A DNA stretch of 35,316 nucleotides from the IMG/VR virus record IMGVR_UViG_3300011116_000414, positions 1-35,316 of that record, one strand, 5' to 3'. Under the pieces are notes generated by a model. The model saw only the letters and a program-made list of their open reading frames with translations. It was not told the DNA's origin and did not search any database. Below, one piece after another: positions 1 through 35,316 of this stretch; position 1 is the stretch's first letter; the number at the start of each line of letters is the position of its first letter. The translations under genes and the position numbers were made by a program. The DNA is from a virus.

Positions 1-1133
1 AGGCGTGCAAAGCCTCCGAAGTAGTACCAACCGATTGTGCGGAAACGACGTAGCGCATCAATCTCTGGACCGATAACGGTTGAGATATCTGCAGCTTGTG
101 CTTCAGCCAATGCTTCACGACCTGCGACGATTGCGCGGTAGTTGTTGGTGAATGTAACAGTACCTGTGTCAGCAACTGATGTGATATTAGATGCTGTTAG
201 TGCATAGGTAAATGTTGTTGTTGATGGAACAGACGCAATTGTGTATGTTCCGTTGATGCCAGTGTTTGTTACAGCCGCAACTGTTACAATCTGGTTTACA
301 CCAAGGCCGTGAGCAACTGCTGTAGTAACTGTTACTACGTTAGATGTCAAAGCAACGTTAGTGATAGTTGTAGTAGGTGAGATACCTGCGGCTAGCTTTA
401 GACCGTTAAGGACACGTGGTGTCTCAACGATGAAAGCGCCTTCGATAACGCCTACTGCACCAGCAACGAACGGTGTACGCTCTACGTACTTTGTTAGCTC
501 CTGGAATCCACCTGTACCAGTTTCAGCACGAAGATCGGCTGACTGACGTGGGTGTAGGTATGCAGCGTATAGTTCGCCCATACGAGGCAATGCCTTGTTT
601 GTGCGTAGTGATACAACAGCGTTGCGGATATCTGCAACTGTCATTGTATCTGCTGCTAGAACTGCAGATGATGCAGTTGGAGTAGTTCCTGATGGACCGT
701 TTGAGTAGATCACGTTTGTTCCTGCTGAGAGGACCTGACCTACAACGTTATCAATGGAATCTGCTGCGTTGTAAGCGATGATGTCAGCTAGTGCTGAGTC
801 AACATCGTTGAATGAAGTTAGGTTTAACTTCTTTGTTGTTGTAACTGCTGAACCGTATTCGTTCAGTGTTACTGTAACCTGTGATGGATTACCTAGTGCA
901 ATGCTTGAAACATCTGAAGTTTCTGTCAATGTAGATGTAGCCTGAGCCAAATCTGAATAGATTGAGAAAACAACTGATGATCCTGGCATAGCCTGTTGCA
1001 CGGGCTTAACATCTGCAAGTGAGCGCATAACAGGAATGGAACGTAGTGCCATTCTTACATACTGGTCGTATGCTGCTTGTACTAGATTGCTGATGCTAGA
1101 CGTGGTTGTGGGTGTACCTGCTGGTGTTGCCAT
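1..1133 (-). CDS. Major capsid protein, N4-gp56-type (C-terminus cut by window edge)
   Basis: Reading leftward from the ATG at 1133 gives about 377 residues before the window ends, with no stop. The N-terminal half (short N-arm, residues about 20-60 rich in YDQYVRMALRSIPVM, then alternating strand and helix segments) and the late segment with ELYAAYLHP, followed by RTIGWYYFGGFA, match the N4-gp56 family of HK97-fold capsid proteins. It would form the icosahedral shell. AAAGG lies upstream of the ATG. The gene follows the scaffold-like gene by about 30 bases, as usual. Residues about 256-330 form a Thr/Val-rich beta module set inside the capsid fold just before the C-terminal part; a clearly related module is present in the 735-aa tail protein. 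Only about 10-20 residues are likely missing. The family call rests on remembered sequence pattern, not a search. Confidence 0.8.
   Translation of the reverse strand, partial: MATPAGTPTTTSSISNLVQAAYDQYVRMALRSIPVMRSLADVKPVQQAMPGSSVVFSIYSDLAQATSTLTETSDVSSIALGNPSQVTVTLNEYGSAVTTTKKLNLTSFNDVDSALADIIAYNAADSIDNVVGQVLSAGTNVIYSNGPSGTTPTASSAVLAADTMTVADIRNAVVSLRTNKALPRMGELYAAYLHPRQSADLRAETGTGGFQELTKYVERTPFVAGAVGVIEGAFIVETPRVLNGLKLAAGISPTTTITNVALTSNVVTVTTAVAHGLGVNQIVTVAAVTNTGINGTYTIASVPSTTTFTYALTASNITSVADTGTVTFTNNYRAIVAGREALAEAQAADISTVIGPEIDALRRFRTIGWYYFGGFAR
144..368 (-). other. Inserted beta-rich domain within the capsid protein
   Basis: Capsid residues about 256-330. It reads ALTSNVVTVTT, AHGLG, NGTYTIASVP, then TTTFTYALTASN. 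The same order of motifs recurs in the tail protein at 30414-30629 (ALTSNVATLTT, AHGLS, NGEYRITTIP, TTTFTYAKTASN). The two stretches also share short exact DNA words on the plus strand such as gcataggtaaatgttgt. On the capsid this is likely a surface-exposed Ig-like or FCCH-like decoration; that is inference. Confidence 0.7.
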
Positions 1134-1163
1134 TAGGTCTAGCCTTTCTGTTTTAGGATCGGA

Positions 1164-1637
1164 TTAGAGTCCAGACAATCTAATAACTTCATCCAGTTCT
1201 TCTTTGCTGTTTGCATTCATTAACTTCTGCATAATGTCTCCGTTATGTTCTGGTGAAGCACCAGAGTCGGCGGAGTTTGTCATACGCTTATATGCTGCAG
1301 CATCGGCTGGATTGATATTAGGTGTTGCCTGGGTTTGGCTTACTTCAATACCGAATACATCGGCATAGTCTTCAAGCCATTTAGATACAGACTCTTCAGT
1401 TGGGTCTATATCCTGTGGGATAAATGAAGCAATTTTGCTGTTTACCCCGCGACTTGCGAGGGCATCCTTTATTGCTCTTTCGCGTTGGCCCTTACTTAAA
1501 GATTCAAACTGAGAACGAAGTTCTGCTAGTTCTTTATCTTTCTGCTTTGATGCCTTGCGTAGTTGCTTTACTAGGTCGTTAGATGTCGTATCTTCTGTTG
1601 TGAAGTCGTCATCATCCTCGTAGTCGTAATTGGACAT
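1164..1637 (-). CDS. Scaffold-like capsid assembly protein
   Basis: A protein of 157 residues directly upstream of the capsid gene. Residues 1-20 are very acidic (a run of Asp/Glu), residues 22-60 form a charged helix likely to be a coiled coil, and the C-terminus ends in a helix, EELDEVIRLSGL. Small size, acidic N-terminus, coiled coil and position just before the capsid gene are all typical of phage scaffolding proteins, which fill the procapsid and are expelled on packaging. No protease motif is seen, so the shell is either processed by another protein or not at all. GAAGGA precedes the ATG. Function is inferred from position and composition. Confidence 0.65.
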   Translation of the reverse strand: MSNYDYEDDDDFTTEDTTSNDLVKQLRKASKQKDKELAELRSQFESLSKGQRERAIKDALASRGVNSKIASFIPQDIDPTEESVSKWLEDYADVFGIEVSQTQATPNINPADAAAYKRMTNSADSGASPEHNGDIMQKLMNANSKEELDEVIRLSGL

Positions 1638-1680
1638 AGTGGTCCTTCTCCCTATTAGTTGTTGGCGCAGGCCTCATATT

Positions 1681-1761
1681 CGTTTGGGGAAACGGTATGG
1701 CTCCTACTTCTGGTCTTGTTGTCGCTCCACTAGGCCAGTCGTTCTAGTGGCAGGCTTTTTT
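1681..1761. other. Hairpins between internal-protein gene and scaffold gene
   Basis: The 126-base gap holds a perfect 7-bp stem, ccactag (1727-1733) with ctagtgg (1744-1750), and a second small hairpin cgttt-gggg-aaacg (1681-1694). The only T-run (1756-1761) is on the plus strand, so as drawn it is not a terminator for the leftward genes. It may shape or process the scaffold-capsid mRNA, or stop antisense transcription. Confidence 0.35.
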
Positions 1762-1763
1762 AT

Positions 1764-2978
1764 TTAGTAAGCGCCAGCACGGTCACGTGCTAGTGCTCCT
1801 TGTGCTAAACCAGATTGCTTCGAAAATGAAGCCTGCTCTAGTTCAGTTAATTTCTTACGTTGCTTTGCAGCCTCTGCTGAACCTGCAAGATTAAAAATTT
1901 CTGATTCTGCTGTTGTTTGTGTGTATGGGTTTTGTTTATATATATCTGCAAGTTGTCCACCACGTGGTGCAACTTGAGCAACAGTCTCATATCCTTGTTG
2001 TGCTTGGTCCTTAGTAACACCATACCTAGCTAACTCTTCAGCACGAGATACTCCAGTAGCAAGTCCTTGTGCCATAGCAGCTCCACCAATTTCAGCAGCA
2101 GAAACCTTGCGCTTAATAGCCTCAAGTCCCTGTGTTGGATCTAGTGTATAAGCCAAGATATCGCCATTGGTAATGTCTGGGTAGAACTGCTTAAGTGCTT
2201 GAGATACTTCTGGGTTAGCATTGATAACACGCTTTTGTGCAGTAACAACACGGTCTTCTAATTCTGCTGCAGATACGTCATTAGCTAAAAACTTTTCAAA
2301 TCCTGGCTGAACTCCCATATCGCCCTTCTCATAGTATGAGGCAGGTAGTCCATAGTTACGCATAATGTTCTGATACTGGTCTTCAAGTCCGATGTATTCA
2401 GCTTCAGTTAAAGCGGTAAGTCCTTTTGCTATGCGTTGCTTATTAGCAGCAAAACGCTTTTTGTAGGGTTCTGTCTCACGCAAACGAAGTGTGAACTCTG
2501 CTGGTGATAGGCCATCCTGGATGTAGGACTGTAAAGGTTCTACTAGTCCACCAAGTCCATACTGAGCAAACTCTTGGTAAAGCAAAGCATAGGCAGATTC
2601 TCCTGCACGCTTTTTAGTAGAAGCAATATCTGCTTTTTCACCAAGCATTTCTTGATACTTTGTATAAGCATCAAGGTCAGTAAATTTTGTTCCATCTGCT
2701 GCTGTATATATGGTGTCAGCTTTAGGCAATTCATACTTACCAGTTTTAGGATTAAGTTTTGCACCAACCTCTGCTGCAGTGGCTTTGCCTTGAATGCCTG
2801 CCTGCTTACCTAATAGTTCTGTTTCAGTATTAGCAATAGTTTGCTGTGCCTTAAATGCTTCTTGCTCTGCAGTAGCTGCGGCTGCGCCAGACTCTAACTT
2901 AGAGATGCTTGTTTGTGTTTTCTTTTTAAGAGCATTGGCTTGTGCGATAGCCTTCTTTTGTGCTGCTGTTAGCGCCAT
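1764..2978 (-). CDS. Putative internal virion protein, 404 aa
   Basis: The protein has 404 residues with an Ala/Lys/Gln-rich helical N-terminus (residues 1-70), a mixed globular middle with YALLYQEFAQYGLGGL near residue 130 and LPASYYEKGDMGVQPG near 210, and a charged helical tail ending near LARDRAGAY. There are no Cys-clusters, signal peptide or membrane segments. The ATG lies 3 bases after the stop of the 510-aa gene, so the two are probably co-translated. With the 510- and 1618-aa genes it forms a block between portal and scaffold, where podoviruses keep internal or ejection proteins. I do not recognise an enzymatic motif, so the virion role comes from position only. Confidence 0.6.
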   Translation of the reverse strand: MALTAAQKKAIAQANALKKKTQTSISKLESGAAAATAEQEAFKAQQTIANTETELLGKQAGIQGKATAAEVGAKLNPKTGKYELPKADTIYTAADGTKFTDLDAYTKYQEMLGEKADIASTKKRAGESAYALLYQEFAQYGLGGLVEPLQSYIQDGLSPAEFTLRLRETEPYKKRFAANKQRIAKGLTALTEAEYIGLEDQYQNIMRNYGLPASYYEKGDMGVQPGFEKFLANDVSAAELEDRVVTAQKRVINANPEVSQALKQFYPDITNGDILAYTLDPTQGLEAIKRKVSAAEIGGAAMAQGLATGVSRAEELARYGVTKDQAQQGYETVAQVAPRGGQLADIYKQNPYTQTTAESEIFNLAGSAEAAKQRKKLTELEQASFSKQSGLAQGALARDRAGAY

Positions 2979-2981
2979 CTA

Positions 2982-4514
2982 TTACCCCGTGAATCCGAAG
3001 TCACGAAGGACTCCTAATGCTGCCTCTGACACGTCTTGACGTGCTTGGTCTGTGTACTGCCAACGTGGATCTTTGCGTAATGAACGCTTGAAATCATATA
3101 GAGACATCTCTTTGTCTGGACCAATAGCCATACGAAGTGCTGGGTCATCTATTGAAATACTGCCTGGGTCAACCTCAAGAGTTGATGCCATTAGTCGCCT
3201 ATATGGTGAGTATACAGTTTCTAAGTCCACACCATTATCAAGTAATTTAGATACCTTATCTGGTAAGCCAATCTTTGCTGTGTTGCGAATAAGATTCTTA
3301 AAGATATCAATATCTTCGCCGTTATCTATACGCTTTACCCAAGTGTCTACTACTGAACCAAAGTTCTTAGTAAGATCTAACCCATTTGCAATAGCAGTCT
3401 TTTCTAAATCTTGACGATTAAGAGACTGAGCAGACTTAAGGCGTTGGTCAATCTCAGCCTTGAGTACTGGAGTCTTCTTAATTTCATCTGTAAGAAACTG
3501 AGCTGTGTCTAAACCTGTAAGTGTCTCAACAACCTTCTTACCACCGACTATCTTAACTGTCTGGCGTGAAGGACTATTACGTTGGGCATCTAGTAGTTTG
3601 GGTGTTAATGTTTTAAGTTCTAATTGAGTTGCATCTCTGCCTAGTTCAGCATTGAATGCCTTATTGATAGCAGAAACTGCATCAGTTGCACTGGAGATAG
3701 TTGGGTATTCGGTTACTGACGGTCCACTAGCGCCAGTTGCACTAGTCTTAATACCTGTATCAATACCAGGATTGGTAATAAATGTTATTAGGTCAGTATT
3801 TTGTAGAGTTTTTGGAAGTCCATTACGAATACCATAAGCATTTTGAAGTGCTGCTTGAAAAGCAAGTGACCAATTGCCATCAGTAGAACCTGTATATCCA
3901 AAGTTTTTCTTAAGACTATTTTGAGTATCAATCAAAATTTGTTTGTTTTTAGGATCTGCTAGTGTATCAACAATCTTACTGTACTGAACTGTTTGCTGTT
4001 CTGGGGTTACTGCAGTTGTATCTTCAGTCTTCTTTACATCTTCAGGGATAGTAATTCTAGGAGCAGGAAGTGCTACAGTTACGCCTGTCTTAGTTAAGGC
4101 ATCAGCTGCAAGTTTAGCTGCCTTGTATGCTGCAACATAGTTTTCTTCGCCCTTATAGCCAGTTAACTTTGATTCTGCCTGAGCGAGTGCTTCTGCTGCT
4201 TTATCGTAGACAGATTGAGCAACCTTTTGGTTAGCCTCTGTAGACTTAGTGGTTGTTTCTTCTTTCTTTGCTCGCTTAAGCGCAAGGTTTGCAGCATTTT
4301 TTGCTTCTTGTGCAACCTTGTAATCTTGAACTGCTTTGTCATAAAGAGGTTTTAGCTTAGCAATTCCTTCTTTGTTCTTATTCTTGACAGCAACATTGTA
4401 ATCACGTTCAAGGCCACCACGACCACCAGTACCGTTGAGAGTCTCATAGGCTTTGCGTGCCTTTTCAGAGGCGTCACCAAACTCTTGCTGGAGTTGATCT
4501 ATACTCTTAGCCAT
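2982..4514 (-). CDS. Putative internal virion protein with long coiled coil, 510 aa
   Basis: Residues 1-150 are almost entirely charged heptad-like helix (QQEFGDASEKARKAYETL and many Ala/Lys/Glu repeats). Residues about 180-270 look globular and include NFGYTGSTDGNWSLAFQAAL, which faintly recalls peptidoglycan-binding-fold modules. The C-terminal 180 residues are globular, with SPYRRLMASTLEVDPGS and PRWQYTDQARQDV. AGGAGA precedes the ATG by a good distance, and the gene starts right after the 1618-aa gene. It is probably a capsid-internal or neck-associated protein ejected with DNA or forming a core. The peptidoglycan-binding resemblance is weak and I would not name the protein after it. Confidence 0.6.
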   Translation of the reverse strand: MAKSIDQLQQEFGDASEKARKAYETLNGTGGRGGLERDYNVAVKNKNKEGIAKLKPLYDKAVQDYKVAQEAKNAANLALKRAKKEETTTKSTEANQKVAQSVYDKAAEALAQAESKLTGYKGEENYVAAYKAAKLAADALTKTGVTVALPAPRITIPEDVKKTEDTTAVTPEQQTVQYSKIVDTLADPKNKQILIDTQNSLKKNFGYTGSTDGNWSLAFQAALQNAYGIRNGLPKTLQNTDLITFITNPGIDTGIKTSATGASGPSVTEYPTISSATDAVSAINKAFNAELGRDATQLELKTLTPKLLDAQRNSPSRQTVKIVGGKKVVETLTGLDTAQFLTDEIKKTPVLKAEIDQRLKSAQSLNRQDLEKTAIANGLDLTKNFGSVVDTWVKRIDNGEDIDIFKNLIRNTAKIGLPDKVSKLLDNGVDLETVYSPYRRLMASTLEVDPGSISIDDPALRMAIGPDKEMSLYDFKRSLRKDPRWQYTDQARQDVSEAALGVLRDFGFTG

Positions 4515-4517
4515 TGA

Positions 4518-7500
4518 TTAGTCTCCTAGTAGTCTTCCGAATAAAACGTCATATGCTGCCTGTGTATTTTCATTGTATGCTGCAAGTTCACGCAGTTTAA
4601 TAATTGTATCTGCTTTAAGCATTGCAACCATTTTATCTGACATACCAGATAGGTCATAGTTTTCTCGTTCAGTACGATAGTTCTGGTAAGCATCACGCAT
4701 TAGTCGCAGTTGTGCTTCTGTCTTTGGGCGAACATTTATATTGTCACTAAGCATTGCATTTAATTCATCTAATGTTGCAAGACGCTTAATAGCCTTCTGG
4801 CTTCCCTGAGATAGTTCTTCTGCTACTAATGGACGACCAGCAAAGAATACTGTCTTCCAGTTATTAAACTCTTGACGCAACTGTGTACGTTCAAAATCAA
4901 CAGTTGCTTCTTTAAGACTATTTTCAAACTGGTCCTTCTTCGCATAGTACTGCTGAAGATCTGATGCTGTCTGAACTTCACGCAAGTAGTCATCTACTCG
5001 CTTGTTCTGAAGCATACCCATATCCTTCATAGTCTGATATGCGTCCCAAGAAAAACCTGTCTTGTGAGGAATAAGGAAGTTTGCTGCATTTGGATAGTTC
5101 TTAAACAGTTCCTTATTCTGGTTAACAAAGTTACCAGCTTCTTCTGAGTAACGAATCATAGCAATAGACTTCTTCTCAGACTCAGTAACTGTAAATGGAA
5201 TCTGGTTAGGATAGAGTTCTACCCACTTAGCCATTGCTCCATCGTAGTCACCTGGATACTGGTCTAGTAATTTGTTCCAAGTTTGTTTGAAGTTAGAACG
5301 TCCATTATCAGATATCCACTGAGCCATATCAGACTTGAGTTGAACCTGTGGTGATGCTGGCGCAAAGAAACCAAATGCAAATCGCATACCAAGAATACCA
5401 AGTGTAGTGTTCTTAACTGCTAAACGATAGGCTTCCTGCTCTTCAGCAGTAGGTGGAATCAACTGCCCTGCTTCATCATAACGCTTTGGCAGTCCGTGTC
5501 CTGATGCCTCAAGATAGGTAACTGCTTTACGCCAAGCTGATGCGTACTGTGAATTACGGTCATCTTGATTCATTGCAGCATATAGACGATTGATATGTGC
5601 TGGCAAAATAGCTGAAAGAACAGGTTGATCTACAGCATACTTACCAAGAGCATAACCCTTGATTGTATCTGCAGCTCCTGGAGCGCCTAGACCGCTAATT
5701 AATTCTGTTATTGTAGTAAATGCTACTCCAGATAATGGACCTGAGAATGTAGGCACCAAAGAATCTGGATTAAGAGACGGGGTTAGCATCTTTACCTGAG
5801 CACCAAATTCAATTGGAAATGGAACCTTAAACTGGTTTCCAATACCTAAACGTTCTAATGTATCTTGAATAGCATTGTAAACAGGTGCAATACCAGGATA
5901 GACGAAGTAAGATTCACCTTGGTCATCTTGTTGAATCCAACCTGAGTGAGTTACTCCTTCGTATGTAAGAGCAGCCTTGACGATTGCCTCTGGGTTGTAC
6001 TTAACAACACGGTACATACGACGATAGAAGTCTTCTGTAGCACGATAGAAACGTGCAAAGTTACGTGATGAGAATGCTAATTGTGTTCTTACTAGTGGAT
6101 TATCCACATAAGCAAGCGTCTGGCTCATTGCACGTTCTTCAATAATACTTGCTAGTCCACGCTTAGCGCGTTCTGTAGCAATAGCAATACCAGTAGTGTT
6201 CTTTGGATCAATGCCTCTGATATGAGATTCAATCCAAGCCTTATCAAAGCCAGTCTTTTCAAACTGTTTACGAATAGCAATCATTTCGTTAATAACAATT
6301 GGCTGACGAGACATACGTGCGTTAGCAAGACCAAGGAATGTCCAGCCATTAGTCATAACACTAGATGTTATTTGACCTACATCTACTGCTGGAATAAGCG
6401 TTGGTCCTACAATTGCTGGTGGAACATCTAACGAATTAGTTGGCAGGTCATCTAGCGATAGATTACCAGATACTTTCCAGTTACCAAACTCATCTTGTAC
6501 TCTAATTTTATTCAGCAAATCTGTATTAAGGGTAGTGCCATCTTTTTTAACAAAGTTTTCTTTAGCACGACGGAATGCCTCACGGATGATACCTTCAGAA
6601 TCCATATCAGAAGACAGGCGAGCATCCTTAAGGAACTGTTGACCATTCTTGGTTTTAAGCCAAACACGTGCGTTCTTAAGAAACTCTACTTGATTATCAA
6701 GATTGGCAAGTGCAATAGCGCCTAGTTCATCATTGGCATAGTAACCAATACGCATCATCCAAGTAACCATAGATGCTTGGTCTTGCGGATCTACGGCTTG
6801 AATCTTATAGCCGCGCTCACCTGGCTTCTTGACAAACTTACCTTGTGGATAAGTCATTTCAAGATTATGAACTCTAACACCTGTTTGGCGAGCAAGGTTA
6901 GTTGCACGAGAAATGTAGTCATTTCCAGTTACAAAGTTGAGTCCACCTTCAGATGCAACCGATAGGGCATTTTCTAAATCGCCATATTTAAGTTGTTCTT
7001 TAAGTAGTTCTGCATCTTTAAGATTCATTGGCTCAAGTCCCATAGACTTGCGGAAACTATTAAGACGACCAGATGTTAATGAATTAGCAAATACTTCACG
7101 TACTTGGTTTGTCAATCCACCCTGAAGTTCAGCTTTAATAGTTGCAATTTCAGTTTCTAGTCTTTTAATTGTTGATGCGTCTGTTGCTACTTCTAGTTCC
7201 TTCTTCAACTTAGGAAGAGAAACTTTAGCTGCATCAAAGCGTGTTTTAATTTCAGTAAGTTTTGCTGCTGTCTGGTTTACTTCGTTTTTATTAACAAGAC
7301 GCATAGCAAGTCCTAGAGGATTGCTTGCCCAGTTAACCTGTGCATCATCTGCTTTTAATGCTGCAGCTAAATATGTGTTAACGCGAGTCTCAAGCATACG
7401 AGCTTTAGCAAGGCCCCAAGGAGATTTGCCAATAGCAAGGTTAACCATTAAGTCTTCGCCAGCGTTACGTAGTGCATAACGTGGTCCAGCTAAAGTTAAG

Positions 7501-9374
7501 AATGACCAGGCGCTAGTTGCCTTGCTAGCCATATCACCATTGGCTATACCAATAAACTTTTGAGCCAAAGTGTTACGTGCTGCTGCACGATCTAGTTCAG
7601 CAATGCTAGGAACTGATACAAAGTTATTAAAATCTGATGGAAGAGCACCTTTTTGTGCAAATGCTTCATCTGACATACTTACTGAGTGGACTGTTGCACC
7701 CTTGCCAGTCATATAACGAACAATTTGCTGTCCTGGCATAGTAGTATTCATACCACGCAGTTCAGCGACAGTAGACCATAGGCCGTAGTAAACGTCTTTG
7801 CGCTTACCAACTTCATCCATAGTGTCAAATGCTTCAGCAATTAAACGTGATTCACGCTTTGGCATTACCATAATTGCAATACGGTAAATCTTATCTGATG
7901 CTCCGGCCTCCATTACATCAAAGACATCATCTTTGAACATAGGAGCAAGTGTAAAACTGGCTTTGGCACGGTCAATACGGTGCATAACGTATGCTGTTGA
8001 GAAACGTGCAATACCTTTGAAGTTAGTTGCCTTAGTTACTTTGTCAACAATAACCTTTTGGTTGTTAATAACAGTTTCAGCAATGCCATCTGTAGTTGCT
8101 GCGCCGTCAAAGAAGTAATCCCCTACAAGTTTAGGACCAACTTCATCAATGTTAAGAACCTTGCGACCAGTTGTAAGGGCATTGATACGTATTTTACGTG
8201 CTATATTCATACGAGGAACTAATACACGCTGACGACCAACTGAACCTTTAATCATTTCATCTAGTTGCTTAGTATTTTCAAAGAAAGCCTTAGCAGTTGC
8301 AGCGTTTGTAATAGGAATTGCTTTATTTGCTGTGCTTAAAAATGATTTAATAACTGCATCACCAAACTCAGGTGCAATTGTATGCAGTTGAGCCTTAGCA
8401 ATAGCGATTGCTTCTGGATTTTTTGCTGTCTGAGCCTTAGCAAGTTCATCTAGTTTGGCACCATAGGCGTTCCAAAACTGTATAACCTGTGGCTTGGCAA
8501 ATACTTCAGCAACTTTGTTACCACCAACGACAACATCTAGTGCATACTTGCTAACATCGTATAGACGTTTTGCCTTACCAGCTACTAATAGTGGATCTGC
8601 TAGCACTCGATATGCTGCATCAAATGTTCCAGAGACTGCCTTGTAAAAAAGACCTGAACCCTCAACAGATGCTGGCGATATAGCGTTGGCTACAAAGCGA
8701 CCAAAGGAATACTTAGAGGCATTGACTGCATCAAGAGTATCTTGAAAGTTTGCACGTGCTGCTTCAACTTGGCCATCAGAAATTCCTTGAATAACCTTGT
8801 TAGTAGGATCTGCAAGTTTAAGATACTTAATCTGATCTGGTGTAGCAGACTTCATAATAGCTTCAGGTGCTTCACCTGCTGCAATACGCATAGCAACATC
8901 TACTGCATCATTGCCATATTTTACCTTAGCATCAATGATGCGATTAGGGCTAAATACTTTATCGCCTTTGTCATTTGCTACAGTCCAAGCAGTACCAAGG
9001 TCAACGCCTTGATCGCCAGAGATTTGAACTGTACGCCAAAGACGTGTAGAAAAATCTGATACGTTATTTAATCCATTAAGAATATGTGATCCAGCATAGC
9101 CAAGTGCATCTCCAACTGCACCACCTGTATAGTGCCAAGCACTTCCTAGCCAGCCACGTTGTGGCTTGATTGCTGGGTCTTCGTTGCCAAAGTTTTTAAT
9201 TAGGCTGGCTTGTTGAGATGGTGTGTACTTGTTGTACTTAGCTTGCGCTACATCTGCTGGAAGATTAGTAAGTTCTTTGTGTGCTGCAAGTGCTTTATTA
9301 AATTCATCAATTTTCTTTTGTTCTGCTGGAGTTAATCCTGCAGCAAATCCTGCGGCTTTAAGATTATCCGCCAT
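4518..9374 (-). CDS. Very large internal virion (ejection-type) protein, 1618 aa
   Basis: This is the longest gene in the window. The start is fixed by a one-base TAATG overlap with the stop of the preceding gene and by GAGGT upstream. The N-terminus has AGLTPAEQKKIDEFNKAL and then an amphipathic Gly-rich stretch (SAWHYTGGAVGDALGYAG, residues about 75-95) that could touch membranes. A coiled coil lies around residues 710-760 (KKELEVATDASTIKRLETE). The middle and C-terminus are long alpha-helical segments. I find no Walker, lysozyme GH or polymerase motif, so it is not the giant RNA polymerase of N4. Size and place between portal and scaffold resemble podoviral internal core or ejection proteins. 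A tape-measure role is less likely because no tail-tube genes are seen nearby. Confidence 0.65.
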   Translation of the reverse strand: MADNLKAAGFAAGLTPAEQKKIDEFNKALAAHKELTNLPADVAQAKYNKYTPSQQASLIKNFGNEDPAIKPQRGWLGSAWHYTGGAVGDALGYAGSHILNGLNNVSDFSTRLWRTVQISGDQGVDLGTAWTVANDKGDKVFSPNRIIDAKVKYGNDAVDVAMRIAAGEAPEAIMKSATPDQIKYLKLADPTNKVIQGISDGQVEAARANFQDTLDAVNASKYSFGRFVANAISPASVEGSGLFYKAVSGTFDAAYRVLADPLLVAGKAKRLYDVSKYALDVVVGGNKVAEVFAKPQVIQFWNAYGAKLDELAKAQTAKNPEAIAIAKAQLHTIAPEFGDAVIKSFLSTANKAIPITNAATAKAFFENTKQLDEMIKGSVGRQRVLVPRMNIARKIRINALTTGRKVLNIDEVGPKLVGDYFFDGAATTDGIAETVINNQKVIVDKVTKATNFKGIARFSTAYVMHRIDRAKASFTLAPMFKDDVFDVMEAGASDKIYRIAIMVMPKRESRLIAEAFDTMDEVGKRKDVYYGLWSTVAELRGMNTTMPGQQIVRYMTGKGATVHSVSMSDEAFAQKGALPSDFNNFVSVPSIAELDRAAARNTLAQKFIGIANGDMASKATSAWSFLTLAGPRYALRNAGEDLMVNLAIGKSPWGLAKARMLETRVNTYLAAALKADDAQVNWASNPLGLAMRLVNKNEVNQTAAKLTEIKTRFDAAKVSLPKLKKELEVATDASTIKRLETEIATIKAELQGGLTNQVREVFANSLTSGRLNSFRKSMGLEPMNLKDAELLKEQLKYGDLENALSVASEGGLNFVTGNDYISRATNLARQTGVRVHNLEMTYPQGKFVKKPGERGYKIQAVDPQDQASMVTWMMRIGYYANDELGAIALANLDNQVEFLKNARVWLKTKNGQQFLKDARLSSDMDSEGIIREAFRRAKENFVKKDGTTLNTDLLNKIRVQDEFGNWKVSGNLSLDDLPTNSLDVPPAIVGPTLIPAVDVGQITSSVMTNGWTFLGLANARMSRQPIVINEMIAIRKQFEKTGFDKAWIESHIRGIDPKNTTGIAIATERAKRGLASIIEERAMSQTLAYVDNPLVRTQLAFSSRNFARFYRATEDFYRRMYRVVKYNPEAIVKAALTYEGVTHSGWIQQDDQGESYFVYPGIAPVYNAIQDTLERLGIGNQFKVPFPIEFGAQVKMLTPSLNPDSLVPTFSGPLSGVAFTTITELISGLGAPGAADTIKGYALGKYAVDQPVLSAILPAHINRLYAAMNQDDRNSQYASAWRKAVTYLEASGHGLPKRYDEAGQLIPPTAEEQEAYRLAVKNTTLGILGMRFAFGFFAPASPQVQLKSDMAQWISDNGRSNFKQTWNKLLDQYPGDYDGAMAKWVELYPNQIPFTVTESEKKSIAMIRYSEEAGNFVNQNKELFKNYPNAANFLIPHKTGFSWDAYQTMKDMGMLQNKRVDDYLREVQTASDLQQYYAKKDQFENSLKEATVDFERTQLRQEFNNWKTVFFAGRPLVAEELSQGSQKAIKRLATLDELNAMLSDNINVRPKTEAQLRLMRDAYQNYRTERENYDLSGMSDKMVAMLKADTIIKLRELAAYNENTQAAYDVLFGRLLGD

Positions 9375-9778
9375 TAGTTACCTCGTGATAGTGCATCCTG
9401 ATACAAGATAGCAATTGAACCGTCTGTGTCATATGGAAGCATCTTGACTAATGTGTCAGATAATTTTTCTGAAGACTTACCCATCATTAGTGCTGATGAG
9501 CCAGGGCCTGCGCCCATATCAATACCTGCAGTAATTGGCTCATTAGGACGCTGTGTTGGTGCATATAATTCTGTTACTGGTGCTGCTCCTGCAGCTTCAC
9601 GCACATCTCCTGCACGGGCAGGACGAACATCAGCAGTTGTGGCAAGCGGAGCGCCAGACTTAATAGCCTGTGTATCAACGCCTTCACCGTATGCTGTGGA
9701 ACCTAGTTCTAACTTATCGGTACGTGTAGAGAATTTACCTGGGCCTGATGGTCCAGCAAGTGGGTTCATCATACTCAC
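9374..9778 (-). CDS. Small Gly/Pro/Ala-rich virion-block protein, 134 aa
   Basis: Start chosen at the GTG at 9778: it overlaps the upstream stop as GTGA and sits 7 bases after a strong GAGGAGG. An in-frame ATG 16 codons earlier has no such site. The first 100 residues are low-complexity, rich in Gly, Pro, Ala and Thr, and likely disordered. The last 35 (SEKLSDTLVKMLPYDTDGS, then ILYQDALSRGN) look like a short helical tail. Unknown function. The disordered N-terminus and position ahead of the giant internal protein suggest a minor virion or assembly factor. Confidence 0.65.
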   Translation of the reverse strand: MSMMNPLAGPSGPGKFSTRTDKLELGSTAYGEGVDTQAIKSGAPLATTADVRPARAGDVREAAGAAPVTELYAPTQRPNEPITAGIDMGAGPGSSALMMGKSSEKLSDTLVKMLPYDTDGSIAILYQDALSRGN

Positions 9779-9990
9779 TGTGGTTCCTCCTCTAATTTTT
9801 CTAAATCGTTTGCCATATCTTCCCAAGCTCTATTGGTTTGGGTAATATGATTTGAATGGTAAATAGATAGTTCCATTAGTTCACCTGTTAATGTTTCAAA
9901 AGATGAAGCAATGTTGTGCAGAAAACCTGCACCGACAACTACAAAGTCAAGAAAGCGCACTGGGCGAGGAACGTAGTTATCGTCTTTCAT
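9775..9990 (-). CDS. Small helical protein, 71 aa
   Basis: It begins at ATG 9990 (KDDNYVPRPVRF), about 11 bases after GGAAGG. A GTG four codons earlier is possible but has the purine stretch too close. It reads FVVVGAGFLHNIASSFETL, then an acidic amphipathic helix ending DLEKLEEEPQ. The hydrophobic patch at residues 8-24 is short for a membrane anchor. It overlaps the next gene by 4 bases, so it is translationally coupled. No family recognised. Confidence 0.6.
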   Translation of the reverse strand: MKDDNYVPRPVRFLDFVVVGAGFLHNIASSFETLTGELMELSIYHSNHITQTNRAWEDMANDLEKLEEEPQ

Positions 9991-10018
9991 CGCCCAGTAC
10001 ACCTTCCATTGAAAGTTA

Positions 10019-10159
10019 TTATCCCTTTTTTACTGCGTTTCCACGCTTTCCTGCTGGAGTCATTCCGAAGAATACCTTGCCACCTGCTGGCTTAGAAGTA
10101 TCTTTCTTGCCTTCAACTGGCTTTGACATAGGTGCTGCTGCACGTGATCCTTTGTTCAT
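10019..10159 (-). CDS. Tiny basic protein, 46 aa
   Basis: Begins MNKGSRAAAPMSKPVEGKKD and ends GKRGNAVKKG; rich in Lys, Gly and Ala. A strong GGGAGGT lies 5 bases before the ATG at 10159, and the gene sits immediately after the portal stop. The strong ribosome site and tight packing support it as real despite its size. It may be a DNA- or RNA-contacting capsid-interior peptide; that is guesswork from charge. Confidence 0.65.
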   Translation of the reverse strand: MNKGSRAAAPMSKPVEGKKDTSKPAGGKVFFGMTPAGKRGNAVKKG

Positions 10160-10175
10160 TTTACACCTCCCTCGG

Positions 10176-11927
10176 TTATGCTGCGCCGGTGATACCAGCT
10201 AGTAGTTGGGCTATATCGGGTTTTTGACCAGCAGCAGGGGCCTGACCAGCTTGTTCTTGTGGAGGTTGCTGCGAGGCAGGAGCGGGGGCCGCACCTGCTG
10301 CTGGAAGTTGAGGTCCACCTGCCATAGCCATCTCTGGCGCAGGTGGTGGTGGTTCTGGTGTAAATGCTTTTTCAATAACTGCTTCTAGTGATTGTCCTTT
10401 TTGGCGACCTTGGATAACACTTGCGATACGTGAGATAATCTCACTAGGGTCTTGACCTTGCGCTGCGAGGGCTGGAATCGCCTGAGCATACTGTGCAACA
10501 GCAACACGCAAAGAATCGCGCATCTCTTCAATATCAACACGTTGTTCCTCCTGCGTAACATTTAAGTCCATAGGAATCTCACGACGTACATAGTCACGAG
10601 ATACGAGCTTGTCTGAACGCATTTGTAGTAAAGCAATGATGGCACGGTTAGGGTCCATACCAGACATAATTCCATAGCGTACATCTACGCCGTATTCACC
10701 CTTGATGTCACGAGATGGTGTGTACTTGAGAACGTAAGGTGTTCCGTCATCTGTTCCCTTGATGGTCTTAATGATTCCACCAAATACTTTTTCATCTGCT
10801 TCAAAGCAAATAGAGATAAGTTCCTGGAACATACGAGCAAACTGTGCTTGTGCTGCCTTGATCTGTGTATCAAAGCCTGCTTGTAGGGCTTGTACACCGC
10901 GGCCAGTAACTACTGATGCGTCAATGTTACCTGAACGAGATTCTGGATAACGAGCACCAAGGCGTAGTTCACGCTCTAGTACGCCGGACTCTGTAAAGAC
11001 TCCAGGTGGTAGTTCTAGTGGAACACGACGAATACCTTGTGGGTTAGCAGAGCGCATAATTGCATCTGGTCCAAGTGCCAACTCTTGCACATCTTGTGGG
11101 ATAGCAATAGGTGCTTGGATAGACTTTTCTGCTGCTTGAATCTGCAATACAGCAAAACGAGCACGAGCAAGTTGAACCGATAGAACATCATCAAACTGTC
11201 CACGTGCTTCACCATCTAGGGAAGAGCGCATAATGACAGATGCCATAGCCTTGCCCAAGATATTTGGTGTGCGTGATAAAACTAAGTTTTTGCGCTCTGG
11301 TAGGTAGAGCAGGTCCTGGTCCTTGTCGTGGTACTTGACCATTGAGATATAAGGAGAAGATAAAGCGTACTGGTTTTTACCTAAAATTAAATCGTAATAC
11401 TCTGGGTATTGCCCAGCTAACGTCTCTGCATCGGTAACGATTACTTGAGTTACAGATAAGACACGACCATAACGATCTAACTCTGGGTAGGTACCGAATG
11501 GATTGAGCATACGAACGCGAGGGTTATTGTCCTCAAAGTCCATCTCAACCATACCGATACCAAGACCGTAGGTGTTATACCAGTCTGCTGCTGTATACAT
11601 CTGCAGTTGCAGGTCAGAGTTTGTTACATAAAAGTTTGCAATACGAGTTCTAGTATCTGCTGCTTTGCGTGCAGTATCTGAAACCATATTGGTTGCTGAA
11701 CAGTTAAAGGATGGCAACGGTGCCATTGCTTCTGCTAGGTCACGTGCTGCTACGTCAATGAAGTTTGCAACCAGAGGTTTTGGGTAGTCCTCTGAAAACA
11801 TTGCTGGGTATACCTTAGAGATATCTCCCTGACGCACCGAGAGCACATCGCGCATACGTTGATCTCGCGCTGATGAGCGAGTACGTAAGCGTGCTAGCTT
11901 AGCGTCTACTTCTTTGACTGATAACAA
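10176..11927 (-). CDS. Portal protein, 583 aa
   Basis: It would form the dodecameric portal at one capsid vertex, through which DNA is packaged and ejected. The N-terminus (KEVDAKLARLRTRSSARDQRM), then YPKPLVANFIDVAARDLAE, the wing/stem region with NTYGLGIGMVEMDFEDNNPR, and NPFGTYPELDRYGRVLSV are typical of large podovirus-type portals. Residues about 520-583 are Pro/Ala/Gln-rich, a flexible C-terminal tail as in many portals. The start is a TTG at 11927, preceded by AAGGA at a good distance; the next in-frame Met is at codon 25, so TTG is the better choice. It lies two genes downstream of TerL's small neighbours, in the usual terminase-portal order. Confidence 0.8.
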   Translation of the reverse strand: MLSVKEVDAKLARLRTRSSARDQRMRDVLSVRQGDISKVYPAMFSEDYPKPLVANFIDVAARDLAEAMAPLPSFNCSATNMVSDTARKAADTRTRIANFYVTNSDLQLQMYTAADWYNTYGLGIGMVEMDFEDNNPRVRMLNPFGTYPELDRYGRVLSVTQVIVTDAETLAGQYPEYYDLILGKNQYALSSPYISMVKYHDKDQDLLYLPERKNLVLSRTPNILGKAMASVIMRSSLDGEARGQFDDVLSVQLARARFAVLQIQAAEKSIQAPIAIPQDVQELALGPDAIMRSANPQGIRRVPLELPPGVFTESGVLERELRLGARYPESRSGNIDASVVTGRGVQALQAGFDTQIKAAQAQFARMFQELISICFEADEKVFGGIIKTIKGTDDGTPYVLKYTPSRDIKGEYGVDVRYGIMSGMDPNRAIIALLQMRSDKLVSRDYVRREIPMDLNVTQEEQRVDIEEMRDSLRVAVAQYAQAIPALAAQGQDPSEIISRIASVIQGRQKGQSLEAVIEKAFTPEPPPPAPEMAMAGGPQLPAAGAAPAPASQQPPQEQAGQAPAAGQKPDIAQLLAGITGAA

Positions 11928-11937
11928 TGTGGGGTCC

Positions 11938-12573
11938 TTACTTAGACTTCTTTTTGTTTTTGTTGTATTCTGAAATACCTTTTTGTGTTACCATTCCGCG
12001 TGCTGCAAATTTAACTGCAGTATCTCCAGCAACTTTTTTAACTACTGGCTTAGATACTTCTCTTGCTGTTACAGCAGTTTTAATAATTTTGTTGCTTCTC
12101 TTTTTTGCTTCTGCTTCAACGCGGCCATAATATTCTTTTGCTGTTGGTTTACGAGTTGTTCCTGAAACAGTCTTAGCATTAGGTACTGTAGATTTAGAAC
12201 CTGAAGCTGATTTAATTTCAGCCTTACCTTCTACTTTTTTGTTAAACTTTTTACCTTCTCGACTAACATTTGAAACCTTAGTTGTTTCAGCTGCTCTGCG
12301 TCCTGCACGTTGTCCTACTTCAGTAGAAGCCTTTTCAACAGTTTTCTTAGAAACCATCTTACTTCCTGCTTTTGCAGCAAGCATTCCGCCTTTGCCAAAA
12401 GCTGTAGCAGTAGTACCAAGTTCAAACGCACCAGCTGCTGCAGACTTGAGAGCACCTTTGATATCACCTTTACGTGCTTTCTTAAAGGCACGTTTAGCAT
12501 CATCAACGCCAAGGAGTTCGTCTGTTACAAACCGTCCAACTTTCTTGGCAGTGCTTTCTTTTTTCTTGGCCAT
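11938..12573 (-). CDS. Lysine/alanine-rich basic protein, 211 aa
   Basis: Very basic protein starting MAKKKESTAKKVGRFVTDE and ending NKNKKKSK, with a short apolar middle (LKSAAAGAFELGTTATAFG, residues about 42-62) and long Ala/Lys/Thr stretches resembling histone-H1-like tails. It sits between terminase and portal, 10 bases before the portal start. A nucleic-acid-condensing or capsid-interior role fits the composition, but no family is recognised. The central apolar segment could pack against membrane or another protein. Confidence 0.6.
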   Translation of the reverse strand: MAKKKESTAKKVGRFVTDELLGVDDAKRAFKKARKGDIKGALKSAAAGAFELGTTATAFGKGGMLAAKAGSKMVSKKTVEKASTEVGQRAGRRAAETTKVSNVSREGKKFNKKVEGKAEIKSASGSKSTVPNAKTVSGTTRKPTAKEYYGRVEAEAKKRSNKIIKTAVTAREVSKPVVKKVAGDTAVKFAARGMVTQKGISEYNKNKKKSK

Positions 12574-12581
12574 TGTAATCC

Positions 12582-12743
12582 TTACTTAGACTTCTTGTAT
12601 AATCCTGGGTATTTCTTATCTAGTGCTTTGCTTGCGCCCTTTTCGTATTCCTTTACACCTTTAGGTGATGTGCGCTTTTGAAGCGCTTTAGCAGCTGCTT
12701 CTCCTGTGAGCTTCTTTGGCTTTGGCTTAGGTGTCATTGCCAT
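12582..12743 (-). CDS. Small basic protein, 53 aa
   Basis: Begins MAMTPKPKPKKLTGEAAAKA and ends KKYPGLYKKSK. Its ATG overlaps the stop of the upstream 25-aa gene as TAATG. About a third of residues are Lys or Arg. It shares the ending KKSK with its 211-aa neighbour, so the two may be related in role. Function unknown. Confidence 0.6.
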   Translation of the reverse strand: MAMTPKPKPKKLTGEAAAKALQKRTSPKGVKEYEKGASKALDKKYPGLYKKSK

Positions 12744-12820
12744 TAGCACTTACACGCTTTCTTTGACTTGCCACACTTCTTGCACTTCATATCTGACTTC
12801 TTAATCATTGTCTTAGCCAT
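12743..12820 (-). CDS. 25-residue Cys/Lys mini-protein
   Basis: Reads from ATG 12820 with GGAGA a few bases upstream and stops in a TAATG overlap. The sequence contains CKKCGKSKKACKC: four Cys in a CxxC-x6-CxC arrangement within a poly-basic peptide, consistent with a single zinc knuckle that could bind nucleic acid. It sits directly downstream of the terminase. Its size makes it easy to miss; the ribosome site and exact coupling support it. Confidence 0.55.
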   Translation of the reverse strand: MAKTMIKKSDMKCKKCGKSKKACKC

Positions 12821-12830
12821 TATGGTCTCC

Positions 12831-14690
12831 TTAGATGAACGTTTTGTTTTGCTCTGCGAATAGTTCATCTAGGTTGACAACTGTTCGCTTGCCTATCTCG
12901 TGACGAGAAAGAAATGGGTTTGCTAGGTGATGCTTTGAGTACTTGCCGTAGTTGAGCATCTCACGGGCGCGGATCTCACAGAACCACAGGGCCATCACCA
13001 TATCGGTTTTGCCTTTAGTAGTAGGCGACCACGTAATTAATTGCTCGATAAGAGCTTTGATATTTTCCGTCTGGTCACTGGGAAGATGGATAAGATTGTC
13101 TCTATGGTGTTTACCATCGTGCTGTTTGGTCCCAAACAATGTTGACATACTAGCAACACCGAATCCTGAGTCCCATTTGTTGGTTCCTGTGTGGTGCTCA
13201 CGTAATAAAACTCCTCGGCTTGCAAGGTTCTGGCGGATGCCTTCGTCTTGCGTTAAGAAAGATTGAAATGCGTTTTTCTCTACTATCCACTCGCTAGGCT
13301 GGTATAAAGAAGTCCAGTCAAAGATTAGTTGACGGATTGCAGCAGGCGTTGGCCTAGTAATTTTAATAGCATCAACGATATAGCGTTTATGTGTAGCCCT
13401 ATCAACAGCATAACAAACGACGGCTGTATCACCAACCATAGCGGGATCAAGACCACAAATAAAAGAAAAGCCGTTGACATCACGCGGATGGCCTGGATTA
13501 CCAGGAACCAAACGACCTGCTTTACGCATACCATCAATAGAACCTCTCACACATACTGGGTCGAAGATGGCATCATCTGAGATATCTTGCTGCTGATAGA
13601 CCAAAGCCCAGGTACTTGCATCCATAGCTTGGCGTTCATTGTAAAGATTGCGACCATTCCAACGTGGGTAGAGGCCGTCTTCATTTTTATCAGATTCGAC
13701 CTGACCATCAAAGGGAGCATCGGATGCTGGCCAAAGGGTTTCCCACTTGTCTGGGTCTTCGTGCGTAGCAAGCAGTGCTGGCATAGCCAAATACTTCCAA
13801 GGAACTAAACCGCCTGGGTATCTATCTTCATTACGCAGTTCGCGGTATAGGTCCATAGCCGAAACTCTGGTACCAATGACTACTAGTTTGCCGGTAGGGT
13901 TCAAACGGGAACGAACGTCCTGAGTTAACCAGCGAATCTGCTTTTCAAACTCATTAGCGTTCTTTAATGTCACAGCGTCGTCTACAATAATCATATCGGC
14001 ACGCTTACCGTAAATCTGACCACCAATACCGATGGCTTCAATGTTTGGATCTTTTTCACTAGACTCACGAAGCTCGGAACCAAAGGTGACGCGGGTTGCC
14101 TGCCACGATGCTGATTTAGAGTTAAACCCTACACCAGCAGCATAAGCGCTCTGGAGGTTTTCATACATAGGATGAGTCAGGCGTTGCTTGATGGCGTAGA
14201 GAAAGTCGGCAGCTAACTGCTGCGTCTGGGAGACAATCAAAACTCTAAAGTTGGGATTGCGTACTACCTGCCAAGTTACGTAGTCAACGGTAATCGTAAT
14301 TGACTTGGCGTGGTTTGGCGGAATGTTAATCAGGATTCTATTACTAGCAAGTCCTGGCTCATACTTCATACTAGGATGTAACCAGCCAGGCTCGCGCCCT
14401 TCGATCATATCTACTAGGTTCTGCTGATGTGGAAAGGTCTGGGAGTGCAGGAACTTCTGGCGGAACTCTGCAAAGGTGATGTCGTGGACATCGGCGTTGG
14501 CAAAGTTCTTATCCTTTAGACCAAGGCGCGTTCTATCAACCTTGTCTGTAAAGACCTTATCAGTTCTACGATAGTACTCGTAGGTCTTCATTGATTTACC
14601 TGCTGAGGCGCAAGCGGCCTCAATGGTCATACCTTCAGCTACACAGCCAAGGATAATTCTCTTGGCGATGTCTGCGCTATTGTCAGCCAT
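12831..14690 (-). CDS. terL: Terminase large subunit, 619 aa
   Basis: Packaging motor: ATPase pumps DNA into the procapsid and the nuclease cuts it. Residues 1-55 form an HTH-like unit (EGMTIEAACASAGKSMKTYE) usually found in small terminases. The ATPase domain has a Walker A variant PPNHAKS (124-130), a Walker B strand MIIVDD (232-237) and a coupling segment VVIGTR (269-274). The RNase-H-like nuclease starts at FICGLDPAM (catalytic Asp about 414) and includes EWIVEKNAFQ, with its Glu about 477. It ends with a basic tail. No separate small terminase is seen in the window, so the N-terminal HTH may help recognise DNA. Overlaps the upstream 53-aa gene by 8 bases. Confidence 0.92.
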   Translation of the reverse strand: MADNSADIAKRIILGCVAEGMTIEAACASAGKSMKTYEYYRRTDKVFTDKVDRTRLGLKDKNFANADVHDITFAEFRQKFLHSQTFPHQQNLVDMIEGREPGWLHPSMKYEPGLASNRILINIPPNHAKSITITVDYVTWQVVRNPNFRVLIVSQTQQLAADFLYAIKQRLTHPMYENLQSAYAAGVGFNSKSASWQATRVTFGSELRESSEKDPNIEAIGIGGQIYGKRADMIIVDDAVTLKNANEFEKQIRWLTQDVRSRLNPTGKLVVIGTRVSAMDLYRELRNEDRYPGGLVPWKYLAMPALLATHEDPDKWETLWPASDAPFDGQVESDKNEDGLYPRWNGRNLYNERQAMDASTWALVYQQQDISDDAIFDPVCVRGSIDGMRKAGRLVPGNPGHPRDVNGFSFICGLDPAMVGDTAVVCYAVDRATHKRYIVDAIKITRPTPAAIRQLIFDWTSLYQPSEWIVEKNAFQSFLTQDEGIRQNLASRGVLLREHHTGTNKWDSGFGVASMSTLFGTKQHDGKHHRDNLIHLPSDQTENIKALIEQLITWSPTTKGKTDMVMALWFCEIRAREMLNYGKYSKHHLANPFLSRHEIGKRTVVNLDELFAEQNKTFI

Positions 14691-14844
14691 TTGCCCGTCT
14701 CATCTCTTCTACTAGTATTGCTGCCGCGATTTTGCGGCGCATTTCTAAGCGACGAGATTCTCGCTCTGCCTTGTACTGCTGCCAGAATTTTCTACTGGAA
14801 GTTGCCTGAAGGTATAGTTCCTCTTCGGTATAGTTACGTATCAT
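14683..14844 (-). CDS. Small helical basic protein upstream of terminase, 53 aa
   Basis: Starts MIRNYTEEELYLQATSSRKF and continues as one charged helix (ERESRRLEMRRKIAAAIL). It overlaps the terminase start by 8 bases, so coupling is likely, but its own ribosome site is weak. It is too short for a standard small terminase, although a helical basic protein here could assist DNA recognition. It would be the first gene of the leftward late block. Confidence 0.5.
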   Translation of the reverse strand: MIRNYTEEELYLQATSSRKFWQQYKAERESRRLEMRRKIAAAILVEEMRRANG

Positions 14845-14856
14845 TGGCGCGGATGC

Positions 14857-14900
14857 TCATTTCTTTTATACTAGGTTGAGTATGATCTTCCTATTAGAGA
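14857..14900 (-). promoter_or_regulatory. Possible leftward late promoter
   Basis: On the minus strand a TATAAA-like box (within tagtataaaag, about 14865-14873) lies roughly 20 bases before the first late ORF. No TTGACA-like -35 box stands at 16-18 bases, so a phage or WhiB-assisted sigma factor might be needed. Weak evidence. Confidence 0.25.
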
Positions 14901-14918
14901 TAGAGCTATCCCCACTAA

Positions 14919-15009
14919 AAGTACTGGGCAGTTCGGGCTTAGCGCCCGAGGGAGTCACAGCGAACTGAGGGGTAAGTCAGTACTCGGCCTAGGGGCCTCG
15001 TAAGAGGCC
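14919..15009. other. Nested inverted repeats in control region
   Basis: The stretch holds AGTACT (14920-14925) with AGTACT (14979-14984), CAGTTCG (14929-14935) with CGAACTG (14961-14967), and an inner CGGGC/GCCCG hairpin (14934-14938 with 14944-14948). Right after comes a perfect stem ggcctc-gtaa-gaggcc (14994-15009). The nesting would fold as an elongated structure in RNA or cruciform DNA. Its place beside the terminase end makes it a candidate packaging site or structured leader; strand and role are unknown. Confidence 0.4.
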
Positions 15010-15219
15010 AACCAAGGGTCGTAAAACATACTCTCCCCGTTTTACTCCCCTACTATATATAAGGCAGGAAATGGACTGGGTTTCTCGTTTTACAGATGTG
15101 AAGTACGTCACACTACTATTATAGAATATAACCGCAGGTCAGAGCTATATTCAGCGATCTCACTTTAGCAAATATTTTTTGTTGGGGAGTATACGGACCA
15201 CGCCCGCACAATTCAACAA

Positions 15220-15268
15220 GGGGGGGTGTCCGTTTCGGCCTAACCCTAACCGTATGGCTAAGGGTTAG
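15220..15268. repeat. G7 tract and long imperfect hairpin
   Basis: A run of seven G (15220-15226) is followed by CTAACCC (15240-15246) and its complement GGGTTAG (15262-15268), with CC-gtat-GG at the centre, giving a nearly continuous hairpin. No T-run follows. It opens the repeat-rich part of the control region. Confidence 0.4.
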
Positions 15269-15339
15269 ACAAATACGGGCGATATGTCTAGGGTATTGCT
15301 AGAGAGTAGAGAGGGGCGGGCTACCGTCTCGGCACACCT

Positions 15340-15575
15340 AACCTCTAACCCTTTACCTATTAACTAACCGCCTAACCTTGCAAGGCCTAGCCCTAACCGC
15401 TTAACCGGTAGAGCTATCCGATACCTAACCTCTTACCCGATAACTAACTGGTGAGCCAGTTGCCTACCAGTTGCCTACCCGATAGCTGACCGGTTACCAG
15501 TTGCCTATCCCCTAACTGGTGGCCTATCGCCTAGCTATATCCGGTGACTTATCCGGTGACTTAACCGGTCAGCTA
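15340..15575. repeat. Iteron-like repeat cluster, candidate replication origin
   Basis: From 15340 the word CCTAACC and close variants recur every 7-12 bases. CCAGTTGCCTA occurs exactly at 15456-15466 and 15467-15477 (tandem, 11 bp) and at 15497-15507; its inverse AACTGG flanks it at 15446-15451 and about 15514, giving AACTGG-tgag-CCAGTT. A 12-bp unit ATCCGGTGACTT repeats at 15539-15550 and 15551-15562, with a degenerate third copy (AACCGGTCAGCT) at 15563-15574. Unit lengths of about one helical turn suit a DNA-binding protein. Position between divergent blocks and beside the early promoter suggests an origin or an operator array. Confidence 0.5.
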
Positions 15576-15636
15576 CTAGATCCCGAGACGATAACCCGAC
15601 ACACGATACGGGGCTAAATTGACCCGCGCCAGGTAG

Positions 15637-15666
15637 TTGACATATTGACACGCTATACCCCATAAT
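15637..15666 (+). promoter_or_regulatory. Early rightward sigma-70-type promoter
   Basis: Perfect -35 TTGACA (15637-15642), 18-base spacer, -10 CATAAT (15661-15666, one mismatch to TATAAT). It would start transcription near 15673, about 48 bases ahead of the first early gene. A second TTGACA at 15645-15650 may bind competing factors. It should be read by the host's main sigma factor immediately after infection. Confidence 0.65.
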
Positions 15667-15720
15667 TAAACCGTGAGCGGATATACCTACCTAACAAGCT
15701 CACAAGATAAGGATATGGAT

Positions 15721-15840
15721 ATGCCTAAAGTATTAACGCAAGAGTATGCACTACGCACTAACTGTATGCACCTATTAACCGCGATCCACTTTACTAATTC
15801 AACTGTGTGCGACATATGCACACGCAAGGGGGGCAACTAA
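15721..15840 (+). CDS. First early gene, 39-aa Cys mini-protein
   Basis: ATG 15721 lies 8 bases after AAGG; an in-frame ATG at 15715 is too close to it. Product contains NCMHLLTAIHF and ends VCDICTRKGGN, with a CxxC pair plus another Cys and two His that could bind zinc. It ends in a TAATG overlap with the next gene, and its last codons (AAGGGGGG) double as that gene's ribosome site. Function unknown; first position in the early operon suggests host takeover. Confidence 0.6.
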   Translation: MPKVLTQEYALRTNCMHLLTAIHFTNSTVCDICTRKGGN

Positions 15841-16295
15841 TGACTAACACCGATACACAAGAGCAGGGCGCTAAACTATCGTTTAGCTGTGATTGCAAGG
15901 GTTGCCGTAACTGGTTGCCCGATATTGCGGGGATCGTTTACCCCGAACAATTAGCGCACAGGGCACAGGGTTACTACTTTACCCGCGACACAATGCGGGC
16001 GTTTAGCTCTCGTTATTGTGATTGGGCGCGATTGACTAACCCTAAGCAGGCCACGGGGCGCGATAATCGAGACGGTGTTGCCGTGATCGTATCCTCCCGC
16101 CACGGTTATGAGGGTGCAACGCGTTACTATGAGGTAATCACCTTATGCGCGTGGGGGGCGGTACACCGTGGGCAGAATAGCGACGGGCTAGAGCAATTCG
16201 ATACCCTACGCCTAGCCCGTAAAGAGTTAGCCCATACCTCATATCCTAGCGATTGCCTGTGCCACGGTTGCCAATTAGATCGTGCAGGGCGCTAA
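15840..16295 (+). CDS. Early protein with YYFTRDTMRAF motif, 151 aa
   Basis: Start at ATG 15840 is set by the TAATG overlap and by AAGGGGGG upstream; an ATG at 15807 would sit inside the previous gene without a site. Residues 16-23 hold CDCKGC, the middle carries GYYFTRDTMRAFSSRYCDW, then DGVAVIVSSRH and RYYEVITL strands, and the end has CLCHGC. I recall similar small phage proteins with a YFxxDTMRxF motif followed by a beta-rich core, annotated only as a domain of unknown function. The two Cys pairs at the ends could share a zinc. Confidence 0.7.
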   Translation: MTNTDTQEQGAKLSFSCDCKGCRNWLPDIAGIVYPEQLAHRAQGYYFTRDTMRAFSSRYCDWARLTNPKQATGRDNRDGVAVIVSSRHGYEGATRYYEVITLCAWGAVHRGQNSDGLEQFDTLRLARKELAHTSYPSDCLCHGCQLDRAGR

Positions 16296-16297
16296 CC

Positions 16298-16432
16298 GTG
16301 AGCGTGACTATCTCAACACCTAAAGAGTGGGATAAGGCCACGGCCTTAGCTGTATTGGACGCATATATTGAGGGGCTAGAGCGCGGGTATATCCTCACGC
16401 TTACCAGTAAAGAGGGGGCAACTAATGACTAA
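16298..16432 (+). CDS. Small early protein, 44 aa
   Basis: Begins at GTG 16298, two bases after the previous stop, and reads VSVTISTPKEWDKATALAVL then YIEGLERGYILTLTSKEG. Overlaps the next ATG by 8 bases. Looks like one helix plus a short strand. No family recognised; the tight spacing supports it. Confidence 0.5.
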   Translation: MSVTISTPKEWDKATALAVLDAYIEGLERGYILTLTSKEGATND

Positions 16433-16595
16433 GTGCGATAAGTGCGAGAATATGGCGCGGGTTACTGTGTCGGGGCTTATCGTGCCCCGTTACCTGTGCG
16501 CTAAACACGCGGGGCAACTATGCGAGAGCGTAGGCGATAAGGCGGGGGCGGATAAATTCTCCCTACTTATGGCTGGCGATAGGGTGAGCGCGTGA
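16425..16595 (+). CDS. Zinc-finger-like mini-protein, 56 aa
   Basis: MTKCDKCENMARVTVSGL then LCAKHAGQLCES: one CxxC near the N-terminus and a CxxxH...C group about 20 residues on, a plausible treble-clef or rubredoxin-like zinc site. AGGGGG lies upstream of the ATG at 16425, inside the preceding gene. Overlaps the next gene as GTGA. Confidence 0.6.
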   Translation: MTKCDKCENMARVTVSGLIVPRYLCAKHAGQLCESVGDKAGADKFSLLMAGDRVSA

Positions 16596-16681
16596 CTAAC
16601 ACCTTCAATAAGTGCCCGATATGCGGGCGTTTAATCGCGGGGGATTACTGCTCACACCCTGCTAAGGAGGTGAGCGCGTGA
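16592..16681 (+). CDS. 29-aa Cys mini-protein
   Basis: GTG 16592 overlaps the previous stop (GTGA). The peptide reads NKCPICGRLIAGDYCSHPAK: CxxC-x8-CxH, a compact zinc-binding pattern. Ends in another GTGA overlap, with AAGGAGG just inside its 3' end serving the next gene. Coupling on both sides is the main support. Confidence 0.5.
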   Translation: MTNTFNKCPICGRLIAGDYCSHPAKEVSA

Positions 16682-16842
16682 GATCCCGTACCTATTACCG
16701 CGTCCGCCTAGCGGTACGCCTATCCTTAGCCCTTGCCCTCTTAGCTCTAATTCTATGGGTCGCGGGTAATCTATGGTGGACGGGCGACGGCTGGTGTATC
16801 GGATCTATGTCTAAGTGTTTAGGTAAAGAGTTCACTAGGTAA
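16678..16842 (+). CDS. Small single-pass membrane protein, 54 aa
   Basis: GTG 16678, 3-4 bases after AAGGAGG. Basic N-terminus (RSRTYYRVR), then a hydrophobic segment LAVRLSLALALLALILWVAG (residues about 10-30), then a short Trp- and Cys-containing outer part (WWTGDGWCIGSMSKC). Positive-inside topology would put the C-terminus outside, where the two Cys could form a disulphide. Superinfection exclusion or membrane modification are possible roles; neither is shown. Confidence 0.6.
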   Translation: MRSRTYYRVRLAVRLSLALALLALILWVAGNLWWTGDGWCIGSMSKCLGKEFTR

Positions 16843-16849
16843 GTGACTG

Positions 16850-16881
16850 GCTCTCTCTTGCTTTCAATAGTGAGAGAGAGC
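16850..16881 (+). promoter_or_regulatory. Leader hairpin before sliding-clamp gene
   Basis: Perfect 9-bp stem gctctctct (16850-16858) with agagagagc (16873-16881). A 4-bp ccgg pair follows. No T-run, so probably not a terminator; it could protect or process the downstream message. The leader then carries agaataagggt, the same word that precedes the gene at 17635. Confidence 0.4.
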
Positions 16882-16929
16882 TGGCCGGTACCTAGCCGGA
16901 GAATAACTAACAAGAATAAGGGTGAATAT

Positions 16930-17547
16930 ATGAACACAACAGAGCAGACTAAAGCGGGAGAGGGCGCGGGCGTGAGCTACGCGCTAGAGGTAGAGGGCGA
17001 GAGCCTAAGAGAGCTACTGGAGGGCGCGATTACCCACGCGCACAAGGATAAAGACTTACCGGCACTAAACGCGGTAATGCTAGAGGGAGAGAGAGGGTAT
17101 CTAAGTGCCCGCGCTACCGATAGATACCGTCTAATTGTGGGTAAGATAGAGGTAATGGAGGGTGAGCTATCTCCTAGCCTAGTATCTCTTAGCGATATTA
17201 AGCGCATAGTGGCCTTAGCTAAGGAGGGTAAGATAAGTAACAAGGTTACTTTTAACCGTATCGGTGATCTATTAACCGTAAGCGCGGGCGGTAATTCTCT
17301 TACGCTTACCATAGTGGAGGCGAGCTATCCTCCCTCTTTTGATGATCTACTTAACAAGGGAGAGGTAAGCGCATTAGATACTATTGCGTTTAACCCTAGC
17401 TACTTTAGCGATTACGCTAAGATAGTAGGCAAGGGCGTACAGGTGAAAGTCACTTTCAAGGGTGAGCGTATGCCCATTACTATCGGCCTAGTAGGGGATA
17501 AAGTAGAGTGGCGGGCATTACTTATGCCTATGCGCTTTAAAGATTAG
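16930..17547 (+). CDS. Sliding-clamp homologue lacking domain I, 205 aa
   Basis: Start ATG 16930 follows AAGGGT; an ATG at 16843 would include leader sequence. The core reads ALNAVMLEGERGYLSARATDR then YRLIVG: the ATD-R-RL signature (residues 62-68) of domain II in bacterial beta clamps (ATDGHRL in E. coli). Residues about 130-175 (IAFNPSYFSDYAKIVG) match domain III, and the C-terminus ends LLMPMRFKD, like the MPMRL tail that forms part of the partner-binding pocket. Bacterial clamps have three domains and about 370 residues; this has two, so a ring would need three subunits rather than two. It should tether DNA polymerase to DNA. No phage polymerase is seen, so it may act on the host enzyme. 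Confidence 0.75.
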   Translation: MNTTEQTKAGEGAGVSYALEVEGESLRELLEGAITHAHKDKDLPALNAVMLEGERGYLSARATDRYRLIVGKIEVMEGELSPSLVSLSDIKRIVALAKEGKISNKVTFNRIGDLLTVSAGGNSLTLTIVEASYPPSFDDLLNKGEVSALDTIAFNPSYFSDYAKIVGKGVQVKVTFKGERMPITIGLVGDKVEWRALLMPMRFKD

Positions 17548-17562
17548 TTAGTGGCGTATTAT

Positions 17563-17618
17563 CTTGCTCTATCCTCTATGGGGTAGAGTAAGGTAATATC
17601 TTACTAACCGGTAAGATA
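17563..17618 (+). promoter_or_regulatory. Two leader hairpins after clamp gene
   Basis: Stem one pairs cttgctcta (17563-17571) with tagagtaag (17584-17592), one G-T pair. Stem two is perfect: tatcttac (17597-17604), loop taaccg, gtaagata (17611-17618). Neither has a following T-run. Next comes agaataagggt, repeated from the clamp leader. Likely mRNA processing or stability elements. Confidence 0.4.
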
Positions 17619-17634
17619 GAGAGAATAAGGGTAG

Positions 17635-17871
17635 ATGATGAAAGATAAATTAGAGTGGGAGAGCGCGAGTGTTACTGGCGCTCAATTAAGGCAGACACTT
17701 AACGGGCAGTATTACGCCTATCAGATCAAGCGGGGAGAGTGGAAAGCGGGGCGAGTGTGGTTTAACGTAGAGACAGACTTTCGCCTAACGTTTAGCTCTT
17801 TCGCGGTAGCTAAGGCGTATTGCCAGCGATATGAGAGCGATAAAGTAATTATTGTGGGAGAGGTAGCGTAA
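17635..17871 (+). CDS. Early protein of unknown function, 78 aa
   Basis: Two adjacent ATGs (17635, 17638) follow AAGGGT; the second has better spacing. Product has VTGAQLRQTLNGQYYAYQ and GRVWFNVETDFRL, a helix followed by strands, with one Cys. It ends in a TAATG overlap with the next gene. No family recognised. Confidence 0.6.
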   Translation: MMKDKLEWESASVTGAQLRQTLNGQYYAYQIKRGEWKAGRVWFNVETDFRLTFSSFAVAKAYCQRYESDKVIIVGEVA

Positions 17872-18098
17872 TGCAAGAGTTAAGCGAGAGTATCTATCGC
17901 CTAAGTATCCGTGAGTATGAGGACTTACAGAGCGAGAGTGAGAGAGCGTGGATAGTAGATCTACTAGACACTAGCGGTAATTGCATAATCGAGGGTGCTG
18001 GCGTGGCTGGTACTTTAATGAAAGCTATGGAGGAGGCTGGCAAGGCTATTACCTTACACCTAGCTGATGAATGGCTAATGGCAAGGGGGACACTATGA
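17871..18098 (+). CDS. Early protein of unknown function, 75 aa
   Basis: Coupled to the gene before it (TAATG) and after it (ATGA). MQELSESIYRLSIREYEDL then AWIVDLLDTSGNCIIEGAG and a C-terminal helix AMEEAGKAITLHLADEWL. Likely a small alpha-beta fold. No signature residues that point to an activity. Confidence 0.6.
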   Translation: MQELSESIYRLSIREYEDLQSESERAWIVDLLDTSGNCIIEGAGVAGTLMKAMEEAGKAITLHLADEWLMARGTL

Positions 18099-18229
18099 GT
18101 AAAGTAAAAGAATGTGTAGAGCCGGACGAGATGATATGGAAGGACTGTGATAAGCCGGATCACGATAGTTGCTATGTAATGGTATGTCCTGGGTGCGATA
18201 CCCACTTTCCCGATTGCGAGGATAACTAA
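18095..18229 (+). CDS. Acidic Cys-rich mini-protein, 44 aa
   Basis: Begins MSKVKECVEPDEMIWKDCDK, with YVMVCPGCDTHFPDCEDN at the end: a CPGC pair plus Cys and His on either side, suitable for one zinc site. Strongly acidic, unlike most zinc fingers that touch DNA, so a protein-binding role is more likely. Overlaps both neighbours by a few bases. Confidence 0.55.
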   Translation: MSKVKECVEPDEMIWKDCDKPDHDSCYVMVCPGCDTHFPDCEDN

Positions 18230-18339
18230 TGGGATATGAGCCGGAGTTAAATGACCCAGTATTCTATGAGAATGAGGGAGAGGTTGAAGAGATGTCGCCA
18301 GAGTTTGACACACTAGAAGAGCTAGAGGGAGAGAGCTAA
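18229..18339 (+). CDS. Very acidic peptide, 36 aa
   Basis: MGYEPELNDPVFYENEGEVE and on to LEELEGES: more than a third of residues are Asp or Glu with almost no Lys or Arg. TAATG coupling on both sides. Could be a DNA-mimic or inhibitor-type peptide; its charge is the only evidence. Confidence 0.5.
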   Translation: MGYEPELNDPVFYENEGEVEEMSPEFDTLEELEGES

Positions 18340-18497
18340 TGAATAAAGAATACCTAGCAGCTAAGGCTAACCTATGCCTAGATCAAGCCAAGATAGACCT
18401 AGAGCAGGAGGAGATAGCGCGAGCTATCGCTAACCTAAAGAGGGCTAATTCTGCCCTGTCGCAGCTATTCGGGTTTAAGGAGGAGGCTGATGAGTAA
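18339..18497 (+). CDS. Small coiled-coil protein, 52 aa
   Basis: MNKEYLAAKANLCLDQAKID then LEQEEIARAIANLKRANSAL: one long amphipathic helix with heptad-like Leu/Ile spacing, probably dimeric. TAATG start and an 8-base overlap with the next gene, whose AAGGAGG lies within this gene's end. Confidence 0.55.
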   Translation: MNKEYLAAKANLCLDQAKIDLEQEEIARAIANLKRANSALSQLFGFKEEADE

Positions 18498-18708
18498 TAC
18501 TATGGTGGTCAAGACCAAGACCTGTACTGTATGCGGTAAGTATGAGCTATGGAGTCTGGATCGTAAAGCGGTAGAGAGCTGGCAAGCGGGAGAGTACATA
18601 CAAAATGCTTTCCCTGAAATGTCTATGGAGGACAGAGAAGTGTTAATAACCGGCACGCACCCTGCGTGCTGGGATAAATTATTTCCAGAGGAGGACGAGA
18701 GTGAGTAG
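18490..18708 (+). CDS. Conserved small phage zinc-binding protein, 72 aa
   Basis: Strong AAGGAGG 5 bases before ATG 18490. TCTVCGKYELWSLD gives a CxxC; the C-terminal half EYIQNAFPEMSMEDREVLI then GTHPACWDKLF is a pattern I know from many small phage and plasmid proteins (IQxAFP...DRExLIxGxHPxCW). The last Cys and His may complete a zinc site with the CxxC. Function is not established for this type of protein. Confidence 0.7.
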   Translation: MSNTMVVKTKTCTVCGKYELWSLDRKAVESWQAGEYIQNAFPEMSMEDREVLITGTHPACWDKLFPEEDESE

Positions 18709-18853
18709 AGTAACAGGATTTACTATCTTTAATAAGGAGACAGGGCAGAAGTTAGCAACGCTTCCACTTACTATCCCTATTGGGGCAACAGTAGAGGCGT
18801 ATGAGAGAGACGGACATAGTGTGGGTTGGGGTTGGGAGGAGAGTAATGAGTAA
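18701..18853 (+). CDS. Small early protein, 50 aa
   Basis: GTG 18701, after GAGGACGAG, overlaps the previous stop by 8 bases. VSRVTGFTIFNKETGQKLAT, then PIGATVEAYERDGHSVGWGW: looks like a small beta-hairpin fold. It overlaps the next ATG by 8 bases. No family recognised. Confidence 0.5.
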   Translation: MSRVTGFTIFNKETGQKLATLPLTIPIGATVEAYERDGHSVGWGWEESNE

Positions 18854-19097
18854 TATCTACACCATACACCCGCCTAAGAGCGAGCTGATTAACTTTTACG
18901 AGATCGTAGAACCCGACGGCGGTAATACGTGGGGAGGAGAGCACGCCGAGTCTGCCATTCAATGGCTTAGCCTTGCACCTGCTGGCTCACGGATACTGGT
19001 ATCTGCGTGGGATAGTGATGAAGAGGACGCTCACTTAGTAGGTCAGAGCATAGACATAACAGAGCTAATTCAGCACGCAAGGAAGGCGGGACTATGA
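18846..19097 (+). CDS. Early protein of unknown function, 83 aa
   Basis: Start ATG 18846 follows GGGAGGAG; an ATG at 18801 has no site. IYTIHPPKSELINFYEIVEP, then GGEHAESAIQWLSLAPAGSR, then ILVSAWDSDEEDAHLVGQSI. The helix-strand pattern and acidic DSDEED loop suggest a small alpha-beta protein. ATGA overlap with the next gene. Confidence 0.6.
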   Translation: MSNIYTIHPPKSELINFYEIVEPDGGNTWGGEHAESAIQWLSLAPAGSRILVSAWDSDEEDAHLVGQSIDITELIQHARKAGL

Positions 19098-19180
19098 ACC
19101 TAGTCTTAGGCTTGATCGTAGTAATGCTGGTAGTCTATGCGCTTATAGTGTGGGAGGACAAGATCAATGACGGAGAGTAA
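19094..19180 (+). CDS. 28-aa membrane peptide
   Basis: MNLVLGLIVVMLVVYALIVW followed by EDKINDGE: one hydrophobic helix with an acidic C-terminus, and almost nothing else. AAGGCGGG precedes it. It comes two genes before the transglycosylase and could act with it at the membrane; that is inference. Confidence 0.5.
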   Translation: MNLVLGLIVVMLVVYALIVWEDKINDGE

Positions 19181-19454
19181 GCAGGTAAGTGGTAAGCAGG
19201 CTATTCACTATCGTAACTATAGACGTGCAAGAGACAAGGCATTAGTTCGCCTAGCTCATTTGTATCCGGATACGTACAAGCAGTTGCTTGATGAACAAAG
19301 GAGTTTTGATGAGCAAGAGGGCAAGACTTGGAGCATTACTGGTAATACTCGTCTTACTATTACTACACATACACGGGCAAACGCCGTCCCTGACGTTGCC
19401 GGACGTACAGATTATGAAAGCTCGGACGAAGGCGACGATGGAGGAGAAGCGTGA
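19167..19454 (+). CDS. Early protein overlapping transglycosylase, 95 aa
   Basis: GGAGGA lies 8 bases before ATG 19167. Residues 10-55 (HYRNYRRARDKALVRLAHLY, then DTYKQLLDEQRSFDEQEGKT) match a helical pattern common in small actinophage and actinobacterial proteins. The last 40 residues are Thr-rich then acidic (SSDEGDDGGEA), and this part overlaps the transglycosylase gene in another frame, which may explain its low complexity. The stop overlaps a GTG as GTGA. Confidence 0.65.
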   Translation: MTESKQVSGKQAIHYRNYRRARDKALVRLAHLYPDTYKQLLDEQRSFDEQEGKTWSITGNTRLTITTHTRANAVPDVAGRTDYESSDEGDDGGEA

Positions 19455-19728
19455 GAACAAGGCACTTGCGATTGGTTACGCACGAGCACTCGGATACAGT
19501 AAGAAGCAAATCACCTGCCTTGTCACTCTATGGGCCGGTGAAAGCAGGTTTGACCACCTTGCCGACAACAAGCGATCAACAGCTTACGGAATTGCTCAGC
19601 TGCTTGGAGAGGAAGATAGCAGACCTGAATACCAAGTCCTACACGGTCTTAGATACATTGACCACCGTTACCCAAAGGATCGAAGTTGCTCTGCGCTTCG
19701 ACACCACCAGCGAAAGCACTGGTATTAA
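19309..19728 (+). CDS. Lytic-transglycosylase-like protein with N-terminal membrane segment, 139 aa
   Basis: ATG 19309 follows AAGGAG with 5-6 bases between, better than the ATG at 19288. Residues 6-22 (RLGALLVILVLLLLHIH) are a signal or anchor. The catalytic part runs ALGYSKKQITCLVTLWAGES (Glu78 is the likely acid), then TAYGIAQLLGE and HGLRYIDHRYP, ending HHQRKHWY. This order (ES, YGIxQ, GLxYIxxRY, WY end) is that of phage and actinobacterial SLT-type transglycosylases, which cut peptidoglycan glycan strands. A wall enzyme in the early operon rather than the lysis cassette is unusual. It overlaps the 95-aa gene by 146 bases. Confidence 0.75.
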   Translation: MSKRARLGALLVILVLLLLHIHGQTPSLTLPDVQIMKARTKATMEEKRENKALAIGYARALGYSKKQITCLVTLWAGESRFDHLADNKRSTAYGIAQLLGEEDSRPEYQVLHGLRYIDHRYPKDRSCSALRHHQRKHWY

Positions 19729-19735
19729 AATATGA
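19451..19735 (+). CDS. Possible overprinted gene inside transglycosylase, 94 aa
   Basis: An open frame starts at GTG 19451 after GGAGAAG, overlapping the 95-aa stop as GTGA, and ends in ATGA with the methyltransferase start. Most of it lies inside the transglycosylase in another frame. The first 40 residues look composition-driven, but residues 40-82 (SDQQLTELLSCLERKIADLN and on to TVTQRIEVALRF) form a convincing amphipathic helix. The exact coupling at both ends is suggestive; a chance open frame is the alternative. Confidence 0.4.
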   Translation: MRTRHLRLVTHEHSDTVRSKSPALSLYGPVKAGLTTLPTTSDQQLTELLSCLERKIADLNTKSYTVLDTLTTVTQRIEVALRFDTTSESTGIKI

Positions 19736-20199
19736 AACTTATATTAGACCCTGCTTCATCAATGCGTTCTTTTTATTTTGATAAAAAAGACCCACGAGTT
19801 TTATTTGGTGATATTCGAGAGGACGAGACTCACTTACTAACCAATGGGCAGACTATTAAAATTAAACCTGATGAGGTTATGGACTTCAGGGCAATACCTT
19901 ACCCAGATGAGTCCTTTCAAACAGTTGTCTTTGATCCGCCTCATATGCTGAGACTTTCAGAGAAGTCTTGGATGCGTAAGAAGTATGGAGTATTAGACAG
20001 CGAGAACTGGAGAGATGATTTGACTAAAGGTTTTGCTGAGTGCTTCAGAGTATTAAAGACTAATGGTACTTTGGTATTTAAGTGGAACGAAGTATCTATT
20101 CCATTAAAAGAAGTGCTGGCTCTTACCCCCCCCAATACAAACCGGTTCTTGGACATCCTTCGGGTAAGAGGATGGGTACTCACTGGGTGCTGTTCCTAA
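19732..20199 (+). CDS. SAM-dependent methyltransferase, frameshifted at a poly-C tract
   Basis: Class I methyltransferase of a phage-borne family: LILDPASSMRSFYFDK, LFGDIRE, PYPDESFQTVVFDPPH (catalytic-loop DPPH at 68-71) and GTLVFKWNE (112-120). Nucleic acid is the likely substrate. After residue 134 the frame reads through eight C (20126-20133) into an unrelated tail (NTNRFLDILRVRGW). Reading one base back at the tract instead gives QYKPVLGHPSGKRMGTHWVL then FLK, the expected family ending (KPLFGHxSGK...THW), stopping at 20202-20204. So the true gene is probably 19732-20204 with a -1 shift, or the tract length varies, or the assembly is one C short. Confidence 0.75.
   Translation: MKLILDPASSMRSFYFDKKDPRVLFGDIREDETHLLTNGQTIKIKPDEVMDFRAIPYPDESFQTVVFDPPHMLRLSEKSWMRKKYGVLDSENWRDDLTKGFAECFRVLKTNGTLVFKWNEVSIPLKEVLALTPPNTNRFLDILRVRGWVLTGCCS
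20126..20133 (+). repeat. Poly-C(8) tract at methyltransferase frameshift
   Basis: Eight consecutive C, exactly where the methyltransferase switches from the family frame to a foreign one. One more C, or a -1 slip, restores the expected C-terminus. Homopolymers like this are the usual basis of phase-variable bacterial methyltransferases and also a common sequencing error site. Confidence 0.8.
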
Positions 20200-20208
20200 A
20201 ATAAATGT

Positions 20209-20293
20209 GCTAGGTTTCTAACCCTTTCCTAGCAACCTTTTCTCGTCGAGCGAGAAAACAAAATACCCTTCACCGTTTGGTGGAGGGTATTTT
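20209..20293. terminator. Bidirectional terminator with three hairpins between convergent operons
   Basis: Hairpin 1: gctagg (20209-20214) with cctagc (20228-20233). Hairpin 2: ttttctcg (20238-20245) with cgagaaaa (20251-20258), perfect. Hairpin 3: a 15-bp stem (20260-20274 with 20279-20293, one G-T pair) with loop gttt; its base is AAAA/TTTT, so it gives a U-tract in both directions. It ends the rightward early operon and the leftward replication operon. Confidence 0.8.
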
Positions 20294-20342
20294 GCTAGCA
20301 CTCAACAAGCGGGCGCTTGCCAAGATCTAAATAATAAACTAA

Positions 20343-20804
20343 CTATCTCATAATAACAAGTGCTGACGGAAACGGAGCAGAGTTCTTTTGGTTGCCAAAC
20401 TTCAAGCGAACACGTATAAATCTAATCTCGTGATGTATGCAGTAATCGTGCCACCAAGAGGTATCGGTACGAGCTGGCACTAGGCAAACTACTGCCCCCC
20501 CCCCAGCAGCAACGGCGTTCGCCTTGCGAACCCAGTCTTTAATAGTCCTACCATATGGAGGGTTGAGCCAGATAGTGCCAGCACTATCCTTAGCCCAGTC
20601 TCTAGTAAAGGCATCACGCCTTGAGTGGTCAGGATGATCAGGACCATACCAGTTATCGGGTACAAGAGTTGAAGATTCAAGGGCTGCTGCATCTAAGGTG
20701 AAACTAAACTCAGCGTTGACTTTATCGTAGTAATCACGTGGCGTAGTCCACGTATCATCATTAGAAGTCTTGAATGTATCAGTCTTATAGAATCCTTCAG
20801 TCAT
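20343..20804 (-). CDS. Phage DNA N6-adenine methyltransferase (Dam-type), 153 aa
   Basis: TWTTPRDYYDKVNAEFSFTL then DAAALE is the N-terminal signature of the phage Dam family; IWLNPPYGRTIKDWV carries the catalytic NPPY (81-84); VCLVPARTDTSWWHDYC and FGNQKNSAPFPSALVI complete the family. About 150 residues is normal for it. It would methylate adenines in phage DNA, probably against host restriction. Residues 101-103 (GGG) are coded by a run of ten G on the coding strand (plus-strand C, 20495-20504), here in frame; a length change of one base would truncate the protein. ATG 20804 is coupled (TAATG) to the FmdB-like gene. Confidence 0.85.
   Translation of the reverse strand: MTEGFYKTDTFKTSNDDTWTTPRDYYDKVNAEFSFTLDAAALESSTLVPDNWYGPDHPDHSRRDAFTRDWAKDSAGTIWLNPPYGRTIKDWVRKANAVAAGGGAVVCLVPARTDTSWWHDYCIHHEIRFIRVRLKFGNQKNSAPFPSALVIMR
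20495..20504 (-). repeat. Poly-G(10) tract inside the adenine methyltransferase
   Basis: Ten consecutive C on the plus strand, that is G on the coding strand, between the NPPY motif and the LVPAR motif. In frame as given. Together with the C8 tract about 370 bases away it makes two methyltransferase genes with slippery homopolymers. Confidence 0.8.
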
Positions 20805-20977
20805 TATCCACCATTACTATAAAAACCTTTACCCTTAAATGTAATAGCGGGTGAATCCCATACTCGATTCATAATCTCGTGGCAATCAAAGCACATAGGA
20901 GTAGATGCCTCCTCGTGGATAGAACGCTCAACCGATAGAGTTGCGTTGCACTTACCGCACTTGTAGTCATAGATCAT
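20804..20977 (-). CDS. FmdB-like zinc ribbon protein, 57 aa
   Basis: MIYDYKCGKCNATLSVERSI, with Cys at 7, 10, 29 and 32 (CxxC...CxxC), then MNRVWDSPAITFKGKGFYS: the order of the FmdB family (short YxYxCxxC start, second CxxC, RVxSxPAxxFKGxGFY end). FmdB proteins are putative regulators with one zinc. It overlaps the previous stop as ATGA and the Dam start as TAATG. In a phage it may bind nucleic acid or host transcription machinery; not shown. Confidence 0.75.
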   Translation of the reverse strand: MIYDYKCGKCNATLSVERSIHEEASTPMCFDCHEIMNRVWDSPAITFKGKGFYSNGG

Positions 20978-21258
20978 AACTGTACTGCCTTTACAACCTT
21001 TACTGTAGTGTGAAGTATAATCAAATCAGCCTCAGTCTTATCAGGTACAGGAATAAAGCGTTCACCAAGTTGCTTGAGATATTTATGTTCTGCAATGACT
21101 GGCTCTGAAACTGGTGAATAATTCTCTTGTTTAACTTTGCGGATTAAGTTATCTTTTATTATGTTTTCAACAAGCGCTCTATCTGCTTTGTCATAAAACT
21201 CAACAGAAACTGTATCCTCTTGACCAAACATCTTAACCAGCAACTTCTTCCGTTTCAT
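20974..21258 (-). CDS. Replication-block protein of unknown function, 94 aa
   Basis: MKRKKLLVKMFGQEDTVSVE then FYDKADRALVENIIKDNLIR and later ADLIILHTTVKVVKAVQL. Alternating strands and one helix, basic start, no Cys. ATGA overlap with both neighbours. Probably a small accessory to the nuclease encoded just upstream, by position only. Confidence 0.6.
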   Translation of the reverse strand: MKRKKLLVKMFGQEDTVSVEFYDKADRALVENIIKDNLIRKVKQENYSPVSEPVIAEHKYLKQLGERFIPVPDKTEADLIILHTTVKVVKAVQL

Positions 21259-21638
21259 AACTGCACCGCTTCTTCCAAAGGTAGATAACCTACTAACTTG
21301 CTGACTTTATTAGAGCGAGAGAACTCGGTAGTAGCTGGCATCCAATGACTTAACCATTCAGGCTCTGGCACATCCATTAAGTCAAAAGAAAAGACACCCA
21401 AAGGTGTCGAGTTAATATAGAACGGGATTAAATCTCGCTCTGCTGCCTGAGTTATCAGTTTGCGATACTTCATCTCTTCAATCAGTAACGTGGGATAGTG
21501 GGTATGTCTACACTTTAACTCTATGTAGTGACCGGCTTGCTTGGAGATGCAGTCAAAGGCATCATAGATGCCCTCACTCTTAACCAAATCTGGGTACAGG
21601 TCGGCTTTGAGATAATCAAAGAGTTCAGATTCTTTCAT
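21255..21638 (-). CDS. PD-(D/E)XK-like nuclease, 127 aa
   Basis: Start at ATG 21638, coupled as ATGA to the sigma-like gene; a TTG two codons earlier is the alternative. Residues about 24-43 read GIYDAFDCISKQAGHYIELK: an Asp, then a strand with ELK, as in PD-(D/E)XK endonuclease folds. HYPTLLIEEMKYRKL and LIPFYINSTPLGVFSFDL continue the alternating pattern. It resembles small phage proteins of restriction-enzyme fold; substrate unknown. One of at least three nucleases in this block. Confidence 0.6.
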   Translation of the reverse strand: MKESELFDYLKADLYPDLVKSEGIYDAFDCISKQAGHYIELKCRHTHYPTLLIEEMKYRKLITQAAERDLIPFYINSTPLGVFSFDLMDVPEPEWLSHWMPATTEFSRSNKVSKLVGYLPLEEAVQL

Positions 21639-22267
21639 TGCCAAGGACTCACCCCACCAAGGTTATCCTGCAACCTACGAAGTGACTTCTCGCACCTGCG
21701 ATCTGCAGTAGATGTAGCACACTCTAGTACTTGTGCTATCTGTTGCAGAGTAAAGCTCTCGTGGTGGCGTAGCCTAAGAATCATCTGGTCATCTTGTTCT
21801 AGTTGAAGGTAGCCTTTCTTAATATCAATAAGGTTAGCAAGCAGGTTGCCACCTTCTGCCGGAGATGATGAACCTTTAGGTTGTCCATCGTTAATCATCT
21901 CTTGTGCTTGCTCTAATACTGTACCGTCTATGATAGATGCAATAACAAAGGGAAGTAGCTGACCAAGAGTTGCACTCTCGTAGTAGGCTTCATCGTTAGT
22001 TTGATAACCAGACTTAGATGCCTTCTCCTTGCGTGCATAACGCTCAGCTACACGTTTCATCTGCCACGCTATGCGTTGCTCATTATGTTTGCGCCGCTCT
22101 TCAATCGGCTCCATTAAATCTTCAGTATGATCTGCTACACGAGTCATTGCCCAAGCCATTAACTCCTGCTTGATATCATCAAACTCAACGTGAGTCTTAT
22201 ATCTGCGGTGGATAATCCTAGCAACGCTAGGTACTAAGTCATAGATTACTGGATGTAGTTCACTCAC
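21635..22267 (-). CDS. Sigma-70-family-like transcription factor, 210 aa
   Basis: GTG start at 22267, overlapping the upstream stop by 8 bases. HVEFDDIKQELMAWAMTRV (residues about 26-44) matches sigma region 2.1-2.2; the C-terminus DDQMILRLRHHESFTLQQIA then QVLECATSTADRRCEKSL is a region-4 helix-turn-helix. Between lies a long charged linker (residues 60-150), where classical sigma would carry promoter-melting elements. It probably directs RNA polymerase to phage promoters, the best candidate for late gene activation together with WhiB. A helper role in replication is possible. Confidence 0.7.
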   Translation of the reverse strand: MSELHPVIYDLVPSVARIIHRRYKTHVEFDDIKQELMAWAMTRVADHTEDLMEPIEERRKHNEQRIAWQMKRVAERYARKEKASKSGYQTNDEAYYESATLGQLLPFVIASIIDGTVLEQAQEMINDGQPKGSSSPAEGGNLLANLIDIKKGYLQLEQDDQMILRLRHHESFTLQQIAQVLECATSTADRRCEKSLRRLQDNLGGVSPWQ

Positions 22268-22676
22268 AGTCGGGTAGCACCTGATCTATTGTATATTGAA
22301 TGTTGAGTAGTTTGATAGCAAGAAAATCTATGTAGTTACTAGCATCGGCCAGCTCTTCAATCAATTCTCTAATAGTATCTGAGGTAGTAAAGGACTCAAA
22401 CTTTTGCCCTTGTGCTATTGCATATTGACTATGGCCTACACCTTTAACACGCATAGCACGCAAAGATGCAAAGGACTCAATGAAAGATGTAAGGTTCTCA
22501 GTACTCACACCTATCTTGCGATAGCCAGCTACTGCTGGGTGGTCTGCTAATGGCGTACTGGCTGGGGTCTTATCAATAGGGTCTGGCTTTCGTAGTGTGC
22601 TTGCAAGATCTGAAAGCCCATATGCTGCAAAGTTTGTAGCATTATGACCCACTCGTTCTGCGTCATCATCATACAT
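22260..22676 (-). CDS. Helical protein, possible nucleotide-pyrophosphatase fold, 138 aa
   Basis: Residues 1-55 are low complexity (DPIDKTPASTPLADHPAVAG). After that comes GVGHSQYAIAQGQKFESFTT then IRELIEELADASNYIDFLAI: the HxQY, QKFE and EELxD patterns are shared by many phage proteins encoded near primase or nucleotide genes, and EELAD resembles the metal-binding helix of all-alpha (MazG-like) pyrophosphatases. The full ExxE pair typical of MazG is not complete here, so I leave the activity open. Confidence 0.55.
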   Translation of the reverse strand: MYDDDAERVGHNATNFAAYGLSDLASTLRKPDPIDKTPASTPLADHPAVAGYRKIGVSTENLTSFIESFASLRAMRVKGVGHSQYAIAQGQKFESFTTSDTIRELIEELADASNYIDFLAIKLLNIQYTIDQVLPDCE

Positions 22677-23322
22677 TAGACTCCCCTATCAGTAACTTTC
22701 GTGTGGCATCGCCACCATTGGCTAAGTAGTAATCATTAATGTCCATACCTGGTGGTAGTGTAACAATCTGTGAGTTCATTACCTCATTCGCCACGCGCTT
22801 AGCAAACTCAGCTCCAGGATTAGAGCCGTCCTCCTTCACATCATTATCGCCAACAACATAGATAGTTTCGTACCCCGCAAATAGCTTGGGATAGTGTGGC
22901 TTCCAGGCTGCAACACCTGGTACACCTACTGCTGGTATGCCTAGTTCTCCGCTAGTAATAATGGTATCTAGTTCACCTTCACATACAACGATATAAGGTG
23001 AGTCATAGATGATGTCACAAACATTAAACAGGTGCGCCTTCTGCCCAGTAGGTGAACCATACTTAGGCTTGGCATCATCTAATCGTCTAAACTTAAAGCC
23101 AACACAGCCACCATTTGCAGTGATGTAAGGGATAGATAGCCAGCCCTCATACATCTCGTGACCATTGATGGGGTTGGTAATCGTACCTAGTTGAAACTTA
23201 GCTGCGGTAGTTTCACAGATCCCACGTGCGTCTAGTACGGCCAGTGCTTCGGGACTTATTGCCTGAGCGTATTGTTGCGCCGCTTCCAGTAGCAATTTCG
23301 ACTGCACGTTTAAGGCCATCAT
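22669..23322 (-). CDS. DNA primase, TOPRIM half, 217 aa
   Basis: IVVCEGELDTIITSGELG holds the TOPRIM Glu (115), and IYVVGDNDVKEDG holds the Asp pair (159, 161), the metal centre that makes RNA primers. Residues 20-60 (ISPEALAVLDARGICETTAA) are the usual linker before it. The zinc-finger half is a separate gene in another frame, overlapping by 110 bases. GGAG 4 bases before the first ATG (7 before the second) supports independent translation. It works with the helicase encoded a few genes upstream. Confidence 0.85.
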   Translation of the reverse strand: MMALNVQSKLLLEAAQQYAQAISPEALAVLDARGICETTAAKFQLGTITNPINGHEMYEGWLSIPYITANGGCVGFKFRRLDDAKPKYGSPTGQKAHLFNVCDIIYDSPYIVVCEGELDTIITSGELGIPAVGVPGVAAWKPHYPKLFAGYETIYVVGDNDVKEDGSNPGAEFAKRVANEVMNSQIVTLPPGMDINDYYLANGGDATRKLLIGESNV

Positions 23323-23590
23323 TAAACTCCAAGTTCTCTAGTATGCACACTAGGTTAGCTGCATTGCCACCCTTACCGCAGGTATGACAGAAGTACAGGT
23401 TGTCATAGGTATTGATAACGGCAGACCTGCGACTGTCGCTATGTAGGCAACATCTCACCGATGCGCTCTTGCCTTCTTTTACTTCACCACCGAAGTGGGA
23501 AACGATTGCTCCTATGGGGATTGAGTTTGCATCAACGGGACCTTTGAACCCTCCCGTTTTACGTACCCTGGACCAGTCTTGTGCTGGCAT
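23213..23590 (-). CDS. DNA primase, CHC2 zinc-finger half, 125 aa
   Basis: ATG 23590 chosen, after AAGGGG; a GTG two codons earlier is possible. SVRCCLHSDSRRSAVI, then YFCHTCGKGGNAANLV, form the CHC2 finger (Cys48, His50, Cys68, Cys71) that reads the primer start site. After FNDGLKRAVEIATG the frame runs on into RSGNKSRSTGRTRRTWDL, which no longer looks like primase, while the TOPRIM gene has already begun in another frame. So either two subunits or a +1 shift joins them. Confidence 0.8.
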   Translation of the reverse strand: MPAQDWSRVRKTGGFKGPVDANSIPIGAIVSHFGGEVKEGKSASVRCCLHSDSRRSAVINTYDNLYFCHTCGKGGNAANLVCILENLEFNDGLKRAVEIATGSGATIRSGNKSRSTGRTRRTWDL

Positions 23591-23691
23591 ACACACCCCT
23601 TAAAGTCGCACTTGTCGTGCCAATTAGTTGCACGCTTGTAGTGAGCAAGCCTGTTCTCTTCTCCAGCTTTAAGACAGTTCTGGCAGATCAT
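23512..23691 (-). CDS. Small Cys-rich zinc protein, 59 aa
   Basis: MICQNCLKAGEENRLAHYKR then WHDKCDFKGCVCQHKTGPGY. The ending CxCQHKxGxGW/Y and paired CxxC are familiar from small actinophage proteins, probably binding one zinc through several Cys and His. It overlaps the preceding gene by 23 bases and the primase zinc-finger gene by 79, in different frames. Function unknown. Confidence 0.65.
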   Translation of the reverse strand: MICQNCLKAGEENRLAHYKRATNWHDKCDFKGCVCQHKTGPGYVKREGSKVPLMQTQSP

Positions 23692-23803
23692 CTTGTGTTA
23701 ACTCCACTGCTTCTTCTGCATCTGCTGCAGCAAGTGCTGCATCTAGTACAACTTCTGGTACTAGTATCTCTGATGTTGTGATTTCTCCACCTGGTACTGG
23801 CAT
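23669..23803 (-). CDS. Acidic 44-aa protein
   Basis: AAGGAGAA lies ahead of ATG 23803, which overlaps the previous stop (TAATG). MPVPGGEITTSEILVPEVVL then an Ala/Glu/Asp-rich tail DAEEAVELTQDDLPELS. Acidic and probably disordered. Unknown. Confidence 0.55.
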   Translation of the reverse strand: MPVPGGEITTSEILVPEVVLDAALAAADAEEAVELTQDDLPELS

Positions 23804-23967
23804 TATTCTTCTCCTTTGATTTCTTGATGAAAGATTGCTTTTTCCTTATGTCTTTCTACTAAAGTACGCAAACCTTTTTCACTTTGTCCTGTGATAGCTA
23901 AACCACAAGGACAATAAAAAGAAAAACTTGGGCGTTCATTTGCATACCATTGTGCTACGTGTGCCAT
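23803..23967 (-). CDS. Small protein with CxC pair, 54 aa
   Basis: ATG 23967 follows AAAGGAG and overlaps the resolvase stop (TAATG); an earlier in-frame start at 24012 lies inside the resolvase gene. MAHVAQWYANERPSFSFYCP then CGLAITGQSEKGLRTLVERH: a CPCG turn and a C-terminal helix with His, like a miniature C2H2-type finger. Unknown role. Confidence 0.6.
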   Translation of the reverse strand: MAHVAQWYANERPSFSFYCPCGLAITGQSEKGLRTLVERHKEKAIFHQEIKGEE

Positions 23968-24317
23968 TACTGCTTCTCCTTTAACCACTGAGCTAAGTCC
24001 TGAATGACCCAAGCCTGATCTATTGAAGCGTTGCGGCGCTTAACCACAACGTAAGACAGAGGAACTTCCCCAAGACCTCTAGCCTTTGCATAGTTAAGCG
24101 CCTCAACTTGTGCTTCTCTCCAGAATTCAGGCAGCGATAGGGTTGCCCTGTTCTTGAGTTCAAGGATGTAAGTTTCTCCCGCGATAACAGTAACGATGTC
24201 GCCCTCATCCTTTGCCCCAGCTTTAGTCAGACGTTCTGCAAGGACTCCCGCCTTACGGAGCCACTTCATTACATCTGTCTCAAACTGAGAACCTTTAGTC
24301 TTGTTGTACTGACTCAT
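23967..24317 (-). CDS. Holliday-junction-resolvase-like nuclease, 116 aa
   Basis: KGSQFETDVMKWLRKAG (Glu13), ERLTKAGAKDEGDIVTV (Asp40) and YILELKNRATL (Glu53-x-Lys55) give the E-D-ExK set of PD-(D/E)XK resolvases of archaeal Hjc type. The enzyme would cut branched replication or recombination DNA before packaging. Size (116 residues) is normal. The start overlaps the upstream gene by 23 bases. Confidence 0.8.
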   Translation of the reverse strand: MSQYNKTKGSQFETDVMKWLRKAGVLAERLTKAGAKDEGDIVTVIAGETYILELKNRATLSLPEFWREAQVEALNYAKARGLGEVPLSYVVVKRRNASIDQAWVIQDLAQWLKEKQ

Positions 24318-24507
24318 CTACCAATACAACCTTGTTGATTTTATAGACAACATTGCCTTCTTCATCTTTGACTAGTTCGACAATACCAGATTGCAATAGA
24401 GCACCAACGAAGTTGGTAAGATCTACTTTGAGTGCATCAACATCTGCACGCAACTCATCTGTTTTAAGATTATCTCTATACTTATTTGATAACTGTCCTT
24501 CAGACAT
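24295..24507 (-). CDS. Small acidic helicase-adjacent protein, 70 aa
   Basis: AAGGAGG before ATG 24507 decides the start; the frame is open further up to 24591 but that lies in the helicase. MSEGQLSNKYRDNLKTDELR then DALKVDLTNFVGALLQSGIV, ending with hairpin strands VYKINKVVLVDES. A helix-strand small protein, possibly a helicase or nuclease partner by position. Confidence 0.6.
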   Translation of the reverse strand: MSEGQLSNKYRDNLKTDELRADVDALKVDLTNFVGALLQSGIVELVKDEEGNVVYKINKVVLVDESVQQD

Positions 24508-25348
24508 TATACCCTCCTTGGTATCCTGCGATTGTATCCTTGCGTAACATCCAACCAAACTCATTCTGATCTGATATCTGTACTGCTGCATAGTTTACCA
24601 GTAGCTGTGCATAAACACTGCCGTCTGCAGTATGTTTACCAAAGCGATTCTTAACTGGTGCAACCTTGAGTATTCCTTGTCCTGGGTCATAGCCCAATGT
24701 AAGTATCAGTGCAGGTAACTGACTGACCTTTCCGTGAATTGCTCTGCGATGAGGTGGGTTACTAGGCGACCCATACTCTGACTGTTCTGATACGTGATGA
24801 AGCACCAATACACAGGCTTCTGTCTTGCGTGCCATATCGTGTAGCTCCATCATAATTGCTCTAAGTCCTGCCCACTCGTTGTCTGTCTCAGCAGTGATGT
24901 TCATTAAGTTATCAATGACTATCAACTCAGGTGGCTCTCCGTAGAGTTCAACGTAGGCTCTAATCTCTAACTCTAAATCATCAATGTTTGGAGATGAATC
25001 AAAGACCCACTTGACGTGTGAAATTTTGTCCAAATGTGCATTGTAGTACTGGCTATTGTCTGAAAGGTTTGCCTCTACTGTCACTTGTGAGTGACCAGAT
25101 AGATGCGATACAGACCTCATCATTACTGTAGTGGTGTCGGTATCTGCAGAAAAGAAAAGCGTAGGAACTTTAGCTTTGATTGCATAGATCAGAGCGAACA
25201 TAGACTTACCGGCATTGGGTGCAGCAGCTACCATACAAACCTGGCCTCTGCGAAACTTGATGCCTTCTGCTTTTAACCCTTCCCACACGTCTGGTAGCGG
25301 TGTTGCTTTGGTAAGCACACCACTCCAAGCGCGGGAAAGATTAAGCAC
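24500..25348 (-). CDS. DnaB/RecA-fold helicase-like ATPase, 282 aa
   Basis: GTG 25348, overlapping the WhiB stop by 8 bases. AAAPNAGKSMFALIYA is Walker A (43-49), ELIVIDNLM Walker B (141-148), and CVLVLHHVSEQSE (about 183-195) the sensor strand, with a preceding LFFSADTD in the position of the DnaB/RecA acidic strand. Compared with DnaB (about 450 residues) it lacks the N-terminal helicase-loader domain, as in many small phage replicative helicases. It would unwind DNA ahead of the split primase. A recombinase role (RecA-like) is the alternative. Confidence 0.8.
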   Translation of the reverse strand: MLNLSRAWSGVLTKATPLPDVWEGLKAEGIKFRRGQVCMVAAAPNAGKSMFALIYAIKAKVPTLFFSADTDTTTVMMRSVSHLSGHSQVTVEANLSDNSQYYNAHLDKISHVKWVFDSSPNIDDLELEIRAYVELYGEPPELIVIDNLMNITAETDNEWAGLRAIMMELHDMARKTEACVLVLHHVSEQSEYGSPSNPPHRRAIHGKVSQLPALILTLGYDPGQGILKVAPVKNRFGKHTADGSVYAQLLVNYAAVQISDQNEFGWMLRKDTIAGYQGGYNV

Positions 25349-25610
25349 TCTTCCAGTCCTTTACTCTAATCTTGTTTTTTGTACGCAACAAGGTACGTTC
25401 GTATTCAGTTAATCCACCCCAGATACCAAAGCGTTCATTCTTAATACCCCACTGAGCGCATTCAGTTTTATGAATGCAACTCCTGCAAATTGACTTTGCA
25501 TATGAAGGATCTAATAACTTACGATTTTCTGGGTCATCTCTTTCAGGAAACCAGAAGTCTCCACCAATCTCTGCACATAGCGGGTTCTCGTATTCACGAG
25601 GCTCCCGCAC
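25341..25610 (-). CDS. whiB: WhiB-family Fe-S transcription regulator, 89 aa
   Basis: Four Cys at 12, 42, 45 and 51 (C-x29-CxxC-x5-C) bind a [4Fe-4S] cluster, and FGIWGGLTEYER carries the GxWGG turn of the family, followed by a basic C-terminus (RTKNKIRVKDW) for DNA. WhiB proteins bind region 4 of the main actinobacterial sigma factor and change promoter choice. The start is a GTG with a weak ribosome site, 3 bases after the preceding gene. It is the clearest host marker here and could down-regulate host genes or switch on late phage genes. Confidence 0.93.
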   Translation of the reverse strand: MREPREYENPLCAEIGGDFWFPERDDPENRKLLDPSYAKSICRSCIHKTECAQWGIKNERFGIWGGLTEYERTLLRTKNKIRVKDWKSA

Positions 25611-25613
25611 TGG

Positions 25614-26000
25614 TTATCGAACCCAGATAGTGTCGCACTTGTCTACCGCACCCTTTGGTGCAGCACACATATAGCCCTTCCAAGGTCCCTTAGATGATAC
25701 TCCTTCACGGAAAGCCATTACTCCGTGACGGCAAGTGTGTGCTGTTCCATTAGATTGGACTGCTACTGGTTGTGGTGGGTTAATAGATTGTGGTTCATTA
25801 AACTGAGCTGCAACTGATGCAGCAGTTGGTGCTGATGCACCACCACCTAATTCTTTTGATGTTGACTTGATAAGAGTAGATACCATTGATAGATCTGTTA
25901 GACCAGTCTCTAAATCCTTGACATCTTTTGCATAAAGATTGATGAGTGTTCCATCAGCTAACTTGTAGTTAACTTGGAACTTTGTTCCTTCAACTGCCAT
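25614..26000 (-). CDS. Replication-block protein with C-terminal zinc ribbon, 128 aa
   Basis: Residues 1-50 form a beta-rich part (KFQVNYKLADGTLINLYAKD), 50-85 a Pro/Gln/Ala linker, and 88-128 a compact end: HTCRHGVMAFREG, GPWKGYMCAAPKG, DKCDTIWVR. The latter (CxHGxM, GxWxGYxC, DxC) recurs in actinophage proteins, often next to the Cas4/RecB-like nuclease and helicase, and likely binds zinc. A single-strand DNA-binding role is plausible from position only. Confidence 0.65.
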   Translation of the reverse strand: MAVEGTKFQVNYKLADGTLINLYAKDVKDLETGLTDLSMVSTLIKSTSKELGGGASAPTAASVAAQFNEPQSINPPQPVAVQSNGTAHTCRHGVMAFREGVSSKGPWKGYMCAAPKGAVDKCDTIWVR

Positions 26001-26948
26001 TTACTTACCTCCACTTTGCTTTATAGATAAACGCTGACTCTCAGCACTTACCTTCTTAGGGACAAACCCTAATAGTTTTTCTACTTCAGTACTGTCAACA
26101 GTCTCACGACCTTTAACAGTAGTCCAACTTACTTCGATACCAGAATTAGTGGTACCTAGTAATCCTTCAAAGGATGCCTTCAAAGAATCTTGTTCTTTCT
26201 CCAGCTCTTTAATCTGGTGTGCTAACTGTAAGTACAACAGTGCATTCTTGTCAACATCTGGATCATCAATGACTATATCAGTCACTGGTGTATGTTCTTT
26301 TTTTAGACCAACGCATCCCATCTGCCCACTTGCGTCATAGTATTTGCAATAGAACTGACAGTAACTTGCATCTTTTTCAGGTGCTGGTGCCTCTGCCGCT
26401 TCCTTAACAGCCGCTAGCCAACCGAGTGCCTCCTTAGCAATGGACTCATCGTAGTCTTCGGTGTGAACCTTGACATCTCTTTCGTCCCCGTCCCTGGCAA
26501 TTGCTACCAATGACACTCGGTTGACCGCATAGCCGTTATTAGCTAGGAGGTAGCCGTAAAGTTGTACTTGCCAACGTTGTTGCTTTGATGGAAAGTATGA
26601 AAGATTTTTAACCTTACTAGTTTTCCAGTCAATGACATCACCAGTACCAGGAACAAAGCAGTCAATGTGTGCTTTCATTCCATTGTATTCAACTTCAGTT
26701 TCAATAAGCACATCAGGATTATCTGCTAATGCTCTTTCAATTTCTGCGTGAATAGCAGTACCCATAATAGCTGCAAGTTTTAATTCATTGTCATTAGTTT
26801 CAGGTTGATCGTTAAGTCGGTACCACACCTTACGGCGACAGCCACCTACCTCTGATGGACCAATCTGTACCTGTGTAGATCGTGAACGCTTCGCGTCCCC
26901 TGCACGTAGTGCAGTTAATAGTAATTCTTTTGGGTCAGTTGCTGTCAT
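26001..26948 (-). CDS. Cas4/RecB-like PD-(D/E)XK nuclease with Cys cluster, 315 aa
   Basis: ATG 26948 has AAGG upstream; an earlier start at 27044 would overlap the neighbouring gene. SEVGGCRRKVWYRLND has the first Cys (37); GTAIHAEIE, AHIDCFVP, VIDWKTSK and QVQLYGYLL are the exonuclease motifs (His, Asp, D-x-K, QxxxY); SYCQFYCKYYDASGQMGC gives three more Cys. This is the Cas4/AddB pattern with a probable [4Fe-4S] cluster. Residues 240-315 hold a coiled coil (QIKELEKEQDSLKASFEGL). It likely resects DNA ends in replication or recombination. No CRISPR genes are seen nearby. Confidence 0.85.
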   Translation of the reverse strand: MTATDPKELLLTALRAGDAKRSRSTQVQIGPSEVGGCRRKVWYRLNDQPETNDNELKLAAIMGTAIHAEIERALADNPDVLIETEVEYNGMKAHIDCFVPGTGDVIDWKTSKVKNLSYFPSKQQRWQVQLYGYLLANNGYAVNRVSLVAIARDGDERDVKVHTEDYDESIAKEALGWLAAVKEAAEAPAPEKDASYCQFYCKYYDASGQMGCVGLKKEHTPVTDIVIDDPDVDKNALLYLQLAHQIKELEKEQDSLKASFEGLLGTTNSGIEVSWTTVKGRETVDSTEVEKLLGFVPKKVSAESQRLSIKQSGGK

Positions 26949-27087
26949 TGTTAGCCTTACCGTGTAATAGGAACGCAAGTCTACAGGCTTTCCAACCTTG
27001 CTCAAACCAGTAGTGCGCTGCGTATTCTCCAGTTGCCATAACACCTTTGAACTCAGGCTCTACATAATCATACGTATTAAAGTCCAT
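26935..27087 (-). CDS. Small protein, 50 aa
   Basis: AAAGGA lies 7 bases before ATG 27087. MDFNTYDYVEPEFKGVMATG then HYWFEQGWKACRLAFLLHGK: aromatic and basic, likely a small globular or zinc-free fold. It follows the Ntn hydrolase by 2 bases and overlaps the nuclease start by 14. Unknown. Confidence 0.6.
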   Translation of the reverse strand: MDFNTYDYVEPEFKGVMATGEYAAHYWFEQGWKACRLAFLLHGKANNDSN

Positions 27088-27089
27088 TA

Positions 27090-27647
27090 TTACATCCTTT
27101 CCTGGACCACTAACTGTATGGGCTTACCAGTGTTAGCGTCAAGGACCGATGCAATCTCTACGGCTTTACGGGCGTGTCTCTTAGCATAGGCTAGGTCCAT
27201 ATCAGGTTTGCAGATTGAATACAAGTAGCCAAGAGCAAGCTGACCCCCACTACCAATGCCATACGCTCCGTGATTTGCTTGGAAAAAAGAGAGATCACAA
27301 GCAATACGAAAGATATTACCGTTAAAAGCAATGAGATAATCGAAGCCACCATCTTTGTCCGCCTTGTTGTAGTCGTAGTTGTTATCGCTAAACGCTTGGT
27401 TGATACTAGGTATAACTTTCTTTCCCATAAATTGTGCTGGGTCTTCACCACGATAGAGGGGTGGCTTCCAGTTATAGGCAAGGATGTCACCAGGTCTAGT
27501 ATCACCTGAGATAGCAATGAGATACTTACCAATCTCAACAATCTTAGGCGTACTAGTTGCTAACGTCACGAGATTATCTTCTGTGATCTGTGAGTCAGCT
27601 ACTAGAACGGCGTAATCAATACCCTCAAGCGCTGCGATTGTTGTCAT
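27090..27647 (-). CDS. Proteasome/HslV-like Ntn hydrolase, 185 aa
   Basis: MTTIAALEG places a Thr at position 1 once Met is removed, as in proteasome beta subunits and HslV. Counting from that Thr, ADSQIT gives Asp17 exactly, TPKIVEIG gives Lys34 (Lys33 in the family), YLIAISGD is the core strand, and YGIGSGGQLALGYLYS is the GSGG loop, followed by a helix (AKRHARKAVEIASVLD) and strand QLVVQ. All catalytic positions are thus in place. It should form a peptidase ring. No HslU, ARC or Mpa-like ATPase is in the window, so it may use a host unfoldase or act alone. First gene of the leftward replication operon. Confidence 0.8.
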   Translation of the reverse strand: MTTIAALEGIDYAVLVADSQITEDNLVTLATSTPKIVEIGKYLIAISGDTRPGDILAYNWKPPLYRGEDPAQFMGKKVIPSINQAFSDNNYDYNKADKDGGFDYLIAFNGNIFRIACDLSFFQANHGAYGIGSGGQLALGYLYSICKPDMDLAYAKRHARKAVEIASVLDANTGKPIQLVVQERM

Positions 27648-27672
27648 ACTAGAATGCTATCACTCCTACGGC

Positions 27673-27692
27673 GTGTCGCTACTAGGCGACAC
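27673..27692. promoter_or_regulatory. Inverted repeat between divergent genes
   Basis: Perfect gtgtcgc (27673-27679), loop tactag, gcgacac (27686-27692), midway between the leftward Ntn hydrolase operon and the rightward zinc-ribbon gene. It can be an operator for both, or a leader hairpin of the leftward message. Confidence 0.45.
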
Positions 27693-27704
27693 CCTACTGG
27701 TGGC

Positions 27705-27710
27705 TACAAT
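27705..27710 (+). promoter_or_regulatory. Possible -10 box for a leaderless gene
   Basis: TACAAT ends 7 bases before GTG 27718, so a transcript would begin at or next to the start codon. No -35 consensus is seen. Leaderless GTG mRNAs are common in Actinobacteria. Confidence 0.35.
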
Positions 27711-27717
27711 ATGAGCC

Positions 27718-28017
27718 GTGAGGCGAATTAAACAGGTGGGCGCCCTCAAAGGGCGCACCGACAGCAACCGTACAGTAACCCTGCGGTTCCGTCTACCAAC
27801 CCTGCCATCGTTTAGATGGCGCAGGAATGCCCTTCCTAAGCCTTTTGGGGCCGATTTGCGGGGTTTAGGACCCCTTCACGTGTGTCCGTGTGGCTCTCAG
27901 GTCTTTAACGTTATGGCCTCCTTTGAAGACTACGAGCTAGTCTGGTATTTCTTAGATGCAACCTGTGCTAATTGTGGCAATCTAGTAGTTGTACCTTGCC
28001 CAGTAGATGCCCAGTAA
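27718..28017 (+). CDS. Lone rightward zinc-ribbon protein, 99 aa
   Basis: The only rightward gene in the right half. The first 50 residues are basic (RRIKQVGALKGRTDSNRTV). The second half, LHVCPCGSQVFNVMASFEDY then FLDATCANCGNLVVVPCP, carries CPCG and CANC, a zinc ribbon with a central ASFEDYEL strand that I know from other actinophage and actinobacterial proteins. GTG 27718 lacks a ribosome site and sits 7 bases after a -10-like box, so it may be leaderless. It could be a transcription-related or RNA-binding adaptor; unproven. Confidence 0.7.
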   Translation: MRRIKQVGALKGRTDSNRTVTLRFRLPTLPSFRWRRNALPKPFGADLRGLGPLHVCPCGSQVFNVMASFEDYELVWYFLDATCANCGNLVVVPCPVDAQ

Positions 28018-28025
28018 AACGGCAT

Positions 28026-28057
28026 AAAAAAAGAAGCCCACCCCTTTCGGGGTGAGC
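28026..28057 (-). terminator. Strong rho-independent terminator of late tail-lysis operon
   Basis: On the minus strand a 9-bp stem (28049-28057 with 28036-28044, one G-T pair) closes a GAAA tetraloop, and TTCTTTTTTT follows (28026-28035). It lies just after the holin gene and ends the leftward late transcript before the replication operon; it may also stop the rightward zinc-ribbon gene. Confidence 0.85.
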
Positions 28058-28083
28058 CTCTTCGTTTGCCTCGCGCTGATGGG

Positions 28084-28272
28084 TTACTTAGACCCACGAC
28101 CAAACTCTGTAGCCTTTGGGTCTAGCCACTTAAGGACTGGACCTGCTACTGCAGCTATTGCTGCAAAGCCGAGCTTCTTTAGATCAGTTTCTCCTGCTAA
28201 GTAGAGAGCAATCACTGCTGCTACTGCTGCACGAAGATATGTTGCGAGTACTGCTTTTGTCTTTGCGTTCAT
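28084..28272 (-). CDS. Holin-like small membrane protein, 62 aa
   Basis: MNAKTKAVLATYLRAAVAAV then IALYLAGETDLKKLGFAAI and AAVAGPVLKWLD: two hydrophobic helices around a short charged turn, with a basic end (GRGSK). ATGA overlap with the M15 endolysin stop and GGAGAA upstream. Small two-helix holins of this kind are typical beside actinophage endolysins and would time membrane permeabilisation. Confidence 0.75.
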   Translation of the reverse strand: MNAKTKAVLATYLRAAVAAVIALYLAGETDLKKLGFAAIAAVAGPVLKWLDPKATEFGRGSK

Positions 28273-28730
28273 TGGTTCTCCTTCTTCTTAGGTAAAGGTT
28301 TAACTGCTGCCTTTACTTTGTTGACAACCTTTGGTTTGCCCAGCCAAGGGAACCAAGGGGAAGTGTCATCTCCGCATCCGTCTTTGATTGAGATGTGAAG
28401 ATGATGTGGGTGTTTATTTGGACCGTCATATTCACGGTCCCCTTCTGATGCACGATCTGATGACCAAATCTTGCCTTGAAAAATGAGATACTTAACGCGC
28501 TTATCTGCTTTAAGTTCTTCAAAAATATTAGAACAGTTAATGCCATTTACTGGATCGTGTGTTAAATCAACTGCATATCCAGTATTGTGGTCTGAGTTAG
28601 GATTCTGCACCTGGTGTGCTGCCGATGGCAGTAAACCATCCGATGCTTTCTTGCGAGATGGCTTGATTGCTGTGGCTTGTCGAAGGACAGCAATAGCGGC
28701 AGGTGTGGCTTTCTTGACAACTGGCTTCAT
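28269..28730 (-). CDS. Endolysin, M15 (VanY/DacB-type) metallopeptidase, 153 aa
   Basis: NSDHNTGYAVDLTHDPVNG gives the first zinc motif (His48, Asp55 of SxHxxGxAxD), and NKHPHHLHISIKD the second (HxH at 110-112). This is the M15 peptidase pattern, cutting peptide cross-links or stem peptides in the cell wall. The C-terminus is Lys-rich (KVVNKVKAAVKPLPKKKENQ), perhaps a wall anchor. No signal peptide, so release depends on the holin. AAGGAAAG lies before ATG 28730. Confidence 0.88.
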   Translation of the reverse strand: MKPVVKKATPAAIAVLRQATAIKPSRKKASDGLLPSAAHQVQNPNSDHNTGYAVDLTHDPVNGINCSNIFEELKADKRVKYLIFQGKIWSSDRASEGDREYDGPNKHPHHLHISIKDGCGDDTSPWFPWLGKPKVVNKVKAAVKPLPKKKENQ

Positions 28731-28733
28731 CGT

Positions 28734-28937
28734 TCATCTCTTTCCTTCTTGAATCATTATCTGGTACAGGATTTCAACTTTTTCCTCTAGTCTAATGACG
28801 GAATCTTTGAGACTTGACCCAGAGTTGGGCTTAAGTTCATTGAGGTAATGCTTCACTAGCCAACGTACTGCGCCAGCAAAGCCACCTACGATTGTCATTA
28901 CTGCAACAGTTACTGTTGCATAGTCTTGTGCCTGCAT
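28734..28937 (-). CDS. Membrane-anchored lysis-cassette protein, 67 aa
   Basis: MQAQDYATVTVAVMTIVGGF then AGAVRWLV is one membrane helix (residues 7-28). A coiled-coil-like C-terminus (KDSVIRLEEKVEILYQIMI) follows. Such single-helix plus coiled-coil proteins ahead of the endolysin are often a second holin or a spanin-like partner. AGGAGA precedes the ATG at 28937, which follows the tail gene by 9 bases. Confidence 0.65.
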   Translation of the reverse strand: MQAQDYATVTVAVMTIVGGFAGAVRWLVKHYLNELKPNSGSSLKDSVIRLEEKVEILYQIMIQEGKR

Positions 28938-28946
28938 TGCTTTCTC

Positions 28947-31154
28947 CTAGACGGTTCTTATTGTTACTAAGAGCGTTCCGCCATAGCCGGAGAAGCGCTT
29001 ATCTGATGGTGTCTTGTTAATAAAGTCCAGCTCTTCGATGAGTCCAAGATATGATTCACCAGTTCTAAAGTCTTCAACACGAACGGTATCTCCTACGTTT
29101 TCAATAGATTCTAGTTGGCTCATACGTGAATAAGCTGCGCCTTCATAACCATTCTCAACTCCGAAGTGATCTGATTCGTGGTCAAAGCAAGACAGTGGGT
29201 ATTGAATGAGGCGCTGACGTGGGATAGCAGGCAATGCCTTGATCTGGTAACCAGTAAACAAAGGTCCTTTAGATGTGTCAGTATCTGAACGAGTCAGTGT
29301 AAATTGAAAACCAAGATACTCTTGAGATTGCTGTGGATAGTTGATGTTAACTTCTGGAACTGCTGCACCTTGTGCAAAGGTGCCAATACGGAAAAAGTTA
29401 TCTGCATAATCAATAGAGTCAATGTTGATTCCACCATTGGTAGTATCAATACGAGCTTGCATCAACTTAAAAATTTTGAGTTCTAGTGTGTTGTAGCGTA
29501 CATAACCTGTACGTAGGAATCCCTCTGCAAGCAGAGTAGATGCTGATTGGATATAGACAGTTCCGTCTGTTCCATTACCAGCGTTACAAAACGCTAGGCG
29601 GTTGGTGTCACCGAGGAAAGCACAGGCTGTTGTGTAGTGAGCTAATGTATCTGCTGGGTCATACAAATCCCAGGCGTAAGGGAATTGTAGATTGCCTAAT
29701 GGTTGGCCCATATCTACACGAGTTACACCGACCTGACCATCTACACCAGATGCTGCCCAGATGTATCTGTCACGGAAACCAAAATCATAGACTGGTTGAT
29801 CTGATTCAAAGATTAAAGCGCCATAGGTAATAGAACCATCGAGTTGACTAGCATCAGCCATACGCATACCTTGGTTGGTACCAATAGCCATATTGCCTAG
29901 GTAGTAAGAGATCTTAAATACAATCTCACCTACTGGAAGTTCTGCTGCTGTAATAGCACTGGTCAGCGTAGGCATAGCACCAGCAGTAGACAAGGTAAAC
30001 TTGTAGATGTTGGACTGGATACCTGAATAGCCTGAGATGTAAATAGCTGCACCACTTGAAGTAATGCTAGTAAATACGTGGTCTGGGTCATTGTGTGTAT
30101 AAACAGGAGAAGGTAGTGATGTTGCTGTACTAGAGAACTCATAGACCTTATCGTTGACACACATTACGATACGCTCTTTGGTATATTCTATAACAGCGTT
30201 GGTTACAGTAGTACCGTTATCGCTAATCATTAGAGTAGGCGATACAGAACTATCATCAGATAGTAACTTCTTATATACTCTTAGTCGTGGAGTTCCAGTA
30301 TTGAGTACATTGGTAACCCAATAGGCATAGACACCATCATCACAGATAGCGTGTACTGGATAATCTGAGCCTGAGTTATAGTCAATGAAGTGGATAATCT
30401 CAGCCATACCTGTACCAACTGGGCTTACCGCAGTAGATGCTACGTTGCTGGCTGTCTTTGCATAGGTAAATGTTGTAGTCGTAGGTATAGTTGTAATGCG
30501 ATACTCGCCGTTAAAGGTTGCATCTACACCAGTAATGGTGATCTGCATACCAATAGATAAACCGTGTGCTGCTGTAGTTGTTAGCGTAGCTACGTTAGAG
30601 GTAAGCGCCTTGTTGCTAATAGATACAGTAATTGCTGGGAAAACTTTATCTGCATCATATTCATCAACAAGCAGAACACCATCATAATTGTTTGAACTCT
30701 TAGTCCATTGGATAGAACGCATCATCTGCCAAGGACGACCATTGGTTCTGACACCACCAGTAGTTACGTGCTGACTATCGCAGGACTTGAGCAGTGTTGC
30801 CTGTCCCTTGGTCCAAATATCAATACCTTTAGACTCTGTGTACTGGAAGCGAAGTCCCTCATCTTGGATAGGTTCAAAGAACTTAATACCCTGTCCATAA
30901 TGGAATGAAGATTGGCTTCGTAGCCACCAACCAGTAAGCGTCTGCTCTCCTGGCTCACGGCTCTGGTCAATCTGTTGCTTGCGATACTGAGCTGTGACAC
31001 GACGATAGGGTGAATCATCAGAGTTAAACAAGAAGAACGGTAAGCCAGCAATAGCTACATCGTATGCCTCACCTGTTGCTGAGTAGTTAGTAGATCCTGC
31101 AGGATTGGAAAGTGCATAGACCAAACCCTCGGTGATGTCGTCGCCGTAAGCCAT
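28947..31154 (-). CDS. Large tail protein with beta domains, 735 aa
   Basis: TAATG overlap with the 77-aa gene and GAGGGAGAG upstream. N-terminus: MAYGDDITEGLVYALSNPAG, then a 400-residue run of short beta strands with repeated WxxG/DG turns, like beta-propeller or nozzle proteins of short tails. Residues 176-247 carry the same Thr-rich module as the capsid insertion. The last part (LIEELDFINKTPSDKRFSG) looks like a globular tip. Position after fibre genes and before the lysis cassette suits a tail tube/nozzle or stabilising protein (T7 gp12-like role). Function is inferred from fold style. Confidence 0.65.
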   Translation of the reverse strand: MAYGDDITEGLVYALSNPAGSTNYSATGEAYDVAIAGLPFFLFNSDDSPYRRVTAQYRKQQIDQSREPGEQTLTGWWLRSQSSFHYGQGIKFFEPIQDEGLRFQYTESKGIDIWTKGQATLLKSCDSQHVTTGGVRTNGRPWQMMRSIQWTKSSNNYDGVLLVDEYDADKVFPAITVSISNKALTSNVATLTTTAAHGLSIGMQITITGVDATFNGEYRITTIPTTTTFTYAKTASNVASTAVSPVGTGMAEIIHFIDYNSGSDYPVHAICDDGVYAYWVTNVLNTGTPRLRVYKKLLSDDSSVSPTLMISDNGTTVTNAVIEYTKERIVMCVNDKVYEFSSTATSLPSPVYTHNDPDHVFTSITSSGAAIYISGYSGIQSNIYKFTLSTAGAMPTLTSAITAAELPVGEIVFKISYYLGNMAIGTNQGMRMADASQLDGSITYGALIFESDQPVYDFGFRDRYIWAASGVDGQVGVTRVDMGQPLGNLQFPYAWDLYDPADTLAHYTTACAFLGDTNRLAFCNAGNGTDGTVYIQSASTLLAEGFLRTGYVRYNTLELKIFKLMQARIDTTNGGINIDSIDYADNFFRIGTFAQGAAVPEVNINYPQQSQEYLGFQFTLTRSDTDTSKGPLFTGYQIKALPAIPRQRLIQYPLSCFDHESDHFGVENGYEGAAYSRMSQLESIENVGDTVRVEDFRTGESYLGLIEELDFINKTPSDKRFSGYGGTLLVTIRTV
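30414..30629 (-). other. Beta-rich domain in tail protein, related to capsid insertion
   Basis: Tail residues 176-247. It shares with the capsid insertion (144-368) the order ALTSNV, AHGL, NGxYxI, P-TTTFTYA-TASN. Both are about 72 residues and both are set inside a larger virion protein. Confidence 0.7.
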
Positions 31155-31387
31155 TACTCTCCCTCAGTTGGTTCGGGTGCTACAAACTTTTCTCCATCGT
31201 AGGTATAACCAATGCCAGCAAATGTGCCTCTAAAATTATTATTGTACGAAGTCTGTACCCATTCTGTATCTTGCCCATAAAGAGATTTACAAAATGCAAT
31301 ACCAGTTGCTTCATCTGGTACTTCTTCATTGTTAACAACAATTACTTGAGCAACTTTATTATTTTCTATCTTTGCAAAATGTGCCAT
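31154..31387 (-). CDS. Small partner of glycine-rich protein, 77 aa
   Basis: MAHFAKIENNKVAQVIVVNN, WVQTSYNNNFRGTFAGIGYT then YDGEKFVAPEPTEGE. The pattern AGIGYxYD...FVAPE is shared with the 89-aa protein at 34555-34824. Similar small proteins occur in marine phage virion blocks. Coupled by TAATG to the glycine-rich gene before it. It may be a fibre-assembly chaperone or cap; that is inference from gene order and the W/Y-YDxxxF-APE end, which resembles tail-fibre assembly proteins. Confidence 0.65.
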   Translation of the reverse strand: MAHFAKIENNKVAQVIVVNNEEVPDEATGIAFCKSLYGQDTEWVQTSYNNNFRGTFAGIGYTYDGEKFVAPEPTEGE

Positions 31388-32199
31388 TATCCCACCACCA
31401 CAATCACTATGCCTGAACCACCGCTACCAGTGTTAGCAGCAACAGCGCCACCGCCACCACCACCTGTATTTGCTGTACCAGAAGTTCCGCTAAGACTACT
31501 GGTACCACCAGCACCACCCCCACCTGAACCGCCGCTACCTGCAGTAGGGGCACCACCACCGCCGCCACCTGCATAAGTTACAGATGTTCCTGTAATTGAG
31601 TTTGATGAACCATTACCACCATTGCCTCCAGTATTTGATGCACCAGCACCACCAACCGCTCCTGCACCACCACCGCCACCACCAGCGCTTCCGCTAGCGC
31701 CACCGCCATTGTTGCCTTGGGATGGAAGTAAAGATGTTACACCTGAACCAGTTGGATTTGCTCCACCACCTGAAGCGCCACTTTTGTCACCAAGAACATT
31801 ACCAGCACCAGCACCACCGTTGAGTGCCACATAGGGAGATATAAAACTGAGTGTGCCATTATTTCCAGTTGCTGCTGAGATTGCTGCTCCACCTGCACCT
31901 ACTGTAACCGTTTGACTACCTGACGTTAAGTATGCTGTTGTTAAATAAAGATATCCACCAGCACCTCCACCGCCTGCGCCACCACCGCCACCATAGGCAC
32001 CGCTTCCACCACCACCAACAACAAGAATTTCACAAGTTCCAGCAGTTCCAATAGTTATTGTGCCTGAGCCAGTGAATTTGTAGATTGTTTTACCTGGACG
32101 TGAAGTTGTGTCAATAGTAGGTGAACCAGTTGTTGAACTAACTGTGGCTTTTGTCGTTCCACTGCCACCAAATGCAAACCCTGTAAGTAATGGACTCAC
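31387..32199 (-). CDS. Glycine-rich adhesin-like tail tip protein, 270 aa
   Basis: GTG 32199 overlaps the previous stop (GTGA). Residues 1-60 form a beta start (MSPLLTGFAFGGSGTTKATV, then GTITIGTAGTCEILVVGGGG). From residue 60 on there are many Gly runs of 4-6 separated by short Ala/Ser/Asn loops, ending SGGSGIVIVVVG. This is the look of polyglycine-II sandwich domains as in T4-type gp38 and other receptor-binding tips, with loops facing the host. It should recognise the host surface. A second copy is at the right edge. Confidence 0.75.
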   Translation of the reverse strand: MSPLLTGFAFGGSGTTKATVSSTTGSPTIDTTSRPGKTIYKFTGSGTITIGTAGTCEILVVGGGGSGAYGGGGGAGGGGAGGYLYLTTAYLTSGSQTVTVGAGGAAISAATGNNGTLSFISPYVALNGGAGAGNVLGDKSGASGGGANPTGSGVTSLLPSQGNNGGGASGSAGGGGGGAGAVGGAGASNTGGNGGNGSSNSITGTSVTYAGGGGGGAPTAGSGGSGGGGAGGTSSLSGTSGTANTGGGGGGAVAANTGSGGSGIVIVVVG

Positions 32200-33128
32200 G
32201 CGAATTTCACCGCCCCTGCTAGTACTGTGTATGTTGGAGTTGATGCTGTCTTGATAATTGTAAATGAGTAAGCATCAATAGATGATGCGTTACCTGCTGA
32301 TGGCGCTGTGCCACCTGACCACTTAGGAGTTACTGCTGATCCATCAATTTGAAATACTGTTGGATAATAGGCAGTTGACCCATTAGTATTGAGAAATACT
32401 GCTGATACTGAATCACTAGTTGCTAAGATTGAACTAAGCGTTGCGCTACTACTGCCTCTAAAGTTAAGGGTAAAATTTGCACTAGCATTTGTTGTGTAGT
32501 AAAGAACTCCCTGAGTTGCAACGTCAAAGTTTACAGTACCTGTTGCTGCCGTTGCAGATACAGTACAGCGTTCATCAGGACTAATAAGAGTTTTATTGCT
32601 AAGAGCCTGAGTACCAGTAAGGGTCACATCTCCAGATGCTGCAGCAGACCAAGCTAATCCCAGTGTTTGTGTTGAGTCTGCAGTAAGAACCTGACCATTG
32701 GTTCCAACAGCTAGGTTGTCTACTACTCCAGATGATAGTCCAACTAGCAAGTCTGCCTTAGCAGTTACTACCGATTCAGGCACAGCAGCATCTGCTGTTG
32801 CTACTCCTGTTGTATAAAAGGTTAAGTCATCACTGGTAAGTACGTGCTTGACTGTTGCACCGCCACTGTGTGATATGCCAGATGATCCAGCTCTGGCTCT
32901 AACAATAGTGAGAGTATCGCCAGATACTGCAGTAACAAATACAATTTCTTCATTCTGTGTATCTACATCAAGGGCAACTGTGAACTGGTCTACGTTACCG
33001 GAAGCAAGGGTTACACCACCCATAAGGGCAGAACCTGTACCAGTTGCTACAGTCATAGATGTAGCAGTACTTGAGATACCAGTTGCAAGCGTTGTCTCAA
33101 CGCTAATGGATGAATACTTACGGGTCAC
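32196..33128 (-). CDS. Tail fibre or virion beta-structured protein, 310 aa
   Basis: GTG 33128 overlaps the HNH stop (GTGA). TTLATGISSTATSMTVATGT and NEEIVFVTAVSGDTLTIVRA then THS-like SGISHSGGATVKHVLTSDDL match a widespread start of phage fibre or baseplate-linked proteins (virion-attachment region). Residues 150-310 are Ser/Thr/Ala-rich beta, with WSAAASGDVTLTGTQALSN, a TGT-type repeat region of trimeric fibres. Ends SYTF-like TPTYTVLAGAVKFA. Probably the fibre shaft or the adaptor for the glycine-rich tip. Confidence 0.7.
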   Translation of the reverse strand: MTRKYSSISVETTLATGISSTATSMTVATGTGSALMGGVTLASGNVDQFTVALDVDTQNEEIVFVTAVSGDTLTIVRARAGSSGISHSGGATVKHVLTSDDLTFYTTGVATADAAVPESVVTAKADLLVGLSSGVVDNLAVGTNGQVLTADSTQTLGLAWSAAASGDVTLTGTQALSNKTLISPDERCTVSATAATGTVNFDVATQGVLYYTTNASANFTLNFRGSSSATLSSILATSDSVSAVFLNTNGSTAYYPTVFQIDGSAVTPKWSGGTAPSAGNASSIDAYSFTIIKTASTPTYTVLAGAVKFA

Positions 33129-33556
33129 GAAACCACCTCATTTGTTTTATATTGATTTAGATACATAATTGCCTTCTCCATTAACTCAGTGTTGTCATTA
33201 AATAGCCCTATGCCCATATTGCATTTTTGGCACAGAACGCCTCGTTTTGTTTTTGTTTCGTGACAATGGTCAGCGTGCCAATTTATTGAAGTTGGTTTAT
33301 CTGTACCACAAATTGCACACCTACTGCCTTGTTCTTTAAGTTTTTGTTCAAATTCTTCTGGTGTGAATCCAGTACCAGATCTTCTACTTCTTGCCCTGTT
33401 GTAAACCTTCTTTGATTCCTTTGCAGAATCTGAAAGATACCTTGTTTTTACACAGGTTATACAGCGTCCGTGTCTTCCGTATTTTTCATTTTTACTTCTG
33501 TAAAATTCCTCTAAGGGTTTTTCTTCTTTACAGGTGTAGCATTTACGACTCATCAT
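33125..33556 (-). CDS. HNH/endonuclease VII-type nuclease, 143 aa
   Basis: Start ATG 33556 by TGATG coupling to the adaptor gene (an ATG at 33553 and a TTG at 33559 are alternatives). N-terminus CYTCKEEKPLEEFY with CxxC (6, 9) and CITC (32, 35) is a zinc-binding part. Then CAICGTDK (80, 83), HADHCHETKTKRGVLC and CNMGIGLFNDN: the His-Asp-His core and second CxxC of recombination endonuclease VII (T4 gp49 type). In this place it may be a free-standing homing nuclease or a packaging-related resolvase. The short overlaps on both sides mean it has not disturbed the operon. Confidence 0.85.
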   Translation of the reverse strand: MMSRKCYTCKEEKPLEEFYRSKNEKYGRHGRCITCVKTRYLSDSAKESKKVYNRARSRRSGTGFTPEEFEQKLKEQGSRCAICGTDKPTSINWHADHCHETKTKRGVLCQKCNMGIGLFNDNTELMEKAIMYLNQYKTNEVVS

Positions 33557-34461
33557 CAACGGGTGTAGTGAATACGGATTGGGTACTTGTCTGCCAACTT
33601 CAACGCTTCTTCATTGAGTCGCTGTTGGAACAAGGCAAAGATGTAGCGAGATGCGGCAACGCCTGCAGATGATGGAATCTTGGAGTCGTTTAGATCAGCT
33701 TCAGCACTAGAGAGATTGATTCGTCCAGCGTCAATATAAGATAGTAACTTGTAGGCTGCTCCGAGTACGACGACATCCTTACAAGAATTTGGTAAACCAG
33801 TAACATCAGCAAAATCATCTGTATTTGAATCAAGAGTATTAGGCGTGACTGTATACCAGACTTGAATTGTACGACCAGGCTGTATATTTTCATAGATGTT
33901 GATTGTGTTATTTGTATTAAAAGTAGCTACATTTGCCATACTATCTAAGCGCCAGCGATTTACTGGTAGCCATTCTTGGCTAGAGCCAGTTGTCTGCCAC
34001 GAGATAAATAAGATATCTTCACAATCATCAGGAATTGGGTAGGTAGTCTGAGATGCATTAAAGGTGAAGGTATAAGAAGCAGCTATCCAGAGTTTAGGAT
34101 AGAAACTATTGATTGTATCGTTGATGGCTTTCTTGATACTGGTACGTGGAAAGGTAGGGGATAAGGTTACTTGAGCATACTGGGCGTGAGGAGCAGGTGT
34201 AGTTCCTTGATAGCCACGACCAAAGCCTGGCACTACGTTAAGTACATAGTTTGCCTTATCGAATGAGTCAATCCATAGGAGTTCATCATCAATTTCAATA
34301 GTACCTTTAGCTAGGTTAGTACTAGATGAACCAACTTGAATAGCCGTACTAGTGGTAGTTAAGCCACCAGAATTGGCAACATAGGTAATACGATCTTGAC
34401 GCAACGCATAACCTTGTAGGTTAGCTTTGACCTCATCTACTAATTCATCAAGCGTTGGCAT
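33556..34461 (-). CDS. Head-tail adaptor/connector protein, 301 aa
   Basis: MPTLDELVDEVKANLQGYAL then beta strands; FPRTSIKKAINDTINSFYPK and YPIPDDCEDILFISWQT, LPVNRWRLDS, then QVWYTVTPNTLDSNTDDFAD. This helix-beta layout, with an asymmetric beta sandwich between a helical start and a helical end (AAYKLLSYIDAGRINLSSAE), is typical of short-tail adaptors that bind the portal (T7 gp11 role). The ATG overlaps the 36-aa gene by 14 bases. Confidence 0.65.
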   Translation of the reverse strand: MPTLDELVDEVKANLQGYALRQDRITYVANSGGLTTTSTAIQVGSSSTNLAKGTIEIDDELLWIDSFDKANYVLNVVPGFGRGYQGTTPAPHAQYAQVTLSPTFPRTSIKKAINDTINSFYPKLWIAASYTFTFNASQTTYPIPDDCEDILFISWQTTGSSQEWLPVNRWRLDSMANVATFNTNNTINIYENIQPGRTIQVWYTVTPNTLDSNTDDFADVTGLPNSCKDVVVLGAAYKLLSYIDAGRINLSSAEADLNDSKIPSSAGVAASRYIFALFQQRLNEEALKLADKYPIRIHYTR

Positions 34462-34558
34462 CTGTTTCCTCTTCTGTTGTTGGTCCTACTGGCTCTATAA
34501 AATCAGGTGATTTAACTGGCTCTATAAAGTCAGGTATTTTGACTGGCTCTGTTGTCAT
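34448..34558 (-). CDS. Tiny acidic repeat peptide, 36 aa
   Basis: MTTEPVKIPDFIEPVKSPDF then IEPVGPTTEEETDANA. It contains a 9-residue unit EPVKxPDFI twice plus a partial third. ATGA coupling with the 89-aa gene. Probably disordered; may be real or a relic. Confidence 0.45.
   Translation of the reverse strand: MTTEPVKIPDFIEPVKSPDFIEPVGPTTEEETDANA
34488..34551. repeat. 27-bp tandem repeat, about 2.4 copies
   Basis: Copies begin with actggctct at 34488, 34515 and 34542, period 27 bases (9 codons), forming the EPVKxPDFI units of the 36-aa peptide. In-frame length suits slippage without loss of frame. Confidence 0.75.
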
Positions 34559-34824
34559 TGAGTTGCCTCTTGAATAAGGGCATCAATTTCATCTTGCGAT
34601 AATCCTGCCGCAAGCAATTTGTCATTGGCAGTTTCTACTTCTTCAATTACTTCTGGAGCTGAAAAAATGCCAGTTGTTTCATCATAAATCCAACCAATAC
34701 CAGCAGGATTCTCAGGTGTATATTCAATAAGAGTAACGCCCAACGCTAGTTCGGTTTCCTCTTTGTTATCTGAAAGAATGACATTTGAAACGCTATTGCC
34801 ATTCATTACTGCGTATGTTGCCAT
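34555..34824 (-). CDS. Small partner of glycine-rich protein, second copy, 89 aa
   Basis: MATYAVMNGNSVSNVILSDN, then PENPAGIGWIYDETTGIFSA and PEVIEE. AGIGWxYD...FSAPE parallels AGIGYTYD...FVAPE of the 77-aa protein at 31154-31387. An acidic helical tail (DKLLAAGLSQDEIDALIQEA) is added. Both lie directly after a glycine-rich protein, so a fibre-assembly or capping role is likely for both. Confidence 0.65.
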   Translation of the reverse strand: MATYAVMNGNSVSNVILSDNKEETELALGVTLIEYTPENPAGIGWIYDETTGIFSAPEVIEEVETANDKLLAAGLSQDEIDALIQEATQ

Positions 34825-34833
34825 TGTTGCTCC

Positions 34834-35316
34834 TTAGTAGTAAAGATAAATTACGCCAGCACCGCCAACGCCACCTGCAGTTGAGTTGCACCCAGCACCA
34901 CCACCGCCACCGCCGTTACCACCAGCACCGCCAGTATTGCCTGAGCCTGCAGAACCAGCAGCGATAAATCCACCGCCACCACCACCTGCTCCAAAAGATG
35001 TACCTGTTCCAGTTGAACCTGCACCACCAGCAAAGAAATCACCAGCGCCACCTGCACCACCAGTGTTTACACCTGTTGAACAACTTGAACCGCCACCGCC
35101 ACCAATCAAACCTTTACCACCTGCGCCACCAGTTACCGTTGCAGTTGAAGATTGTGCAGCGCCACCACCACCACCTGAAACACCAACACCACCTGCGTTG
35201 CCAACGCTAGTAGAAGCACCACCACCACCACCTGCTCCTCCAGATCCTCCTAAATGATTACCTCCACCACCACCACCTGCATAGATTCCTGAATTAGGTA
35301 AACCTGGTCCAAAAGT
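34834..35316 (-). CDS. Second glycine-rich adhesin-like protein (N-terminus beyond window)
   Basis: The frame is open from the right edge to the stop at 34834, 160 residues. Gly runs of 4-6 separated by Ala/Ser/Asn loops (for example IYAGGGGGGNHLGGSGG and GGGGSSCSTGVNTGGAGG) end GGVGGAGVIYLYY, like SGGSGIVIVVVG in the copy at 31387-32199. It has two Cys where that copy has none in the Gly part. It is a likely polyglycine-II tip that binds the host. The start and N-terminal adaptor part are not in the window. Confidence 0.7.
   Translation of the reverse strand, partial: TFGPGLPNSGIYAGGGGGGNHLGGSGGAGGGGGASTSVGNAGGVGVSGGGGGAAQSSTATVTGGAGGKGLIGGGGGSSCSTGVNTGGAGGAGDFFAGGAGSTGTGTSFGAGGGGGGFIAAGSAGSGNTGGAGGNGGGGGGAGCNSTAGGVGGAGVIYLYY

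Follow-up and report, generated by a model that had tools for sequence, protein, structure and literature searches.

Two convergent genes for putative DNA methyltransferases in the viral stretch analysed here (the window, 35,316 bases at its full length) are very probably phase-variable (contingency) loci, in which phage DNA modification is switched by strand slippage. Three features of contingency loci are present: a tract inside the gene sets the reading frame, ON (in-frame) and OFF (frameshifted) lengths are found in near-identical relatives, and the tract is longer and more conserved than expected by chance. The rightward gene belongs to the phrog_954 family (M954), the leftward one encodes a Dam-type enzyme, and relatives carry the same type of switch in a third family, the cytosine-C5 methyltransferases (Dcm).

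The window encodes a terminase, a major head protein, a primase, a DnaB-like helicase, an exonuclease and a sigma factor. Among isolates, it is closest to the Planktophila phages LanE43-AprE7 (E7) and LanE43-AprF5 (F5), which were grown on 'Ca. Planktophila' LanE-43 (PMC10202952). E7 matches 20 of the 33 compared window ORFs, including the terminase (47% identity), capsid, primase, helicase and sigma factor, and Streptomyces phages are farther relatives. The host is inferred, not shown, to be a freshwater actinobacterium. Megablast found no match to window positions 1-25000 among phage records.

Two tract-bearing methyltransferase genes in the window

Coordinates of the methyltransferase genes, their tracts and neighbouring elements in the window
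Feature	Position	Strand	Remarks
M954 methyltransferase gene (phrog_954)	19732..20199	+	OFF; frameshift at C8 tract, early end
C8 tract, proposed M954 switch	20126-20133	+	C8-C11 at the same site in relatives, with ON and OFF lengths
Strong hairpin between M954 and Dam	20259..20294		opposite-strand self-match; folding energy -26.8 kcal/mol, z = -6.4
Dam-type N6-adenine methyltransferase gene	20343..20804	-	ON (in frame); PF05869, phrog_111, intact ORF
G10 on coding strand (C10 on +), proposed Dam switch	20495-20504	-	encodes AGGGA
G7 run	15220-15226		lies between the terminase gene and the rightward genes, where long ORFs are lacking; next longest G/C run in the window

The window copy of M954 matches phrog_954 (E=4.5e-57) only up to residue 133, that is, up to the tract, as expected of an OFF allele. 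Past the C8 tract the ORF reads NTNRFLDILRVRGWVLTGCCS and stops, and the conserved C-terminus, QYKPVLGHPSGKRMGTHWVLFLK, lies in the -1 frame and ends at a stop codon at 20202-20204; a tract of C9 (or C6) would place the gene in frame. M954 homologues without a run, as well as C9 relatives such as L006, are in frame at this site. An intact relative, P0003, is recognized by PADLOC over its whole length (residues 1-156) as a Type II methyltransferase (MTase_II, E=5.4e-61), and four residues behind the tract (G145, T150, F155 and K157) are invariant. The structure model of M954 (mean pLDDT 71.6) matches general methyltransferases only and does not settle the substrate. We regard M954 as a putative DNA methyltransferase, with inferred activity and target and a model that fits just the general methyltransferase fold.

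The Dam gene scores above the curated cut-off for PF05869 (E=1.1e-20, 74.5 bits against 28.1), matches phrog_111 (E=6.3e-40) and falls below the cut-off for TIGR01712 (67.1 bits against 97.05). It shares sequence, the catalytic NPPY motif and an intact ORF with the phage Dam family (PF05869, TIGR01712), whereas it differs by a long G run, located in the loop that follows the NPPY motif. No solved structure resembling this Dam by sequence was found. In its structure model the tract-encoded residues form a turn linking a helix to a strand, where extra glycines would plausibly be tolerated. The part of Dam behind the tract has more than 20 invariant residues; since invariant residues lie behind the tracts of both M954 and Dam, a frameshift there should destroy either enzyme, although this remains an inference.

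The starts of the two tracts are 369 bases apart, and the hairpin separating the facing genes is probably a bidirectional terminator. No other G/C run of at least 8 bases occurs in the window, for which a first-order Markov model predicts 0.175 runs of at least 8 and 0.01 runs of at least 10. The earlier note, made from these letters alone, had described the tracts as about 370 bases apart, rare in the window except for a G7 run, and leaving one gene off and the other on; on all these points it is borne out, the Dam ORF being intact. A comparable layout was seen in L084, L095, L112, L115 and L129, where Dam and a C5 enzyme face each other on opposite strands, with tract states of ON/ON or ON/OFF; none of the few pairs seen is OFF in both genes.

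Tract alleles, length variation and selection among relatives

We searched IMG/VR by homology scans and by two tract-directed scans, and contigs fetched twice were removed. It should be noted that tract-directed scans pick tract genes, so the totals with and without tract are not natural frequencies; this selection leaves the ON/OFF split untouched, apart from the condition that a hit had to contain the downstream motif. Runs of at least 7 bases (G7-G11) were found at the same site of Dam in 62 contigs, of which 46 are ON and 16 OFF, whereas all 54 Dam genes without a run are ON (Fisher p=1.7e-5). Fifteen M954 genes carry the tract (10 ON, 5 OFF) and 64 lack it, none of the latter being OFF. 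For Dcm, the tract scan returned at least 120 stretches and at least 107 tract genes were classed, with 82 ON and 25 OFF among the matches listed; the nine tract-less genes among these matches are ON. Taking the three families together, 46 of 184 tract alleles (25%) are frameshifted, in contrast to none of 127 tract-less homologues (the Dcm part of both counts being limited to the matches listed). OFF alleles are shifted in both directions (+1 or -1). Run lengths in Dam are two-peaked, at 2-5 or 7-11 bases and never 6.

The cytosine-C5 enzyme (Dcm) is split over two adjacent ORFs; its G tract lies near the start of the second, C-terminal ORF, ahead of the motif PTLNAFDN (e.g., L161:3400-4800 and L415:12031-13450). 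Two-part Pfam matches of C5 enzymes were rejected as frameshifts, as the cases read consist of two separate ORFs. Also rejected were the G37 tract of L188, an assembly artefact, and three tract-pattern matches (L235-L237; two from Streptomyces, one from Actinomycetota) whose translation shows no Dam protein around the run. An OFF Dam gene with a G10 tract occurs in a Gallionellaceae MAG (L234, DMCN01000004.1) and in a near-identical IMG/VR contig (L219); if the bin is correct, the switch extends beyond actinobacterial phages.

The tracts exceed what the encoded proteins would require. When the same proteins were back-translated with the codon usage of each contig, runs of at least 7 were expected in 0.8 of the 81 in-frame Dam genes and in 0.4 of the 76 in-frame M954 genes that the homology scans had recovered, whereas 27 and 11 genes, respectively, have them. 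Across the 36 homology-chosen contigs (1.39 Mb), all 18 G/C runs of at least 8 lie in methyltransferase genes (11 in Dam, 3 in M954, 4 in Dcm). The contigs were picked for Dam or M954, which partly predetermines these two counts but not the four Dcm runs or the absence of runs outside methyltransferases; at the Markov rate of the window about 7 runs of at least 8 would be expected elsewhere in 1.39 Mb. The majority of the other, unclassed runs in all fetched loci again fall in methyltransferases. Further G/C runs of at least 8 were seen at different sites of M954 and C5 genes and in other methyltransferase-like genes (L075:3347, L076:5300, L062:6039, L208:9505, L216:492 and L129:6727), one of the latter genes having a ParB-like domain by eye.

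Length variation was compared in 69 pairs of distinct near-identical contigs, which cover Dam and Dcm of relatives only, the window having no near-identical partner among the contigs at hand. Seven of 35 comparisons show a difference in tract length (about 4 independent events), the cleanest pair being L085 (G8, ON) and L201 (G7, OFF), with 99.96% identity over 5,148 bp. None of 158 control runs (A/T of at least 6, G/C of 6) differs. Of the other G/C runs of these pairs, 1 of 7 differs at length 7, owing to misalignment, and none of the 14 with at least 8 bases does; by itself, the latter control cannot tell the groups apart. Tract length is equal in the remaining 28 comparisons, showing that switching is not constant.

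Tract presence is clustered on the Dam tree (13 changes against 38.8 with shuffled labels) and is thus inherited. ON and OFF states, in contrast, change about as often as shuffled labels do, specifically 13 against 14.4 times for Dam and 20 against 22.2 times for Dcm (among the matches listed). This scatter lends indirect support to reversible, high-rate switching in the population, which remains inferred in the absence of reads. Behind OFF tracts pN/pS is 0.064 for Dcm and 0.097 for Dam, compared with 0.142 and 0.103 in ON genes, indicating that codons downstream of OFF tracts are still under purifying selection; this estimate spans only about 30 codons per gene, begins in a conserved motif and, for Dcm, uses the matches listed. 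Taken together, length differences, tree scatter and downstream conservation agree with recent, reversible switching rather than with decay.

Alternative explanations and proposed mechanism

Every relative considered here is a metagenome assembly, in which G/C runs are the hardest places, and the G37 run of L188 is a clear artefact, so one may ask whether all these genes are truly in frame and their homopolymers merely miscounted. We consider this improbable: near-identical contigs assembled from different metagenomes share the same OFF length (L295/L296/L346 and L282/L330/L354), an OFF share of about 25% far exceeds plausible consensus error at 7-11 bases, other runs agree in the same pairs (0/158 differ), and error leaves unexplained why long runs occupy a single site and are restricted to methyltransferase genes. 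It is scarcely credible that OFF genes are ordinary pseudogenes, irreversibly damaged by base loss in the run, as codons behind the tract are equally conserved in OFF and ON alleles, frameshifts in this region are absent from all tract-less homologues and the runs are kept long against codon usage; the one observation in line with decay is that the window shares the OFF state of M954 with its nearest relative, L003. A single genotype could also yield a short and a full-length protein by programmed ribosomal frameshifting or transcriptional slippage, given that the window frame A CC CCC CCC is a possible -1 slippery site and that the -1 frame encodes the missing C-terminus. Such a mechanism needs one fixed frame relation, whereas most relatives are in frame and the rest are shifted by +1 or -1, which makes it very improbable; leaky expression from OFF alleles is possible.

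A real switch with another role, such as the timing of replication or packaging or altered gene expression of the infected host, is rather unlikely but retains some weight. Phage methyltransferases are able to change host gene expression, as described for PamA of a Staphylococcus prophage in a review (PMC13076061). However, the complete absence of certain tetramers is a sign of strong restriction pressure, and the same type of switch in three enzyme families fits diversity of marks better than a single regulatory role. Phase variation, which the earlier note had suggested, draws its support from length polymorphism among relatives, reproducible OFF alleles and intact downstream frames, as well as from the conserved site in three methyltransferase families and the lack of such tracts elsewhere in relatives.

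In the proposed phase-variable mechanism, slipped-strand mispairing during phage DNA replication would add or remove one base of the G/C run. The resulting frame shift would produce an enzyme without its conserved C-terminal part (OFF), and a reverse shift would restore that part (ON), so that n switches could give one phage as many as 2^n modification states. Most likely the switch would serve bet-hedging against hosts with differing defences, where modified DNA may be safe from some restriction enzymes and unmodified DNA from modification-dependent ones. The suggestion of mixed modification states within one burst is probably too strong. Slippage rates at such tracts are well below one event per burst, so a mixture across the population is likelier.

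Possible restriction pressure and significance for phage populations

The window has no CATG against about 111 expected; CATG is absent from 27 of 50 contigs, and TTAA, GTAC or GATC are absent from others. E7 and F5, of 39 kb each, have no AGCT, CATG, CCGG, GATC or GGCC at all, and that both isolates lack five tetramers gives an idea of how strong restriction pressure in lakes may be. Such evacuation of palindromic tetramers points to restriction pressure, which is plausible for these phages; E7 also encodes what is probably an ArdA antirestriction protein, and restriction enzymes are present in its host (PMC10202952). Searches of E7 and F5 for the three methyltransferase families found no member, and neither phage has a G/C run of at least 8. 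As a counterpoint, these two phages thrive on their host without the enzymes by having no sites. GATC is missing from 0 of 27 Dam-carrying contigs and from 4 of 23 others (p=0.038, with related genomes counted separately and several motifs examined), weak evidence that fits protection of GATC by Dam, whose methylation target is inferred. Comparing M954 or Dcm presence with relief of any one avoided tetramer gave nothing firm. A switch serving restriction evasion fits these observations, but its benefit is inferred. By inference, modification-dependent restriction in some hosts would be the natural candidate reason for the OFF state.

The components of this system are already known. In bacteria, Type III mod genes and the Type IIG enzymes of Campylobacter jejuni (PMC4889913) are phase-variable methyltransferases that share repeat-tract frameshift switching with the phage genes described here; the bacterial ones are restriction-system enzymes, whereas the phage ones are small, solitary and from other families. 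Campylobacter phages are reported to have hypermutable G tracts whose length switches a receptor-binding protein gene (Sorensen et al. 2021, Cell Rep 35:109214, cited in PMC11868660), whereas the phages of freshwater bacteria studied here would switch DNA methyltransferases. We found no report of a homopolymer-switched phage methyltransferase in the openly licensed literature searched.

We lean, with reservations, towards a broader reading in which aquatic phages of a widespread group, to which relatives of the phages of the abundant freshwater 'Ca. Nanopelagicales' belong, carry one to three independently switching methyltransferases, so that their populations are mixtures of modification states, a viral counterpart of the phasevarion kept by alternating restriction and modification-dependent pressure. 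The switches are short and recognisable in sequence and occur in well over 100 contigs, so their rates and benefits could be measured from existing reads. Phages are usually described with a fixed DNA modification. If phage groups switch it randomly, modification would be a trait of the population, similar to the surface antigens of pathogens, and studies of restriction should treat it as an arms race with mixtures as the opponent.
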